This document shows, piece after piece, positions 1 to 64,000 of a stretch of 64,000 bases of DNA; the first letter of the stretch is position 1; each line of letters opens with the position of its first letter. The DNA comes from Desulfurococcaceae archaeon (lineage in GTDB: Archaea > Thermoproteota > Thermoprotei_A > Sulfolobales > Desulfurococcaceae), in assembly GCA_023269825.1 (NCBI GenBank), contig JAGDWI010000003.1:62001-126000 (forward strand), in the 5' to 3' direction. A model generated the notes under the pieces. The model worked only from the letters and a program-made list of their open reading frames with translations, had not been told where the DNA came from and searched no databases. The position numbers and the translations under genes are program-made.

Positions 1-2
1 TT

Positions 3-449
3 TTCCTAGAAGCATCCAAGAAAGTTCAAGGAAAAAAGGAGATTACGGTTAAAGACTTCGCGGATGTCCTAGAAGCAGGGTTAAAAGCAGTTAAAATGGT
101 TGGTGGAGGCACAGTCGTAGGAGACAAAACAATGGTTGATGTACTTGAACCCGTTGTAGCTAAAGCGAAAGAGATTATATCTAAGAGAGACAACGTTGAC
201 TTCATAGAACTATTAGAGGAAATAGTTCCATTCGCTAAGGAATGCGTTCTGAACACTATACCGCTTCAAGCTAGAAAAGGAAGAGCAAGCTACCTGGGTG
301 AACGAAGCAAAAACCACCAAGACCCTGGTGCAACATCAACGTATTTAATCATAAGAACATTCTACGATACTTTGAAGGGAACCACGGGCGTTAAGATAAG
401 CGAGTATGATCAGGCGACGGGGAAGCTGCTTAAAGAGGAGCCCCTGTAA
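3..449 (+). CDS. dhaL: Dihydroxyacetone kinase ADP/ATP-binding subunit DhaL (5' truncated by window edge)
   Basis: The reading frame is open from the first full codon at 3, so the gene begins upstream of the window. The visible 148 residues carry the DhaL hallmarks: GGTVVGDKTMVDVL near the start and GRASYLGERS followed by HQDPGATST near the C terminus, the nucleotide-binding loop region of this all-helical family. DhaL transfers phosphate to dihydroxyacetone bound on DhaK. In PTS-type systems its bound ADP is rephosphorylated by DhaM; in ATP-type enzymes ATP exchanges. dhaM follows about 100 bp downstream, which favours the PTS type. The identity is firm. The phosphate donor is inference from the neighbourhood. 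Confidence 0.93.
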   Translation, partial: FLEASKKVQGKKEITVKDFADVLEAGLKAVKMVGGGTVVGDKTMVDVLEPVVAKAKEIISKRDNVDFIELLEEIVPFAKECVLNTIPLQARKGRASYLGERSKNHQDPGATSTYLIIRTFYDTLKGTTGVKISEYDQATGKLLKEEPL

Positions 450-552
450 ACTCGGTCTTCGAGTATTTTTATGACCCCGTGATCACCAGGTATTTTTATA
501 TTTTTATAATCTTCACGTATTTCACTTTAATAGGTAAACATGGTGCAGCATC

Positions 553-945
553 GTGGTCGGAATAGTGGTGGTTTCCCACAGTAAGAAAGTGAGTGAAGGA
601 GTTAGAGATATCATTGAAGGCATGGTGGGATCAGGTAAAGTGAAAATAGAGTGCGTAGGAGGCGAATCAACTCTTGGAGTCAGCGCACAGGAAGTTGCTG
701 AAGCAATCATGAAAGTCTACGATGAGGAAGGAGTAATAGTGTTCGTGGATTTCGGTAGCAGTATAACAGGGAGCAAAGCTGCTCTAGAGATTTTACCTGA
801 GAACATGAAGCAAAAAGTACATATAACCAATGCTCCTCTCGTAGAAGGCGCCTTCGTAGCAGCAGTTGAAGCTAGTTTAGGTAAAAGTTTAGAGGAAGTA
901 ATTAAATCAGTGAAAGACGCATTAAGCATTAAGAGAATATTGTGA
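553..945 (+). CDS. dhaM: PTS-dependent dihydroxyacetone kinase phosphotransferase subunit DhaM (EIIA-Man-like)
   Basis: 130 residues, the size of a single EIIA domain without the HPr and EI extensions of E. coli DhaM. The N terminus GIVVVSHSKKVSEGV places the expected phospho-accepting histidine at residue 9, and VFVDFGSSITGSKAALEIL is typical of the family. It should accept phosphate from HPr and pass it to ADP held on DhaL. The GTG start at 553 has GGTGC upstream; an ATG at 540 is out of frame. It lies downstream of dhaL on the same strand, with dhaK convergent just beyond. The separate HPr-like gene at 2247 is a plausible donor. Confidence 0.9.
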   Translation: MVGIVVVSHSKKVSEGVRDIIEGMVGSGKVKIECVGGESTLGVSAQEVAEAIMKVYDEEGVIVFVDFGSSITGSKAALEILPENMKQKVHITNAPLVEGAFVAAVEASLGKSLEEVIKSVKDALSIKRIL

Positions 946-981
946 AAAAAGTGAAAATAAATTACTAAGGCGAAAATTCTC

Positions 982-2001
982 TTAGTTGATCACGGTTAGA
1001 GGCGGTATTCTTATAGCTGGCGTGATGGCGGGTGCTGCAAGTAGTCTCTTTAACTCCTCGTCAACGCGGAGTAACGCTATTCTACCACCCTGCATTTCAA
1101 GAGATGTCATGAATTCACCAATCCAGCTCGCAAATACCTTTAATCCAAGTGATTCAACGTACTGCCTTGCATCTCTGTAGAATAAAAACTTCTCCATGTA
1201 TGGTGTTCCACCAGTACCCTGTGCAACTAATACTACTTCGTCGCCTTTCTGGAGCTTTAAGTCTTCAACTATTTTATCAACCATTAACTTAACTAGTTCC
1301 TTAGATGGCATGTACTTCATTCTCTTAACGCCTGCTTCACCATGTATCCCAATACCGAACTCTATTTCATCCGGACCCAGCTCGAATGTTGGTTTACCAG
1401 CTGCTGGGACAGTGCACGGTGTTAATGCAACACCTATGTCTCTACCATTATCAATTACTTTCTGAGCAACTCTCTTAACTTCCTCGAGTGGCCATCCCTC
1501 TTCAGCAGCTGCTCCAGCTATTTTGTGAACTAGCACAGTTATAGTTGTTCCTCTCCTACGCTCTTTCTCTGGAATAGATACATCGTCGTTTACGATCACG
1601 TAATCCGTTTTAATTCCCTCAGCTGCAGCTAACTCAGCTGCGGTCTTAAAGTTCATTACGTCGCCTGCATAATTCTTAATTATAACAAGTACTCCCGCGT
1701 CTGTTGCAATCTCCTTGATAGCGGCTTGTATTTGGGGTACTGTGGGAGAAGTGAAAGTGAAGCCAGCGCATGCACCATCCAGCATACCGTATCCAACATA
1801 ACCCGCGTGTGCAGGCTCGTGGCCGCTTCCTCCACCCGATACTAGTGCTACTTTATACGAGGGTTTCTTATATCTCCTGTAAATATTGTTCCAGACGGGG
1901 TCTAGTCTCACGAGGTCTGGAACAGCTAGCGCTAATCCTTCCAGCATTTCTCTAACTTCTTCTCCTGGAACATTTATTAGTTTCTTCAAGACATAACTCA
2001 C
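982..2001 (-). CDS. dhaK: Dihydroxyacetone kinase substrate-binding subunit DhaK
   Basis: 339 residues, full DhaK length. GGGSGHEP (about 56-63) is the conserved substrate-site loop. YAGD (Asp114) matches the catalytic aspartate. GIGIHGEAG places the histidine that binds dihydroxyacetone covalently at residue 220. It acts with DhaL to make dihydroxyacetone phosphate, feeding triose-phosphate metabolism. Unusually, it is on the opposite strand and converges on dhaL-dhaM rather than heading a KLM operon, so it must have its own promoter; a TATA-like box sits 30-39 nt upstream of the start. Confidence 0.95.
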   Translation of the reverse strand: MSYVLKKLINVPGEEVREMLEGLALAVPDLVRLDPVWNNIYRRYKKPSYKVALVSGGGSGHEPAHAGYVGYGMLDGACAGFTFTSPTVPQIQAAIKEIATDAGVLVIIKNYAGDVMNFKTAAELAAAEGIKTDYVIVNDDVSIPEKERRRGTTITVLVHKIAGAAAEEGWPLEEVKRVAQKVIDNGRDIGVALTPCTVPAAGKPTFELGPDEIEFGIGIHGEAGVKRMKYMPSKELVKLMVDKIVEDLKLQKGDEVVLVAQGTGGTPYMEKFLFYRDARQYVESLGLKVFASWIGEFMTSLEMQGGRIALLRVDEELKRLLAAPAITPAIRIPPLTVIN

Positions 2002-2030
2002 CCTTACAAATATTTAGGATACTAACAAAG

Positions 2031-2040
2031 CATATAAATT
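2031..2040 (-). promoter_or_regulatory. TATA-like box for dhaK
   Basis: On the minus strand the segment reads aatttatatg, 30-39 nt upstream of the dhaK ATG. Its position and composition fit an archaeal TATA element with a very short leader. The 245-bp divergent gap between dhaK and the HPr gene also holds two copies of cctgagt (about 2043 and 2093) of unknown meaning. Confidence 0.4.
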
Positions 2041-2246
2041 TTCCTGAGTCTAAGTAACCATTAGTTATACATAGAACTAGGTATTTAAAACGTGCCTGAG
2101 TAAACACTAACTCTTTGCAATCAATATTCACTTAATCAGCGTGAGTTGAACCACGTATTAAAAGCTTAAAAACACAGAGTAAAACATATAGTTATAAGCA
2201 ATCAATAAACTATGGATTCCCCTAAACCGGATTAACGGTGTTTTAA

Positions 2247-2519
2247 TTGAAAACCGCTGAAGTAAAACTATTAAATAAATCGGGTTTACATGCGAGACCA
2301 GCAGTTAAATTCGTTCAACTAGCATCAAAATTTAAATCAACCATAGAAGTATGTAAGAAGGATAAATGCGTTAATGCTAAGAATATCCTGCAAATACTCT
2401 CCCTCGGCATAGACTTCGGGGACATAATAATGCTTAAAATAAATGGAGACGATGAGGAATCAGCCTACAACGAGATCTTAAATCTCCTGTTGAAAGTTTT
2501 ACCCGAGGAGGATCGATAA
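2247..2519 (+). CDS. HPr-like phosphocarrier protein
   Basis: 90 residues with the HPr signature KSGLHARPAVKFVQLA: His15 is the expected phosphorylation site and Arg17 the conserved neighbour. The second conserved block, NAKNILQILSLGI, has Asn at position 46 where firmicute HPr has regulatory Ser46, so HPr-kinase control is not expected. The TTG start at 2247 follows a GGTG core. No EI gene is in view. By family knowledge the protein relays phosphate from PEP/EI; near dhaM it may serve dihydroxyacetone phosphorylation. Function in this cell is inferred. Confidence 0.88.
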   Translation: MKTAEVKLLNKSGLHARPAVKFVQLASKFKSTIEVCKKDKCVNAKNILQILSLGIDFGDIIMLKINGDDEESAYNEILNLLLKVLPEEDR

Positions 2520-2601
2520 TTTACTTCACCCGCTCTTCAACTACCTTCCTTAGGAAAAAATACTTCTCACTTAAGCATGGATTCAAACATTATTCAATAA
2601 T

Positions 2602-2871
2602 TCAACATTGCTTCTTAATCATGGAATAAGCTTTCTTAACGATCTCAATTAAATATCCCTCCTCCCCAGGAACCCCCATGCCGACTAGGAATCCATCTAC
2701 GTAGAGCTCGGGGTCTTCGCTTAAACCATCAATGACCTCTATTTCTACTTCTTCACCTACTTCTTTCTCCAAAATATCTTTGACTTCAAGTAACCAGGTG
2801 TGAACTGTTAATCTCCAATAATTATTCCTACCTTTCACCGTGATCTTCACTGATGCCACCTCGGTAATCAT
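2602..2871 (-). CDS. Conserved small protein of unknown function
   Basis: 89 residues with an alternating beta-alpha look: KITVKG strand, a helix about 25-40, strand EVEIEVIDG, then DPELYVDGFLVGMGVPGEEGYLIEIVKKAY. The arrangement vaguely recalls a small thioredoxin-like or ferredoxin-like fold, but there is no CXXC and the only cysteine is the last residue. A GTG at 2850, preceded by GAGGTG, could be the true start and would give about 82 residues. It is flanked by the HPr gene and a dehydrogenase-like gene but is not obviously co-transcribed with either. I do not recognise the family. Confidence 0.6.
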   Translation of the reverse strand: MITEVASVKITVKGRNNYWRLTVHTWLLEVKDILEKEVGEEVEIEVIDGLSEDPELYVDGFLVGMGVPGEEGYLIEIVKKAYSMIKKQC

Positions 2872-2981
2872 GCTGTTTCCGAGAAGCTCTCTTTAAATCG
2901 ATGAATATATTGCTTTTAAACTATGGATACGGGAGGTAATCAAGTTTAATTTTTGACCTAGGATTCAGTTCAATTGGTGAG

Positions 2982-4085
2982 ATGTATTTGGCCTCAATTC
3001 TCCTAGTTGGATTAGGGAGGGTTGGATATAGAACCTTCAGGTATCTACGCGAGCTTTTGCCTCAATCGAATTTTATCGTGGTAGATGCTGATAAAAGAAA
3101 ACTCGAATCTTTGAAACACCTCGAGGGAACAGAGTCATACGTATATGAACCTGGATTACTGAGTAGGTTAAGCGAGAAAGCCGATGTAGTTGTTACAGCT
3201 TTGCCTTCAACTACCGCGTTTAGATCAATACTTGAACTCGTAGGTCACTGCGTAAGCATCGTGGATGTATCATTCTTCCGGGAGGACCCATATGTTTTAG
3301 ATAAGATCCTCAAAGATTGCAGAAACACATTGATCATAGATGCGGGTTTCGCCCCAGGATACAGTAACATCGTTGCTAGCTACGCTTACCACATGTATGG
3401 GTTAACCGATGAGTTAGAAATAGCTGTTGGTGGAATACCAGAATCCCCTATCCCCCCAATAGGTTATGCTGTGACCTGGAATCCAAGGGATTTACTCGAA
3501 GAGTACATTAGACCAGCAAGATACATTGAAAACTACGAGGTCAAAGTAGCTAGGCCCATAGATTCCGTGAAAACACTGGAGATAAGTGAGTTGGGGTTGT
3601 TTGAAGGATTCATTAGCGATGGACTTAGAACAATGCTTAGAAATATTAAAGCTAGAAACATGCGTGAACTCACTATAAGGTGGCCTGGTCACATGAATGC
3701 AATTAAATTACTTTACGAACTAGGTTTCCTAGATGATAGCGAGGTAGAAGTGAACGAGGTTAAAGTGAAACCAATAGATTTCACGGCTAGAATTCTCGAG
3801 GAAAAACTCTCAGTGAAAACAAGTGATATCGCGGTACTACAGGTAACAGCTACTGATAAAACTTCAGGCACATACAGAGAGATAGCGTATCTAAAGGGAA
3901 CCCCAGAGAACCCAGCTACACCAGTATTTACTGCACTCATACACGCGTATACAACTAAGATCCTATTGGAGAAAAAAGTAAAACACGGAGTAATTGCACC
4001 CGAGGAACTCTACGAGTTCAAAGAAGAATATGAAGAATACTTGAGAAAACACGGAGTAAAAATAAGAAGAGAACTAAGAGCATAA
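2982..4085 (+). CDS. Saccharopine dehydrogenase-like oxidoreductase
   Basis: 367 residues. An N-terminal Rossmann domain begins with ILLVGLGRVG (GxGxxG, residues 10-15) and an acidic strand end IVVDADK, typical of NAD(P) binding. The middle contains AGFAPGYSNIVASYAYH and GGIPESPIPPIGYAVTW, segments found in saccharopine dehydrogenase and carboxynorspermidine-synthase relatives. The substrate cannot be read from sequence; in archaea these paralogues serve lysine or polyamine-related pathways or are uncharacterised. The ATG at 2982 follows GGTGAG. It converges on glmS, whose stop is 4 bp away. Confidence 0.8.
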   Translation: MYLASILLVGLGRVGYRTFRYLRELLPQSNFIVVDADKRKLESLKHLEGTESYVYEPGLLSRLSEKADVVVTALPSTTAFRSILELVGHCVSIVDVSFFREDPYVLDKILKDCRNTLIIDAGFAPGYSNIVASYAYHMYGLTDELEIAVGGIPESPIPPIGYAVTWNPRDLLEEYIRPARYIENYEVKVARPIDSVKTLEISELGLFEGFISDGLRTMLRNIKARNMRELTIRWPGHMNAIKLLYELGFLDDSEVEVNEVKVKPIDFTARILEEKLSVKTSDIAVLQVTATDKTSGTYREIAYLKGTPENPATPVFTALIHAYTTKILLEKKVKHGVIAPEELYEFKEEYEEYLRKHGVKIRRELRA

Positions 4086-4089
4086 ACAA

Positions 4090-5928
4090 CTACTCAACTG
4101 TAACCGTTTTAGCTAAATTCCTCGGTTTATCCGGGTCGTAACCTCTTCTAACCGCTAAGTAGTAAGCCAGTAACTGGAGTGGCGGAGTATGTGTTAACGG
4201 GGTTGAAACCCAGTGAACAGCAGGGACCTCTAGTGCAATATCCACCGCGTCCTTTAAGTTAGAGTTCTTGTATAGGATACCAATAGTGAGTGCTCCACGT
4301 GCTTTCATCTCCTCTACGTTACCGAGGATCTTCCGTTCAATGGAGTCATCGTGGGGCACCACGAATACCACGGGAAACCCATCCTCAACTAATGCTATGG
4401 GACCATGCTTCGACTCTCCCGCGGGATAAGCCTCGGCGTGAACATACGCTATTTCCTTTATTTTAAGAGCTCCTTCACGAGCAACCGGTAATCCTACTCC
4501 TCGACTAAGATAATACATGCTTTTAACTTGCAGTAGTTTCTCGGATAAATCGTTGATCATTTTATTTAATTCTCTCAGTGTCGAGTCAACTAATGAACTA
4601 GCTTTCTCTAAAGTAGAAGTGATCTCACGGTGTTCCCTGTGATCAATTGAGCCGGATGCGAGAGCTAGATCGCATGCAAGCCAAGACAATACTAGTGATT
4701 GAGCCAGAAAAGTCTTAGTTGCAGCGACACCTATCTCTGGTCCTGCACGAGTATAAATTGTTACATTGCTTTCTCTGGGTATAGCTGAGTCTACGACGTT
4801 TGAAACAGATAACACTTTAACTCTCTTCTTCTTGAATGCTCTAACCGCTTTAAGGACATCTATTGTTTCACCACTCTGACTTACCGCTACTAATACGTCT
4901 CCCTCCCTAGCTGTGTTCTCGTATAACTCATACTCGCTCGCGATAAATGGTATAACGCTTCTGCCAGTTAACTTCATGACCACGTAGGCGAAGTGCTCGG
5001 AGGCATGATAACTTGTACCAGCAGCTGTTACGAACACTTTACCGGCTTCGAGAAGAATTTTAACTGCTTCTCTCAATGAAGTATCGCTTCGTAAACCACT
5101 CAGAGTCTGAGATAATGCACGAGGTTGCTCGAATATCTCCTTCAACATGAAGTGTTCATATCCCTCGCGAGAAGCATCTTCCACACTCCACTCTATTAAT
5201 CTAACGTAGTCTTCTGGTTTCACCTCTACTTCATTCAGTGAGTCCTCTATGTAAACCTCGCTTGGAGTTATGTACCCAATCCAGTAGTCTCTTAAAACTA
5301 TGATTCTTCTAGTGTAATCCAGTAGAGCGGGAATATCGCTTGCGAGAACATTATACCCATTGCCTAACCCCACTATTAGTGGACTATCCTTCTTAGCGAA
5401 GTAGATCTTATTCTGCTCCATGGGTGTAATCATCAGGATCGCGAATGCGCCATGAAGCAATTTAACTGCTCTTCTAAACGCACCATAGACGTCCCCGATC
5501 TCATCGTAGAATTCTTCGACTAGGTGAACAAACACCTCGGTATCAGTCTCGGATTTAAATACGTGGCCTTTACGTTCAAGCTTCCTCTTCAACTCATAGT
5601 AGTTTTCAATTATTCCATTGTGAACAACCGCGAACAAGTTTTTACAATCAGTGTGAGGATGAGCATTAACATCGGTTGGTGGACCATGAGTAGCCCACCT
5701 AGTGTGACCAATACCCGTTACCCCGAGGAGCCTCGTGAAACCATATTTCTCCTCCAGCTCCCTTAATTTACCTTTTCCTTTAACTATTAGCAGTGCGCCA
5801 TGATCTATGACAGCTAAGCCCGCTGAGTCATACCCACGGTACTCTAATCTGAGAAGGCTCTTGTATATTGCTTCCCCCATCCTCATACGGTTTCTGTCAC
5901 TTAGGCATATACCAATGATTCCGCACAA
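4090..5928 (-). CDS. glmS: Glutamine--fructose-6-phosphate aminotransferase (isomerizing)
   Basis: 612 residues, full length. It begins MCGIIGICL, leaving Cys2 as the N-terminal nucleophile of the glutaminase domain; GIGHTRWATHG and HNGIIENY belong to the same domain. Two SIS domains follow (TAAGTSYHASEHFAY with SQSGETIDVL, then SRGVGLPVAREGALKIKEI and GESKHGPIALVE). The C terminus PRNLAKTVTVE is the usual conserved tail. It makes glucosamine-6-phosphate from fructose-6-phosphate and glutamine, the entry to UDP-N-acetylhexosamines for glycoprotein or S-layer glycans. Confidence 0.97.
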   Translation of the reverse strand: MCGIIGICLSDRNRMRMGEAIYKSLLRLEYRGYDSAGLAVIDHGALLIVKGKGKLRELEEKYGFTRLLGVTGIGHTRWATHGPPTDVNAHPHTDCKNLFAVVHNGIIENYYELKRKLERKGHVFKSETDTEVFVHLVEEFYDEIGDVYGAFRRAVKLLHGAFAILMITPMEQNKIYFAKKDSPLIVGLGNGYNVLASDIPALLDYTRRIIVLRDYWIGYITPSEVYIEDSLNEVEVKPEDYVRLIEWSVEDASREGYEHFMLKEIFEQPRALSQTLSGLRSDTSLREAVKILLEAGKVFVTAAGTSYHASEHFAYVVMKLTGRSVIPFIASEYELYENTAREGDVLVAVSQSGETIDVLKAVRAFKKKRVKVLSVSNVVDSAIPRESNVTIYTRAGPEIGVAATKTFLAQSLVLSWLACDLALASGSIDHREHREITSTLEKASSLVDSTLRELNKMINDLSEKLLQVKSMYYLSRGVGLPVAREGALKIKEIAYVHAEAYPAGESKHGPIALVEDGFPVVFVVPHDDSIERKILGNVEEMKARGALTIGILYKNSNLKDAVDIALEVPAVHWVSTPLTHTPPLQLLAYYLAVRRGYDPDKPRNLAKTVTVE

Positions 5929-5995
5929 TTAACTGCACCAATAGTAAAACCTTGGTAGTAATTAATGCTTACTCAGAAAATTAAATGATGGGAAA

Positions 5996-6005
5996 CTTAT
6001 AAATA
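5996..6005 (+). promoter_or_regulatory. TATA-like box for the UMP kinase gene
   Basis: The segment cttataaata lies 54-63 nt ahead of the ATG at 6059 in the divergent gap between glmS and pyrH. It would give a transcript start near 6030 and a leader of about 30 nt containing the GGTG ribosome-binding core at 6048-6051. Confidence 0.45.
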
Positions 6006-6058
6006 CGAGCAATTATAAGTCTATTCAACGTAGAAACATTGTCTAACGGTGTTACTTC

Positions 6059-6742
6059 ATGTATAATAATGCGGACACTATTGCTCTAAAGATAACTGGG
6101 AAAGCTTTTGAGGACTCCTCTCTATTGAAGAAGTATGTTAATGTACTAGAGGAGCTCCTAGTTAAACACAAAGTAGTAGCAGTAACTGGAGGAGGGAATA
6201 GTGCACGTAAATACATTGAGCTAGCACAGAGTATAGGAATAGAATCAAACTACTGGCTTGACTTGGTGGGAATATGGGTTTCCAGAATCAATGGGTTACT
6301 GTTGATTTCGGCTTTAAGCAACTACGCTTACCCTTTTACACCATTAACAATCGAAGAAGCTTTAACCGCGTTGAAGAGTTGTAGGCTCATAGTAATGGGT
6401 GGATTAATGCCGGGGCAGTCAACTGCCTCTGTGTTGTTACAAGTAGCAGAAGCGCTTGGATCTAGAAAAGTATACTATTATTCAGCAATAGGTAGAGTAT
6501 ATGATAAAGACCCAACAAAACACGCTGATGCAAAACCATTAAACATCGTGACCGCTAGCGAGCTGAAATCCCTACTTGAACAAAGGACTCTCCCAGGTGA
6601 GTATGCGTTAATAGATGTAAAGGCGCTCAATATCGCGATCAGAAGCAATATAGAAATACAGGTATTAAACTATAAGGAACCAGTACAAATATTCAGAGCA
6701 ATGGAGGGAGAAAACCCTGGTACAATTATTATTCCAAAGTAG
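6059..6742 (+). CDS. pyrH: UMP kinase (archaeal PyrH type)
   Basis: 227 residues, matching archaeal UMP kinases of the amino-acid-kinase fold. ALKITGKAF opens the phosphate-binding strand, VAVTGGGNSARKYIELA is the glycine-rich nucleotide loop, and GGLMPGQSTASVLLQVAEAL plus KVYYYSAIGRVYDKDPTKHADAKPL are family blocks; the D-K-D-P segment contacts ATP. It converts UMP to UDP in pyrimidine synthesis, upstream of CTP synthase (pyrG lies at 55 kb). The gene stands alone, divergent from glmS. Confidence 0.93.
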   Translation: MYNNADTIALKITGKAFEDSSLLKKYVNVLEELLVKHKVVAVTGGGNSARKYIELAQSIGIESNYWLDLVGIWVSRINGLLLISALSNYAYPFTPLTIEEALTALKSCRLIVMGGLMPGQSTASVLLQVAEALGSRKVYYYSAIGRVYDKDPTKHADAKPLNIVTASELKSLLEQRTLPGEYALIDVKALNIAIRSNIEIQVLNYKEPVQIFRAMEGENPGTIIIPK

Positions 6743-6758
6743 AAGAGCACGATGCACT

Positions 6759-7478
6759 CTACTGAGTAATTCTTACTCTTCTCTCAACTCTTCGAGCCCA
6801 GTACAGTAGTACTTTTACCTCATATACTGATGGAAGAGACTTGTAAACCAAGCGTCTAAGTACTATATTGCATCTTCTCACTTTATCCTCGGAGGGTACT
6901 ACTAAGGACGTAACATCCTTCAGTACTCTAAGAACTTTCTCAACATCTTCTCGACTTGCCCGAGGAGGTATGTTAGGGGTCTTTAACCCCATTCTCCTCC
7001 ATATTTCCCACAGGAAGATTGCAACTGCTTGACTTATATTTAAAACAGGGTAATCAGGGTTAGCCGGTATGGTTACTAAGAAATCAGCTTTTAGTAACTC
7101 CTCTCTCGTTAACCCAGTGCTTTCTCTACCGAAGATCAAAGCTATTTTCCCTGCTTTAAACGCTAATTGCTCAACGAAGTCCGTTATGGAGATAGCCTGT
7201 CTAATTACATCTCCACTTGAAAAACCAATAGCACTAGTTGCCGCAGATACATCAACACCTTCAAGCGCTTTCTCCAAGTTATCGACTATTACAGCGTTAG
7301 ATAGTAGTTCTCGTCCTCTAGCAGAATACCTCAGAGCCTCGTCTAAGCTCGCAACGGGGTTTACTAAATAGAGTTCTTTGACACCGAAGTTTACGCAGGT
7401 TCTAGCTATGACTCCAAGATTTACTGCACCCTCCACGCCTACAAGTACTACTCTCACATCTACCAAGATCGAACACAC
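6759..7478 (-). CDS. SPOUT-class RNA methyltransferase, TrmJ-like
   Basis: 239 residues. The N-terminal SpoU/TrmH domain shows VVLVGVEGAVNLGVIARTC, then GKIALIFGRESTGLTREEL and PVLNISQAVAIFLWEI, the knot-forming SAM-binding motifs. This class 2'-O-methylates tRNA; TrmJ acts at position 32, but the exact target cannot be read. The C-terminal 70 residues are basic and helical. The start at 7478 overlaps the upstream methyltransferase by 19 nt; a GTG at 7457 just past that gene's stop would give VRVVLVG and is equally plausible. Last gene of the minus-strand translation cluster. Confidence 0.85.
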   Translation of the reverse strand: MCSILVDVRVVLVGVEGAVNLGVIARTCVNFGVKELYLVNPVASLDEALRYSARGRELLSNAVIVDNLEKALEGVDVSAATSAIGFSSGDVIRQAISITDFVEQLAFKAGKIALIFGRESTGLTREELLKADFLVTIPANPDYPVLNISQAVAIFLWEIWRRMGLKTPNIPPRASREDVEKVLRVLKDVTSLVVPSEDKVRRCNIVLRRLVYKSLPSVYEVKVLLYWARRVERRVRITQ

Positions 7479-8050
7479 TCAGCTACGTATATTGTTTCAA
7501 AAAAGAAATGTTTACTCTTAACAATATTAATTTTAAAACCAGATTTCTCGAGGTAATTTACCACGATATCCGGTTTAGATAGCGAAGAGTAAACCAAGTA
7601 CAGTAATCCATTTCTCTTCAATGAAATCTTAGCGTAATCTATGAAATACAGTATTGTCTCGTAACCCTCTAATCCCCCCTCAGTTGCCGTATCAATTCTC
7701 ACTGGATCATGCGCTGGTAAATAAGGAGGATTAGCGAAAACTGTTTCAAAACATTCACCTCTAACACAAACTCCATCGGATTGCACTATGATGCCCTGGT
7801 AAGTGATATCGTTGAGCTGAGTGTTTAAACTAGTGGATTTCACTGCATCTTCATCAATGTCAACAAATACCACTCTATCACAAAAACCGTTCAGTAGAGC
7901 GTAAAGCCCTATTATCCCTGAACCAGAGCCTAAATCGAGACATATATTTCCACTTGGTTTCCTCTCACTTAGTAAACTGACTAGAAGCCATGAGTCCTCG
8001 CCGGGTCTGTATACTTCTCCGATGTATTTCAACAGAGGGTACTTAGACAC
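7460..8050 (-). CDS. HemK/Mtq2-like SAM-dependent methyltransferase
   Basis: 196 residues. CLDLGSGSGIIGLYAL is SAM motif I, and FANPPYLPAHD supplies the NPPY motif of N5-glutamine and N6-adenine methyltransferases. The N terminus YIGEVYRPGEDSWLL matches archaeal and eukaryal Mtq2-type enzymes that methylate the GGQ glutamine of release factor aRF1. That substrate is inferred from the family. Its start overlaps the ksgA stop by 1 nt, consistent with translational coupling in the operon. Confidence 0.85.
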   Translation of the reverse strand: MSKYPLLKYIGEVYRPGEDSWLLVSLLSERKPSGNICLDLGSGSGIIGLYALLNGFCDRVVFVDIDEDAVKSTSLNTQLNDITYQGIIVQSDGVCVRGECFETVFANPPYLPAHDPVRIDTATEGGLEGYETILYFIDYAKISLKRNGLLYLVYSSLSKPDIVVNYLEKSGFKINIVKSKHFFFETIYVAECVRSW

Positions 8051-8883
8051 TAGATAACACCCTGCTCACTGAGAATCCTAGTTAACGCAAACCATGTTTC
8101 AGGGTCAACCATGAATACTCTCCTACCCATTATTTTTCTCCCAAGATCGCCTAGCTGTGTGAGCCTCGTGTTAAATTTGTCTAGTAATATTTTTTCTACG
8201 AGCCTCTTACGCTGAGAGAAAAATACGCGTGTTATTAATTCGAGTTTCTCAAAATCCCGTGAGTAATGTCTCCTACGAGTTAGAACAATAACTTGGTGAT
8301 AGACCTCGGGTCTAGGATAGAAACTCCGGGGAGAGTAAACACCTCCTTCCCTAATTGAAAACAAGTTGTTTAATAGAACAGATATCTTACCGTAACTCCT
8401 ACTACCCGGTCTGGCTGTAATTCTCTCTGCTACTTCTCTCTGTAGTGTTAAAACAGCTTTTTCAACCGTATTCTCCCTGGAGACTTTTAGCAAAATATCG
8501 GTTGTAATATGGTAAGGTATATTTGAAACCAGTAGTTTACGGTTAAACGGTAGTTTTAAAGCATCACCATTGACTACTATTAAGTCTTTACTGAGTAAAT
8601 TCCACCCGATGACCTCGCATAATCTTTGATCAATTTCAATACATAGAACTGTTCTAGCTTTACGAAGAATAACTGACGTGAGTGTTCCTATTCCACAACC
8701 AACTTCTATTACGTCACTATTCTCGTCTACATACGATGAGATTTCTCTTAGAAGAACTGGATCAATGATGAAGTTCTGACTAAGCTTCCTCCTCGGTTTG
8801 ATTCCATTATCCCTTAAAACTCTAATAGTCCATTGTAGTAATTGTTTCCTGCTCACCTCGAATGTGTTAAAAAACTTCTCCAT
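8050..8883 (-). CDS. ksgA: 16S rRNA N6,N6-dimethyladenosine transferase KsgA/Dim1
   Basis: 277 residues. KPRRKLSQNFIIDP is the substrate-binding N terminus. DVIEVGCGIGTLTSVIL is SAM motif I, CIEIDQRL the acidic end of strand 2, and VSNIPYHITTDIL the NLPY-type catalytic motif (here NIPY). The C-terminal half is the helical rRNA-binding domain. It dimethylates two adjacent adenines in the 3' hairpin of 16S rRNA. It overlaps the DUF655 gene upstream by 17 nt and is followed immediately by the Mtq2-like gene. Confidence 0.95.
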   Translation of the reverse strand: MEKFFNTFEVSRKQLLQWTIRVLRDNGIKPRRKLSQNFIIDPVLLREISSYVDENSDVIEVGCGIGTLTSVILRKARTVLCIEIDQRLCEVIGWNLLSKDLIVVNGDALKLPFNRKLLVSNIPYHITTDILLKVSRENTVEKAVLTLQREVAERITARPGSRSYGKISVLLNNLFSIREGGVYSPRSFYPRPEVYHQVIVLTRRRHYSRDFEKLELITRVFFSQRKRLVEKILLDKFNTRLTQLGDLGRKIMGRRVFMVDPETWFALTRILSEQGVI

Positions 8884-9502
8884 ATAATCTCTCCAAGTAA
8901 CCCAGGTAAAGCCCGCTCTTATCCCTCGGTTTAATAAACAAGTAGTACTTCTCGTTTCCAGCTAGTTCTCTTACTATGCGTTCCACTATTGTCTTAACCG
9001 GATCTAATCCCACGCGTTCCTTGATGTCATTGAAGCTTGTAAACTTCTTTTGTCTCCGCGCATCGAGAATAGCGTTCATTGTTTTCTTACCCACGTCTGG
9101 GAGTAGTTCAAGGGAATGTAATCTTATGTTAATGGGTTCAGCTATGTTAAAGAACTCCACGAATATTTTCTCGCCTTCAACTATTGTTCTCTTAATGGCT
9201 TCAGGTAAATTCGCTCTAGCAACTGAGGTTAAGTCGCTGTAAGTTATGTGGATAATTCTTTTAAGTTTACTTGGGTAACCCAAGTCCACTTTTTCGAGAA
9301 CCTCTATTTTAACGCCTATTAGTGGAGTCGCCTCTAGAAGCGAGAAGTACTTTGTGCCAATGCATTGAACAAATGGTTGACTTCTATGCTCATAGTGTAC
9401 ATCTGAGGGATTACCCATTTCAAGGTAATCTAGAATATAGACGTGTGGTTCGTAGCGTGAACCTCCAGGATGAGTTCTCCTGGGAGATTGGTGTTTAAAC
9501 AA
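8867..9502 (-). CDS. DUF655 helix-hairpin-helix protein
   Basis: 211 residues. The N terminus RTHPGGSRYEPHVYILDYLEMGNP and FVQCIGTKYFSLLEATP match the archaeal DUF655 family. Near the C terminus LLPDVGKKTMNAILDARRQKKFTS forms a helix-hairpin-helix nucleic-acid-binding motif. The family nearly always sits between the RNA polymerase subunit F gene and ksgA, as here, so a role in RNA metabolism is likely but undefined. It overlaps the start of ksgA. Confidence 0.88.
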   Translation of the reverse strand: MFKHQSPRRTHPGGSRYEPHVYILDYLEMGNPSDVHYEHRSQPFVQCIGTKYFSLLEATPLIGVKIEVLEKVDLGYPSKLKRIIHITYSDLTSVARANLPEAIKRTIVEGEKIFVEFFNIAEPINIRLHSLELLPDVGKKTMNAILDARRQKKFTSFNDIKERVGLDPVKTIVERIVRELAGNEKYYLFIKPRDKSGLYLGYLERLYGEVF

Positions 9503-9547
9503 TATTATACCCTCTTATGTGTATTAATCACTCTCTTTAATGAAAAA

Positions 9548-9916
9548 TTATTGTTTCTCAACACAGTATTCTTTCAGTAAGTTTACTATTTTTTCTAGTT
9601 GCTCGCTCTCAAGTACTTTTTCCTCTAAAACCAGGAGAGTCCTCAATTCATCTATTGTTCCAGGACAAACATTCATGATCATGACTATGGATTCTTCCTT
9701 TAAACCCATTGATACAAGTTTTTCTCTTAACTCTTCAACTTTCTCGGGCGGGATTTTGGAGAACTTGCGTAAATAGTCTAATACACGTTGAACAAGAAGA
9801 GAGACTGTACCAGTTGTTTCTTTCTCGTGCTTATGGTATTCCTCCAGGATCTTCAGGGCTTCACTATTTGTTATAAGTATAACTTTCTCAGCTTTAATCC
9901 TGGTAGGAGAACTCAA
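9548..9916 (-). CDS. rpo4: DNA-directed RNA polymerase subunit Rpo4 (RpoF)
   Basis: 122 residues. The segment from RVLDYLRKFSKIPPEKVEEL through NVCPGTIDELRTLL is the HRDC-like domain of archaeal Rpo4/eukaryal Rpb4. It pairs with Rpo7 to form the polymerase stalk. The start is a TTG with GGTGAG 8 nt upstream. It lies between rpl21e and the DUF655 gene in the conserved archaeal order. Confidence 0.93.
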   Translation of the reverse strand: MSSPTRIKAEKVILITNSEALKILEEYHKHEKETTGTVSLLVQRVLDYLRKFSKIPPEKVEELREKLVSMGLKEESIVMIMNVCPGTIDELRTLLVLEEKVLESEQLEKIVNLLKEYCVEKQ

Positions 9917-9943
9917 TAATGCTCACCTTAAAACAAACTACTC

Positions 9944-10279
9944 TTATTTAACCTGCTTGGTAACCTGGGTAGAAGCAATCTTGGAAACTACTGGTTTTAG
10001 GTGCTCCGGACGCAGGAATAATATCTTCTCCTTATCGCCGAGCACTACTTTGACAACATAGCATTTACCTCTCTTTCCAACTATTTCGCCGGTTTTACCA
10101 ATGTATCTTCTATGAGGCATTCCTTTATGAATAGATGGGTTCACAACTATGTGGACTTTATCACCTACCTTGTACTCTATCATCAATGAACTCAGCTTCG
10201 GGATTGCTCCTCTTTCTCTAATACTCTTTCGCATAAGCTTCCTTGTTTTATGCCTGTATCCTTTTGGCGCTTTAACCAA
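9944..10279 (-). CDS. rpl21e: Large ribosomal subunit protein eL21
   Basis: 111 residues, highly basic. GYRHKTRKLMRKS at the N terminus and YKVGDKVHIVVNPSIHKGMPHRRYIGKTG in the middle are the eL21 hallmarks; the KOW/SH3-like barrel runs to about residue 95. A short alanine- and lysine-containing tail follows. It lies between the Pus10 gene and rpo4. Confidence 0.97.
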   Translation of the reverse strand: MVKAPKGYRHKTRKLMRKSIRERGAIPKLSSLMIEYKVGDKVHIVVNPSIHKGMPHRRYIGKTGEIVGKRGKCYVVKVVLGDKEKILFLRPEHLKPVVSKIASTQVTKQVK

Positions 10280-10343
10280 GCTTTATCACCATTTAATAAA
10301 ATTTACCCTAGCATATGAACTAGTATAGTTTAGCCTTTTATTT

Positions 10344-11672
10344 TTATTCCTCCACATATAGTACATCTAGTTCTATTGGAACAGCTTTCTTAGCCAGGAT
10401 CTCGGAGAAACATGGTTTCGTTCTCCCCTCATCGCAGTGCACCAGTTCCTTCACGTATAATCCCCCATCACAGTATACTAGTGCCTCGAAAATCCTACTA
10501 GAGATCCTGTGTGTTTTCACTGAGTACACTTTGCGCCTCCGTTCACGGTCCTTTTTACGTCTAAGTATTCTTATAGGTGTTCTTTGAACAATCTCCCTAT
10601 TAGCGAAGTATTCTTCGATTTTTCTAAGGTCTTCTTCTCCGAATTCCCCGTTGACGTAAACCGTTAACCTGTATACTTTTCTCTTATGTTTCGAGTACTC
10701 TTTTATGAGTGCTGCACTACTCCTCGTAGTCTGTGAATCTATGTGCAATACTACCGGTGTATTCACGAGTGATCGCATTACAGAGCTCCTTAGTTCATTT
10801 AGCTCTACTTTCCTCCTCTTAGGGGCCTTAACCTCAACCACTAATGGCCTCCCAGATCCCAGCATTCTAGCATCTACGTCTTCTCGCCCCGCTGCATGTA
10901 TGATTACTTTTTCAGCGTTGAACACCTCCTTGAATATTTTTTCCACTGCTTCCTGTATACTTAACGGGTACTTTTTTGAACCATTCTTAGTGTACCATGG
11001 GATGTGAGAAATGTTCCTACCTAGTTTCCAGTAACGTCCAATGTAGAGTAACGGGTTGACCTGTATTTTCACGTCATAGTTGAAGTCATCACGCAATTTA
11101 ATCATTAGAACAACATCGGGTTTCTCGAAATCCGGTACGGCACTACACGTTGCCGCAATGGTTTTACCGATCTCTCTCTTTAATTCTCTCTTAATAGATT
11201 CCGAGCTCTCTAACCCGTATTTCACCATGATCTCGAGTTCTCGCTCCAACAGTCTCTTATCAACAATAACTCCAACTATGAATGATCCAGCATCATAATT
11301 TCTCAGAATGTTACATGCTTTCCACGCTACTTCGCTGAGGAAATCGCTTGTCAACTTGTTTCCACATATGAAGCAACTACGTGGCTTCAAGTCCTCGCCG
11401 TAGAGTTTCCTATACATTGATGCTAACTCTTCGCCAGCGTTTAATGCTAATCTATGAACATATTCTCTACTAGTTAATCCTCGCATGTGATCCTCGTGTA
11501 ATTTAATGACTAAAAGAGTCTTGATTGCTTGTCCTCTCTCATAGTTACTGAGCCCCATACCATACTTCGCAAAGAATCTTCCGAGGCAACTATTGCATAG
11601 CGGGTACTCGTACAGCATCTTCTCCGAGTTATCGAGTATTCTACGAAGAGCTTCCAGGAACTCGGAGTTCAT
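10344..11672 (-). CDS. pus10: tRNA pseudouridine synthase Pus10
   Basis: 442 residues. The N terminus has a zinc-binding CNSCLGRFF (Cys26, Cys29) and a second pair in CFICG, with a THUMP-like region. The catalytic domain contains GREDVDARMLGSGRPL, where Asp is the expected nucleophile, and VEVKAPKRR. Archaeal Pus10 makes pseudouridine 54 and 55 in the tRNA T loop. It sits between srp54 and rpl21e on the same strand, a common archaeal arrangement. Confidence 0.94.
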   Translation of the reverse strand: MNSEFLEALRRILDNSEKMLYEYPLCNSCLGRFFAKYGMGLSNYERGQAIKTLLVIKLHEDHMRGLTSREYVHRLALNAGEELASMYRKLYGEDLKPRSCFICGNKLTSDFLSEVAWKACNILRNYDAGSFIVGVIVDKRLLERELEIMVKYGLESSESIKRELKREIGKTIAATCSAVPDFEKPDVVLMIKLRDDFNYDVKIQVNPLLYIGRYWKLGRNISHIPWYTKNGSKKYPLSIQEAVEKIFKEVFNAEKVIIHAAGREDVDARMLGSGRPLVVEVKAPKRRKVELNELRSSVMRSLVNTPVVLHIDSQTTRSSAALIKEYSKHKRKVYRLTVYVNGEFGEEDLRKIEEYFANREIVQRTPIRILRRKKDRERRRKVYSVKTHRISSRIFEALVYCDGGLYVKELVHCDEGRTKPCFSEILAKKAVPIELDVLYVEE

Positions 11673-11694
11673 CCTGATTCCTCTTTCTTATTCC

Positions 11695-13035
11695 TTATTC
11701 CTCGATTCCCTCAGGCAACCCAGGGAGCTTTATTCCCAGTTTTTTCGCTAAGTCTTTTCTTCTAAGGCTTTTCATGAGTTTTTTAACTGCTTCATACTGT
11801 TTAATTAGTTCTCTTACTTCTTCTACACTTACACCTGCACCATACGCTATTCTCTTCATTCTCGAGCGATCAATTATTTCAGGGTTATCGAGTTCCTCGT
11901 ACGTCATAGAGTTTATGGCGGCAATCCACTTATTCATCTTCTTCTCTAGTTCCCTGTGGTCTATTTCCATGGGTACTTTTAGCTCGAACCCTGGGATCAT
12001 TTGAAGAACTTTTCTCAATGGACCTAGTTTCCGTAGACTAACTAGTTGTTTATATATTATCCTCATGTTGAGTTTGCCCTCTAGGAGTTGCTTAGCATCC
12101 TCCTCAGTGAACTCTAATTGCATTCTTTTAACTGATTCAACGAGGCTTTCTATATCGCCTAAACCCAGTATTCTCGAAATAAGCCTCTGAGGTCTAAATA
12201 CCTCTAAGTCCTCTATTTTTTCTCCAACTCCAATGAACTTTATTCTCGCACCAGTAGCTGCGACAGCTGATAATGCGCCTCCACCTTTAGCTGTACCATC
12301 TAGTTTAGTTATCACTATTGAACCTATAGGGGTAGCCTCATGGAATTTCTTCGCAATGTTGTAGGCTTGTTGACCTATTGATGCATCCACTACTAACATT
12401 ATTTCATCAGGGTTCACTGCTTTATAGATCTCCTTCATTTCCTCCAGTAGTGACTCCTCTTTATGGTGTCTACCAGCAGTATCTATTACAACTATATCGA
12501 ACCCCTTCTGCACGAAGTATTCAACTCCTCTTCTAGCTATTTTCACGGCATCGCTCTCACCTGGTTCCCCGTAGACTGGTATGCCTACTTTATCACCTAA
12601 CTGCTTGAGTTGCTCGTAGGCAGCTGGTCTATACGTGTCAGCTGCGACAAGGCCTACTCTGAAGCCTTCTAGTTTATAGAAGTATGCTATCTTAGCCGCA
12701 GTAGTTGTTTTACCGCTACCCTGCAATCCCACGAGCAGAATGATCCACGGTTTTTTAGGTGGTTTTATAGATGGTTTTTTATCATCACCTAGGAGTTTGA
12801 GGAGTTCCTCGTACACTATGGTTATGAACCAGTTCTTCCTTGAAACTCCTGGCGGCGGTTTCTCGCTGAGTGCTCTCTGCTTTATCCTATTAGAGATCTC
12901 GGAGACTAATTTGAGGTTTACATCAGATTTTATTAACTCTTTCTGTAAATCCCTGAGGAACTCGTTAACCGCTTCCTCGTACTTTTCCTGGCCCAAAAAC
13001 TTTTTTAGTGCTTCTTTAATACCCTCGAAAACCAT
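11695..13035 (-). CDS. srp54: Signal recognition particle 54 kDa protein (Ffh)
   Basis: 446 residues from the ATG at 13035; a TTG at 13041 would add two. The NG domain has GLQGSGKTT (G1), DTAGRH (G3) and [10 protein letters not shown] (G4/G5). The C-terminal M domain is methionine-rich and contains [16 protein letters not shown], the 7S RNA contact loop. It binds signal sequences and docks the ribosome to the membrane. The partner SRP19 is encoded at 48 kb. First gene of the minus-strand translation cluster. Confidence 0.97.
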
Positions 13036-13123
13036 TCTCAACCACTTACATTATTTTATACTGCATCCACCTATTAACAGTTGAGAATACTAATACTATT
13101 TGAATCAGCTCATTAATCCTCCT

Positions 13124-13153
13124 AGCCCTTAAAAGCGGGGCTTTCAGTTGTAA
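13124..13153 (-). mobile_element. Solo left-end relic of an IS200/IS605-type element
   Basis: On the plus strand ctttcagttgtaa follows a short imperfect hairpin (gccc, loop, gggg). The same end, with a similar hairpin and the same tail, occurs at 43041-43071 next to a TnpB remnant. Read on the minus strand both begin ttacaactgaaag, the form I would expect for the left end of archaeal IS200/IS605 elements. Here nothing recognisable of a transposase is left; about 25 bp away the sequence becomes ordinary spacer before srp54. Confidence 0.5.
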
Positions 13154-13168
13154 TAGAGTTATTGCCTA

Positions 13169-13555
13169 GTGCTGGCTCCCCCGATTACATGGGTTGATAT
13201 AGGGAACGAAGTAGTCGAGAAGCTTAAAGACTACGTGGTACTCGATGAGGAGAGATTCTACGATGTTATGGCATCCTACGCGGTAATGACGTACTTCCAC
13301 GATGTTTTCACGGCCGTCCCATTCCTGTGGCTGCATGGTCCTCCTGGCTCAGGTAAGACTAGGGCAAATATAACACTATCATAACACTATCATATATGTG
13401 TAGGCGAGGCATATTCGTGGCCGATCCCTCGTAGGTAACACTGTATAGAATGGTTGAGGCATTGAAGCTCACTAGGCAAGTGATTATCTCAAATGCCCCG
13501 TTAGATGATGTAGTTAAATCACTTAGAAAGCTTTTTCTGCAATAGCGTTGAACAT
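13169..13555 (+). pseudogene. Broken P-loop ATPase of an integrated element
   Basis: The first 71 codons are intact and end in FLWLHGPPGSGKTR, a Walker A motif in a helicase/primase-like context, then hit a stop. The cause is visible: taacactatca is tandemly duplicated at 13371-13381 and 13382-13392, shifting the frame by 11 nt. Removing one copy restores a reading through SYMCRRGIFVADPS, after which an in-frame TAG (about 13429) and a further frameshift near 13535 follow. About 115 codons remain recognisable; Walker B and the rest of an ATPase are absent. It is probably a relic gene of a plasmid or provirus integrated at the neighbouring tRNA-Leu. Confidence 0.7.
13371..13392 (+). repeat. 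11-bp tandem duplication that breaks the ATPase frame
   Basis: Two perfect, abutting copies of taacactatca. Deleting either copy joins NITLS to YMCRRG in one frame, so the duplication is a frameshift mutation rather than a functional repeat. Confidence 0.85.
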
Positions 13556-13751
13556 TATTGATAAGAAAGTTGAGACACAGTTGAGGAGTATTCAAAAGAG
13601 TTTAAAAAAACTCATATACCTCTATATTGAGAAACAAGAGGAAACAAGCGAGGCCAGGCAAATCCTCGAAGAGATAGAAAAGCAGCTCTTCCAGCTAAAA
13701 GACTACCTCGCAGACAAATACCCGTGTTCTAGTGTTTCCCCAGCCACTTGA
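13548..13751 (+). pseudogene. Coiled-coil fragment from the decayed element
   Basis: 67 codons from a TTG, in a frame shifted from the end of the ATPase relic. The peptide is lysine- and glutamate-rich, with QLRSIQKSLKKLIYLYIEK and ARQILEEIEKQLFQLKDYL giving a plausible coiled coil. The frame reads open a few codons further upstream (FSAIAL), so it is probably the tail of the preceding broken gene or of a fused neighbour. No family is recognised and expression is doubtful. Confidence 0.45.
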
Positions 13752-13769
13752 AGGAATATAAGTCGATCT

Positions 13770-14009
13770 ATGGTGGTAGAAACGGTCTTCTACAGAGTTA
13801 GATGCATAAACGGACGCTACTACTTGATTAAAGAATAGTATGACTCAAGCACAAGTAAAAAGAAGACTACCTCGATAGGATCATGCGATAGAATAGAGGA
13901 GGTAGTGGAAAAATGCGGGGGGTGGGATTTGAACCCACGCAGGCCTACGCCATCGGGTTCTGAGCCCGACCCCTTTGACCAAGCTCGGGCACCCCCGCAC
14001 TATTCATAG
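13770..14009 (+). pseudogene. Integrase-N-terminus-like ORF, interrupted by TAG, running antisense through tRNA-Leu
   Basis: From an ATG at 13770 the frame reads VFYRVRCINGRYYLIKE, TAG (13836-13838), then YDSSTSKKKTTSIGSCDRIE and continues antisense through the tRNA gene (GGWDLNPRR) to a stop at 14007. Archaeal tyrosine integrases of the SSV kind carry attP inside the gene, so integration splits them at the tRNA. A short N-terminal piece abutting the tRNA 3' end fits that pattern. The assignment to int(N) is inference from position and form; no catalytic residues would be expected in this part. Confidence 0.5.
13914..13998 (-). tRNA. tRNA-Leu (anticodon CAG)
   Basis: 85-nt class II tRNA on the minus strand. 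The acceptor 5' GCGGGGG pairs with 3' CCCCCGC plus discriminator A. The anticodon stem TCGGG/CCCGA closes the loop CTCAGAA, giving anticodon CAG (reads CUG). A long variable arm separates it from the T arm GTGGG TTCAAAT CCCAC. CCA is not encoded and there is no intron. An A/T-rich promoter-like stretch lies just upstream (plus 14005-14030). The tRNA is intact although an element has integrated at its 3' end. Confidence 0.97.
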
Positions 14010-14058
14010 TTAAATTTGCATGATGCTTTAAATTCTTTGTAGTGAATTTTCTAATTTA

Positions 14059-14628
14059 GTGTACTTTAGGGTGTTTGTATTGTATAAAACCATAGATTCA
14101 AGGGATTACCATGTACTTCACCCAAGACCAGTTTACCTCATCGTCTCTCGGAGTAAAAATGGCTCTGTAAACGTTATGTCTGCTTCATGGGTTTCACCTG
14201 TCTCAGATGAACCATTCCTCGTAGCTGTATCTATATGGAAAGGTAGTTTAACACACCAGAATATAAGGGAAACAGGTGAATTCACTGTAAATATTCCTAG
14301 CGATAAGCACTTGAACACAGTGTATAAAGCAGGTGTAGTTAGTGGAAGAGAGGTAGATAAAATTAGTAGCCTTGGGCTTCGCTTACTTAAATCCAGCGTT
14401 ATTGAAACACCTGGTTTAGAGGATATGCTGGGGTTCATTGAGTGCAAAGTAGTGAATGAAGTAGAAGTTGGTGAGTCAACACTATTCATAGCTGAAGTAA
14501 AAGCAGTACACGTCGTTGAAGAAGCATACACTAGGTATGGTTGGGACTTAAATAAAGCGAAAATACTCCTACATCATGGAGGCAGAGGATTCACGACACC
14601 ATCTAAACTTATTCTAGCTCATAGATAG
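14059..14628 (+). CDS. Flavin reductase-like FMN-binding protein
   Basis: About 189 residues. HPRPVYLIVSRSKNGSVNVMSASWVSPVSDEPFL and SLTHQNIRETGEFTVNIP are the flavin-reductase-like split-barrel blocks that bind FMN. The C terminus HHGGRGFTTPSKL is also typical. Substrate unknown; archaeal members act as NAD(P)H:FMN reductases or electron-transfer partners. The start is uncertain: GTG at 14059 or 14071 and TTG at 14080 are in frame, and the conserved region begins near DYHVLHPRP. Confidence 0.85.
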   Translation: MYFRVFVLYKTIDSRDYHVLHPRPVYLIVSRSKNGSVNVMSASWVSPVSDEPFLVAVSIWKGSLTHQNIRETGEFTVNIPSDKHLNTVYKAGVVSGREVDKISSLGLRLLKSSVIETPGLEDMLGFIECKVVNEVEVGESTLFIAEVKAVHVVEEAYTRYGWDLNKAKILLHHGGRGFTTPSKLILAHR

Positions 14629-14679
14629 CGAATAGTGCAATGTTTTAAAAACAAGAAGTATATATATTAATGTGAGATA

Positions 14680-15366
14680 ATGGTGCGCGTTAACACAAAG
14701 CTAGTTTCATGGGATGAAATAGTAGATTGGTCTATTCATCTAGCAGATATCATTAAGAAAGACGGGTTTAAACCAGATTTAATCGTGGCAGTAGCCCGTG
14801 GAGGATTTGTCCCCGCGAGATTACTGTGCGACTTCCTAGGCATAGACAACATGCTAAGTATTCAAAGTCAACACTGGACGGAAGCAGCTAAAATGGAGGA
14901 GAGAGCCATTATAAAGTTCCCATACTATATAGATGCTAAGAACTTGAAGATACTAGTGGTAGATGATATTGTTGACACTGGGGACACACTTAAATTAGCG
15001 AAGATATACATTGAGGAGAACTGGAAACCCTTAAGCGTGAAAACCGCTGCATTACAGTGGATAAGCCCTGTTGCGAAATTTAAACCAGACTACTATTATA
15101 TCGAAGTCAAGGAGTGGATCTGGTTCCAGTACCCGTGGACTAGGCTAGAGGACACATATCAATTCATTAAGAGAATGATGATGGAAACATTCAAGGAAAC
15201 AGGTAAAAGAGAGTGGACTTATGAAGAGATCCTAAGAGGGTTCCATGAATGGTATGGTATAGATGTTGGAGAAGCATACTATAAACGCGCCATGGAAATC
15301 CTAGTCGAGAAAGAAATCGTTGAATTTGATCCTGACAGAAAAATCTACAAATTAAGAGTAACTTAG
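14680..15366 (+). CDS. Phosphoribosyltransferase with C-terminal winged-helix-like extension
   Basis: 228 residues. The type I PRTase domain (about 1-155) has VAVARGGFVPARLLCDFLG and the PRPP loop ILVVDDIVDTGDTL. It resembles archaeal purine PRTases (Gpt/Hpt-like); the base is not certain. The last 70 residues (EWTYEEILRGFHEWYGIDVG through KEIVEFDPDRKIYKL) look like a winged helix, absent from the paralogue at 56.7 kb. It is followed 11 bp later by MTA phosphorylase, so purine salvage is a reasonable role. Confidence 0.85.
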   Translation: MVRVNTKLVSWDEIVDWSIHLADIIKKDGFKPDLIVAVARGGFVPARLLCDFLGIDNMLSIQSQHWTEAAKMEERAIIKFPYYIDAKNLKILVVDDIVDTGDTLKLAKIYIEENWKPLSVKTAALQWISPVAKFKPDYYYIEVKEWIWFQYPWTRLEDTYQFIKRMMMETFKETGKREWTYEEILRGFHEWYGIDVGEAYYKRAMEILVEKEIVEFDPDRKIYKLRVT

Positions 15367-15377
15367 AGGAATGAGCA

Positions 15378-16199
15378 ATGCTGGTACAACCACCCGTAAA
15401 GATCGACATAGGGATCATAGGTGGAAGCGGGTTATACGAATTACCAGGCATTCAGAAACTACAAGAACTAAAAGTTTATACTCCCTATGGAATGCCAAGC
15501 GATAACGTGGTCGTTGGAGAATTAAGAGGTAGAAGAATCGGGTTCCTAGCTAGACACGGCAAAGGCCACAAGATACCACCACATAGAGTTAACTATAGAG
15601 CAAACATATGGGCTTTAAAAACGCTTGGAGCAAAGTGGGTGATATCTGTTTCAGCCGTCGGTAGCTTACGGGAAGACTATGCCCCAGGAGATTTCGTTGT
15701 ACCAGATCAATACATAGATATGACTAAAGGATTCAGACCACAAACATTCTTCGAGGGAGGAGTTGTAGCACATGTAAGTATGGCTGACCCCTTCTGCGAG
15801 CACTTGAGAAAAATCATCATTGAAGCTGCCAGAGAATTCCCCGATATAAGGTTACATAGTAGAGGAACATACATCTGCATAGAGGGGCCGAGATTCAGCA
15901 CTAGAGCTGAAAGCAGAGTTTGGAAAGAAGTATTCAAGGCGGACATTATAGGTATGACTCTAATACCAGAAGTAAACTTAGCGTGCGAGGCACAATTATG
16001 TTATGCAACCATCGCGATGATAACAGATTACGATGTATGGGCTGAGAAACCAGTAACAGCTGAAGAAGTAATTAAAACAATGAATGAAAACGTGAGTAAA
16101 GTTAAGAGGCTCCTACCGCGTATTATAGAGCTTATACCAAGTGAACCGGATGAAAAACAATGCAGTTGCTGCAAAAGCTTAGAGACAGCTCTACTATAG
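15378..16199 (+). CDS. mtnP: S-methyl-5'-thioadenosine phosphorylase
   Basis: 273 residues. [36 protein letters not shown] and the block from [16 protein letters not shown] through MTLIPEV are MTAP signatures. It cleaves methylthioadenosine (from polyamine synthesis) to adenine and methylthioribose-1-phosphate. The C terminus has a CSCC cluster; thermophilic MTAPs use a CXC disulfide there for stability. A clear Shine-Dalgarno-like gaggaatga precedes the ATG. It overlaps the next gene by 40 nt, indicating coupling. Confidence 0.95.
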
Positions 16200-17074
16200 A
16201 AGAGTTTACTAGTGAAATATTCGAGATAGAGAACAAAGCACGTGTTTTCTCCAGGAAGATACTGGATTTTTTGACGCAGAGCAGAGGAAACATTATACTA
16301 TACTCGTATACAGGTTATGGTTACACCCCAGCTAGTTTAATGTACTGGTATTCACTAACCTTCCAGAGCACAAAACACCCCTTACTCACCGAGGCCGAGG
16401 AATCCTCAATATATCTCCTCCCATATAGAGACGACTTATCAATACTAGTATTTAGTACTGGCGAGTACTCTAAACTCGTTGCAACTCTACAGGTAGCGAG
16501 AGTTCTAGGAGTAGATTACTTAGCTATTGCCCCAGAGCCTCCCACAGATAACCTTAAGTCTATTGCTAAGTTCTACGGAGTTGAGCAGGTCCCATTACAA
16601 GGAAAAGTTGAAACAGCTTTATTCGCAACGCTGGCATCATTCTTCGCTATCTCTGAGTTATATAAAAGCGGGTTGGAAGCTAGGGGTCGTAGACTATTCA
16701 CACATGGACAAGAGGGGTTCGCAGTTACAGCGAGATCCTTCATTGAAAAATACATCGATGAACTAGATAAAATAATGAAACACGACGACATATACATTAC
16801 ATCAACGAGGTTTCTAGAAGCATCTACAATTCTACTAACCCACGCGATCAGAGAGCTCGGTAAATCAGCTAAGTACGTACCTCTCGAAGAAGCAGTAAAC
16901 TTGGATGCACATCTACTCGCTGTATTTCTAACCACAGAGGAGCGCGTTAGAAGAGAATTCAAAGCCTTAAAACATGGTTCAATGATCGAGTTTCTATTGA
17001 ACGTAGATCCTCTTGAGGGAATAGTGTACCTAACATTGCTCTCCTACATTATCGCGAGGTCAAAGGACACGTAA
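16160..17074 (+). CDS. SIS-domain-like protein of unknown function
   Basis: 304 residues. The sequence has the alternating alpha/beta pattern of tandem SIS folds: [20 protein letters not shown] near the N terminus, [33 protein letters not shown] in the first domain, and [21 protein letters not shown] in the second. The exact SIS substrate motifs are not obvious, so no sugar-phosphate substrate is assigned. The 40-nt overlap with mtnP suggests a link to methylthioribose-1-phosphate or purine salvage, which is inference only. Confidence 0.65.
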
Positions 17075-17097
17075 AGTTATAAGCCTTTCAACGTAAA

Positions 17098-17445
17098 ATG
17101 ACGCTTGGTGCAAACATGTCGGCGACGAGTAGGATTCTGGTTGGAATCATGATTATGGTAATAGTATCAACAGCATTGTTAACTTACACCAAGGAATCAT
17201 TGATGGTTTTACTAGGGGTAGTAATATTAGTTGCAGCACTCCTTGCTTCAGCTAGGTTAATAGATAAGCAACTAGAATGGCGTGAAGCATTGAATTTATT
17301 CATTCTTCTACTGCTATCAGCATCCATAGGTTCATTCATAGGCGGCATTGTTTCAAGTACCTTGTACTCAGCTCTAGTCGCGTTCAGTATTTTGATGATT
17401 TCCCTTATTTACCTATTTATTGCGATGAAGGTGTATAAGCATTGA
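17098..17445 (+). CDS. Small four-helix membrane protein, unknown function
   Basis: 115 residues with four hydrophobic segments: about 12-29, 33-50, 67-84 and 88-112. Short charged loops (DKQLEWREAL) separate the pairs. An internal ATG at 17116, spaced well from a GGTG core, may be the real start. The stop overlaps the start of the following ATP-grasp gene by 4 nt, suggesting co-transcription. No family recognised. Confidence 0.65.
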   Translation: MTLGANMSATSRILVGIMIMVIVSTALLTYTKESLMVLLGVVILVAALLASARLIDKQLEWREALNLFILLLLSASIGSFIGGIVSSTLYSALVAFSILMISLIYLFIAMKVYKH

Positions 17446-18329
17446 AGATCGCGGTAGTAGAGTATAGAAAAATTCCTCCTGTAACAACGAGAGAGCTCAT
17501 TGAAGCAATTGAGAGAAGAGGCCATAACTCAGTTTACTTGAAAGCTCACTTACTAGACGCTAGGATAACCAGCGACGACGTCAAGATCTACCACGGTAGT
17601 GAACTGGTAGAAATAGATGCAGCATTGCTAAGAAACTTTGGGTTATTTTTAAATATTGATACTTTTCTCAAGAGACTAGGAGTGCTTGAAGCCCTAGCAA
17701 GTAAGGTACCAGTAATAAATAATCCTTCAGCGACACTAGTGACGAGAGATAAATGGAGATGTCTTCTTAGACTACATTTAAATAAACTACCTGTACCCGA
17801 AACCATTGTCACGGAGAACCCGTTCTCAGCTATGCGTTTTACCATGGAGAAAAAAGCCGTGGTATATAAACCAATTATGGGAAGCCTCGGATTGGGAAGC
17901 ACTCTCATAAAAGACCCTGATCTATCTTTCCAGGTAACACGTAGTTTAAAGAACCTTGGATTACCAAGCTACTACCAAATCTACCTCGAGAAACCAGGAT
18001 ACGATTACAGAGTATTCGTAGTCGGAGAAAACGTTATCGGAGCAATGAAAAGAATTAGTAATAGTTGGAAAACAAATATCGCGCAAGGAGCCACTGGCGT
18101 CCCCATTAAAGAAGCCGAGGACCCCGAACCATTCAAATTAGCGTTAAGGGCTATAAAAGTTCTTGGATTAGATTACGCCGGCGTAGACGTAGCTTACGAT
18201 GCTAAAACCAGCAAGTACTATGTTTTGGAAGTAAACGCGTTTCCACATTGGGAAGGCCTAAGAAAAGCTACTGGTGTTAATCCACCAGACATTATAGTGG
18301 ATTACTTGGTAAGTAAAGTTAAAAAGTAG
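17442..18329 (+). CDS. RimK-family ATP-grasp ligase
   Basis: 295 residues. PVINNPSATLVTRDKWRC, VVYKPIMGSLGLGS, DYRVFVVGENVIGAMKR and YYVLEVNAFPHWEGL are the ATP-grasp blocks of the RimK/LysX/MptN group, which add glutamate or related amino acids to a carboxyl group. The final E-x-N pair binds magnesium. Candidates are MptN-like cofactor glutamylation or protein modification; lysX-type neighbours are absent, so the substrate is left open. Confidence 0.85.
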   Translation: MKIAVVEYRKIPPVTTRELIEAIERRGHNSVYLKAHLLDARITSDDVKIYHGSELVEIDAALLRNFGLFLNIDTFLKRLGVLEALASKVPVINNPSATLVTRDKWRCLLRLHLNKLPVPETIVTENPFSAMRFTMEKKAVVYKPIMGSLGLGSTLIKDPDLSFQVTRSLKNLGLPSYYQIYLEKPGYDYRVFVVGENVIGAMKRISNSWKTNIAQGATGVPIKEAEDPEPFKLALRAIKVLGLDYAGVDVAYDAKTSKYYVLEVNAFPHWEGLRKATGVNPPDIIVDYLVSKVKK

Positions 18330-18364
18330 AAGTTAAATATGGTCTCTAAGTACAAAGATAATTA

Positions 18365-18413
18365 GTGATGAGTAGTAAACCGTCTGAAACGTGACGAAGA
18401 GCTCTCATCCTGA
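18365..18413 (+). ncRNA. C/D box guide sRNA (sR-like)
   Basis: Box order and spacing are canonical: C box GTGATGA (18365-18371), 12-nt guide, D' box CTGA (18384-18387), 3-nt spacer, C' box GTGACGA (18391-18397), 12-nt guide, D box CTGA (18410-18413). Archaeal C/D sRNAs direct fibrillarin 2'-O-methylation at the target base paired with the fifth guide nucleotide upstream of D or D'. The D guide agagctctcatc and the D' guide gtagtaaaccgt define targets that I could not place. It lies in the 130-bp gap before trm1; no separate promoter is evident. Confidence 0.8.
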
Positions 18414-18459
18414 TTTCCCATGATTTACAGCTAGGAGATCAATGTAGGGGGATCAATGC

Positions 18460-19644
18460 TTGGAAATAAGTGGAAACGAGGAAATAATAAAAGAAGGGTT
18501 AGCAAGACTAGCAGTACCGAAACTGGAATACTACAAGAGATCCGATGGCGCCATCGAACCTGCATGGATGCCTGTCTTCTATAATCCTCAAGCAGTTGTT
18601 AGTAGGGATTTCACAATAATTTTTCTAAAGATAGCTATGCGTAATAAAGAATTCTTTTTCGTTGATGCATTATCGGGTACAGGCATACGGGGCATAAGGA
18701 TAGCTTTAGAGTCGAGTGGTCGCGGAATCGTTAACGATGTTGATCCTCGGGCACACTACTACATCAAGAAAAACATTGAATTAAACGATCTAAGTAGTAA
18801 ACTCGAAGCATATAATCACGAGGCAAACACGTTACTGAATACACTGGTTTTCACAGGGGTTTTAGTAGACTACGTAGACGTAGATCCCTACGGTTCTCCT
18901 GTTCCTTACATAGATTCCGCACTTAAACCTCTCGGTAAAGAAGCATATCTAGGTGTAACAGCAACCGACACAGGGCCTCTTACATGTACGTATCCTCGTA
19001 AAGCACTGATAAGATACTGGAATAAATGCGTGAAGTTAGATTTCGAAAAAGAATATGCTGCTAGGCTATTAATATCGAACATAGTGCTAAGAGCTTCCGC
19101 GCTCGAAATTGAAGCTACACCTTTGCTGACGCTACTACATAAGTACTACATTAGGGTATTCTTCAGAACAAGGAGAAGCGCTACAAGAGCTCATAGTACA
19201 CTGAGTGAATGCATAGGGTACATATGGTACTGTGATAAAACACTCGAACGCGGGTTCGTGAGAAACGTTGAAGACCTAGAAGACGCTAAGTGTAGCGATG
19301 GTTCAAAACCCATCCCACTAGGTAAAACATGGATATGTAGCTTATACGATCAAGACACTATTTCGCGTTCACTAGCGATTTCCAAGGATACCTATTGGGT
19401 GAGTAGAGAATCCTTGAAAATCCTAGAGTTAATAAATAGTGAAAAAGACATAAACACACCCTACATTAGACTCGATAAACTTTGCGCAGCTCTGAAAACA
19501 AATATGCCAAGTATTACTACATTACTATCCAGGCTCAAGGAGGCTGGAATAAAGTGTTCTAGGACACACATGGATCCACGGGGCATCAAGGCCGAAGCAG
19601 ATCATGAGACACTAAGCAAGTTCATACTGGATCTCGCGCGTTAG
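18460..19644 (+). CDS. trm1: tRNA (guanine26-N2)-dimethyltransferase Trm1
   Basis: 394 residues from a TTG preceded by ggggga. VFYNPQAVVSRD matches the family N terminus. FVDALSGTGIRGIRIALE is SAM motif I, and DYVDVDPYGSPVPYIDSAL carries the DPYG catalytic motif. The C-terminal domain includes a cysteine/histidine-containing stretch and winged-helix-like YIRLDKLCAALKTNMPS. It makes m2(2)G26 in tRNA. The C/D sRNA lies in its 5' gap. Confidence 0.95.
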   Translation: MEISGNEEIIKEGLARLAVPKLEYYKRSDGAIEPAWMPVFYNPQAVVSRDFTIIFLKIAMRNKEFFFVDALSGTGIRGIRIALESSGRGIVNDVDPRAHYYIKKNIELNDLSSKLEAYNHEANTLLNTLVFTGVLVDYVDVDPYGSPVPYIDSALKPLGKEAYLGVTATDTGPLTCTYPRKALIRYWNKCVKLDFEKEYAARLLISNIVLRASALEIEATPLLTLLHKYYIRVFFRTRRSATRAHSTLSECIGYIWYCDKTLERGFVRNVEDLEDAKCSDGSKPIPLGKTWICSLYDQDTISRSLAISKDTYWVSRESLKILELINSEKDINTPYIRLDKLCAALKTNMPSITTLLSRLKEAGIKCSRTHMDPRGIKAEADHETLSKFILDLAR

Positions 19645-19717
19645 CTACGCTTTTAATCGCTGATTTCACGTAGCATTTATTATCTACGGTTACAGAAAAA
19701 TAACAGGTGGACGAGTT

Positions 19718-20062
19718 TTGGGAGTTGAGGAGTTCCGGGAATCTCTCCTAAGAGTAATTAGGAAAAATATCGAGGAATCAAGCAATGGAGTAATTTTAAC
19801 TATTAGATTAGGGGAAGACTCCAGCGAGAACTACTTAGTTATCGACGGTGATGAACTGGTTTTCAAAACAAGGGATTTCAATAACGCTAATAGATCTAAT
19901 TCTAGCTTGATTGGGTATTTGTCGAGAACGTTGAAAATACCCTCTTCGAAAATAGACATTATTCATGGATCCCGGGGAGGCGTAGTCAAGAGAGTGTTAA
20001 TTAAAGACATTAAACCCGATGAACTCGTTGAGAAACTACTCAGGATCGCGAGGTTGATTTAA
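19718..20062 (+). CDS. DUF167 (YggU-like) protein
   Basis: 114 residues from a TTG. The conserved C-terminal portion, ELVFKTRDFNNANRSNSSL, then KIPSSKIDIIHGSRGGVVKRVLI, matches DUF167. Function unknown in the family. Its 3' end overlaps the convergent THEP1 gene by 23 nt. Confidence 0.82.
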   Translation: MGVEEFRESLLRVIRKNIEESSNGVILTIRLGEDSSENYLVIDGDELVFKTRDFNNANRSNSSLIGYLSRTLKIPSSKIDIIHGSRGGVVKRVLIKDIKPDELVEKLLRIARLI

Positions 20063-20582
20063 GTTCTTTCAGAATCTTCTCTGGAATAGTTTTCCTCATA
20101 TACTCCCTGTTTTCAACTGATACTACTATTCTTTCACTAGTTTCAAGTTTCAATAAGATCTCTCTATCGCTTAACCGGTAGTGTATCACTGCGATCACCG
20201 GTTTCCCGGAGTCCAGTGCCTTTAACAGTAATGGTTTAAATGAAGGTAATTTAAGCTCCATGGGACCGACTTCATCTATTGCGATAACATCAGCTTCCCC
20301 CAGAGCATTCAAGATAGCCTTCTTTACTAATTCATTCGCCTCGTGAACTAATACCCCATAAGATCCTACTTTAACATGGCTACTGAAGTCTTTCCTAGCT
20401 AGCCATGTTTCTTCACTGGTAAGGAGATTAATTACTTTAAAGCCTACTCTAACCCCGTTTTCACGTACCTCTGGAGCTATTATGCCTCCAACATTAAATC
20501 CATTTTTCTTTAAAACTTCAATTATGGCATTAAATAATGTTGACTTACCTACTCCTGGTTTCCCGGTTATTACGTATTTCAC
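20040..20582 (-). CDS. Nucleoside-triphosphatase THEP1 family
   Basis: 180 residues. ITGKPGVGKSTLFNAII is Walker A at the N terminus and VIAIDEVGPMELK is Walker B, as in THEP1. The family hydrolyses NTPs in vitro, and the human homologue is NTPCR; the cellular role is unclear. It is preceded by a 27-bp gap from the HTH regulator gene on the same strand. Confidence 0.9.
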   Translation of the reverse strand: MKYVITGKPGVGKSTLFNAIIEVLKKNGFNVGGIIAPEVRENGVRVGFKVINLLTSEETWLARKDFSSHVKVGSYGVLVHEANELVKKAILNALGEADVIAIDEVGPMELKLPSFKPLLLKALDSGKPVIAVIHYRLSDREILLKLETSERIVVSVENREYMRKTIPEKILKELKSTSRS

Positions 20583-20609
20583 TTAATCCACCAAAGCAAC
20601 CCTACTAAA

Positions 20610-21527
20610 TTAATTCTCCATGTTCAATCTGAGCTTCGATAGCGTTTTTCTAATCTCATTTAGGTCTCTTAGTGATCCCACTACGAATATTCTAGTATTC
20701 ACGTTTTCCGCTAGTTTCTCAGCGTTCTCAATTTTTTCATTCTCATTGCTATCAACGCTTCTCTTAACGATTGTGACCACGAATTTACCCTTAATAGCTA
20801 CATCGATGGGCGCCCTGAAAAAGTTCACGAACAACTGTTTCAGGTTACTAGCTAACCTGTACAGTGCTTCCTCGATTTGATCCCGTGGTAAGCTCTCCTC
20901 ACGGCCTTGATCCTCGCTAATGTTTTCCTTCAAAACATCTTCATCTAGGAGATCTATCTCCTCGAATATGTCTTCTCCGAGTATAGAGGCTAGCTTTAAT
21001 CCTTTTTCCAGCGAGATATACATTTCTCCTCTCTCATACATATATATTGCTTTTTTACTTGTACCTAGAATATCTGCTAATACCCCTCTACTACATTTAA
21101 GTTCCTCTCTTTTCGCATAGAATTTACTTGGGTTTATTTTTAGGACATAGTTTCCACGTATACATGCAACCATTGGTTTCTCGTTTCTAATCAGGTAGTT
21201 TTCAAGTGTTTTCGGTGTAACAACTATGTTATTGTGCTTTACGTATACGACGTCATCCTCTAAGAGAACACCGCGTTGTTCTCTAGCAACGACTATAGTG
21301 GGGGTTTGATACGCTAACCTAATTTTACGTAAATCGGATGCCTCCTGCTTAGTTAAGTCTGTTGAATCCTCGACTGTTTTCAACACTATTGCTTTGTTTT
21401 GAGAGTGAGATCTAGCTACAATATCAACACTTCTACTGTCCTTTGGGTACAGTATCAAGTCTGCTTTATAATCCGCTCTTTTAACTATCCCTAGGATTTC
21501 TTCAACTAGATCAGTTTCTCTCTCCAA
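20610..21527 (-). CDS. Archaeal HTH (XRE-type) transcriptional regulator
   Basis: 305 residues. The N-terminal 120 residues resemble a restriction-endonuclease-like or nucleotide-binding fold (DLILYPKDSRSVDIVARS and NKAIVLKTVED). The middle holds a helix-turn-helix, LKCSRGVLADILGTSKKAIYMYERG, as in archaeal conserved putative HTH regulators. The C terminus is acidic, with a predicted alpha/beta tail. Target genes unknown. On the minus strand gtaggtataaatta around 21562-21580 gives a TATA-like box upstream. Confidence 0.85.
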   Translation of the reverse strand: MERETDLVEEILGIVKRADYKADLILYPKDSRSVDIVARSHSQNKAIVLKTVEDSTDLTKQEASDLRKIRLAYQTPTIVVAREQRGVLLEDDVVYVKHNNIVVTPKTLENYLIRNEKPMVACIRGNYVLKINPSKFYAKREELKCSRGVLADILGTSKKAIYMYERGEMYISLEKGLKLASILGEDIFEEIDLLDEDVLKENISEDQGREESLPRDQIEEALYRLASNLKQLFVNFFRAPIDVAIKGKFVVTIVKRSVDSNENEKIENAEKLAENVNTRIFVVGSLRDLNEIRKTLSKLRLNMEN

Positions 21528-21619
21528 ATCACCGTACCCACTATGAATATATTCACCGAAAAACTTTTAATTTATACCTACATCTCCTCAATGTTTCAGG
21601 GGTTATTTACATTTTCAAA

Positions 21620-22327
21620 CTACTTTTTGCCATGAAATCTAGCGTAAATCATCGCGTGATCTTTATCGTATGGCTCCAAGTGCACTACATCCACGATCTC
21701 GAATCCGCGTTCTTTTAGAACGTTTACTTCTCTACGATAAATCTCGCTAGGTTCTTTTGTTACATCAATGCTTCTAGCTTTTATAGCCATCAATAAGTAT
21801 CCATCATTTCTCAGAAACATATTTGCATTATCGGCTACTATTGCTGCTTGCTCGGGTTGAGCGATGTCAGCGTAAATTCCATCAACTGTTTCAACTACAT
21901 GCCTGTACTCTTGGGGTTTTCTCGCATCACCCAGAATGGGGAATAGATTCTTCCTAACCTCAGCCACCATGATGAACTCTCTTAGTACTCTGGGAGCTAT
22001 ATCTAATCCATATATTCTACCTTTCAATCCAACTATATCTGATACATGGCTCGCAGTTGTACCTGATGCGACGCCAAGGTACAGTATTCTGTCTCCCTCC
22101 GAAATAGGTTGCTCAACGAGGCCGTTCATTAATGCTCCCGCAAGTTTGCTTCTAAACGCATTCCACTCCCTGTACTCCACGTTCTCGTACTTGAATAATC
22201 TCTCACCGTAGACTCTATGTCCCGGTACTAGGTTTTTAGTAGCTAATCTTATACTTCCATCATCTAACTCTACTACATATACTCCACGGTACTTCTCATG
22301 TGGATTTATGGATACAACCATACTCAT
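21620..22327 (-). CDS. flpA: Fibrillarin-like 2'-O-methyltransferase
   Basis: 235 residues. YREWNAFRSKLAGALMNGL, ILYLGVASGTTASHVSDIVG (SAM motif I), GLDIAPRVLREF, GIYADIAQPEQAAI and MAIKARSIDVT are fibrillarin blocks. It is the catalytic subunit of the C/D box sRNP that methylates rRNA and tRNA 2'-hydroxyls, guided by sRNAs such as those proposed at 18.4, 39.2 and 52.8 kb. It lies 20 bp downstream of nop5 on the same strand. Confidence 0.97.
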   Translation of the reverse strand: MSMVVSINPHEKYRGVYVVELDDGSIRLATKNLVPGHRVYGERLFKYENVEYREWNAFRSKLAGALMNGLVEQPISEGDRILYLGVASGTTASHVSDIVGLKGRIYGLDIAPRVLREFIMVAEVRKNLFPILGDARKPQEYRHVVETVDGIYADIAQPEQAAIVADNANMFLRNDGYLLMAIKARSIDVTKEPSEIYRREVNVLKERGFEIVDVVHLEPYDKDHAMIYARFHGKK

Positions 22328-22347
22328 TGCTTCACCACCCTACCATA

Positions 22348-23574
22348 TTATCTTCTCTTTTCGCGCCTTTTCTTCTCTCTTTCCGGCGGCCTAGGTTTCT
22401 CAACTCTTGGTGGTGGCTTCGGGTAAAGCTTCTTGATTTCTTCAACTCTCTGCTCGAATTCTTGTATCAACTTATCACCTATATATCTACCCGTGAAGAG
22501 GTCGACTTTAGCCGCAATCGCTAGTTTTGCAGCGAGTGCTCTAGCGATTTTTCCTCTCTGCCACCTCGGACTCTTATGTATTGCTGGGTGCTGGAATATT
22601 ACGCCATGTTTAGGTGGTTTACCACCCGTCCTAAGGGCCCTGAATAATGCTTTCTCAGCTCCTAAAACCTGTATTGTACTAGCTGGGAGCTTAGCTAATT
22701 TCTCTAGTCCTCCAGCCAAGCTCAGTAGTCTTGCGCCTAGTTTTGAACCAACTAATGCACATATATTGGGTGCAACTTCTTTCATAACAGTATCAATATA
22801 TCCGTCAAGCGTGCTCCTGAGTTTGTATAGGTTCAATATTATCTCTGCTAGTATTGCAATGTACTCTAAGTCGAAGTCACTTAATTCCGCACCTATACTA
22901 TTAGTTGATGCTGTAGCTATTTTCTCAGCTCTATCCTCCGGTAACCCTAGTTTAACTAAATTCTCTTTCGTGAAGTTGGATCTATCCCTTAGCTCATACG
23001 CTAATCTCGCGTATTCCTCGTGGTCTCTCACGAGTTCATCCAGCTCCGGGAAGTGGACGCTATACCATTCCCTAAGTCTAGCCACGTATAGATTAATTGT
23101 TCTATCGATATCGTCTATTGCTCTGATTGCTTGAACAGCTAATAGGTCTCTTTTCTGTGCTTCTCTTCTAAGTTTTCTCCTAGCATACTCCAACATTATT
23201 TCATGTAATTTACTAAAATACTCATCCATGCTACTCGCGAAACCATACTTTACCGCTAAATCAGGTAAAATGCTTCTAATGTATACAGCTTTACTGTTAC
23301 CTGCTGCAACTTCAGGCATTAAACCTTTCTGAGAAGCGGCCTTAGCTGTTCCATAGTGTTCCACGACGACAACAGTGTAACCTTTCTCTTTGAGCTTCGA
23401 CATTATTGATTCATGTTGAGGTACAACTTCCCCCTTCTCAACACTAATTAAGTATTCAACAAGGTCGTCAAGTCTACTCGGTGCTTCAACATACTCGATG
23501 ATCTCGTTGTTATCGTTCACAGCGAATACTCCAAGTAAGGTTTCAACTATATACGCTCGATTTTGTAATGACAT
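22348..23574 (-). CDS. nop5: Nop5/Nop56-58-like C/D sRNP scaffold protein
   Basis: 408 residues. An N-terminal fibrillarin-binding domain is followed by a long coiled coil (about 115-270) and the Nop domain with KHGVIFQHPAIHKSPRWQRGK, which binds the L7Ae-k-turn RNA complex. The lysine/arginine/proline-rich tail ends in KKRREKRR. It scaffolds fibrillarin on the guide sRNA and is co-transcribed with flpA. Confidence 0.97.
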   Translation of the reverse strand: MSLQNRAYIVETLLGVFAVNDNNEIIEYVEAPSRLDDLVEYLISVEKGEVVPQHESIMSKLKEKGYTVVVVEHYGTAKAASQKGLMPEVAAGNSKAVYIRSILPDLAVKYGFASSMDEYFSKLHEIMLEYARRKLRREAQKRDLLAVQAIRAIDDIDRTINLYVARLREWYSVHFPELDELVRDHEEYARLAYELRDRSNFTKENLVKLGLPEDRAEKIATASTNSIGAELSDFDLEYIAILAEIILNLYKLRSTLDGYIDTVMKEVAPNICALVGSKLGARLLSLAGGLEKLAKLPASTIQVLGAEKALFRALRTGGKPPKHGVIFQHPAIHKSPRWQRGKIARALAAKLAIAAKVDLFTGRYIGDKLIQEFEQRVEEIKKLYPKPPPRVEKPRPPEREKKRREKRR

Positions 23575-23654
23575 GTTTTACCCAGCCTATTAGAGTTAAA
23601 TTAAAAAGCTATTTTTAAATATCACTTTAGAGAAATAAGACAAAGGTGCATAAT

Positions 23655-23816
23655 ATGCCTACACACGGTTCGCTTACGAAAGCTGGGAAAGTGAGAAGCC
23701 AAACCCCTAAGATACCGCCGAAACCTAAAAAGAATAAACCACCTAGAGTTAGAAACAGAGTAGAGTACGTTAGGCGGTTCCTAAAGCCGAAAACAGCTGA
23801 GACGACTCCAGCTTAG
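23655..23816 (+). CDS. rps30e: Small ribosomal subunit protein eS30
   Basis: 53-codon gene starting [20 protein letters not shown] and continuing [23 protein letters not shown], the eS30 signature. It is very basic. The ATG at 23655 follows an aaggtgcata stretch that supplies the GGTG core. It is divergent from nop5. It was found by reading the 420-bp gap between nop5 and gatD; the 176 bp that follow it (23817-23992) hold no gene I can support. Confidence 0.95.
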
Positions 23817-23992
23817 TGGACTCTTAGTTTAGAGACTATTCTTTCAGCGTTCAAGGATCATGAGTGTATTTTGTCATCAAAGTATTCAATGTATTTCAAT
23901 ACTACTTGATTTAAACAATTTTTGCTGGGAATAGAATTATTAGAGTTATATTTCCTAAGTTATAGATGACTTAGCAAAATTGGGGGTAGAAT

Positions 23993-25351
23993 TTGATAAT
24001 TTACCACGGGTACACTGGGGACGCGGCTGCATATTTATCTTCAAGGAACTTGGAACCGGGGGATAATGTACTAGTTAAATTAAAGGATGGAACAGTTTTC
24101 AAGGGAATACTAATGCCTAGACCTCAACTATACGCTAATCCCTCAATAATAGTCATCAAGCTAGATAACGGGTACAATGTTGGCATAAGCATAGATAAAA
24201 TAGATAGCATCGAGAAAATGGGGAGAATTCAACCCCGCACATTGACGCCTACACACTATCAAAGAGAACAACTAAGTGTAGCAATGCCGCGTGCAACCCT
24301 ACTCAGCACAGGGGGAACAATAGCGTCTAAAGTAGATTATGAAACAGGTGCTGTTACACCAGCTCTTAGACCCGAGGAAATAGTTGAGTGGATACCTGAA
24401 CTACGCGACGTAGCCGTTATCTCCACGAGGGAAATAATGAGTGTTTTCAGCGAAGACATTGAGCCAAAAACCTGGGAGATCATTGCACGCGAAGCATACC
24501 GTGAAATGGAGAACGGCGTAAACGGCGTCGTCATAGCACACGGAACAGATACTATGTCATACACTGCTTCAGCACTAGCCTTCGGTATTCGTAATAAACC
24601 AGTACCAATAGTGTTCGTGGGAGCTCAGAGAAGTAGCGATAGGCCTAGCACAGATGCTGTCTTCAACCTAATAGCTGCTTTCACAGTAGCAGTGAAAGCT
24701 CCGTTCGCTGAATCCGTTGTATCAATGCATGGATCAACATCCGACCATGTGAACCTCGTCCACCGGGGAGTTAAAGTGAGAAAAATGCATACAAGTAGGA
24801 GAGATGCTTTTCAATCAGTAAACGATAATCCGCTTGCAATAGTTGACGTCATAACACGCGAGATCAAGGTCACGGGGAAAATATATGAGTACCGAGGCGA
24901 TAAAAACCCGGTTTTGGAAGCAAAATTCGATGACAAAGTTGTATTGGTTAAAGTATACCCGGGTCTACAACAGGAAATATTGGATTTCCTCATAGATAAA
25001 GGCTTCCACGGCATAGTGGTTGAAGGCACTGGACTCGGCCACATGCCTAATAAATTAATTGACTCTGTTAAAAGATCTATTGAAAACGGTATACCAGTGG
25101 TTATGACTAGCCAGTGCTTATTCGGCCACGTGAACTTAAATGTTTATAGTACGGGTAGAAGACTACTTGAAGTAGGAGTGATCCCCGCACTAGACATGTT
25201 GCCGGAAACAGCTTACGTTAAACTATCATGGATCCTGGGTTCTATGACACGTGATCTCGTGGAAGTTAGGAAACTGTTCACCACTAACTTACTCGGAGAA
25301 ATCAACATTAGACACCCGCTCGAACTATATCCGAGGTGGTTTTATGAGTAA
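23993..25351 (+). CDS. gatD: Glutamyl-tRNA(Gln) amidotransferase subunit D
   Basis: 452 residues from a TTG with a ggggg-containing ribosome site. An N-terminal beta-barrel domain (about 1-85) is followed by the asparaginase-like domain: [21 protein letters not shown] carries the catalytic threonine, and [18 protein letters not shown] the second Thr-Asp pair. It releases ammonia from glutamine for GatE to convert Glu-tRNA(Gln) to Gln-tRNA(Gln). It overlaps gatE by 8 nt. Confidence 0.97.
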
Positions 25352-27266
25352 ATCCTCTCTGAGAGATACTGGTTTGAAAGTAGGGTTAGAGATACATGTA
25401 CAGTTAAACACTAAGAGAAAACTATTCTGCCATTGTCCAACAGAGAGTACGAGTGAGTTAAATCAAACAATGTTTCACAGGTATTTGAGGCCCGCGAGAA
25501 GCGAAGTAGGAGAAGTAGATCCAGCGGCCTTACTCGAGTGGAGGAGAAATAGAGCATATGTATACATGGCTCCATCAAACTCATCATGCTTAGTTGAAGC
25601 AGATGAAGAGCCTCCACACCCTCTTGATGAGGAATCATTAATGGTCGCGTTAGCTGTAGCAAGAGCATTAAATATGAACATAGTTGACGAAATACACGTT
25701 ATGAGGAAAATAGTTATAGATGGAAGTAACGTTAGTGGTTTCCAGAGAACATCCCTGATCGCACTTAATGGATACATAGAGGTTGAAGGTCGGAAAATAG
25801 GTGTACAAACACTTTGCCTAGAAGAAGATGCTGCTAGGAAAATCGAGGAAAAAGAACTAGAAGTAACATATTCCCTAGATAGGTTGGGAATACCATTAGT
25901 AGAAATAGCTACTGCACCCGACATAGATACACCAGATCTCGCCTTGAAAACCGCGCTTAAAATAGGTCAATTAGTTAGGTTAACAGGTAAAGCTAAGCGG
26001 GGTTTAGGAAGCATTAGGCAGGACATTAACGTCAGCATTAAGAACGGAGCAAAAATAGAGATCAAGGGTATACAGCACTTATATCTAATTCCCCGAGTAG
26101 TCGAGTACGAGGTCATGAGGCAACTTAAATTACTGGAAATAAGAGAAGAACTAGCTAATAGAAGCATTGAGCCCAATCAACTCAAACCAGACATTGTTGA
26201 TATAACGAGATTATTCCAGAATTCTTCATCGAAAATAATTAGAAAAGCTCTCTCCAACCCTGAAGGAGCAGTATTAGCGGTTAAATTACCTGGATTCAAG
26301 GGCCTACTTGGAAGAGAAATACAACCCGGGAGGAGATTTGGAACAGAGCTAAGTGATTACGCGAAAGTATGGGGAGGAGTTGGAGGAATAATTCACACAG
26401 ATGAACTACCAGCCTATGGTATAACATCAGATGATGTTGCTAGAATATACTCGGAAATTGGCGCGGAACCCGGGAGAGACGCTATTGTAATAGTGGCTGA
26501 TCTAAGGTATAAGGGAGAAAAAGCACTATTAGCGGTCGTTGAGCGAGCGAAGTACGCTTTTAAAGGTGTTCCAGAAGAGACTCGCGCTGCAAACCCTGAT
26601 GGAACAACCAGGTACATGAGACCCAGGCCTGGAGCTGCCAGAATGTATCCTGAGACGGATATTCCACCCATTGTTGTGACTACCGATCTATTAGCTAAAG
26701 CTGAGAAATACGTACCTGAACACCCGGATCTAAAGTATAAAAAACTCGTTGAGCTACATGGTTTGAGTAGTAGTTTAGCTCAAGCTCTATTGAATGACCT
26801 TAGATTAGATTTCTACGAGTACTTAGCCGAGAAATATGGGAACAGTGTCCCATACACTGTGATTGCGAGCATACTAGTCAACATTATACCCGCACTTAGA
26901 AGAGAGGGTTTACCAGTTGATGAAATCGGCGACGAGGTACTAGAGGATATTGTTAAAGCTCTCTCGGAAGGTATCATAGTGAAAGAAGCTATTCCCGATG
27001 TTTTATCGTATCTAGTGAAAAACCCAGGGGCAAGTGTAGCTAAAGCTGTAGAGGATCTAGGGTTAAAGAAGCCTGGAATCAGTGAACTCGACGACTTAAT
27101 AGTGAGCGTGATCAATGCTAATAAGGATAAACTACTTTCCAGGAGCGATAAAGCATTTACAATTGTTATGAGTGAAGTAATGAAAACTGTGAGAGGAAAA
27201 GTAGATGGAAAAATCGTTGCAGAGAGGGTTAAAACTAAATTAAGGGAGATACTAAATATCACATAA
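25344..27266 (+). CDS. gatE: Glutamyl-tRNA(Gln) amidotransferase subunit E
   Basis: 640 residues from the ATG at 25344 ([21 protein letters not shown]); the frame is open further upstream inside gatD but that part is not GatE-like. [41 protein letters not shown] and [12 protein letters not shown] are GatB/E signatures. A GAD-like insertion occupies about 265-400, and the tail is the helical YqeY-like tRNA-binding domain. It kinates and amidates Glu-tRNA(Gln). It is translationally coupled to gatD. Confidence 0.97.
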
Positions 27267-27435
27267 TAGCGATGAGGATTACTCCCGACAATGATTGATG
27301 ATTAAAAGGCATTTGACCGAGCTAACTATTTGAATGATGAAAATAATTCAATGAACTAAGATGATGTAGCACGAGCGTGCTGACAAGTACCGTGGTGACA
27401 TAGCCATACTGGGCTCCGACTCTTTAACTCCATGG

Positions 27436-28308
27436 ATGATCGTTTCACTATTAAATACTTACAAGAAACTGAGCACTATATGCAATAATATTAAGTGTGA
27501 GAGCAAACAGAGAATTGCTCGCATTATACGAAGATATATTTCGAAAGGAGTCATCGCGAAACACTTTATTTTCCCACTTGAATTAATGCCTGTACCATGC
27601 TCAATTGCAATAGTTAGTAAACATCAAAAAACCAGGACACAGTGCTTCAAAAAACCACCAAGAGCGATCTCAAAGTACACATCCTATGCAGGAGTCCCCG
27701 TTGAAGTACATTACTTACTGGAAGATCACGAGTTCGTTGAGAACAACGTTGATACAACTACATGTAGGCTCGAAGTGTGCGAGGAAATAGTTGAAACCAT
27801 CATACCTCGAGAGAAAATCGACGCCTACGAAATAGAATTAACTAGTACAAATTACTCCTCTAAAGTCAACTTAGATAGCGTTGACATCAACATAATCTCA
27901 GAGTTATTTAGAATCTCTAATCCACCTCTGGAAAGATCTCCTAATAGTAGAGTAATTAAGATTTTGAATAACGTGTTGGGATTAAAGAGCTCGAAACACC
28001 ACTACTACAACCACGTATATAAGTACGTATTGGAGCATTACTCTCTCAAAAACAGCGCAGAGTACCTGCTCATCTTGGCAACTACTCCTAGTAGAAAAGA
28101 ACTAGAAAACTTGCTGAACGCTATGATCAAAGCCGGGCTTCTCACCGGGGTTTGGCAAATACATTGCCTAAGCAAGATACCTATAACCGCATTGGTACAC
28201 GCATGGGGATACTTCGAGAGGTTTCTCGACGAGAAATATGAACACCCAATGATAAAAAACACTTCTTACACTATATACCCTGTCCTAGGTGTTAAGCATG
28301 GACATTAG
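27436..28308 (+). CDS. Unknown protein, possibly a two-module regulator
   Basis: 290 residues of no family I recognise. Two segments have the rhythm of Lrp/AsnC proteins: residues 20-45 (RIARIIRRYISKGVIAKHFI) and about 145-190 (SVDINIISELFRISNPPLER), each resembling a recognition helix plus wing, and each followed by mixed strands that could be effector-type domains. A cysteine pair CRLEVC lies near 110. The 170-bp gap upstream holds a weak C/D sRNA candidate. The 3' end overlaps the start of the phosphatase gene, so they are probably one operon. Confidence 0.55.
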   Translation: MIVSLLNTYKKLSTICNNIKCESKQRIARIIRRYISKGVIAKHFIFPLELMPVPCSIAIVSKHQKTRTQCFKKPPRAISKYTSYAGVPVEVHYLLEDHEFVENNVDTTTCRLEVCEEIVETIIPREKIDAYEIELTSTNYSSKVNLDSVDINIISELFRISNPPLERSPNSRVIKILNNVLGLKSSKHHYYNHVYKYVLEHYSLKNSAEYLLILATTPSRKELENLLNAMIKAGLLTGVWQIHCLSKIPITALVHAWGYFERFLDEKYEHPMIKNTSYTIYPVLGVKHGH

Positions 28309-29269
28309 CGGAGTTAGCCCAACGCTTAAAAAACTACACGAGGATACAATTAATTTAAGTTCTGCTCCTAGTTCATTTAGATCGCTGATTGAGGATTCAA
28401 TTAAGTGCGTTAAACACCCCCCGCGCGGAGGAATCTATCATGAACCCGGCGTTATTGAACTACGTGACGAAGGAAACTACATCTTCATCGGAGATCTACA
28501 TGGAGACTACTATACACTAATACATCTTCTAGATAAATTATGGAGCAACATGGAGAAATATACATTAATATTTCTAGGAGACTATATCGATCGAGGATAT
28601 ATGCAAATAGAAACACTTGTCTTCCTACTCAACTTGAAGAGGAATTATGGTGATAGAATAGTTCTTCTCAGAGGTAACCACGAGCCTCCTCAGTGGTTAA
28701 CGCCTTACCCGCACGATTACCCATATAACCTACAGGAAAGATTTAGTGATGAAGCACAAGAACTATACTTCTTAAATCTTGAATTATTTGAAAATCTCCC
28801 TCTAGCTTTATTGAAAGAGAATCACTTCATTGCATTACATGGAGGACCACCTCTAAAGGTTCTAAGAGCAAGGAATTGGGAAGAGTCTTTCACAGCGATC
28901 AACGGTGAGGAGAAACGTAGAATGATCGAGGAAATCTTGTGGAGCGATCCCGCCGAGATAAGCGAGGAATACACCTACTCTCCTCGAGGTGCAGGAGTAC
29001 TATATGGTCCAATTGTGTCTCAACGAGCACTACAATTAGTTAAAGGTAAATTCATTATAAGAGGACATGAAGCCGTTAATGGTATTCGTTTATCGCATGA
29101 GAAACGAGTAATCACAGTGTTCACATCGCCTCTAGTATATGGATTCAAATGCGGAGGTGTCGCCCTATATGAGTACTCGGAGAAGGCGGGAAACCACGAG
29201 TTAAGAACAATGTGTTTCGACACCAGAAAAAGAGAATTGATAACACTTAATAACACCCCTACCAAATAG
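28298..29269 (+). CDS. PPP-family serine/threonine protein phosphatase
   Basis: 323 residues from the ATG at 28298, which is well spaced from AGGTG; a GTG at 28289 is also in frame. The metal-binding motifs are GDLHG (65-69), GDYIDRG (94-100), RGNHE (125-129), then ALHGG and IIRGHE. This is the PP1-arch type, a two-metal phosphatase acting on phospho-Ser/Thr proteins. It overlaps the unknown gene upstream and is followed 8 bp later by a small protein, suggesting a three-gene operon. Confidence 0.93.
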   Translation: MDISGVSPTLKKLHEDTINLSSAPSSFRSLIEDSIKCVKHPPRGGIYHEPGVIELRDEGNYIFIGDLHGDYYTLIHLLDKLWSNMEKYTLIFLGDYIDRGYMQIETLVFLLNLKRNYGDRIVLLRGNHEPPQWLTPYPHDYPYNLQERFSDEAQELYFLNLELFENLPLALLKENHFIALHGGPPLKVLRARNWEESFTAINGEEKRRMIEEILWSDPAEISEEYTYSPRGAGVLYGPIVSQRALQLVKGKFIIRGHEAVNGIRLSHEKRVITVFTSPLVYGFKCGGVALYEYSEKAGNHELRTMCFDTRKRELITLNNTPTK

Positions 29270-29277
29270 AGAAAACC

Positions 29278-29577
29278 ATGGAGGCAGAAAACATGAAAGC
29301 ACAGTATAGGCGAAAACTCATTGACAGCATTGAAAACACTATAGGAGATATCGTAAACGAGCTCATAGATAAATACTATGGTGATAGAATAGAGACCGAG
29401 TATGACTACGAGAAAATCCTTTACTCAATAGCTCACCAAGTGAAACAAGAAGTATTCGATAACAAGGCTGCTCTTAACGACGTCATAGAGTATTTAAACA
29501 AGTTGCGAAACAAGAAAAGCATAGCTAAGTTAATAATCAGTTACATGATCAGCCGCGCTTTAGAAGAACCTGAATAA
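29278..29577 (+). CDS. Small helical protein, unknown function
   Basis: 99 residues, acidic to neutral and largely helical (LIDSIENTIGDIVNELIDKYY, KILYSIAHQVKQEVF). No motifs recognised. It sits 8 bp after the phosphatase gene and may be co-transcribed. An internal ATG at residue 6 is an alternative start. Confidence 0.55.
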   Translation: MEAENMKAQYRRKLIDSIENTIGDIVNELIDKYYGDRIETEYDYEKILYSIAHQVKQEVFDNKAALNDVIEYLNKLRNKKSIAKLIISYMISRALEEPE

Positions 29578-29658
29578 TAATTAATTCATGTTCGCTCCTT
29601 ACTTCATTTAAATACCCTACATAATAAGCGGAGTAAAAGAAATTTAGTCAATTAGGGG

Positions 29659-30564
29659 ATGCATATTTCCAAGAAAAGAAAACAATCACTCAAAGACACC
29701 TCACCTAGAACTGAGCAATTAGAGGACAAATTGAAAAATAAGTCGTCGAAAAAACAAAAGGGAAGTCTAAAGCTCGAAACCACTAAAACAGGTGAATCCC
29801 TCGAGGAAAAAACGACTCATAGAAGCGTGAAAAAGAGGGCAACCAGTATCAACATAGATAAACTCCTAGATGAGGTCTTCGAACAAGTAGACTCTATGTT
29901 CGCGTTAACTAGTGACTTACAACTACCACTAGAAAGAGCAAGAGAAATAGTTAAAGAACTGGTAGAAAACATAGCGGCAGGATACAGTAGCAAACCCTCA
30001 GGTGAAGCAATAGTGAAGAAAATAAAAAAGAACCAGAACATTATCTCCGAGTACATAGCGTCAAAAATACTAAGTGAATCAGATAAGTTGACACCTTCTC
30101 AACTCGAATTCGCTATCATGAGGGGTGGTCGTGCAGTTCTCTCAGAGGTAGATAGACTATATAAATTAGCTACTCATCAAGGTAGAGAGGATCTTGCGAG
30201 TTTGCTTCGACACGCTTGGAACACTTACGGCCCTAAAGGTATGATCGAGTGCCCTATGTGCGGGTTTAACGCGGTTTCACCTGATAGGAACTGCTTAACG
30301 TGTGGTGCAACTGTTTCAGAAGAGTATGTTAGGAAAACTCTTGGATTCGATGAAAAATTCGAGTTGTATTTGAAAACAGCTAGTGTCGCTGAATTAAATG
30401 AATTACTACAGTTAGGACAAGTACTAGTAGGCGAGAAAGGAGTTTATAGCCCTCGATCACGTAAAGCCCGTTTAGAGAACCCAGTTGTGTATGTAGTATA
30501 CTTGAAGAACAGTGAGATATCGAGAATTATTGAGGAAATAAATTCAAGGGATCTACCAATATAG
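29659..30564 (+). CDS. Zinc-ribbon protein with basic N terminus, unknown function
   Basis: 301 residues. The first 65 are lysine/serine/threonine-rich and probably disordered. A helical region (about 70-190) follows, then a zinc ribbon CPMCGFNAVSPDRNCLTCG (about 199-217) and a C-terminal alpha/beta piece ending in IIEEINSRDLPI. The plan suggests nucleic-acid or protein binding; no catalytic signature is seen. It looks like a lineage-specific crenarchaeal protein. Confidence 0.65.
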   Translation: MHISKKRKQSLKDTSPRTEQLEDKLKNKSSKKQKGSLKLETTKTGESLEEKTTHRSVKKRATSINIDKLLDEVFEQVDSMFALTSDLQLPLERAREIVKELVENIAAGYSSKPSGEAIVKKIKKNQNIISEYIASKILSESDKLTPSQLEFAIMRGGRAVLSEVDRLYKLATHQGREDLASLLRHAWNTYGPKGMIECPMCGFNAVSPDRNCLTCGATVSEEYVRKTLGFDEKFELYLKTASVAELNELLQLGQVLVGEKGVYSPRSRKARLENPVVYVVYLKNSEISRIIEEINSRDLPI

Positions 30565-30626
30565 GAACATGGACGCTGATTAAACCCAGTGCTGCATTTA
30601 CTCAAGGGAATAGTGAATGTAATCCT

Positions 30627-30974
30627 TTAAATTCTTACATATATATTACGCTTGGTGAAAACCTCCCTTATGCTCCTACGTATAACTTTCAAATTTAATC
30701 CAACTGTGCTTAAAGCCCCAAGTTGCTCGAAGACCAATTCTCCTCTATAATATACTCTTATTGCTGGAATCTCATCTACATCCGCGATCTCGGGGTGTTC
30801 TTTGACGTTGACTCTACAGAACAATATTACTTTATCTGCGTACTTTGAGAGTTCCTTCATGGATTCATACATGATTTGGCAATCCTTATTGCCTGATTCA
30901 TAGTACTCTATTAAAACTATCTCATTGCCTTTGACAGCTCTCACTAGTTCTTCTCTCGATTTGAGTTCATACAT
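30627..30974 (-). CDS. Thioredoxin-fold protein lacking the CXXC pair
   Basis: 115 residues from the ATG at 30974, which follows GAGGT; an upstream TTG would add eight. EIVLIEYYESGNKDCQIMYESM aligns with the thioredoxin active-site strand and helix, but only the second cysteine remains (Cys32; the first position is Asn). VNVKEHPEIADVDEIPAIRVYYRGELV includes the cis-proline (IPA). It cannot do classic dithiol exchange; a chaperone-like or single-thiol role is possible. It is divergent from the thermosome gene. Confidence 0.75.
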   Translation of the reverse strand: MYELKSREELVRAVKGNEIVLIEYYESGNKDCQIMYESMKELSKYADKVILFCRVNVKEHPEIADVDEIPAIRVYYRGELVFEQLGALSTVGLNLKVIRRSIREVFTKRNIYVRI

Positions 30975-31071
30975 TTTATTACCTCGGATTATTCTCAACG
31001 TTAAAATAATTTTTCTTTTCTAATAAACATGCCTTGATAAAATACCGAGAACATTTATTTGGTTATGGCAA

Positions 31072-31085
31072 GAAAATTTATATAG
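31072..31085 (+). promoter_or_regulatory. BRE/TATA element of the thermosome gene
   Basis: The segment gaaaatttatatag combines a purine-rich BRE-like start with a strong TATA box, 45-58 nt upstream of the ATG at 31130. A GGTGG ribosome site lies between them. This is among the best-formed promoters in the window, as expected for an abundant chaperonin. Confidence 0.65.
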
Positions 31086-31129
31086 AACCCGTTTAGATAA
31101 CGAAATAAACGGGCTTATCAGGTGGTACC

Positions 31130-32785
31130 ATGGCACTATACGGTATCCCAGTTTTAGTGTTAAAAGAAGGAACAAAAAGAACTGTTGGTAGAGACGCATT
31201 AAGGTCTAATATTGCAGCTGCTAAAGCACTTGCAGAAGTATTAAAGACTAGTCTAGGTCCCCGTGGCTTAGATAAAATGCTAGTGGATAGTTTCGGAGAT
31301 GTAACTGTTACGAATGACGGAGCCACTATAGTTAAAGAAATGGAGGTTCAACACCCTGCAGCTAAACTACTAGTAGAAGTAGCAAAAGCCCAAGATGCTG
31401 AGGTCGGAGATGGTACTACTAGCGCTGTTGTATTAGCTGGTACTTTGCTAGCGAAAGCGGAGGAGTTATTAGACCAAGATATTCACCCCAGCATAATCAT
31501 TGATGGTTACACTAAAGCACTTAGAGAAGCCATAAGAATACTACGCGAAGTAGCAACACCAGTTGATATAAACGATAGAGAATCACTTAGAAAAGTAGTA
31601 AAAACATCCATAGCGAGCAAGTACATTGGAGGAGACACCATAGCGAGCAAGTTAACTGAGATCTCCATAGATGCTGCATTAGCAGTAGCTGAACCTAAAC
31701 CCGATGGAACAAAAGACTTCAAAGTAGATGATGTTAAAATAGAGAAGAAAAAAGGCGGCAACGTTTTAGACACGCAGTTAATATATGGAATAGTCTTAGA
31801 TAAAGAAGTTGTTCACCCAGGTATGCCTAGGAGAGTTGAGAAAGCTAGAATAGCATTACTAGATGCACCACTAGAGGTTGAGAAACCAGAGATAACGGCT
31901 AAGATAAACATTACAAGTCCCGAAATGATCAAAGCGTTTCTAGACGAAGAATCAAAAATGCTTAAGGAAATGGTTGATAAGATAGCTGAGGTGGGTGCAA
32001 ACGTCGTTGTTTGCCAGAAGGGAATTGATGAGGTTGCTCAGCACTTCTTAGCTAAGAAGGGTATTTTAGCTGTTAGGAGAGTTAAGAGAAGCGACTTAGA
32101 GAAACTCGAAAGAGCGTCAGGAGGAAAAATAGTTAGTAGCATTCGTGACCTGAAACCAGAGGACTTAGGATACGCTGAACTAGTAGAAGAGAGAAAAGTT
32201 GGAAACGATAAAATGGTGTTCATAGAGGGATGCAAGAACCCGAAAGCTGTCACAATACTAGTGCGTGGAGCAAGCGACATGGTGCTTGACGAGATTGAAA
32301 GAAGCTTGAAAGACGCATTAAATGTCCTAAGAAACGTTATGAGAGTACCCTACATAGTAGCTGGAGGTGGCGCAGCTGAAATAGAGATCGCAATGAGGTT
32401 AAGAGATTACGCTGCGAAAATTGGTGGTAAAGAACAATTAGCAATAGAAGCGTTTGCAAGTGCGCTCGAAGAGATACCAATGATACTTGCTTCATCATGC
32501 GGTAAAGACCCACTGGAAATACTAATGGAGCTTAGAAAACTCCACGCTGAGGGCAAAAAGAACGCGGGCATAGATGTAATATCAGGCGAAGTAATTGAAG
32601 ACATGACGGGTAAGAACGTTATTGAGCCTTTACTCGTCAAGGAATCCATGATAAAAACAGCAGCGGAAGCTGCCTTAACAGTAATGAAGATCGACGACAT
32701 AATAGCAGCGAGTCCAACAAAGAAAGAGAAGGAGAAAGAAAAAGAGAAGAAGGAGCCGGAGGAGTTCTCTAAACCCGAGTTCTAG
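31130..32785 (+). CDS. thsA: Thermosome (group II chaperonin) subunit
   Basis: 551 residues. [27 protein letters not shown] and the [16 protein letters not shown] loop form the ATP site; the catalytic aspartate lies in the latter. [12 protein letters not shown] and the block from [17 protein letters not shown] to GEVIEDM are C-terminal equatorial blocks. The apical domain includes the helical protrusion lid. The tail is lysine/glutamate-rich ([12 protein letters not shown]) instead of the GGM repeats of euryarchaeal thermosomes. It folds proteins in a double ring using ATP. Confidence 0.97.
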
Positions 32786-32814
32786 GAGGCCGCGGACTAG
32801 ATACACCTATTAAA

Positions 32815-32868
32815 TTAAATTTTTATTTTTAAACTCTTATACTCTATACTCTTTTTGATTGATTAACT
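32815..32868 (+). terminator. T-rich termination region after thermosome
   Basis: Two oligo-T clusters (aaatttttatttttaaac near 32818-32834 and ctttttgatt near 32851-32860) follow the thermosome stop. Archaeal polymerase terminates at U-runs without requiring a hairpin. The region also precedes the rpo6 start and may hold its promoter. Confidence 0.4.
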
Positions 32869-32881
32869 GGGTGTTTATAGA

Positions 32882-33205
32882 TTGACAAACACGTTACTAG
32901 ATGTTTATCGAAAAGTAATAAGTCAGAGATTAACAAGGTTTGAAATAGCTCGAGTCATAGGAGTTAGAGCACTACAGTTATCGATGGGTGCTCCACCATT
33001 AATAGATTTATCCAATGTAGAAATACATGACACAGTATACATTGCAACACTAGAAATTATTAATGGAATACTACCAATGTCTATCCTAAGGCCCGGAGAA
33101 AAAGGTGGATATGAACTTGTCCCAGTCAACAGATTACTTACACCAGAAGTTAAAGGATATCTTAGCTCTATTCTCGAAAGCTGGGATATCAGTAATAGAG
33201 TATAG
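32882..33205 (+). CDS. rpo6: DNA-directed RNA polymerase subunit Rpo6 (RpoK)
   Basis: 107 residues from a TTG. RLTRFEIARVIGVRALQLSMGAPPLI and ATLEIINGILPMSILRP are the Rpo6/Rpb6 core. The protein continues about 25 residues past the usual end (from LVPVNRLLTPEVKGYL onward), and that extension overlaps the start of the M50 protease gene by about 95 nt in another frame. It assists polymerase assembly and stability. Confidence 0.93.
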   Translation: MTNTLLDVYRKVISQRLTRFEIARVIGVRALQLSMGAPPLIDLSNVEIHDTVYIATLEIINGILPMSILRPGEKGGYELVPVNRLLTPEVKGYLSSILESWDISNRV

Positions 33206-34256
33206 GGAATACGTTAACTTCGTCGACTTAGTAATCGATCGCCCTGTCGACGAAAACACGTTTAGAACAATATATGTAGAACTCCTGAGTACACATAAAG
33301 TCCTAGCATTACAGTTGAAATCCATAACACCGATAATAAGGCTCACTCCATACACTGCTCGAACGCACCCCATACAGAAATATAGAACGATACTTACTCT
33401 TACAACGTTCATAACAGTGTTCTTAACCGGCTATGGACTCGCGCAAAGTTTATACAGTGCACTAGGGGAAATAGCGGAAACACCTAAGTTAATCCTAAAC
33501 GCCCTTCTTTACACAGTAGTATTCCTCGTAATCCTAGTTTCACACGAGCTTGGACACTTGTTTATAAGCAAGAAAAGCCACATTGAAGCAGAAGGCCCAA
33601 TACTAATACCTGCACCACCAATACAGCTAGGTTTCATTGGAACACTGGGTGCAGTTATTTTCACTAAAACACCGCCATCTACGAGAAAGGATCTCGCGAA
33701 ACTAGGATTATCCGGCCCTCTCATGGGATTCATAATTGCTACCTTAGCTGGAGTAATTGGATTATATGTTTCACCCGTTATTCCACCAGATATTGCTGAA
33801 AAACTAGTTCAAGCTGGACAAGTGGAGATGATCTCCTTCGGTAGCTTAGTATTCAATTTACTACTATTAATTAGACCAGTCAACGGGGTACTATTCATAC
33901 ATCCAATTCTCTTCGCTTCGTACATCATGTACATGGTAACATTCTTAAACTTGCTACCAATAGGTCAACTTGACGGAGGCCATGTTGTAAGAAGCTTCAC
34001 TGAGCATAAAACATACAAGTACATAAGCACTATTATCCCATTCACACTAATAGCAACAGGGTTTATTCTAAGTATTTTTAACATTGAAGGAACAATATAC
34101 TTGAGCCTAGGATTTGTATCATTACTTCTATACATAATAATCGGTAGACAAGGGCATCCAGGAGTAGCTAATCAATATGATGAATCAAAGTGCTTGTCTT
34201 GCTTACTTACATACTTAATACTATTTGTTCTAACCATGCCTATTCCAATGATGTAA
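33111..34256 (+). CDS. Site-2-protease-like M50 intramembrane metalloprotease
   Basis: 381 residues from the ATG at 33111 (a GTG at 33105 adds two). An N-terminal soluble domain of about 90 residues precedes several membrane segments. HELGH (about 145-149) and NLLPIGQLDGGH (about 280-291) supply the zinc ligands His, His and Asp. Such enzymes cut membrane-bound substrates, often in regulated proteolysis. No in-frame ATG, GTG or TTG follows the rpo6 stop until well into the conserved domain, so the overlap appears real. Confidence 0.88.
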   Translation: MNLSQSTDYLHQKLKDILALFSKAGISVIEYREYVNFVDLVIDRPVDENTFRTIYVELLSTHKVLALQLKSITPIIRLTPYTARTHPIQKYRTILTLTTFITVFLTGYGLAQSLYSALGEIAETPKLILNALLYTVVFLVILVSHELGHLFISKKSHIEAEGPILIPAPPIQLGFIGTLGAVIFTKTPPSTRKDLAKLGLSGPLMGFIIATLAGVIGLYVSPVIPPDIAEKLVQAGQVEMISFGSLVFNLLLLIRPVNGVLFIHPILFASYIMYMVTFLNLLPIGQLDGGHVVRSFTEHKTYKYISTIIPFTLIATGFILSIFNIEGTIYLSLGFVSLLLYIIIGRQGHPGVANQYDESKCLSCLLTYLILFVLTMPIPMM

Positions 34257-34320
34257 TCCCCAAAGCATTTTTCCACTGTGAAACATTCTTATTAATTAAT
34301 CCAATTGTTTAGAATAAAGG

Positions 34321-36414
34321 GTGCTTACAGTATTGAAGAAAAACGTATTACCTACGAGAAACCCCCTTGTTTCACATAGTGTTAGCGTGTGGAGTTTAAA
34401 GGGAAAAACTCTCATTATAGCTGAGAAACCTAAAGCCGCTAAGAAAATCGCTGAAGCATTATCAAGTAAATACACTGTTAGGAGATATCATGACATACCA
34501 TACTATGAAATAAAATTAAATGATTCCACGATAATAATCGCTAGCGCGGTTGGACACTTATACGAGTTACACACGAATGTGCGTGGATACCCAGTATTTG
34601 AGTATAAATGGGTTCCCGCCTACATAGCTAATATGAAGAAAAAGTACGTTAAACCCTACATTGAATTACTCGACATGTTGTTCAAGAACTGTGATTACTA
34701 CGTGAATGCATGCGATTACGATATTGAAGGAAGCGTTATAGGATATATACTTATAAAATTCCACGGAGACTTATCAAGAGCTTTTAGAGCAAAATTCTCT
34801 AGTCTAATGGCACAAGAGATTAAGGGATCATTTAACCAATTAACATCACTAGACTACAACATGATCGAGGCAGGACTTAGCAGGCATGAACTGGACTGGA
34901 TGTGGGGTATCAATATAAGCAGAGCATTAATGCAAGCAATCTACACTAACACAAAGAAGAAGATAGTCCTGAGCGCGGGTAGAGTTCAAACACCAACTCT
35001 TAAACACGTAGTTGACTACGAGATACAGCGAAAACTCTTCATACCGATACCCCAATACTCAGTGAGCGTAGTCGCTAAAAAAGACTCCCATTTAATAACA
35101 GCTGATTATTCCTATAACCCAGTTGCGAGGGTTGAAGATGCAAGAATAATTAAGGATAAACTGGAGAAAACAAAGTATTTACTCGTTAAATCATATACAG
35201 CGAGTAGGCAAAAATACAATCCTCCCCCACCCTTTAACTTAAGCGATCTCCAAGAAGAAGCTGCCAAAATATATGGTTTCAGCCCGATGAAAACTCAGGA
35301 GATAGCTGAGCAGTTATACCTTGAAGCTCTCATTAGTTACCCTAGAACTAATAGTCAAAAACTTCCACCAACACTAAATTACAGAGACATCCTAGACAAG
35401 ATTTCGAATATTCCAGAGTATCGTGGGTTAGTCTCAAAGCTTCTTAGTGAAACAAAGGGTTTACTAAAACCTGTTGAAGGAGAGAAAGAGGATCCAGCTC
35501 ACCCAGCGATCTACCCTACTGGAGTTTTACCTAGAAAACTCACTCGTGAACAATTCTTGATATACGATTTAATTGTTCGAAGGTTCCTTGCTGTTTTCGC
35601 GCCTCAAGCAGTCTTTCGCTTGATTAAAGCAGAGTTTACCACGCTTGATTACAAGTATAGCTTTGAAACCAGTGGATTAAGCGTTGAGTACCCGGGTTGG
35701 GTGACATACTATCATTTTCACACTCCATCATCTAAACTGCTCCCCTCAATGACCCCGGGTGAGAAACTCGAAGTAGTCAAAGTCATGATCAGAGAATCCT
35801 ACACGAAGCCTCCTCCTAAATTAAAAAAGATAGATATATTGAGGTGGATGGAGAACGTTGGCATAGGGACAGAGTCAACGAGAGCCATAATAATTGAAAA
35901 ATTATTCGAGAGAGGGTATTTGAAGAACACTAAAGCAGGTGTAGATTTATCTGATCTAGGTATTGGAATCATAGAAGTAATAGAGAAGTTCTTTCCAGAC
36001 TTAATTAGCGTTGAATTAACCAGGAAGTTTGAAGTACTCATGGAAGATGTAATGAAGGGTTTGAGAACCAGGGAACAAGTTTTAAATGAAGCAAAGAAAG
36101 TCATTAGTGATCTATTAGCAAAGTTCAATGAACGCATTAACGATGTGGGTTTTCACTTAGCTAAAAAACTTTCATTAACAAACGATTACAGTAAATGCGT
36201 AATCCCGGAATGCAGAGGAGATAGCTTCACTAAAGGCTTTTGTAGAATCCACTATCTCGCATATGAAAACTTGTTAAAGAACTATGAAGAGTGGAGAGTA
36301 CGTAAAGGGATGTCCTTTAATGATTATTTATCGAAAATCGCTAAATTGAAGTCCACGGGGACTTTCGTGAAGGAAGTAATAAGGTATCAACTAGAAGCTG
36401 GAAAAACCAATTAG
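34321..36414 (+). CDS. topA: Type IA DNA topoisomerase (topoisomerase III-like)
   Basis: 697 residues from a GTG. A TOPRIM domain (LIIAEKPKAAKKIAEAL; acidic triad in DYDIEG at 132-137) is followed by the toroidal core with ALISYPRTNSQKLP, whose Tyr340 is the DNA-linking residue. GIGTESTRAIIIEKLFERGYL is another family block. The C terminus has one small zinc-finger-like motif (CVIPECRGD then FCRIH). No reverse-gyrase helicase domain. It relaxes or decatenates DNA strands. A GTG at 34387 could be the real start. Confidence 0.93.
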   Translation: MLTVLKKNVLPTRNPLVSHSVSVWSLKGKTLIIAEKPKAAKKIAEALSSKYTVRRYHDIPYYEIKLNDSTIIIASAVGHLYELHTNVRGYPVFEYKWVPAYIANMKKKYVKPYIELLDMLFKNCDYYVNACDYDIEGSVIGYILIKFHGDLSRAFRAKFSSLMAQEIKGSFNQLTSLDYNMIEAGLSRHELDWMWGINISRALMQAIYTNTKKKIVLSAGRVQTPTLKHVVDYEIQRKLFIPIPQYSVSVVAKKDSHLITADYSYNPVARVEDARIIKDKLEKTKYLLVKSYTASRQKYNPPPPFNLSDLQEEAAKIYGFSPMKTQEIAEQLYLEALISYPRTNSQKLPPTLNYRDILDKISNIPEYRGLVSKLLSETKGLLKPVEGEKEDPAHPAIYPTGVLPRKLTREQFLIYDLIVRRFLAVFAPQAVFRLIKAEFTTLDYKYSFETSGLSVEYPGWVTYYHFHTPSSKLLPSMTPGEKLEVVKVMIRESYTKPPPKLKKIDILRWMENVGIGTESTRAIIIEKLFERGYLKNTKAGVDLSDLGIGIIEVIEKFFPDLISVELTRKFEVLMEDVMKGLRTREQVLNEAKKVISDLLAKFNERINDVGFHLAKKLSLTNDYSKCVIPECRGDSFTKGFCRIHYLAYENLLKNYEEWRVRKGMSFNDYLSKIAKLKSTGTFVKEVIRYQLEAGKTN

Positions 36415-36866
36415 TTCTCCTTTCTAGCCATTAACGCTAAATTACCTAGATACGGGATTTTAAAGACAGCATTATTGAAACCCATTACTTTTCCAACCAC
36501 TCGTTCATATGGAACACCTTTCCCGTCCACAAAGTGCGTGAAATCCGGGAATGGATTGTTGTCTCCTTTAGTCACGTAGTAGTATTTGCCGTCTTCCACA
36601 GTAATGCCAATTACTCTATGTATAACCAGGGTTCCCGTGAAGGTTTTAAATACGATTACATCCCCTGTATTTATTTCACTTGGTTTAACATTCATGATTA
36701 TCACGATGTCTCCTTCTCTTAGTAAAGGTAGCATGCTGTTTCCCTTTACAACAGCCACCACTGGTTCCCCAATTAATCCCGAGTAGATTAAAACCAGTGT
36801 AGCAACTATTAGTGAAGCGAGTACTGCATAGGATATAATTCTCCTCGCTGAAAGTTCACTAATCAT
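36411..36866 (-). CDS. Signal peptidase I (archaeal/ER type)
   Basis: 151 residues. A membrane anchor (about 10-30) precedes VVKGNSMLPLLREGDIVI with nucleophile Ser44. VIHRVIGI gives His83 in place of bacterial lysine, as in archaeal and ER enzymes, and TKGDNNPFPD gives the aspartate. It removes signal peptides from exported preproteins. Its stop overlaps that of the convergent topoisomerase gene by 4 nt. Confidence 0.92.
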   Translation of the reverse strand: MISELSARRIISYAVLASLIVATLVLIYSGLIGEPVVAVVKGNSMLPLLREGDIVIIMNVKPSEINTGDVIVFKTFTGTLVIHRVIGITVEDGKYYYVTKGDNNPFPDFTHFVDGKGVPYERVVGKVMGFNNAVFKIPYLGNLALMARKEN

Positions 36867-36885
36867 TTCCAGTGAACCAGAGCAG

Positions 36886-37170
36886 TTATTCTTCTCTCAG
36901 AATTTCATCTAGGTCCAGAATGATCTCCTTAGGAGGCCTCTCTTCAGCTATTTCCTGTTTCCCCTCTATTTCCACGCCTCCACCAACCTTGATCTTACTT
37001 ACCGTGCTCTTCCAAGTGTAACCACAATTTCTACACTTTAACACCCCCATGATCGTCACAGTGATACGTCCAGCTTTGTCTGGTAACGGTGAAACAAGGT
37101 TCCAAGTTTTCACAACATCCACGTTCGTTGACCCGCATTTTGGACATTTCCTAGTGTTCTTTGAACTCAA
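36886..37170 (-). CDS. Conserved crenarchaeal zinc-ribbon protein
   Basis: 94 residues. Two CXXC knuckles, CPKCGSTNV and CRNCGYTW, bracket a beta-rich region forming a classic zinc ribbon; the tail is acidic (ILDLDEILREE). Such small ribbon proteins resemble transcription or translation accessory factors, but the function is not assigned. Its start overlaps the stop of the preceding membrane-protein gene by 4 nt. Confidence 0.72.
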   Translation of the reverse strand: MSSKNTRKCPKCGSTNVDVVKTWNLVSPLPDKAGRITVTIMGVLKCRNCGYTWKSTVSKIKVGGGVEIEGKQEIAEERPPKEIILDLDEILREE

Positions 37171-37478
37171 TTCGCGCTCACCAGCAATTCATATACAATA
37201 TCCATTATTAAAGGCAATGGTATAAAAACAGCTATTATTCGACTATACTTAGTGAACCTGAAGAAAACTATTGACACCACTGCAAATACTAGTAATATGA
37301 CATGAAGGATTCTTCGCGGACTAACATATATGAAAAACAATGATGGCACAGCGTAAAGAACTATTGGAAACAATACATATATGAACTTATTCTTAATTTT
37401 ACCATATAAGGCAAGTGTTACTGTTACCCATAAAGCATAAGACATCACTATATTAACTGTAATCAAATAATTATACAT
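37167..37478 (-). CDS. Small four-helix membrane protein
   Basis: 103 residues with hydrophobic segments at about 5-24, 31-50, 58-73 and 81-100. Basic loop KIKNK after the first. No family recognised. Overlaps the zinc-ribbon gene by 4 nt and is divergent from enolase with a 25-bp gap. Confidence 0.6.
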   Translation of the reverse strand: MYNYLITVNIVMSYALWVTVTLALYGKIKNKFIYVLFPIVLYAVPSLFFIYVSPRRILHVILLVFAVVSIVFFRFTKYSRIIAVFIPLPLIMDIVYELLVSAN

Positions 37479-37503
37479 GACTCACACCTGTGTGTGGTGA
37501 AGC

Positions 37504-38820
37504 ATGTCGTTAATTGATATATACTGGGAATCTTTAATAATAAGAGATGTAAAAGGAAGAATGATCTTAGATAGTAGAGGTAATCCAACAGTCCAAGTTA
37601 AAGTAATCACAGAGGGATACGGCGTAGGCGTAGCAAATGCTCCTAGTGGTGCATCAACCGGTACGCATGAAGCAGTAGAACTAAGAGATGGTGATAAAGA
37701 GTTCTTCGGTAAAGGGGTCAAAAAAGCTGTTGAAAACGTTAACAAGATCATCGCTCCAGCTCTTATAGGGATGAATGCTGCGAAACAACGCGAAATCGAT
37801 AATAAGATGATCGAGATAGATGGAACAGAGAACAAGAGCAGACTTGGAGGAAACGCTATTGTAGCAACTAGCTTAGCAGTAGCTAAAGCAGCTGCTGCCA
37901 CCATTGGTTTACCGCTATACATGTATTTAGGTGGTAAAGTAGCTGATACGCTTCCAGTGCCATTACTAAATATAATTAATGGAGGCGTCCACGCTGGCAA
38001 CAAACTTGACTTCCAGGAATTCATGATTGTTCCAGCAGGGTTCAACCACTTCCTGGATGCTATTAGAGCATCCGTTGAAACATATCATGCATTGAAAACC
38101 ATACTAAAGGATAAATATGGTCCATTGGCGATCAACGTTGGAGATGAGGGAGGTTACGCTCCTCCACTTGAAAAAGCAAGAGACGCTCTCGATTTACTTG
38201 TTAAAGCCATAGAAAAAGCCGGATATGAACCCGGTAAAAACATTGCTCTAGCTCTAGATGCTGCGAGCTCAAGGTTGTTTAGAGAAGATAGAAAGATATA
38301 TGTTTTAACCGGGGAAAACAAAGAGTTATCGCGAGAGGAACTAATTGCTTTCTATGAGGAACTCGTGAGAGATTACCCCATTGTCAGCATAGAGGACCCA
38401 TTACACGAGGAGGACTTCGAAGGCTACGCGGTTATAACTAAGGAGCTTGGTTCAAAAGTACTCATAGTGGGAGATGACCTATTCACTACTAATTACAAGA
38501 GATTAGCGCGTGGAATAGAGCTAGGGGCAAGTAACGCTATATTGGTGAAAGTGAACCAAATAGGTACTTTAACCGAGACAATGGATGTAGTGAAACTAGC
38601 TCATGAAAACAACTATAGAACAATAATAAGTCATAGAAGCGGCGAAACAGAGGATACCTCGATAGCTGACATAGTAGTGGGATTAAACGCCAAGCTGATT
38701 AAAACAGGAGCTCCAGCGAGAAGTGAAAGAACCGCAAAGTATAATAGACTACTAGAAATATTCGAAGAACTAGAAAACCCCAGATACCCTGGTTTCTCAG
38801 TTTTTCCACGTAAACCCTAA
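37504..38820 (+). CDS. eno: Enolase
   Basis: 438 residues. ILDSRGNPTVQVKV, NAPSGASTGTHEAVELRDGD, the block from VPLLNIINGGVHAGNKLDFQ to EFMIVP, SIEDPLHEEDF and RTIISHRSGETEDTSIAD are enolase signatures with the metal ligands and the catalytic lysine and glutamate regions. It interconverts 2-phosphoglycerate and PEP; PEP is also the phosphate source for any Dha/HPr relay. The ATG follows GGTGAA. Confidence 0.98.
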   Translation: MSLIDIYWESLIIRDVKGRMILDSRGNPTVQVKVITEGYGVGVANAPSGASTGTHEAVELRDGDKEFFGKGVKKAVENVNKIIAPALIGMNAAKQREIDNKMIEIDGTENKSRLGGNAIVATSLAVAKAAAATIGLPLYMYLGGKVADTLPVPLLNIINGGVHAGNKLDFQEFMIVPAGFNHFLDAIRASVETYHALKTILKDKYGPLAINVGDEGGYAPPLEKARDALDLLVKAIEKAGYEPGKNIALALDAASSRLFREDRKIYVLTGENKELSREELIAFYEELVRDYPIVSIEDPLHEEDFEGYAVITKELGSKVLIVGDDLFTTNYKRLARGIELGASNAILVKVNQIGTLTETMDVVKLAHENNYRTIISHRSGETEDTSIADIVVGLNAKLIKTGAPARSERTAKYNRLLEIFEELENPRYPGFSVFPRKP

Positions 38821-38830
38821 GTTTTTATTC

Positions 38831-39085
38831 CTACGGCATAAATATTCCTACAATTATCAGGGCTATCGATAATGCTAATATGAATTTAATGAACTGACTA
38901 ATAGTCATGTTTGGTATGGCCTTCAAAGCTACCACCAAGAGTTTCACCACCACCACTATTACTAGTAATAGTAGTAGAGCGAAACCAACCACGAATAACC
39001 AAAATCCTATTCCACTAAACCCTGATAATAGTTCAATGAACTTACTCATGAATTCACCTACTTTACTAATAGTTGATGCATTCAT
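38831..39085 (-). CDS. Small two-helix membrane protein
   Basis: 84 residues from the ATG at 39085 (a TTG at 39091 adds two), which follows aggggttga. Membrane segments at about 26-53, rich in L/V, and 62-82. No family recognised. It converges on eno with a 10-bp gap. Confidence 0.6.
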   Translation of the reverse strand: MNASTISKVGEFMSKFIELLSGFSGIGFWLFVVGFALLLLLVIVVVVKLLVVALKAIPNMTISQFIKFILALSIALIIVGIFMP

Positions 39086-39153
39086 ATTCAACCCCTTCTA
39101 ATGACTCGTCTTAGAATCGGTTTTAAAGGAGGGGATACATTGTATCATTGTAT

Positions 39154-39225
39154 CAGGGAATGATGATGGTTAAAAGCGTGTAGCCCTATACAGGGCTATG
39201 ACAGGTGCCAGGCTACTGATTCCTG
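39154..39225 (+). ncRNA. C/D box guide sRNA candidate with internal hairpin
   Basis: C box ATGATGA (39160-39166), 12-nt guide tggttaaaagcg, a non-canonical D' slot TGTA (39179-39182), a perfect 5-bp hairpin gccct/agggc with a 4-nt loop (39183-39196), a C'-like TATGACA (39197-39203), 12-nt guide ggtgccaggcta, and D box CTGA (39216-39219). Outer flanks caggga and ttcctg pair as a terminal stem. The C/D pair and exact 12-nt spacing from D are strong; the D' slot is poor, so D' guiding may be lost. It lies between the small membrane protein gene and cdvA, upstream of the cdvA TATA box. Confidence 0.6.
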
Positions 39226-39244
39226 TGGTTTTTAAACATTTCAA

Positions 39245-39254
39245 CCATATATAC
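39245..39254 (+). promoter_or_regulatory. TATA-like box for cdvA
   Basis: ccatatatac lies 18-27 nt before the ATG at 39272, which would make the cdvA transcript leaderless or nearly so. Confidence 0.4.
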
Positions 39255-39271
39255 TTGAATTGGTGGAACCA

Positions 39272-39961
39272 ATGTGTACAACTGTGGAAACAGTTGGTGA
39301 ATGCCTAGGAAAACCAGTATTTGACCCTTATGGCAGAAAACTCGGCCATATAGTGAGCTTCTATAGCGATATCGATGGGAAAATACGCGCACTTGAAGTA
39401 AATCTAGGAGACCTAGGGTACAAGGAAGTCCCCGTTGAAAGAATCAGGTTAACAGCAGAGGGTGTAATCTTAGTACCTGAACATGAGTACGATGCTCTAC
39501 TCGTTGAAAACAGGTTAAAATTAATTAAGGCACGCTTAGCATCCATCGAGGAACTGTATTCAAGGAAAGAATTAGCTACGCACGTATACGAGAACCTCAA
39601 GAAGAAACTAGAAGAAGAATTGACAACTATTAAATCTAGGTCCAAAGAGGTAAAAGAAAACCTGAGAAAGAGACTTCACGAGATTGAAGAACAAATTGCA
39701 GAGGTTGAAAAAGCAATGGGTGCATTGAAGACTAGTTATCTAGCGGGTGAAATACAGGAGAAACCGTATCTCACGGCTCTCGACATAATGAAAAAGAGCC
39801 TTGAGACATTCCTGAAAGAGAAAGATGAGGTTAAAAAACACCTTGATAAAATAGAGTCCTTGGAAGCTCTACCATTAGCACCAGCTATTACACTTCAACA
39901 ATCCAAAGAACCCACGCAGGATGCATCTAAGCAACCAATGAACGTAGTAGTGGTAGGTTAA
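39272..39961 (+). CDS. cdvA: CdvA-like cell division protein (PRC barrel plus coiled coil)
   Basis: 229 residues from the ATG at 39272 (a TTG at 39260 adds four). The N-terminal PRC barrel reads GKPVFDPYGRKLGHIVSFYSDIDGKI, very close to crenarchaeal CdvA. A long coiled coil (about 75-200) follows. After a flexible linker the C terminus ends in MNVVVVG, placed where CdvA carries its ESCRT-III-binding peptide. CdvA binds membrane and DNA and recruits CdvB at mid-cell. The usual partners cdvB and cdvC do not follow; the next gene is tldE on the other strand. Confidence 0.85.
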   Translation: MCTTVETVGECLGKPVFDPYGRKLGHIVSFYSDIDGKIRALEVNLGDLGYKEVPVERIRLTAEGVILVPEHEYDALLVENRLKLIKARLASIEELYSRKELATHVYENLKKKLEEELTTIKSRSKEVKENLRKRLHEIEEQIAEVEKAMGALKTSYLAGEIQEKPYLTALDIMKKSLETFLKEKDEVKKHLDKIESLEALPLAPAITLQQSKEPTQDASKQPMNVVVVG

Positions 39962-39986
39962 AGATAAAAAAGCAATATTTTTGAAT

Positions 39987-41315
39987 TTAGACCTCGGGTT
40001 TAGTTACAGGTATATTTTGTATTAGTATGAAGGGGGCTCTAGTAGGTGTTCTAACCTCCCACCATGATATATCGAATCTTTCCCTAGTAGCACCAATAAC
40101 GTTGTTCATTAAATTAGGGAAACTAGTGGCAATTCTTATTCTACCTCCATGACCAGTTAACTCGCCGTTTTTAATCACTAAAACCACGTCGCGTGAAACT
40201 GTTGAGAAATATCCTTCATAGTAGTTTTGAAGCCTAGTATACCAGTTGTTTAAAACCAGTAATCCATTTCTTACCTCCGATATCAACTCGGATTCTCTTA
40301 ACTCTCCTCCATTAATTTCCAGGTTCCAAGGTGTTGGTCTAATCCATCCGGCGTTCCCCGTGGTTTTAACTCTCATTTTATTAGCTGTTCCACTGTTATG
40401 TAAAATGTTTCTAACAACTCCGTTCTCTATGATTGGTTTATCGTATGTTTCAACGCCCTCATCGTCAAAACTACGCGTGAACGGGAGAGTTGAATCTCTT
40501 GGCCTATCATATAGTGATAGTGACTCTGCTCCAATCTTCTCCCCTGGTTTATATTTAGCGAAAACAGAGAACCCTGTCATAACGGAGAAAGCTGATGCCA
40601 TTGAAGCCACATAGTTGAATAAATTGCCCGCTACAAGTGGAGATATTATAACATTATATGTGCCTGGAGTTACATCTGCTTTATCACTGGTCAATGCTGC
40701 ATAATAACCAGCTCTCTCTCCTACTTCTTTTATATTATTGATGGATAACCTGGTTGAACCATAAGCCCAGTGACCGCTGAACTCTCCTTTAAATACTCTC
40801 GCGTAAGCTTCTACTCCTGTTGATTTTTCCTCGCACTGAAAGCCCTTACTGTTTACTAGAGTAAGATTTGTTTTTGTCAACGTTAGTGTACCAGCAACAC
40901 GGTCAACGGGATGAGTCATTGCGGCGTTAATTAACTCCTCAACGATCTCGCTTGGATCATCCATGTAACTAACGATTTTAGGGTCATAGGCTTCACTAAT
41001 CGGAGAACACTTACCTGGTTCTGGAAGCGGGGCGTATATTTCAGATTCCTCAACTTTGTCAGCTAGCTTCACTATTTCCTCAGCGTTCTTAATAATGTAA
41101 AGTGGGTCTTTCACATCGAACTGTAAAATCCACAGCCTACTGGATTTAGCTAATCTTAGTTTGATACTTGTTTCGAGCCAAGTCTGAGTAATAGAGGGCT
41201 CTGTGTTCCATAGTTTAACCATGGTACTTTCTCTCTCTGTTACTATCACGGCTACTTCATCAAAGTATTTGTATAGGGTTTTCATAATGGTTTGAGCTAG
41301 CTCCATACTGCTCAT
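39987..41315 (-). CDS. tldE: TldE/PmbA-like subunit of the TldD-TldE protease
   Basis: 442 residues. GTYNVIISPLVAGNLFNYVA, SLYDRPRDSTLPFTRSFDDEG, GVVRNILHNSGTANKM and GGELRESELISEVRNGL are TldE/PmbA blocks. This subunit lacks the zinc motif and pairs with TldD to form a peptidase. It overlaps tldD by 4 nt at its start, so the two are made together. Substrates in archaea are unknown. Confidence 0.93.
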   Translation of the reverse strand: MSSMELAQTIMKTLYKYFDEVAVIVTERESTMVKLWNTEPSITQTWLETSIKLRLAKSSRLWILQFDVKDPLYIIKNAEEIVKLADKVEESEIYAPLPEPGKCSPISEAYDPKIVSYMDDPSEIVEELINAAMTHPVDRVAGTLTLTKTNLTLVNSKGFQCEEKSTGVEAYARVFKGEFSGHWAYGSTRLSINNIKEVGERAGYYAALTSDKADVTPGTYNVIISPLVAGNLFNYVASMASAFSVMTGFSVFAKYKPGEKIGAESLSLYDRPRDSTLPFTRSFDDEGVETYDKPIIENGVVRNILHNSGTANKMRVKTTGNAGWIRPTPWNLEINGGELRESELISEVRNGLLVLNNWYTRLQNYYEGYFSTVSRDVVLVIKNGELTGHGGRIRIATSFPNLMNNVIGATRERFDISWWEVRTPTRAPFILIQNIPVTKPEV

Positions 41316-42775
41316 TTCAACACACCTACATTCATTTTATTTAATCTAACGTTTGGTCCACCAAACCATACTGGTACACCTTGTGAAGGTTCGCCTTTAC
41401 CGCATGTTCCAGGGTAGAACTCGAGGTTTCTATCTACTCCCACTATATTTCCATAGAACCAACCCGTTGTAAACTCCAATACAGGGTTTAATACGGGTTC
41501 AGCTAATTCCCCATTTCTTATAATATATGATTCCAAACCAACGTATCTTTGATTCCATCTCGCATCGTCAATATTCCACTCCATGTAGGATTTAACGTAG
41601 ATTCCTAAGTGAATATCCTCTATCAATTCTTCGAACTTCATTGAACCCGGAGCCAAGTAGGTATTACTCATCCTTATAATGGGTTCAGATTCGTAGTTCA
41701 TAGCTCTTGAAGCTCCATTACTGTTTGAGCCAAATAACTTAGCTGTTTGCCTGTTATGAAGAGGTTCATGTAAAACGCCTTCTTTATATAGATAGCGTGG
41801 TCTTGCCCTCACGCATTCATCATCGTATAGGTAGAATCCATAGCTTCCAGGTATGGTTGGATCCTCGATAACGGTCGCGTATTTATTCCCTACTTTGAAT
41901 TTCCCGATCATGTCTGGTTTAACGTAGGATTCTCCGGCTTGCGCTGCTTCGCGACCAAGTATTCTGTCTGCTTCCATGGGGTGACCCGCTGATTCATGAA
42001 CTATTAATCCAACAACCTCTGATCCTAGTACGATGTCAACTTTCTCCTCGGGGGGAGTTTTGCCCTCGACTAGAATTTTCTCTAAGTTTAAAAGTTCATC
42101 TACTACTGCTTTACTAATACTCCATTCATCAACTAATTCTCTGCCTCCAGAGCCTCCGAACTCTCTGATCCTCTGTAATGTCTTACTTTGATAAAACAGC
42201 GTACTACCTATGGATACATATAATCTAGGTACTCTAGATTCCACTATGCCTCCTTCAGATGTAACTATTTTCTTTTCTTGAATAGAGACTCTCAGGGAAT
42301 TGAACATTGATGGCATCTTAGCTTGCTTCAAAGCTCCAGAAGAAGATCTATAGGTATCTTTCAGTATTTGAACAGCTTCCTCTAATTCGAGATCCATTAG
42401 AGGCTTTCTTTCTAAAACAGAGTACCTTGCTTTACCTACTCTCTCATCAGAGAACTCAACTGGTTTTCTCTTAATTCCACTTAGTGCTTTGGCCCTCACA
42501 ACTGCTTTTTCCACTGCTTTAATCACGCCTTCAAGTGTTAAATTATCTGTTGACGCGAATCCCAGTGAACCATCCACAATAACTCTTATCCCAACACCTC
42601 TTGATCTACCTTGCGAGACCCCGATTAATTTATCGTTTCTCACCGTTACAGAGTATCCGTAGTCGTCTTGCACTCTCGCTTCAACGTATTTAGCACCTAG
42701 ATCTAGTCCTCTATCAATAGCTTTCAGTAATAGGCTTTCATCTAGTGCCAACACACCACCTAGACTTAAAAACAC
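41312..42775 (-). CDS. tldD: TldD-like zinc metallopeptidase subunit
   Basis: 487 residues. GLIVHESAGHPMEADRI holds the HExxxH zinc motif of TldD. DPTIPGSYGFYLYDDE, LHNRQTAKLFGSNSNGASRA and GNIVGVDRNLEFYPGTCGKGEP are further family blocks. It degrades unfolded or small peptide substrates together with TldE. The first ten residues (MFLSLGGVLA) may be over-extended; GTG/TTG codons near GVLALDESL are alternative starts. Confidence 0.94.
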   Translation of the reverse strand: MFLSLGGVLALDESLLLKAIDRGLDLGAKYVEARVQDDYGYSVTVRNDKLIGVSQGRSRGVGIRVIVDGSLGFASTDNLTLEGVIKAVEKAVVRAKALSGIKRKPVEFSDERVGKARYSVLERKPLMDLELEEAVQILKDTYRSSSGALKQAKMPSMFNSLRVSIQEKKIVTSEGGIVESRVPRLYVSIGSTLFYQSKTLQRIREFGGSGGRELVDEWSISKAVVDELLNLEKILVEGKTPPEEKVDIVLGSEVVGLIVHESAGHPMEADRILGREAAQAGESYVKPDMIGKFKVGNKYATVIEDPTIPGSYGFYLYDDECVRARPRYLYKEGVLHEPLHNRQTAKLFGSNSNGASRAMNYESEPIIRMSNTYLAPGSMKFEELIEDIHLGIYVKSYMEWNIDDARWNQRYVGLESYIIRNGELAEPVLNPVLEFTTGWFYGNIVGVDRNLEFYPGTCGKGEPSQGVPVWFGGPNVRLNKMNVGVLK

Positions 42776-42800
42776 TCATGAATTAAAAACACTTTCTAAA

Positions 42801-43004
42801 TTAACTGACCTCCTCCCCGCCATGAATGGCGAGGGTTCTTGCTATTGCGGGGAGGTTTGGGATTACATTCCCTCTTCCTGAGGCTTCAATCCCGGGCTGG
42901 GTCTCCAGCCCATTACCCCTATCCCAGGCGGGACTCGGGGTTATGCGTAGGCTATTTATCATCGCTAATTGCTCAAAGAATTTAATGCTCATCACCAAGA
43001 ACAA
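42801..43004 (-). pseudogene. tnpB: TnpB C-terminal fragment
   Basis: 67 codons. The segment RGNGLETQPGIEASGRGNV, then IPNLPAIARTLAIHGGEEVS, recalls the C-terminal tail of archaeal IS605 TnpB proteins, which ends in GGEEV just before the right-end hairpin. The RuvC-like catalytic domain and zinc finger are gone, so the fragment is non-functional. Confidence 0.65.
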
Positions 43005-43071
43005 TTAAACAAAGAGAATTCATAAGCTTTCCCTCTCATCCCCGCTTAAAAGGCGAGGCTTTCAGTTGTAA
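42801..43071 (-). mobile_element. Internally deleted IS200/IS605-type remnant
   Basis: The right end at 42811-42834 has a 9-bp hairpin with one mismatch (CCCCGCCAT against ATGGCGAGG). The left end at 43041-43071 has ccccgct/ggcgagg and then ctttcagttgtaa. Between them only a TnpB C-terminal relic is left. The element is oriented on the minus strand. Its left end falls 4 bp before the stop codon of the CHR transporter gene. The same left end occurs alone at 13124-13153. Confidence 0.72.
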
Positions 43072-43075
43072 ATCA

Positions 43076-43633
43076 CTAGACTCCAATTAGTTTCAACAAG
43101 AGACTTATTAAAGCAGCTGATGCGATCACCAATGCTGGGTGCAATTTTAAAGTCAATAATAGAACAGTGAACGCTGCGAATATTACAATTGAAACCCAGT
43201 CGATAACTCCGCTTTTAATTAACGCATTATTAGCTAACTTAATTAACGCGTAGAGAATGATTGCTAAGACAGCTGCGTTGATTCCTCTAAATATGGCTTT
43301 TGCCATCCAGTGATCCATGTAAGGTCTCAGAGACATTACTATACCTAGTATTACTACGTAGCAAGGTATAATTACACCCAGCGTTGCTACAATTGAACCA
43401 GGGACTCCTTTCAAAACATAACCAACCCATGTAGCAGCGTTAATCGCTATAGGTCCGGGAGTGCTCTCAGCTATCCCTATTATACTTAAAAATTCATCTT
43501 CACTTATCCACTTTTTCTCCTCGACTAGAACCCTGTAGTAAATCCCTATTCCACCATATCCTCCTCCAAACATTATGAAACCTATTTTTAAAAACTCTAG
43601 AAATAACTCTAAGTAAGTCACCATTAATCTCAC
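43076..43633 (-). CDS. chrA: Chromate transporter (single CHR domain)
   Basis: 185 residues with about six hydrophobic segments. FLKIGFIMFGGGYGGIG, EFLSIIGIAESTPGPIAINAA and GVPGSIVATLGVIIPCYVVI are the CHR-domain signatures. Single-domain CHR proteins are normally encoded as adjacent pairs of opposite topology; no second copy is here. The IS remnant begins 4 bp past the stop, where a partner gene would have been. Chromate or another oxyanion as the substrate is inferred from the family. Confidence 0.9.
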   Translation of the reverse strand: MRLMVTYLELFLEFLKIGFIMFGGGYGGIGIYYRVLVEEKKWISEDEFLSIIGIAESTPGPIAINAATWVGYVLKGVPGSIVATLGVIIPCYVVILGIVMSLRPYMDHWMAKAIFRGINAAVLAIILYALIKLANNALIKSGVIDWVSIVIFAAFTVLLLTLKLHPALVIASAALISLLLKLIGV

Positions 43634-43716
43634 CTACACCCTGTATATTTAGTACACCAATATTTTAGGGGGAGCATAGTTTTATAATCTTAGCTCTTAT
43701 AGTTGAGGTGCTTTAA

Positions 43717-45111
43717 TTGAACTCTGAAAAAATAACTAAGTTCTTTCAGCCTGAAAGCGTGGCAATAATAGGTGCTACGCCGAAAGAGGAAAAAGTTGGA
43801 AAAGCTATATTGGAGAACTTTATCTCGAAGTTTAAGGGTAGAATATACCCAGTGAATCCACAATATGATGAAGTACTTGGTTTAAAATGCTATAAGAGCA
43901 TTAAGGACCTACCTGAGCCACCTGATCTAGCTGTTATAGCTATTCCAGCTCCACTTGTACCTTCAGCTCTTAAGGAACTAGGCGAAAAAGGCTGCAAGTC
44001 AGTTGTAATCATTAGTGGAGGATTTAGGGAAACAGGGACTCCTGAGGGAATAAGACTAGAAAACGAGTTAGTGAAAATATCGAAGGAGTATGATATAAGA
44101 GTAATAGGGCCAAACTGTATAGGAATATTCGATAACTGGAGTGGTGTAGATACCTTCTTCACGGCTAAAATGAGAAAACCTCCTCGAGGACACGTAGGTT
44201 TCATTAGTCAGAGTGGTGCTTTTGCAACTGCATTAATGGATTGGATGGCTTACCATGGAATAGGTGTATCTAGAGCTATAAGCTACGGTAATAAAATCGA
44301 TGTAGATGATGTAGATCTCTTGGAGTTCCTCGGCGCGGATGATAAGACCAAAGTTATACTAATGTACATAGAGGGGCTCAGGGAAGGAAGAGGTAAGCTA
44401 TTCATTGAAACAGCTGGAAAGGTCGCGTGTAGGAAACCAGTAGTCGTATACAAAGCTGGGAAAACAACGAGAGGAGGCCGCGCTGCTTCAAGTCACACAG
44501 CTGCCATGGCCGGAGATTACTCCGTGTACAGAGCTGCATTTAAGCAAGCTGGAATAATTGAAGCTGAAAGCTTTGACGAAATGATGGATATCGTGAGAAT
44601 ATTCCTAGATCAACCGTTGATGAAGGGAAATAGAGTGTTCATTGTTACAGATGCAGGCGGAGTTGGAGTAATGTTAACCGATGCTTTAACTAGTGAAGGA
44701 TTTGATGTACCAGTCACCCCGAGGGATCTAAGGGAGAAACTTAGAAATATACTACCACCTCACTGCATCGTGGAAAACCCCATTGACCTAACAGGGGATA
44801 CTGATGACGAGAGATACATAAGAGTTTTAGAATTACTAGCGAAAAGAGACGATGTAGATGCTATAGCAGTAGTGGCTTTACCGCAGATACCGGGGTTAAA
44901 AGGCACATTTATCGACTACTTAGGTGATTTAAAGAGAGAGTGCGATAAGCCCTTGGTTGCTCTCACTATAGGGAGCGAGGTATCCATGAAAACAGCTGAG
45001 AAACTGCGGGAAAAGGGGATTACTGTATTTGAGTCACCCGAAAGACTTGCAAAGGCCTTAAAAGCTCTTAGAAATTATAGCTTATATGTGATTAAGCACA
45101 TGGTTGATTAA
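43717..45111 (+). CDS. acdA: Acetyl/acyl-CoA synthetase (ADP-forming), alpha subunit
   Basis: 464 residues from a TTG with GGTG upstream. CoA-binding domain: ESVAIIGATPKEEKVGKAI. CoA-ligase domain: GHVGFISQSGAFATALMDW. The phosphohistidine site is SSHTAAMAG with His260, and VTDAGGVGVMLTDAL follows. With the beta subunit it converts acetyl- or branched acyl-CoA, ADP and phosphate to the acid, CoA and ATP, the main energy-saving step of peptide and sugar fermentation in hyperthermophiles. Confidence 0.95.
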   Translation: MNSEKITKFFQPESVAIIGATPKEEKVGKAILENFISKFKGRIYPVNPQYDEVLGLKCYKSIKDLPEPPDLAVIAIPAPLVPSALKELGEKGCKSVVIISGGFRETGTPEGIRLENELVKISKEYDIRVIGPNCIGIFDNWSGVDTFFTAKMRKPPRGHVGFISQSGAFATALMDWMAYHGIGVSRAISYGNKIDVDDVDLLEFLGADDKTKVILMYIEGLREGRGKLFIETAGKVACRKPVVVYKAGKTTRGGRAASSHTAAMAGDYSVYRAAFKQAGIIEAESFDEMMDIVRIFLDQPLMKGNRVFIVTDAGGVGVMLTDALTSEGFDVPVTPRDLREKLRNILPPHCIVENPIDLTGDTDDERYIRVLELLAKRDDVDAIAVVALPQIPGLKGTFIDYLGDLKRECDKPLVALTIGSEVSMKTAEKLREKGITVFESPERLAKALKALRNYSLYVIKHMVD

Positions 45112-45112
45112 A

Positions 45113-45817
45113 ATGACACCTAGGGAAATAATTGAAAATGCTTTAAATGAAAACAGGAATAAGCTATTAGAACACGAGGCTTTTGAAGTAGCTAAATACT
45201 ATGGTATTCCGACACCCACAGCTGTACTGGTAAGAACGCCGGAAGAAGCATATGACCTCGCTGATAAAATAGGTTATCCCATAGTATTGAAAATAGTGTC
45301 TCCCGACATCACTCATAAAAGCGATGTAGGAGGAGTAAAACTTGGTTTGAAGAGCAAAGAGGAGGTATCTGAAGGAGTAAAAGAAATCTTGAAAAACGTG
45401 CAAAATAGGGCTCCAGATGCGAAAATTGTTGGAGTAATAATGTATAAGATGGCTCCACCGGGATTAGAAGTAATTGTTGGAGGAGTTAGAGACGATGTCT
45501 TCGGTTCAGTAGTAATGTTCGGCCTTGGAGGTATATTCGTTGAGGTTCTCAGGGATGTTTCATTTAGGGTATCACCAGTATCCATGGAAGATGCCCTCGA
45601 GATGATCAGTGAAATAAAATCCTCAAAAATACTCAGCGGTTTCCGCGGACAACCCCCAGCTGATAAAGAAGCCATAGCTGATATCATTGTTAAAACATCG
45701 AAACTACTCATGGAGAACCAAGAAATAGAATCTATTGACTTAAACCCAGTGATAGTGTACCCGCAGGGTGCACTAGCAGTCGACGTGAGAATAATACTGA
45801 AAAGGGGCAATAAATGA
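45113..45817 (+). CDS. acdB: Acetyl/acyl-CoA synthetase (ADP-forming), beta subunit
   Basis: 234 residues from the ATG at 45113, 1 nt after the alpha stop; a TTG at 45104 adds three. ATP-grasp fold: YGIPTPTAVLVRTPEEAYDLA, GYPIVLKIVSPDITHKSDVGGV and VMFGLGGIFVEVLRDVSFRV, where the histidine of THKSD is the second phosphohistidine site in this family. IESIDLNPVIVY is the metal-binding end. It binds ADP and completes the alpha subunit. Confidence 0.95.
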   Translation: MTPREIIENALNENRNKLLEHEAFEVAKYYGIPTPTAVLVRTPEEAYDLADKIGYPIVLKIVSPDITHKSDVGGVKLGLKSKEEVSEGVKEILKNVQNRAPDAKIVGVIMYKMAPPGLEVIVGGVRDDVFGSVVMFGLGGIFVEVLRDVSFRVSPVSMEDALEMISEIKSSKILSGFRGQPPADKEAIADIIVKTSKLLMENQEIESIDLNPVIVYPQGALAVDVRIILKRGNK

Positions 45818-46728
45818 GCAATATAGGCAACATTGACGAACTCTCGAAGAAAGCAGAGGAAGTATCACGAGAAATCTACGAGATAAGAGAACACATAAAA
45901 CAATTAAAAGAGAAAAAAGAAAAACTTTTTAATGAATTAAGTAAACTAAGAGAAGAGAAAAATAAACTTCTCGAGGAGATAAGGCGAATTAAACTCGATA
46001 TAAGGGCCATTCGTGAAGAGAGAGGTAAACTCATAGATGAGTACAAGAAGATCTCCGAGGTACGGAGAGAGGAGCTCGCGCAAGCTAATCTCCTAAGAGA
46101 ACTCATACAGAGTAAAACAACGGAGCTACAAGAACTAAGTGAGGAAAATAAGATACCGATTAGTGTTTTAAAGCGAAAAATAGAGGAATTAGAGTGGACT
46201 ATACAAACAAATGTTCTCCCACAGGAGAAAGAAAACGAGTTAATTAGAAAACTAAAAGCATATCATCAATTATTAAACCGCGCATTAAGCACTAATGAAA
46301 GAAAAGAAGAATTACTTGAGTTGCGAGCTACATATATTTCAACTAGGGCGAGAATTAAGGATTTATCATCTAAGCTTAATAAACTGAGAGAAGAAATCAA
46401 TGAAAAAACTAACAAAATGAAATCATTAAAGGATAAACTGGGAGAAACAATAGCCAGATACACTGCAATAAAGAACGATATCGAGAAAAAGAAGAAAGAA
46501 TTAGATGAGTGCAACAATGAAATCGTTGATAGCACATCTAAGCTTAATGCCCTCCGAGAACAATACCAGAAACTACTAGATGAAATCGAGAAAGCGAAAA
46601 CACTAACAGCTCTTAGCGAGAAGAGATCAAAGATCGCTAAAAACATCGAGCAACGCTCCAAGAAACGCGTAACTCTCGAGGAATTTAAGATAATGTATGG
46701 GAACCCAGAGGATCTAGAGGAAAATTAG
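45814..46728 (+). CDS. Archaeal coiled-coil protein (COG1340-like)
   Basis: 304 residues, almost wholly coiled coil. The motif ELEWTIQTNVLPQEKENELIRKLKAYHQLL in the middle matches the uncharacterised archaeal coiled-coil family I know as COG1340. Short C-terminal segment VTLEEFKIMYGNPEDLEEN. It starts within the acdB stop (ATGA overlap). Its 3' end overlaps uppS by 4 nt. Function unknown; SMC-like or cytoskeletal roles are only speculation. Confidence 0.78.
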   Translation: MSNIGNIDELSKKAEEVSREIYEIREHIKQLKEKKEKLFNELSKLREEKNKLLEEIRRIKLDIRAIREERGKLIDEYKKISEVRREELAQANLLRELIQSKTTELQELSEENKIPISVLKRKIEELEWTIQTNVLPQEKENELIRKLKAYHQLLNRALSTNERKEELLELRATYISTRARIKDLSSKLNKLREEINEKTNKMKSLKDKLGETIARYTAIKNDIEKKKKELDECNNEIVDSTSKLNALREQYQKLLDEIEKAKTLTALSEKRSKIAKNIEQRSKKRVTLEEFKIMYGNPEDLEEN

Positions 46729-47543
46729 CGCCCAAACCTCCTTTCTCTCATCTGATAGCTTCTTATAGCTCTCCAGAAATCTATTTTCCTGAAGTCAGGC
46801 CAGTATACGTCGCAGAAGTATAATTCACTGTAGGCTGAGTGCCACAGCAGGAAATTGCTTATTCTCTCCTCACCACTGGTTCTAATAATTAAATCCAAGT
46901 CAGGTATTTCACCAGTATACAGGTATTTAGCGAAAACATCCTCATTAATATCGCATGGCTTCAATATACCTTTTCCAACATCTTCAGCAATGGATCTTAC
47001 TGCATCAATTATTTCCTGGCGACCTCCATAACATAAAGCTATAGTTAAAACGTATTCGCCGTAGTTTGCAGTAGACTCCATTACCTTCTTGGCTAGATCC
47101 CTTAATTTCTCCGGCACATATTCCAGTTTCCCCACTACGAGGATCTTCACTTTGTTCTCATAGACCTCGGGCATGTTTAATAGTTCGTTTAAACCATTTT
47201 CTATGATTTTGAACAGGTTTTCGCGTTCAACCGGGTTTCTATGCAGGCAATTCTCCGTACTCATTGCAAAGATCGTCACATAGGGTATTTTTAAGTCCCA
47301 GATCCATTTTAGTACTTCTCTTACTTTCTCATATCCATAATAGTGTCCATTAATTGTCTCTAATCCTCTCTCCCTCGCCCATCTCCTGTTTCCATCCGGT
47401 ATTATTCCAATGTGTCTTGGGAACGGCCCATTCTTTATCTGTAGCCATAACCATTTCTCATACAATCTATATACTGGTTTACCAAGTTTAAACCCTATAC
47501 TCAATAGTGCTGATTCGTACACATGTCTACGAGGTCTACTCAT
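46725..47543 (-). CDS. uppS: Undecaprenyl/polyprenyl diphosphate synthase (cis-prenyltransferase)
   Basis: 272 residues. HIGIIPDGNRRWARERG is the diphosphate-binding motif with the catalytic aspartate. YVTIFAMSTENCLHRNPVERENL, ALCYGGRQEIIDAVRSIAEDV and PDLDLIIRTSGEERISNFLLWHSAYSELYF are the other conserved regions. It makes long cis-polyprenyl diphosphates that become the dolichol-type glycan carriers for protein glycosylation. Confidence 0.96.
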   Translation of the reverse strand: MSRPRRHVYESALLSIGFKLGKPVYRLYEKWLWLQIKNGPFPRHIGIIPDGNRRWARERGLETINGHYYGYEKVREVLKWIWDLKIPYVTIFAMSTENCLHRNPVERENLFKIIENGLNELLNMPEVYENKVKILVVGKLEYVPEKLRDLAKKVMESTANYGEYVLTIALCYGGRQEIIDAVRSIAEDVGKGILKPCDINEDVFAKYLYTGEIPDLDLIIRTSGEERISNFLLWHSAYSELYFCDVYWPDFRKIDFWRAIRSYQMRERRFGR

Positions 47544-47636
47544 CGCACAAAACCATGAATATGCATATTTATATAGGTCTTAGTGTAGCTATATTTTAAA
47601 GCCTGTAAATAAGTGTTTAATCCCTGGGGTTAGTCC

Positions 47637-48023
47637 ATGGCTTACTATCAGGGAAATGATTTAGTGAAACCAACTGGTGGACTTAAGGGTAAATATAGAA
47701 AGAAAAGAAAATATGAACTAGGTTCACCTCCAACGAAGACAGTAATGTCTAGTGAAGAAGAGAGAAAAATAGAGAGAGGTAGGGGAGGCAACCTTAAGGT
47801 AAAACTTAAGAAAGCAACTTACGTAAACGTGGCATTAACCGATGGTTCCACTAAGAAAGTGCGAATACTGGACGTGGTTGAAACACCGGAGAATCCCCAG
47901 AACTCGAAGTTCAAGATCATTTCAAAGGGATCAGTAGTTAAAACAGAACTTGGACTTGTAAAGATCACATCGAGACCCGGTCAAGACGGTGTTTTAAATG
48001 GAGTTATAGTCCAGAAGAGTTAA
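47637..48023 (+). CDS. rps8e: Small ribosomal subunit protein eS8
   Basis: 128 residues. YYQGNDLVKPTGGLKGKYRKKRKYELG and a C-terminal beta barrel with ITSRPGQDGVLNGVIV are the archaeal eS8 signature. Basic. It starts at an ATG after ggggtta. srp19 follows 25 bp later on the same strand. Confidence 0.97.
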   Translation: MAYYQGNDLVKPTGGLKGKYRKKRKYELGSPPTKTVMSSEEERKIERGRGGNLKVKLKKATYVNVALTDGSTKKVRILDVVETPENPQNSKFKIISKGSVVKTELGLVKITSRPGQDGVLNGVIVQKS

Positions 48024-48048
48024 TGAAAGTAAACCCATGGGATTTTAA

Positions 48049-48348
48049 GTGAGTAGAGATCATGGGGGCTCCCGTATAGTCATATATCCCTCCTACTTCA
48101 ACTCGAGTTTATCTAGGAGCAAGGGTCGTAGAGTGCCATTACGATTATCTGTACCAAACCCCGCCCTAAGTGATATCGAGAAGATATGTAGACAACTAGG
48201 TTTAAACCCAGTAGTAGAGCAAGATAGATCTCACCCTAGAAACACGTTTCAGAAAGGTAGAATAATAGTAGATAAGCGAGAAAGCAAGTTGAAAACCCTA
48301 TACCTGGTAGCGAGTGAGTTAAAGAAATATTACCAGAAACCTCGATGA
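48049..48348 (+). CDS. srp19: Signal recognition particle 19 kDa protein
   Basis: 99 residues from a GTG. RIVIYPSYFNSSLSRSKGRRVPL and NPALSDIEKICRQLGLNPVVEQDRSHPRNTFQKGRI are SRP19 blocks. It binds helices 6 and 8 of 7S RNA and readies it for SRP54 (encoded at 11.7-13.0 kb). The 7S RNA gene is not in the window. Confidence 0.95.
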   Translation: MSRDHGGSRIVIYPSYFNSSLSRSKGRRVPLRLSVPNPALSDIEKICRQLGLNPVVEQDRSHPRNTFQKGRIIVDKRESKLKTLYLVASELKKYYQKPR

Positions 48349-48351
48349 AGT

Positions 48352-48684
48352 CCTATAAATACTAAATATTACCAGTTATTACATTTCTAATTCTCCTCAT
48401 ATTAGCGTATTACGGACTTCTCTCATTTATAAGAAACACCATGTGGATAAAATCTCGTGGAAACAGGCGAATATATTGTTCTAATTCACGTAGTGTTAGT
48501 ATTGGTAAACACATTGTTTCCTGGCTTAATAAGTAGATTATCAGTGCATTGTATTATTCGATCTTATATTCATGTATTTAAAGAAGCCTGTAACATAAAT
48601 ACGCTAACTCATTGAATTAAAATTTGAAAGATACCTTTTATTATCAAGTGTTCTAAGCTATTAATTGGTCCTAGTGGTGGCAGT
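48352..48684. other. 333-bp gap between srp19 and gar1
   Basis: Near the start is a clear TATA-like cctataaata (48352-48361). From 48370 a frame runs open without ATG, GTG or TTG through a hydrophobic stretch LILLILAYYGLLSFIRNTMW to a stop near 48531; with only a late internal ATG (about 48440) this may be chance. The second half is A/T-rich, with a TATA-like cttttatta (about 48634-48642) that probably serves gar1. No tRNA or C/D box pattern was seen. A small RNA transcript is possible. Confidence 0.4.
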
Positions 48685-48954
48685 ATGCGACTACTTGGTA
48701 TAACCGATATTTATAGTAGAGGAGGATATCTCATAGTTAAACCATATGTAAACCAGGTTCTAAGGTGCGTGGGGGCAATAGTTCACGATAGCGTGGGGCG
48801 TAAAGTAGGTGTGGTCGTAGATGTTATTGGGCGCGTCAATGATCCAAGATTAGTTGTTAAAATAGAGAACCATGAACTAGGAGAACTACTTGCTCATAGG
48901 AAAGAAAAATTGTACTTTACTTTTCAGCGGAAACCTAAGAGGATCAGGAAATAG
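48685..48954 (+). CDS. gar1: H/ACA RNP component Gar1
   Basis: 89 residues. LIVKPYVNQVLRCVGAIVHDSVGRKVGVVVDVIGRVNDPRLVVKI is the Gar1 six-stranded barrel. It joins Cbf5 in H/ACA RNPs and aids product release in pseudouridylation. GGTGG precedes the ATG. The TFB gene starts 11 bp later, a common archaeal pairing. Confidence 0.93.
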   Translation: MRLLGITDIYSRGGYLIVKPYVNQVLRCVGAIVHDSVGRKVGVVVDVIGRVNDPRLVVKIENHELGELLAHRKEKLYFTFQRKPKRIRK

Positions 48955-48965
48955 AGGTGTAGAAC

Positions 48966-49835
48966 TTGAAGTGCACGTACTGTGGATCCACTAATATTCT
49001 ATTTGATGCGGAGTTCCAAATATATGTTTGTCAACAATGTGGTAGCGTAGTAGAGGATAGGCCTATTTACCAGGGTCAGGAAGTATTTGATAAGGATGGT
49101 TCTGTATCTAGGTATAGTGGTGCATTCACGCACCGTGTACATGACCACGGTGTTGGAAGCACTGAGATCTCTGGGAGTCTACGTAGACATATTAAACAGG
49201 GTAGAACATGGGTTGCTAGAAACCTTGATGCTAGAGTAAGTAAAGAAGATAAAAAACTAGTTAAAGCACTTAAAGAGTTAAATGAGCTCATAAAACAAAT
49301 TAAACCACCCAAATCCGTTGGTGAAACAGCAGCTGAGATCCTGCAAAGAGTAATAAAAGAGCTAAACATAAAAGAGCAGACATTAAAAAGAGTCGTCATA
49401 GCATCGCTCTATCTCGCATATAAAATGTGCGGTATTCCTCGACCAGCGAAAATATACGCTAGAGAACTTGGAATTAAGGAAAGTGATTTATGGGAGGGAG
49501 TCAGGAAGATTAGAGAAGTATGCGGCGACGTTAAAATAGCACCAGAGGTATTTGAACCAAGGTATTACGTGAACTACATTACGAATAAACTAGAACTACC
49601 TCCAGAAGTAGCTGCTCTTGCAAGCGAGTTATTAGCTCACACTAGAACAAATAGTTCATTAAGCGGTAAAAGCCCAGCGAGCTTAGCAGCTGCAGCAGTA
49701 TACTTAGCAGGCATTTTAACAAATAATAGAAAGAACCAGCTTGAAGTAGGAAGCGTTATCGGTCAAACAGATGTTGCTGTTAGGAGCTCATATGATTTAT
49801 TGATTAAAAACCTCGATATCGAGGTTTTACTCTGA
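48966..49835 (+). CDS. tfb: Transcription initiation factor B (TFB)
   Basis: 289 residues from a TTG. The N-terminal zinc ribbon uses Cys3, Cys6, Cys22 and Cys25. The B-finger region reads FTHRVHDHGVGSTEISGS. Two cyclin folds follow (VGETAAEILQRVIKEL and YLAYKMCGIPRPAKIYA; then VNYITNKLELPPEVAALASEL and SLAAAAVYLAGI). It recruits RNA polymerase to TBP-bound promoters through BRE contacts. It is followed by the TFE-beta gene 128 bp downstream. Confidence 0.96.
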   Translation: MKCTYCGSTNILFDAEFQIYVCQQCGSVVEDRPIYQGQEVFDKDGSVSRYSGAFTHRVHDHGVGSTEISGSLRRHIKQGRTWVARNLDARVSKEDKKLVKALKELNELIKQIKPPKSVGETAAEILQRVIKELNIKEQTLKRVVIASLYLAYKMCGIPRPAKIYARELGIKESDLWEGVRKIREVCGDVKIAPEVFEPRYYVNYITNKLELPPEVAALASELLAHTRTNSSLSGKSPASLAAAAVYLAGILTNNRKNQLEVGSVIGQTDVAVRSSYDLLIKNLDIEVLL

Positions 49836-49963
49836 AAAATGAACAATCAATTAGATGCTTCCACATTAATCATTGCCGAGGTCCCCGATTAAGTATTACT
49901 GTGAAAATATAATACGCTATTTTAGCTAAGAATATTTACGGTACTAGATAATGGTGCATTTAA

Positions 49964-50395
49964 ATGTCAAAATCACTCAACAAGTACGATATTACCTTAT
50001 TGAAATGGCTATCAAAGTTGAGTAAACCAGTATACCAAAATGACATACCAAAACTTACAGGGTTAGACTTAAAGATCGTCACTAAATCCCTATATAAGCT
50101 CGAGAAAATGAACCTAGTTGAAAGGAAACCAGCTGTTCACAATAAAAGGAGAACATATATTGTCAGCGTAGACGTAGATAAAGTATCGAAAATGCTCGAA
50201 GAATATGGTGAATCTCTTTTAACATTATCAGAGTTGTTTAAGCAGATTGAGGAAATTCCATGTATATCTTGTCAATTCATTCATAAATGCTATGAAGGAG
50301 GCTTCTATGACCCAATCTACTGCTCACTACTCAGCGGTTATCTATCGCGATACTCCTTATCGAGGAAAACGCTGCAACAAGTATCTAAGCATTAA
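49964..50395 (+). CDS. Transcription factor E beta subunit (RPC34/RPC39-like)
   Basis: 143 residues. The winged helix occupies 8-70 (LSKPVYQNDIPKLTGLDLKIVTKSLYKLEKMNLVERK). Cys100, Cys103, Cys109 and Cys120 match the cubane [4Fe-4S] ligand pattern of crenarchaeal TFE-beta. It pairs with TFE-alpha to open promoters. Its position just after tfb supports the assignment. TFE-alpha is not in the window. Confidence 0.85.
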   Translation: MSKSLNKYDITLLKWLSKLSKPVYQNDIPKLTGLDLKIVTKSLYKLEKMNLVERKPAVHNKRRTYIVSVDVDKVSKMLEEYGESLLTLSELFKQIEEIPCISCQFIHKCYEGGFYDPIYCSLLSGYLSRYSLSRKTLQQVSKH

Positions 50396-50441
50396 TATTC
50401 CCGTAGAGAGTACTATATATGAATGGGATGACTCAGAATCC

Positions 50442-51779
50442 CTAGCTGATAAATGATGAAACCGGGCGCTTAGGACCTCTTCTTGGAAGAATAACGTTGT
50501 TTTCATGTAGTCTCATGATCCTTCGGGAAAGTTGCTCTTGATTAAGCCAATCCCCGTAACCTTTACCTGAACCAATGATTCTAGCCAGTTCTCTCTTTAC
50601 TTCTGGGGGGACTATTGAAGGAGCCTTCATACAAAACGGTGTTCCCGGCAAAGGCAAGTAGTAGTGAAGGTGAATTCTCCCACCTTTCTCAATGATTCTC
50701 TTAGCTAAATTCACTGTTTCCCACATTTCATCTACTTCTTCTCCGGGAAAACCTATTATTAAATCGACGTCTGGAATGAATCCCTGCTTGATCGCTATAT
50801 CAACAGCCAATAATACATCCTCAGCGCTGTGTCTTCTATTAATAAGACGTAGAATTCTCTCGCTTCCGGATTGAGCCCCTATTATTATTGATTTATTTGC
50901 AACATATTTCCTTAGAGTCTTAAGGGCTTCTTCGGTTACGTGCTCTGGTCTTATCTCACTTGGAAAACTCCCAAGAAATATTCTTCCATGATGCTTCGAT
51001 ACTACTTCTCTAAGTGTGGAAAGCAAATTCTCGATCTCATCGAGTTTTATTTCTCTACTGATATTGTTTAATCCATAGGCTAGACCGTTGGGCGATATGA
51101 AGCGTATATCTTTAACTCCTCGATTAAGCATTTGTTCAGCGTAAAAGACAACTCTATTCAGGCTTCTATGTCTATACTTAAATCCATGCATATATGAAAC
51201 CTGGCAATAGAAGCAACCATAGGGACAACCCCTGGTGATCTCGATGGGGTTCACTATGCCCCTCCAGTATGGAAATGGATCATAATTATCAAGGTTAATT
51301 AATGATCTACGGCCTGTGAATGCTAAGCTGTGATCAGAATCCAAGTAAGCCAGGCCTTTAACGCTTAAAACGTCTCCTTTATCCCTAAAGGATAATATGA
51401 AGTCCCTAATGGATTCCTCAGCTTCACCAATGAATACGTAGTCAAATCCAAAGTACAAAAGAGAACCATAAGGATCTCCTGATACGTGGGGGCCTCCACA
51501 TATAGTTATACACCCGATTCTCTTCGCTTCATTAATGAACTCCTTTAATTCACTGTAATAATTGTTTTGAGCAAGCATTGTTGTCATCAAACTCAGAGCT
51601 ATGATACATTTCTCCTCTTTCTCTTTAAGCTTCAAAGCGTACTCTAGAATATTGTTAAAGTTTTCGAGTAGCCTAATTTCAACTCCGTTAATTAGATCTA
51701 CGGAGGCTATTACGGCGTTTAAACTATACCTAACTCTCTTATCGTATAAAAACAAGATATTATATTTCAATGTATTCAA
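50442..51779 (-). CDS. B12-binding-domain radical SAM protein (MJ1487-like, TIGR04013-type)
   Basis: 445 residues. The N-terminal Rossmann-like half (CITICGGPHVSGDPYGSLLY, VFIGEAEESI) resembles cobalamin-binding domains. The radical SAM core has CPYGCFYC with Cys185, Cys189 and Cys192 binding the 4Fe-4S cluster. IIGAQSGSERILRLINRRHS and DVDLIIGFPGEEVDEM are further core motifs. The reaction is unknown; archaeal members of this group are uncharacterised. TTG start. It converges on TFE-beta. Confidence 0.88.
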   Translation of the reverse strand: MNTLKYNILFLYDKRVRYSLNAVIASVDLINGVEIRLLENFNNILEYALKLKEKEEKCIIALSLMTTMLAQNNYYSELKEFINEAKRIGCITICGGPHVSGDPYGSLLYFGFDYVFIGEAEESIRDFILSFRDKGDVLSVKGLAYLDSDHSLAFTGRRSLINLDNYDPFPYWRGIVNPIEITRGCPYGCFYCQVSYMHGFKYRHRSLNRVVFYAEQMLNRGVKDIRFISPNGLAYGLNNISREIKLDEIENLLSTLREVVSKHHGRIFLGSFPSEIRPEHVTEEALKTLRKYVANKSIIIGAQSGSERILRLINRRHSAEDVLLAVDIAIKQGFIPDVDLIIGFPGEEVDEMWETVNLAKRIIEKGGRIHLHYYLPLPGTPFCMKAPSIVPPEVKRELARIIGSGKGYGDWLNQEQLSRRIMRLHENNVILPRRGPKRPVSSFIS

Positions 51780-51853
51780 CCCTGAAACGTTTAAATTTCA
51801 CTTTATATTTTATTGTATATCAGCTCTAATGAGTAAGAAAAGAGGTGCTTTAA

Positions 51854-52150
51854 TTGAAGACAAGTAATGAATTAGACCCGGTGGAGATACAAGAACTTGC
51901 ACGCAGGGTTAGGCTTAGAATTCTCCATGAGGATGACGATGTTGTTCTTTTAACAGCACCAAACGATGAGGAACTCGCAAGTATTGTTAGAGAATTGTTG
52001 AGTTATAAACCAATGAACTTGAAGGAAATCCATCAAATTCTTTCAGGTATTGCAAGCGAAGATAAAATTAGAAAAGCTCTCAATATGCTACTAGATCGAG
52101 GAGAAATATATATAAGCAATGACGGTAAGTATGTTACAACAGTACTATAA
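51854..52150 (+). CDS. Small winged-helix-like protein
   Basis: 98 residues from a TTG after GGTG. Residues 38-98 (VRELLSYKPMNLKEIHQILSG, then SEDKIRKALNMLLDRGEIYISNDGKYVTT) form a convincing winged helix. The N terminus is acidic. Likely DNA binding, targets unknown. A TATA-like tttatattttat lies upstream near 51802-51813. Confidence 0.65.
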   Translation: MKTSNELDPVEIQELARRVRLRILHEDDDVVLLTAPNDEELASIVRELLSYKPMNLKEIHQILSGIASEDKIRKALNMLLDRGEIYISNDGKYVTTVL

Positions 52151-52158
52151 TTAATGAC

Positions 52159-52827
52159 CTACCTGAGTAAACCATTTTCAAACATCAATACCAGAACCTC
52201 ATAGAAATCTCTAGCAAGAATTTTAACACCAGCTTTTTCGAGATCTATGTTTCTCTCAGAGAAAACATTTACACCTATAAATATGCCATTTATCTTCCTG
52301 CAACTATAGTAATCAGCTATGTAGTCACCTATGCACACTACGTCTCCGCTTACTCCATGCTTCTTTTTCACATAGTTCATCAACTCGGATTTATCGAACA
52401 AAAATTCCTCCTTGTAGCCGAGTAGCTCTAAGTCATGGAAAGTTAATACATCATCAATATATGAGTCTAATCCATGTCTTCTTAGATCCCAGAATATGTA
52501 CCATGGGGAGGTTTCTCTACCTGAGATCACCACTACTTTAACGTTGAAATTCTTCAAGGAGAGGAGGAATTCTCTTAAACCATTTAAGGGCCTAGAGTGC
52601 CTTGATATATACACGCGCCTAAAAATTCTCCAGAATTCATCGTGATCCACTTCTCTCGGAATTTTCTCGCCTAGCCTGTTCTCTTTGAGCAGAGTCATGA
52701 AATCCGGAAAAGCTACGCAATCAGCTCCATTCAATCTAAGTGCTTGGCAATACGCTTCGTAAAAATCTATAATGTTCTCCACGGTCGTTTGATCATAATC
52801 CAATATTACAAGTCCCACTCTAGGCAT
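52159..52827 (-). CDS. HAD-family hydrolase
   Basis: 222 residues from the ATG at 52827. A GTG at 52860 is in frame but lies inside a C/D sRNA. LVILDYDQTTVENIIDFYEA is HAD motif I (DxDxT). KVVVISGRETSP carries motif II. FDKSELMNYVKKKHGVSGDVVCIGDYIADYYSCRKINGIFIGV supplies motifs III and IV. Probably a small-molecule phosphatase of the beta-phosphoglucomutase/phosphoglycolate type; substrate unknown. Confidence 0.82.
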   Translation of the reverse strand: MPRVGLVILDYDQTTVENIIDFYEAYCQALRLNGADCVAFPDFMTLLKENRLGEKIPREVDHDEFWRIFRRVYISRHSRPLNGLREFLLSLKNFNVKVVVISGRETSPWYIFWDLRRHGLDSYIDDVLTFHDLELLGYKEEFLFDKSELMNYVKKKHGVSGDVVCIGDYIADYYSCRKINGIFIGVNVFSERNIDLEKAGVKILARDFYEVLVLMFENGLLR

Positions 52828-52893
52828 TTTAAAACCCTCAGGTTTCGGGAGACTCTTCACAACTCCGTCTTCGGCAAAATCATCATCAGGTTT
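52828..52893 (-). ncRNA. C/D box guide sRNA just upstream of the HAD gene
   Basis: Minus strand: C box ATGATGA (52880-52886), 12-nt guide ttttgccgaaga, D'-like CGGA (52864-52867), 3-nt spacer, C' GTGAAGA (52854-52860), 12-nt guide gtctcccgaaac, D box CTGA (52838-52841). Flanks aaacct and gggttt pair as a terminal stem. The two guides are complementary over their cores to two close, conserved 23S rRNA stretches, GGCAAAA and UUCGGGAGA (recalled from 23S, not aligned here). The D box ends 10 nt before the HAD start codon. Confidence 0.78.
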
Positions 52894-52976
52894 CCGGGTT
52901 AAAAAACTATAAATTCATAATACATAATACCTCGGCAAACCCATTTTTTACATAGGTTTAACTGCTTAATTAGCGC

Positions 52977-53483
52977 GTGGAATTAATGAATGTCGCTAAA
53001 TGCGTAAAGAATGAAAATGAGTTGAATTGCCAGGGAATCAGTGTTTTAAACAAGGAGCAAAACTTACTTAAATTAACTCTCAGTGATACAACAGGTGTTC
53101 TATTTACTCATGAACTAGGAGAATTCATTGCATGCACTGGTAGCTATTTCCAAGTCTACGTATGGGGGAAAACAAAGCACACGATATGGCTCCTGGAACC
53201 AGGGGAAAATACATGCATAATATTTAAAAATGTTTTCCTCGACGAGTGCGCTGACGCTCTATACGTGGTTTCAGGGTCTCCTAACGCCTGTAATGGATTC
53301 ACCTTAAATACATGCGAGAAAGAACTACTCGAAAGAATAAAACTAGTTGGGAACATGCCGTTGTTTATATTGAGGGGTTTAAGCTTCAATCACGATGTTT
53401 TAAACTTAGTTAATCACGATGATCTTGAAGCATGTCATCAAAAATTATTAGTGTTCATGAATAAAACACGTCCCCTGAGGTGA
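52977..53483 (+). CDS. Cysteine-containing protein of unknown function
   Basis: 168 residues from a GTG (an ATG at 52986 is an alternative). It is predicted to be beta-rich in the first 100 residues (LLKLTLSDTTGVLFTHELGEFIA, YFQVYVWGKTKHTIWLLEPGENTCIIF) with seven cysteines in total and a helical tail. No signal peptide or membrane segment. I recognise no family. It is followed 43 bp later by a TatD-like gene on the same strand. Confidence 0.55.
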   Translation: MELMNVAKCVKNENELNCQGISVLNKEQNLLKLTLSDTTGVLFTHELGEFIACTGSYFQVYVWGKTKHTIWLLEPGENTCIIFKNVFLDECADALYVVSGSPNACNGFTLNTCEKELLERIKLVGNMPLFILRGLSFNHDVLNLVNHDDLEACHQKLLVFMNKTRPLR

Positions 53484-53526
53484 AAGAGAATCGAGTAAAA
53501 AAATCCACTTATTGGGGGATGCTGGA

Positions 53527-54249
53527 ATGATTGTAGATGCCCATGTTCACTGCGCTGAGTTAGAGAATATTGAAAACTATGCCAATAACTCAGAGTTCGT
53601 TTTAGTGTGCGTTGCTGATAATCCTCAATCCAGCTATGATGTGATAAAGCTATCTGAGAATTACAAGAACATTTTTCCATGCGTTGGTGTTCACCCATGG
53701 GTCATACATGAGTACAGTATCTCCAACATAGAGTCGTTACTAGAAGATGCCGTTAAGAACCATAACATTAAATGCCTTGGTGAGGTAGGCTTAGACAAGA
53801 GGTTTAAACCATATACATTTTATAAGCAATTAGAGGCGTTTTCTCTATTCATTAAATACGCTAAAGAATACGATCTCGTAGTAAACCTACACGCTGCAGA
53901 TGCGTGGAGAGATGTATTTGAACTAATATATAGAAACAACGTTAACAGAGCTTATTTCCACTGGTATACAGGGCCCCTAGACCTACTTAGACAAATTGAA
54001 GATGTTGGTTTCTACGTAGGGTTTAATCCAGCGTGGCAACTGCAGGAAAAACATAGAGCAATTGTTAATCAAGCTAGGTTAGAATCCCTGATCACGGAAA
54101 GCGATGCACCATACAATTACCGTGGTTTGACAATGACGCCTGATCTCATAAAGAAAAGCATAGAGTATATTTCAAACGTGAAGAATATTAGTATATGCGA
54201 AGTTGAAAAAACTATTTACTCTAATTTCAGAAAACTTTTTAAGATGTAG
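53527..54249 (+). CDS. TatD-family metal-dependent hydrolase
   Basis: 240 residues from the ATG at 53527, seven nt after gggggatg. MIVDAHVHC supplies the first metal ligands. CVGVHPWVI, CLGEVGLDKRF, VNLHAADAW, AYFHWYTG and LITESDAPY are TatD blocks with the remaining histidines and the final aspartate. TatD proteins are 3'-5' exonucleases or related hydrolases; the exact substrate is unclear. Its 3' end overlaps the convergent regulator gene by 11 nt. Confidence 0.88.
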   Translation: MIVDAHVHCAELENIENYANNSEFVLVCVADNPQSSYDVIKLSENYKNIFPCVGVHPWVIHEYSISNIESLLEDAVKNHNIKCLGEVGLDKRFKPYTFYKQLEAFSLFIKYAKEYDLVVNLHAADAWRDVFELIYRNNVNRAYFHWYTGPLDLLRQIEDVGFYVGFNPAWQLQEKHRAIVNQARLESLITESDAPYNYRGLTMTPDLIKKSIEYISNVKNISICEVEKTIYSNFRKLFKM

Positions 54250-54901
54250 TTAACTTATCTAACGATGCCACCGTATCCAGCAAGGTTTGTTTAATTTTCT
54301 TTATTTCTTCGAGGATCATGTCTTTCTTCTTTACTAGTTCTTCTCTTTCTTTAATCAAGTTTTCTCGTTCTCTTCTAATGCTCTCCAATTCATTATCTTT
54401 CTCGCTCAGTAGCGTTCTCAACTTAGTGTTTTCTTGGTTTAATTCATTTACCTGTTGCTCTAGTGCTCTTATTTGTTCCCTCAGCTTCGCTATCTCTGCG
54501 TTAAGAGCCTTTAACTCCTCTTCAGTTCCTGCAACTGGGGCTTTAATAAATGGAACAACTAGTTTCAATTCACCTTTCTTGATTTTATCATATGTTTCAG
54601 CGATGAGTTTACCAGCTTTAGTTTTTTGATTAAGATGGCTCCTAATAGTGGTTTCTGATCTACCTAGTTCCTCAGCTATTTCAGATGTAGTTAAACCCGC
54701 TTTATACCTAGCTAATGCAGCTGCAGCTACGGCTAAGCTATCTATCCAAGTGGATCTTTCAACGGGGTCTCTTATTAGCTCTAAAACTTCAGGCCTGTAT
54801 AAAGTGCCAATAATTAAGGCTATTTCAAGTTGACTAATCTCTTTTTTACCAATTGGTTTAAGCGGTACATTAGTTAAGTCTATGTAGATTTCTTCGCTCA
54901 T
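54239..54901 (-). CDS. HTH regulator of the near-KaiC type with coiled-coil tail
   Basis: 220 residues from the ATG at 54901, after GGTGAA. LAVAAAALARYKAGLTTSEIAEELGRSETTIRSHLNQKT is an archaeal helix-turn-helix block that I associate with the family found next to KaiC homologues (TIGR03879-type; from memory). Residues 125-215 form a long coiled coil rich in Glu, Leu and Lys. A KaiC-like ATPase is encoded 2.3 kb away at 57.2-58.0 kb. Likely a dimeric DNA-binding regulator. Confidence 0.75.
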   Translation of the reverse strand: MSEEIYIDLTNVPLKPIGKKEISQLEIALIIGTLYRPEVLELIRDPVERSTWIDSLAVAAAALARYKAGLTTSEIAEELGRSETTIRSHLNQKTKAGKLIAETYDKIKKGELKLVVPFIKAPVAGTEEELKALNAEIAKLREQIRALEQQVNELNQENTKLRTLLSEKDNELESIRRERENLIKEREELVKKKDMILEEIKKIKQTLLDTVASLDKLTTS

Positions 54902-55022
54902 GTAATTCACCAGGACGAGCACATACTACATCACATATTATTATTTATTAAGTGACTTAAAAACATGAAGTTTAGTTGTCAAGTAGGAAATAAAAGTTTT
55001 ACACGACACGTAAACTTTATAT

Positions 55023-56627
55023 TTATCTAGGCGAGTTCTCTGAAATAAATTTAATGAACTCATGGAATACCGGGCTGGGTTTCAGCGGCCTGCTCTTAAA
55101 CTCTGGGTGTGCTTGTAAACCAAGGTAGAATAGTTCACTGCTCTTATATTCTATTATTTCCGCGTGTTCATCTTCACTGTAACCTGAAATTTTTATTCCT
55201 GAAGTCTCTAATACGTCAACGTATTTTGGATTAACAACATATCGGTGTCTATGCCTCTCATATACTTCTCTAGCACCATAGATCCTCCATGCCAGCGTAC
55301 CCGGCACTATTATTATTTTCTTCGCGCCTAAGCGTAGGGTTCCCCCCATTTCTCTAACATTGACCTGTTCTGGTGCAAGAGTTATAACTGGGTGAGGCGT
55401 ATTAGGATCTAGTTCAGAGCTATTAGCATCTTTTAATCCAACTAGGTTTCTCGCGGCCTCCACAACCATTAATTGCATTCCGAAACATATACCTAGTGTT
55501 GGTTTATCTTCTTCTCGCAAGTACTTTATTGCTTCGATTTTCCCTTCAGCTCCTCTTCTACCGAACCCTGGTAAAATAATTGCTCCATCGACATTGCTTA
55601 ACTCGTTGATTAGGCCCGGGTTTTTCTCAATATCAGTTGATTCCATCCACGTCAATTCTGGTTTCACGTTGTTCCATGCAGACGCGTGGTTTAACGCCTC
55701 AATTATGCTAACGTAACTGTCCCTGAGCTTCGTGTATTTCCCGATCATAGCTATTCTAACTGGTTTACTGCGATTCTTTAATTTCTCGACGAATAGAGCC
55801 CATTCAGATAAATCAGGTTGCCTTGCATCTAAATCCAGTTTCTCGAGCAGGTACTTTGTGAACCCTTGATCATTGAGCATTAAGGGTATCTCGTAAGAGG
55901 TTTCTAGGAATGGGCAGCTGAAAACACCATGAGGTGGTATATTACTGTGAAGTGCTAATTTATGTCTTGCTTCCTCGTCGAGATGCCTCATAGACCTAGC
56001 AATTAATGCATCGGGTTGAATTCCTATTCTCCGCAATTCTTGGACACTATGCTGTATTGGTTTAGTCTTCAACTCTCCCGACGGAAGAATAGGTGCTAAT
56101 CCTACGTGGACGTAAAAAGTACTCTTAACACCCTCTTCAAATCTCATTTGTCTAGCTGCTTCTTGGAATGGAAGACCCTCAATATCTCCAACCGTTCCCC
56201 CGATCTCAACTATTACTATATCCGAATTGTTCTCCTTTGCGATATTCCTAATTTCCTGCTTGATTTCACTAACAACGTGAGGTATTATTTGAACACATTG
56301 CCCAAGGTATTCTCCACGTCTCTCCTTCATGATGACGGAGTAATAGATTTGGCCTGAAGTAATATTGTTTCTCTTCGATAGATTCACATGTAGAAATCTC
56401 TCATAGTGACCGATATCCATGTCTGTTTCTCCGCCATCATCTGTTACGAATACTTCCCCATGAGCGTATGGACTCATTGTACCAGCATCTACGTTTAAGT
56501 ATGGATCTATTTTTATAACTGTTACCGTATAACCCGCGCTCTTAACTAGTAAACCTATAGATGCTGTAATAATGCCCTTACCAAGCCCTGATAAAACACC
56601 GCCAGTAACAAACACGTACTTAGTCAA
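55023..56627 (-). CDS. pyrG: CTP synthase
   Basis: 534 residues. The synthetase domain has VTGGVLSGLGKGIITASIGLL, DPYLNVDAGTMSPYAHGEVF and DGGETDMDIGHYERF. The glutaminase domain has GAIILPGFGRRG, LGICFGMQLMVVEAARN with the nucleophile cysteine, and GLQAHPEFKSRP with the His-Glu pair. It aminates UTP to CTP using glutamine, continuing the pathway that starts with UMP kinase. Confidence 0.97.
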   Translation of the reverse strand: MTKYVFVTGGVLSGLGKGIITASIGLLVKSAGYTVTVIKIDPYLNVDAGTMSPYAHGEVFVTDDGGETDMDIGHYERFLHVNLSKRNNITSGQIYYSVIMKERRGEYLGQCVQIIPHVVSEIKQEIRNIAKENNSDIVIVEIGGTVGDIEGLPFQEAARQMRFEEGVKSTFYVHVGLAPILPSGELKTKPIQHSVQELRRIGIQPDALIARSMRHLDEEARHKLALHSNIPPHGVFSCPFLETSYEIPLMLNDQGFTKYLLEKLDLDARQPDLSEWALFVEKLKNRSKPVRIAMIGKYTKLRDSYVSIIEALNHASAWNNVKPELTWMESTDIEKNPGLINELSNVDGAIILPGFGRRGAEGKIEAIKYLREEDKPTLGICFGMQLMVVEAARNLVGLKDANSSELDPNTPHPVITLAPEQVNVREMGGTLRLGAKKIIIVPGTLAWRIYGAREVYERHRHRYVVNPKYVDVLETSGIKISGYSEDEHAEIIEYKSSELFYLGLQAHPEFKSRPLKPSPVFHEFIKFISENSPR

Positions 56628-56690
56628 CGTGCCCGCGGTTAAAATATTAGAAACTAAGTTTAAATAATGTTTCCCATGTAGGTTTTACAC

Positions 56691-57227
56691 ATGAATGAGC
56701 AGAATTCACGCAAAAAAGTAAAATACGTGTCATGGCGAGAAGTCCACGAAGTAATAGGTTTACTTGCAAAACGCTTGATTAAAGACTACGCGCCGGAAAT
56801 CATAGTAGCTGTTGCTAAGGGAGGATTAATTCCAGCCAGAATACTATCAGATATACTCGGAGTTGAGGAAATGGGCTTTATCGAAGTAAAATTCTACAAG
56901 AGCATTGGCATTAGAGCTGAGAAACCGTTCATTAAACACGTTGCTATCCCATTAATTAAGGATAGAAACGTCCTAGTTGTAGACGATGTCGTTGATAGTG
57001 GTAGAACAATACAACTAGTCGTGGATACACTGGCTGATCATGCTCCAAAACAGCTCAGGACGCTTGCTCTCTACTTAAAACCCTGGAGTACATATATTCC
57101 GGATTACTACTTCGATGTTACAGACGATTGGATTGTTTATCCATGGGAAACATGCGAAGCAAAAAAGGAAAAAGTAGAATTAGCTAACGTAGAGTTTAAA
57201 GAGTTCAGCGAGTACTGCGTTCTCTAA
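56691..57227 (+). CDS. Phosphoribosyltransferase
   Basis: 178 residues. [38 protein letters not shown] and [18 protein letters not shown] (the PRPP loop) define a type I PRTase of the archaeal Gpt/Hpt-like group. It is paralogous to the N-terminal domain of the protein at 14.7 kb (shared WDE/WRE, GG.PAR and YPW segments) but lacks the winged-helix tail. Base specificity unknown. Convergent, with a 4-nt overlap, with the KaiC-like gene. Confidence 0.85.
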
Positions 57228-57958
57228 AATCTACTTGTTTTAAGGACTTTGTCAGGGTAAACAATAATCCCTTTATCCGTTATATCAAATATGTGTCTCT
57301 TCATGCTATGACTTGTACCCCTCATTTTCCAGATTACTAGACTCCTAACGAGTTCACCATCTATTTCATCTAGATCCAACCTAATTATGCCGTCTGCAGC
57401 GTGTTCAACGCCGGGGCCTCCGAAACCCCTCTCAGTGACAGAAACCTGTGATACCAGAATACTCGTTGTACCCATTCCAGATAGTACTTTCTTTAATTGA
57501 AGAACTATGCTTCTCGCAACCGATGGCTTACTCAAGTAAAGTGTTGACACACTATCCACTACCACCCTCTGCGCGTTTACTTCTCTTATAGCTGCTCTGA
57601 GTACATCAACGAGTTCCTCGACACTATCAGGGTCTCTCACAACGTATTTTTCTCGCTTAGCGGCTTCACCAACACCGCCGGTGAACGCATCTATGATTGA
57701 AAATTTCCCCTCTTGCTCGTATTGTCTAACATCCCACCCGAAGTTCTTCATGTTGATTCGTACTTGAACCGGGTGTTCTTCTAAGGCAACATATATACCG
57801 GGTTCACCAATCTGTAATCCATTCCAGAGGAACTGTGCCGAGAAAATGCTCTTCCCCGTTCCAGGTCCACCACTTAATAATACCACGTTTCTTTTCGGTA
57901 TTCCTCCATTCAATATCTCGTCGAAACCCGGTATATTTGTCTTAACTCTTTCAACCAT
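57224..57958 (-). CDS. Single-domain KaiC-like RecA-fold ATPase
   Basis: 244 residues. [22 protein letters not shown] leads into Walker A GGPGTGKS (30-37). [14 protein letters not shown] carries the paired catalytic glutamates and [12 protein letters not shown] is Walker [33 protein letters not shown] is typical of archaeal KaiC homologues. It is not the clock protein itself; archaeal members are thought to be signalling or regulatory ATPases. Confidence 0.92.
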
Positions 57959-58041
57959 AGTAAAACACCTATGGCTTTATTTAATTATTAGACAAAACAT
58001 ATAAGTATTTTCAGCTTCTATAATTTCACGATTTTATTACC

Positions 58042-58051
58042 CTTTATATTA
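58042..58051 (+). promoter_or_regulatory. TATA-like box for cdc48
   Basis: ctttatatta lies 33-42 nt before the ATG at 58084. It is followed by a strong aggaggt ribosome-binding site at 58070-58076, one of the few full Shine-Dalgarno sequences in the window. Confidence 0.5.
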
Positions 58052-58083
58052 GTTTTAAACATTGAAAGCAGGAGGTTATATGG

Positions 58084-60333
58084 ATGACAACCGGGCCAAA
58101 TAAAGCTGAAAAATCAATTAAATTACGCGTCGCTGAAGCTCGATCACGCGATGTAGGTAGAAAAATCGCTAGAGTTGATAGAGAGACCATGAAAAAACTG
58201 GGAATAGAAGTAGGAGATTTCGTTGAGGTTATAGGTCCAAAGGGAAGAGAAGTAGTAAAGATCTGGCCTGCTTACTCAGAGGATGAAGGTCAGGGACTTA
58301 TAAGAGTTGATGGAACAGTCAGAAAGTCCATTGGCGTATCGCCTGGAGACTATGTCACGATTAGACCGATAAAAGTAGATCCCGCAACTAGGATAGTGGT
58401 TGCACCAGCTGAAAACATGCCTCGAATAAACGCTGACCCCGATTACTTTGCTCAAATAATCAAAAAATACTTACAAGGTAACCCCGTGAAACGTGGAGAT
58501 GTTCTAGATATACCATTCTATGGGATGCTACTGAGATTCATAATTACTAGCGTTCAGCCCTCCGCAGTAGTTTACGTCACAGATGATACAAATATAGAGG
58601 TTAGATTACAACCATTGAGGCCCGGAGTAGTTGGTGAAGGAGTTCCCTTAGTTACTTGGGAGGATATCGGTGACCTCGAGGAAGTAAAGCAAAGAATAAG
58701 GGAAATAGTTGAACTCCCCCTTAAACACCCCGAGTTATTTGAACGCTTAGGAATTGAACCACCGAAGGGTATCCTATTATTTGGGCCGCCCGGAACAGGT
58801 AAAACACTACTAGCAAAAGCGTTAGCTAATGAGATCGGCGCATACTTCATAACTATCAATGGCCCCGAGATCATGAGTAAATTCTACGGTGAATCAGAGG
58901 AAAGACTAAGAAGAATATTCGATGAAGCTCAAGCCAATGCTCCAGCCATAATATTTATCGATGAAATAGACAGCATAGCTCCTAAGAGGGAAGAAGTAGT
59001 GGGTGAAGTAGAGAAAAGAGTTGTTTCACAGCTACTTACACTTATGGACGGTCTCAAGGAACGCGGAAAAGTCATCGTTATAGGAGCGACTAATAGACCA
59101 GAAGCCCTTGATCCAGCCTTAAGAAGACCAGGTAGATTCGATAGAGAGATAGAAATTCCGCCTCCTGATAGGAGAGCTAGAAGAGAAATACTAGCTGTAC
59201 ACACTAGAAACATGCCTCTATTAGAAGATGTCGACTTAGATAAAATAGCTGAAATGACGCATGGTTACACAGGTGCCGATATAGCCGCCCTCGTGAAAGA
59301 AGCAGCTATGAATGCTCTCAGGAGATTCATACAGCAAGAGAACATTGACTTAAATCAACCAATACCAGCAGAGAAACTGGAAAAACTTAGAGTAACAATG
59401 GAAGACTTCCTGGTTGCTATGAAGTCCATTCAACCTTCTCTCATGAGAGAAGTAATTGTCGAGATACCAGAGGTGCGTTGGACGGATATCGGTGGATTAG
59501 AGGATATTAAACAAGAACTACGTGAAAGCATTGAGTGGCCAATGAAATACCCCCATGTATTCGAGAAAATGGGCGTTGAACCACCGAAGGGTATCCTATT
59601 ATTTGGGCCGCCCGGAACAGGTAAAACACTACTAGCAAAAGCTGTCGCAACAGAGAGTGGTGCAAACTTCATTGCTATCAGAGGTCCCGAAGTACTCAGT
59701 AAATGGGTTGGTGAATCAGAAAAAGCAATACGTCAAATATTCAGAAGAGCTCGCATGGTTGCACCAACCGTGGTATTCTTCGACGAAATAGATAGCATTG
59801 CTGGTGTGCGTGGAAGCGACCCCAGCGGAGTAATCGATCGTATAGTGAACCAGTTACTAACAGAGCTGGATGGTATACAATCTCTACGTAGAGTAGTCGT
59901 AATCGCTGCAACCAATAGACCTGACTTACTTGACCCTGCACTACTGAGACCTGGAAGATTCGATAAACTAGTCTATGTTCCTCCGCCAGATCAAAAAGCG
60001 CGTTTAGAGATATTCAAAGTACACACTAGAAAGCTTCCTCTAGCTGAAGACGTTAATCTAGAGGAGCTCTCCAGAAGAACCGAAGGTTACACAGGTGCAG
60101 ATATAGCTGCTGTTTGCAAAGAAGCAGCTATGCTTGCTCTCAGAGAAGTATTCACTAAATCAGGGTCTCTACAAGTAACAAGGATTGAAATGAGGCACTT
60201 CGCTGAAGCTCTGAACAGGATTCCGCCGAGTTTAAGTAAAACAGATGTTGAAATGTATGATAGATTAGCTAAAGAGCTTAAAAGAGTTAGCACTAGTGGT
60301 GGGTTTAGAAGAATACAGTTACCATATGCTTAA
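58084..60333 (+). CDS. cdc48: CDC48/p97-type AAA+ ATPase (VAT)
   Basis: 749 residues. The N domain (1-190) is a double-psi barrel plus a four-stranded lobe ([26 protein letters not shown]). D1 has Walker A GPPGTGKT (about 234-241), Walker [16 protein letters not shown] and [21 protein letters not shown]2 has Walker A (about 508-515), [17 protein letters not shown] and [20 protein letters not shown]. The hexameric unfoldase feeds the proteasome and remodels complexes. The D1 and D2 Walker A regions share a 67-bp perfect DNA repeat. Confidence 0.97.
58754..58820 (+). repeat. 67-bp repeat, copy 1 (D1 Walker A region of cdc48)
   Basis: Identical over 67 nt to 59576-59642, including third codon positions, although the two AAA domains differ on both sides of it. 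The copies are 822 bp apart, in frame. Perfect identity at synonymous sites suggests recent gene conversion. Confidence 0.9.
59576..59642 (+). repeat. 67-bp repeat, copy 2 (D2 Walker A region of cdc48)
   Basis: Second perfect copy of the segment at 58754-58820; it codes for the same peptide from [17 protein letters not shown] to LLAKA. Confidence 0.9.
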
Positions 60334-62836
60334 TAGTGAAACCTCGAAGAGCATGCTCTTAAACGGTGCTAATCATTTGGTTAACATGCAGAACTCCTCC
60401 GAAGTGGTTATCCCAGCTTCTTTCACGCGTTTTTTACGTGATCTAGGTAAATTATCTGAGACATTAATAAAGGGTAGAATTAGAGCTCTAATAGTGATCT
60501 CTGGTTTGAACCCAGTTAAACTGGGTGTTCTCGCGGCAAAAACCGTGGATTATTATGTGACGAAGTGGTTGAAGCACTGTGACAAAAAAGAACTTAAAGG
60601 ATTATACGTGCTACATGATGAATTCCAAGACGCCGTTGAAATGAAGGAAGTATTTAGAAACAAGGTATCGAAGATAAGCAAGAAAATAGATTTCGAATAC
60701 GCTGTCTACGAGAAAAGCGAGAAGTACTTGGGGACAACAGTACAAGTACTAGTAATGGATTTAACTAAGGATCTAAAACCAAATGATTTAGGTAGATTAG
60801 TGGGAATAGTTGAAGGTGGAGGAATAATAATATTTCTCACGCCAAGTTGGAGTACATGGGATACGTTTAAAACCATTTTCAAGGAGACTTTGACGGTTCC
60901 ACAGTTTCCAGAGCCTAGACACGTATTCATAACTTGGATCAAGAGGAAACTACTAACTCACGACGGCATAGGTATATTCGATGCAGACAATGACAAAATC
61001 ATAAAGAAGCTTACACTTAGAGGAGAAGTAAGAGAATACGTGAAGAACATTACAATTCCGCGAGAAAAACTCTTCCCCGCAGAAGTATACGAGCATACTT
61101 TAACTATGGATCAAGTTAACGTGATTAAAATGATGGAGTACTTCTATGAGAAACCGGAAAAGGGTAAGAAAAAAGTACTCGTATTAACCGCTGACCGTGG
61201 TCGAGGAAAAAGCTGCGCGATAGGTATAGGGCTAGTAGGGCTTCTTCACCTCTTTCGCAAAATAAAACCAAGGTTCAGAGCACTAATAACATCGCCTTCT
61301 CCCAGCAACATTCAATCACTGATGCTCTTAGCGAGCAAAGTCCTTGATAGTTTAAGTTACAAGTATGAAGTTGTAAAGAGGGGAGGAAACATAATCGAGA
61401 TACGTGGAGATCGATTCAGTATCGAGTACTGGGAACCTGTTGTAATACCCAAAATCAAAGGAGACATAGTGGTTGTAGATGAAGCAGCTGGAATACATGT
61501 GCCTCTACTATACAAAATCCTCGAGGTTTATAACAGATTGATTTTCTCATCTACAATTCACGGTTACGAGGGAGCTGGCAGAGGATTCTCGGTGAGGTTC
61601 CTTAAGAGATTGAAAACAATGGAGAACATTGAACTATACCAATACGAGATGACTGAACCTATAAGATACAACTATAATGACCCGGTGGAGGAGTGGCAGT
61701 TTAAATCACTGCTACTAGATGCCGAGCCAGCTGAGCTCGATGAAAAAGACCTTGAAGACATTGAAAACAAGAGATTAATTTACGTTAAATATGATCCCAA
61801 GGAACTATTCGAAAACGAAGAAGAGCTAAGACAGTTGTTCGGTATATACGTGCTCGCTCACTACAGAAACGAACCAGACGATCTCGGTATGCTAGCTGAT
61901 GCACCACACCACATGATAAGAGCAGTTAAAACAACCACGGGTAAAGTAGTTTGCGCAATTCAAATAGCTCAGGAAGGTCCCATAGAATCTAATATAGTGG
62001 AAGAACTACTTAAAGGCGGAAAAATACCTGGAAACATTATACCAGATAGGTTTCTCAAACATACAAGACTCATAGACTTCGCTTCCACAGTAGGGTGGCG
62101 TATAGTTAGAATAGCAACACACCCCGCTGTTCAAAGTAAGGGTATTGGTAGCTGGGCCATGGAGAAAATTTTCGAAGAAGTAAAAGAAAGAGGGCTTGAT
62201 TGGCTTGGATCAGGGTTCGGGGTAACAGAAGAATTACTCCGTTTCTGGATTAAGAACGGGTTCAGCGTTATTCACATAAGTCCCGATAGAAACCCCGTTA
62301 GCGGAGAATACACCGTCTTGGTTTTAAAACCAGCTAATGAGAAAACCGCTAAACTCATAGAAATAGCTCAACTAGAGTTCAAAATGAAAATTCTGAATAG
62401 TCTTCCAATAAACTATAGGGAGCTAGAACCCGAAGTAGCTCTCTTACTGCTTGATAATCAACCATACATATACAATGATAAGCCATTAAATGTTTTCTCG
62501 ACAATAGCGCTTGATAGACTTTGGACGTATTGTAAGGGGCCTATGACGTTTGAAGCCGCAGCTGACTTAATGTACGGTATTAGTAGAGTACATTGGTTAA
62601 CAAAGAAAGAATCACGGCCAAACCTGGATAAGATACAAGAGTTGCTTTTAATTACAAAAGCACTCCAAGGACTTACGTGGGATGAAGCATCAGAGTTATT
62701 GAAGAAACCAGTGAAAACACTCCAGGAAATGGGTCACGAGATAGCCTGTATTTACTTCAGGTACTTAACGAGAATTGAACCAGATGAGTATACTCCAGGC
62801 GTAAATATAGGTACATATAAAACTGGGATATTATAA
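60326..62836 (+). CDS. tmcA: tRNA(Met) cytidine acetyltransferase TmcA
   Basis: 836 residues from the ATG at 60326, overlapping the cdc48 stop by 8 nt. A RecA-like helicase module has [16 protein letters not shown] (Walker A) and [16 protein letters not shown] (Walker B DEAA). The GNAT acetyltransferase motif is [21 protein letters not shown]. The helical C-terminal tail binds tRNA. It makes N4-acetylcytidine in RNA using acetyl-CoA and ATP; archaeal homologues modify many RNAs. Co-transcription with cdc48 is likely. Confidence 0.94.
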
Positions 62837-62866
62837 TGGGTTTCACTACTCCAGCGGGTACCCTGA

Positions 62867-63934
62867 ATGACGATCATTTTAAGAACAGATGCTTTTAGGC
62901 CTGACCTGCAGGTGATAAAGCAAGCTGCACAAATACTACTAGGTGGAGGCATAGTAGCTTTCCCAACGGAAACAGTCTATGGACTAGGCGCAGTGGTGTT
63001 TAACGAAGAAGCCGTTAACAAGATCTTCTGGGCTAAGAGGAGGCCACCGGATAATCCCTTAATAATCCATATATCGAAGATATCTATGCTCGATGAAGTA
63101 GCTGTGGACATCCCCGAGGAAGCATTTAGGTTAATACGCGTGTTTTGGCCTGGTCCACTAACACTGATCCTGAATAGGAATCCCAAAGTACCTAAACTGG
63201 TTACAGGCGGATTAGACACCGTTGCTGTAAGAATGCCCGCGCACCCTGTTGCATTAAGCTTAATCGATGAAACTGGTTTCCCTCTCGCTGCACCCAGTGC
63301 AAACATCGCTGGTAGACCAAGTCCTACTACAGCTGAGCACGTGATAAGGGATCTACATGGAAGAGTGGATGCAGTAATAGACGCTGGTGAAACTATCTAT
63401 GGTGTTGAATCAACTATAGTAAACATTCTATCTAAACCACCTGTTTTACTTAGACCAGGAGCGTACTTGGTTGAAGACATTGAGAGGGTCTTAGGTACGA
63501 GGATCATTGTTCCAGATTATGCCAGAGGATTAAGGGAGTCAGATACAGCGTTAGCACCTGGGTTGAAATACCGGCACTACTCGCCTGAAACCCCGTTAAT
63601 TCTAGTTGAACCTCTTTCAAGCGATTTATCCAAGCTCGTGGATACCGTGAAAGAACTATCACTGAAATACATTAAGAACGGGTTTAAAGTATGCGTTATT
63701 GCATCAAAAGAAACTCTCAGTAATTACGCGTTTAATTCACATAACGTGATTGTTTTAAGCATTGGTTCACGACTCAACTTATTTGAAGTTGCTAAGAACC
63801 TTTTCAAGGTTCTTAGGAGCTTAGACGACTTAGGTTGCAGTGTTGCAATAGTGGAGGGATTCGAAGAACGAGGACTTGGATTAACAATAATGAACAGGTT
63901 GAGAAAAGCCTCTACGCTTAAGATACAAGCCTAG
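62867..63934 (+). CDS. sua5: L-threonylcarbamoyladenylate synthase (Sua5 type)
   Basis: 355 residues. The YrdC domain (1-210) has GGGIVAFPTETVYGLGA, IFWAKRRPPDNPLIIHI, WPGPLTLIL, VAVRMPAHPVALSLI and PLAAPSANIAGRPSPT. A linker with PGLKYRHYSPE leads to the Sua5 C-terminal domain (about 245-355). It makes threonylcarbamoyl-AMP for t6A37 of tRNA. It starts 30 bp after tmcA on the same strand. Confidence 0.96.
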   Translation: MTIILRTDAFRPDLQVIKQAAQILLGGGIVAFPTETVYGLGAVVFNEEAVNKIFWAKRRPPDNPLIIHISKISMLDEVAVDIPEEAFRLIRVFWPGPLTLILNRNPKVPKLVTGGLDTVAVRMPAHPVALSLIDETGFPLAAPSANIAGRPSPTTAEHVIRDLHGRVDAVIDAGETIYGVESTIVNILSKPPVLLRPGAYLVEDIERVLGTRIIVPDYARGLRESDTALAPGLKYRHYSPETPLILVEPLSSDLSKLVDTVKELSLKYIKNGFKVCVIASKETLSNYAFNSHNVIVLSIGSRLNLFEVAKNLFKVLRSLDDLGCSVAIVEGFEERGLGLTIMNRLRKASTLKIQA

Positions 63935-64000
63935 ATTATCCCTATAACCTATAGTTTAACTTCTATATGCGTTGTTTCGAGAACATAGTTTGGTAGATAC

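Follow-up and report, generated by a model that had tools for sequence, protein, structure and literature searches.

The minus strand of the window (the whole 64,000-nucleotide stretch of DNA from a heat-loving Desulfurococcaceae archaeon analysed here) contains a phosphatase-like HAD-superfamily hydrolase gene whose 5' end, as drawn by an ORF finder, coincides with motifs arranged like those of a C/D box small RNA (sRNA). Is this short segment the beginning of a protein or an RNA gene, and if it is an RNA, what does it do beside this hydrolase? The first-pass annotation of the locus had proposed an sRNA with near-canonical box order and 12-nt guides and with a D box ending 10 nt ahead of the HAD ATG, and the sequence and coordinates bear out that description (Table 1).

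Box structure of the element

Read from 52886 to 52838 on the minus strand, the element is ATGATGA - TTTTGCCGAAGA - CGGA - GTT - GTGAAGA - GTCTCCCGAAAC - CTGA. Each guide is 12 nt long, the D'-C' linker is the trinucleotide GTT, and the 10 nt that separate the D box (52841-52838) from the HAD ATG (52827) read GGGTTTTAAA. A regular expression for the C-D'-C'-D arrangement matched only two places in the 64-kb window, none in the reversed sequence and none in five shuffles. An Rfam scan of the window gave no match to a C/D family, and only a tRNA reached its gathering score; a phage collection that we searched also gave no match. The terminal stem has a calculated energy of -7.4 kcal/mol here; the family mean is -3.63 against a null of -3.13 +/- 0.28, and covariation in the stem is not significant.

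Table 1. Features of the sRNA-HAD locus, in window coordinates.
Feature	Position	Strand	Remarks
C/D box sRNA body, box C to box D	52838..52886	-	kept in 38/40 family genomes
Box C, ATGATGA	52880..52886	-	ATGATGA in 33/38 genomes
D' guide, TTTTGCCGAAGA	52868..52879	-	8-bp duplex with 23S UCGGCAAA; N+5 residue is C, aligned with E. coli A1671
Box D', CGGA (variant of CUGA)	52864..52867	-	
Box C', GTGAAGA	52854..52860	-	holds the GTG taken as start by ORF callers
D guide, GTCTCCCGAAAC	52842..52853	-	9-bp duplex with 23S UUCGGGAGA; N+5 residue is C, E. coli C1693
Box D, CTGA	52838..52841	-	final two bases open the Shine-Dalgarno-like GAGGG
TATA-like element, TTTATAG	52907..52913	-	27 nt before box C; loose-consensus match; likely promoter of a putative sRNA-HAD transcript
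HAD-superfamily hydrolase, 222 aa	52159..52827	-	true start ATG 52827

Elsewhere in the window, at 18365-18413 on the plus strand, there is another C/D sRNA candidate, GTGATGA-GTAGTAAACCGT-CTGA-AAC-GTGACGA-AGAGCTCTCATC-CTGA. It sits between a gene for a RimK-like ATP-grasp protein and one for a Trm1-type tRNA methyltransferase, and four further genomes of the genus keep it. Register aside, the D guide of this candidate matches 23S rRNA over 9 nt.

Conservation of the sRNA and its position in Desulfurococcaceae

Using the HAD protein together with the guide pattern, we searched 40 genomes of the family and found the sRNA in 38 of them (we take the family to be Desulfurococcaceae from its named records, among them Staphylothermus sp., Thermogladius sp. 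and Desulfurococcaceae archaea); a search with a sequence model found it in 39 of the 40, one of these weakly. Box C (ATGATGA here, consensus RUGAUGA) and box D (CTGA, consensus CUGA) are in the right order, and the TGATGA motif, the guide cores TTTGCCGA and TCTCCCGA, and CTGA are near-invariant in the 38 genomes. Among family members the D'-C' linker is anything from 3 nt to over 20 nt long, and the D' box appears as CCGA, CCGT, CAGA or CTGA, or as TATG in four of them. With CGGA in this genome and CCGT or TATG in some relatives, the D' box departs from the consensus, so D' activity may differ between species. The D' guide keeps its N+5 register throughout, save in four Thermogladius-type members without a clear-cut D' box, and the D guide keeps its own in most members (the D guide is one nucleotide shorter in four and one longer in one). 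The near-invariant guide cores and boxes, the varying linker and the N+5 register together back the identification as a C/D sRNA made in the first-pass annotation, and comparison across genomes indicates that the element is an authentic one.

The HAD gene is downstream of the sRNA, and on the same strand, in 37 of the 38 sRNA-bearing genomes, at a spacing of about 2 to 180 nt. The gap is about 176 nt in genomes G004 and G006. In genome G026 the sRNA and HAD are parted by about 2 kb that holds a serine-recombinase/HTH gene; this insertion (loci L010/L032) is an IS607-like element with an HTH and serine recombinase and a probable TnpB. On the other side of HAD, and convergent with it, the window has a gene for a 98-aa protein without a Pfam match (51854-52150, plus strand), and homologous sequence occurs beside HAD in many family members.

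A probable leader of the HAD mRNA

TATA-like elements precede most, though not all, members of the family, mainly at -26 to -52 from box C, and they support a promoter just upstream of the sRNA without proving one. Because of the TATA-like element at 52913-52907, and because the 10-nt gap is too short to hold a promoter, we infer that the sRNA and HAD share a transcript. Other archaeal C/D sRNAs abut or overlap ORFs and are often processed from longer transcripts (PMC7994747).

Besides guiding methylation, the unprocessed leader could act as a cis-regulator of HAD: L7Ae or the entire sRNP, seated on the C/D k-turn, would mask a Shine-Dalgarno (SD) sequence that starts in the D box, so that HAD translation would report free sRNP proteins; alternatively, processing of the leader would remove the SD. 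An SD-like GAGG(G/T), which matches the 16S 3' end GGATCACCTC, uses the final two bases of the D box in six of the eight members of the genus, and GGTG is present 1-7 nt past the D box in many other family members, but some members lack any SD-like motif close to the D box. The sRNA-HAD arrangement is kept across the family, but the distance from D box to start is as variable as described above, both G004/G006 and the interrupted locus in G026 are exceptions to close spacing, and co-location may merely reflect a shared promoter. In a reporter, 5'-overlapping C/D genes lower the expression of the downstream gene (PMC7994747), and L7Ae represses its own mRNA through an SD-masking k-turn (Daume et al. 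2017, PMC5539422). The l7ae leader, with its translational autoregulation, resembles our locus in that a k-turn-forming element lies right next to an mRNA's SD, but it is a lone k-turn, whereas the element here is a complete two-guide sRNA whose regulatory role is hypothetical. We consider such regulation of HAD rather unlikely.

Two predicted neighboring targets in 23S rRNA

No LSU rRNA (23S) gene was found in the source assembly by covariance model or pattern search, so we used the 23S genes of sister genomes to identify targets. The target region in these genes is ..ACUCGGCAAAUUGGCCCCGUAACUUCGGGAGA.., and the sequence over both sites is GGGAACUCGGCAAAUUGGCCCCGUAACUUCGGGAGAAGG. In four sister 23S genes, the D guide pairs at positions 3-11 (9 bp) and the D' guide at positions 4-11 (8 bp), each with a C opposite position 5; the D' duplex has mismatches at guide positions 1-3 and 12. 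Both pairings are unbroken, without the core mismatches in both duplexes that the first-pass annotation had thought would tell against it. These are the best sites of both guides in all four of the genes tested, and the target sequence is identical in nearly all relatives with a 23S match. The expectation that the two targets would be about a dozen nucleotides apart also held: the paired stretches are separated by 13 nt, and the residues predicted to be methylated lie 22 nt from each other. One detail did not hold. Both proposed guide cores have their sites in 23S, but GGCAAAA, the sequence that had been put forward for one of them, is one base too long: our first 23S pattern, which contained GGCAAAA, found nothing because archaeal 23S reads UCGGCAAAUU, and the outermost base of the D' guide is therefore unpaired. 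The predicted residues align with A1671 (D') and C1693 (D) of E. coli rrlA, in what we take to be domain IV of 23S rRNA.

To gauge these duplexes against chance we can compare them with shuffled guides. With shuffled D' guides, 8% of trials gave an 8-bp duplex somewhere, and with shuffled D guides 4% gave one of 9 bp; both duplexes fell within 50 nt of each other in only 1 of 3000 trials. The sRNA almost certainly guides methylation of two neighboring spots in the large rRNA.

The D' guide outside the family

Outside Desulfurococcaceae, the sequence model finds many C/D sRNAs that have the D' guide TTTGCCGAGTA and a D' box, with different D guides and different neighbors, and the D' guide recurs across Thermoproteota at other, unrelated loci. 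One other family of the order has the two guides, or near variants of them, together at a site 100-200 nt upstream of rpl3, adjacent to a divergent RNA methyltransferase gene. HAD was beside none of the 20 out-of-family sRNAs examined. Because the D' guide recurs outside the family without HAD, the methylation site of this guide seems old, and the sRNA-HAD link appears to be a feature of Desulfurococcaceae. A literature search for the guide sequences gave no match, and in the main texts that we searched the wider D'-guide sequence has no published entry.

The sRNAs with related guides upstream of rpl3 (uL3) are at loci L161-L168 (genomes G141, G145, G143, G144, G142, G149, G139 and G138), and the divergent RNA methyltransferase gene next to them belongs to PF02598. 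In a different family, the guide pair is found again at locus L108 (genome G117), where the D'-C' hairpin is longer, at an unrelated position near a possible hydrogenase-maturation protease gene.

The sRNA could be real and yet have one guide, most likely D', that serves in the source genus as an RNA chaperone or docking arm instead of directing methylation. The D' duplex is only 8 bp here, whereas TTTGCCGAGTA from other Thermoproteota would pair with the same target over 10 bp, and the D' box is degenerate in several members; two close guide duplexes are proposed to aid rRNA folding (Dennis et al. 2015, PMC4644070). Against this reading, which we think quite improbable, nearly all members preserve the D' guide's N+5 register, as would be expected under selection for methylation.

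The start of the HAD gene

By mechanical criteria the HAD ORF is 233 aa long, starting at GTG 52860, which is the in-frame GTG inside the C' box that the first-pass annotation had noticed and had suspected of being a mis-called start. Relatives show that the suspicion was justified. The upstream frame is closed by stops between the D box and the HAD start in G003, G005 and many other genomes, and in several others the D-box TGA provides the in-frame stop. The spacing from D box to HAD shifts the frame between species, with non-triplet length changes in the conserved block, and a start at +10 after the D box is common to G000, G007, G003 and G005. Because of the stops and the frame-changing spacing, the conserved block is an RNA element rather than a coding one, and translation from the C' GTG is excluded in relatives, which argues for an authentic C/D box sRNA and a mis-called ORF start; HAD translation starts instead at the ATG that follows box D by 10 nt. 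We therefore reject a coding extension, in which the upstream GTG would be the true start of a longer protein and the boxes chance coding sequence, as extremely improbable: its frame is open in the source genome and in G007, but it is contradicted by these stops and length changes, and the same RNA is found elsewhere without HAD.

Discussion

We estimate a probability of roughly 0.93 that the element is a double-guide C/D box sRNA in the leader of HAD, with a promoter just upstream, a mature form protected by protein, and HAD translated from ATG 52827. The sRNA would be transcribed from this promoter as the 5' leader of the HAD-hydrolase mRNA and would be bound by L7Ae, Nop5 and fibrillarin. 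Proteins on its two k-turns would protect the mature sRNA while the flanks are trimmed, the sRNP would 2'-O-methylate a pair of C residues in domain IV of 23S rRNA that lie 22 nt apart, and HAD translation would begin at the ATG 10 nt past box D.

Archaeal C/D sRNAs that guide rRNA 2'-O-methylation (Dennis et al. 2015, PMC4644070; Breuer et al. 2021, PMC7994747) are alike in their C, D', C' and D boxes, 12-nt guides and N+5 rule, and also in two linked rRNA targets and an ORF-adjacent position; what we describe is one particular RNA conserved in Desulfurococcaceae. It is already known that C/D sRNAs can overlap or abut the 5' ends of ORFs, and about 7% of C/D genes in archaea are of the 5'-overlapping type (Tripp et al. 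2017, as reviewed in PMC7994747). In these too the sRNA abuts the start of the downstream ORF, with the start codon just past box D, but their context is described as species-variable, whereas here the same neighbor is kept family-wide. The family-wide sRNA-HAD pairing, and the overlap of the SD-like motif with the D box in the source genus, appear from our comparisons to be new.

Although the RNA is of a well-known kind, its fixed position before the HAD gene across one archaeal family is a small new observation, and it puts right a gene start that will escape ORF finders. It indicates that a C/D sRNA and a neighboring gene can stay paired throughout a family, even though such RNAs have been described as fast-evolving and context-variable. 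A bifunctional leader, which would guide two 23S methylations and, before trimming, set HAD translation through an sRNP lying over the SD, is doubtful; if true, it would couple the supply of sRNPs to a hydrolase across a whole archaeal family. The sRNA-HAD locus is a ready test case, in relatives of Desulfurococcus, Thermosphaera and Staphylothermus, for whether C/D sRNAs in 5' leaders regulate the gene downstream.
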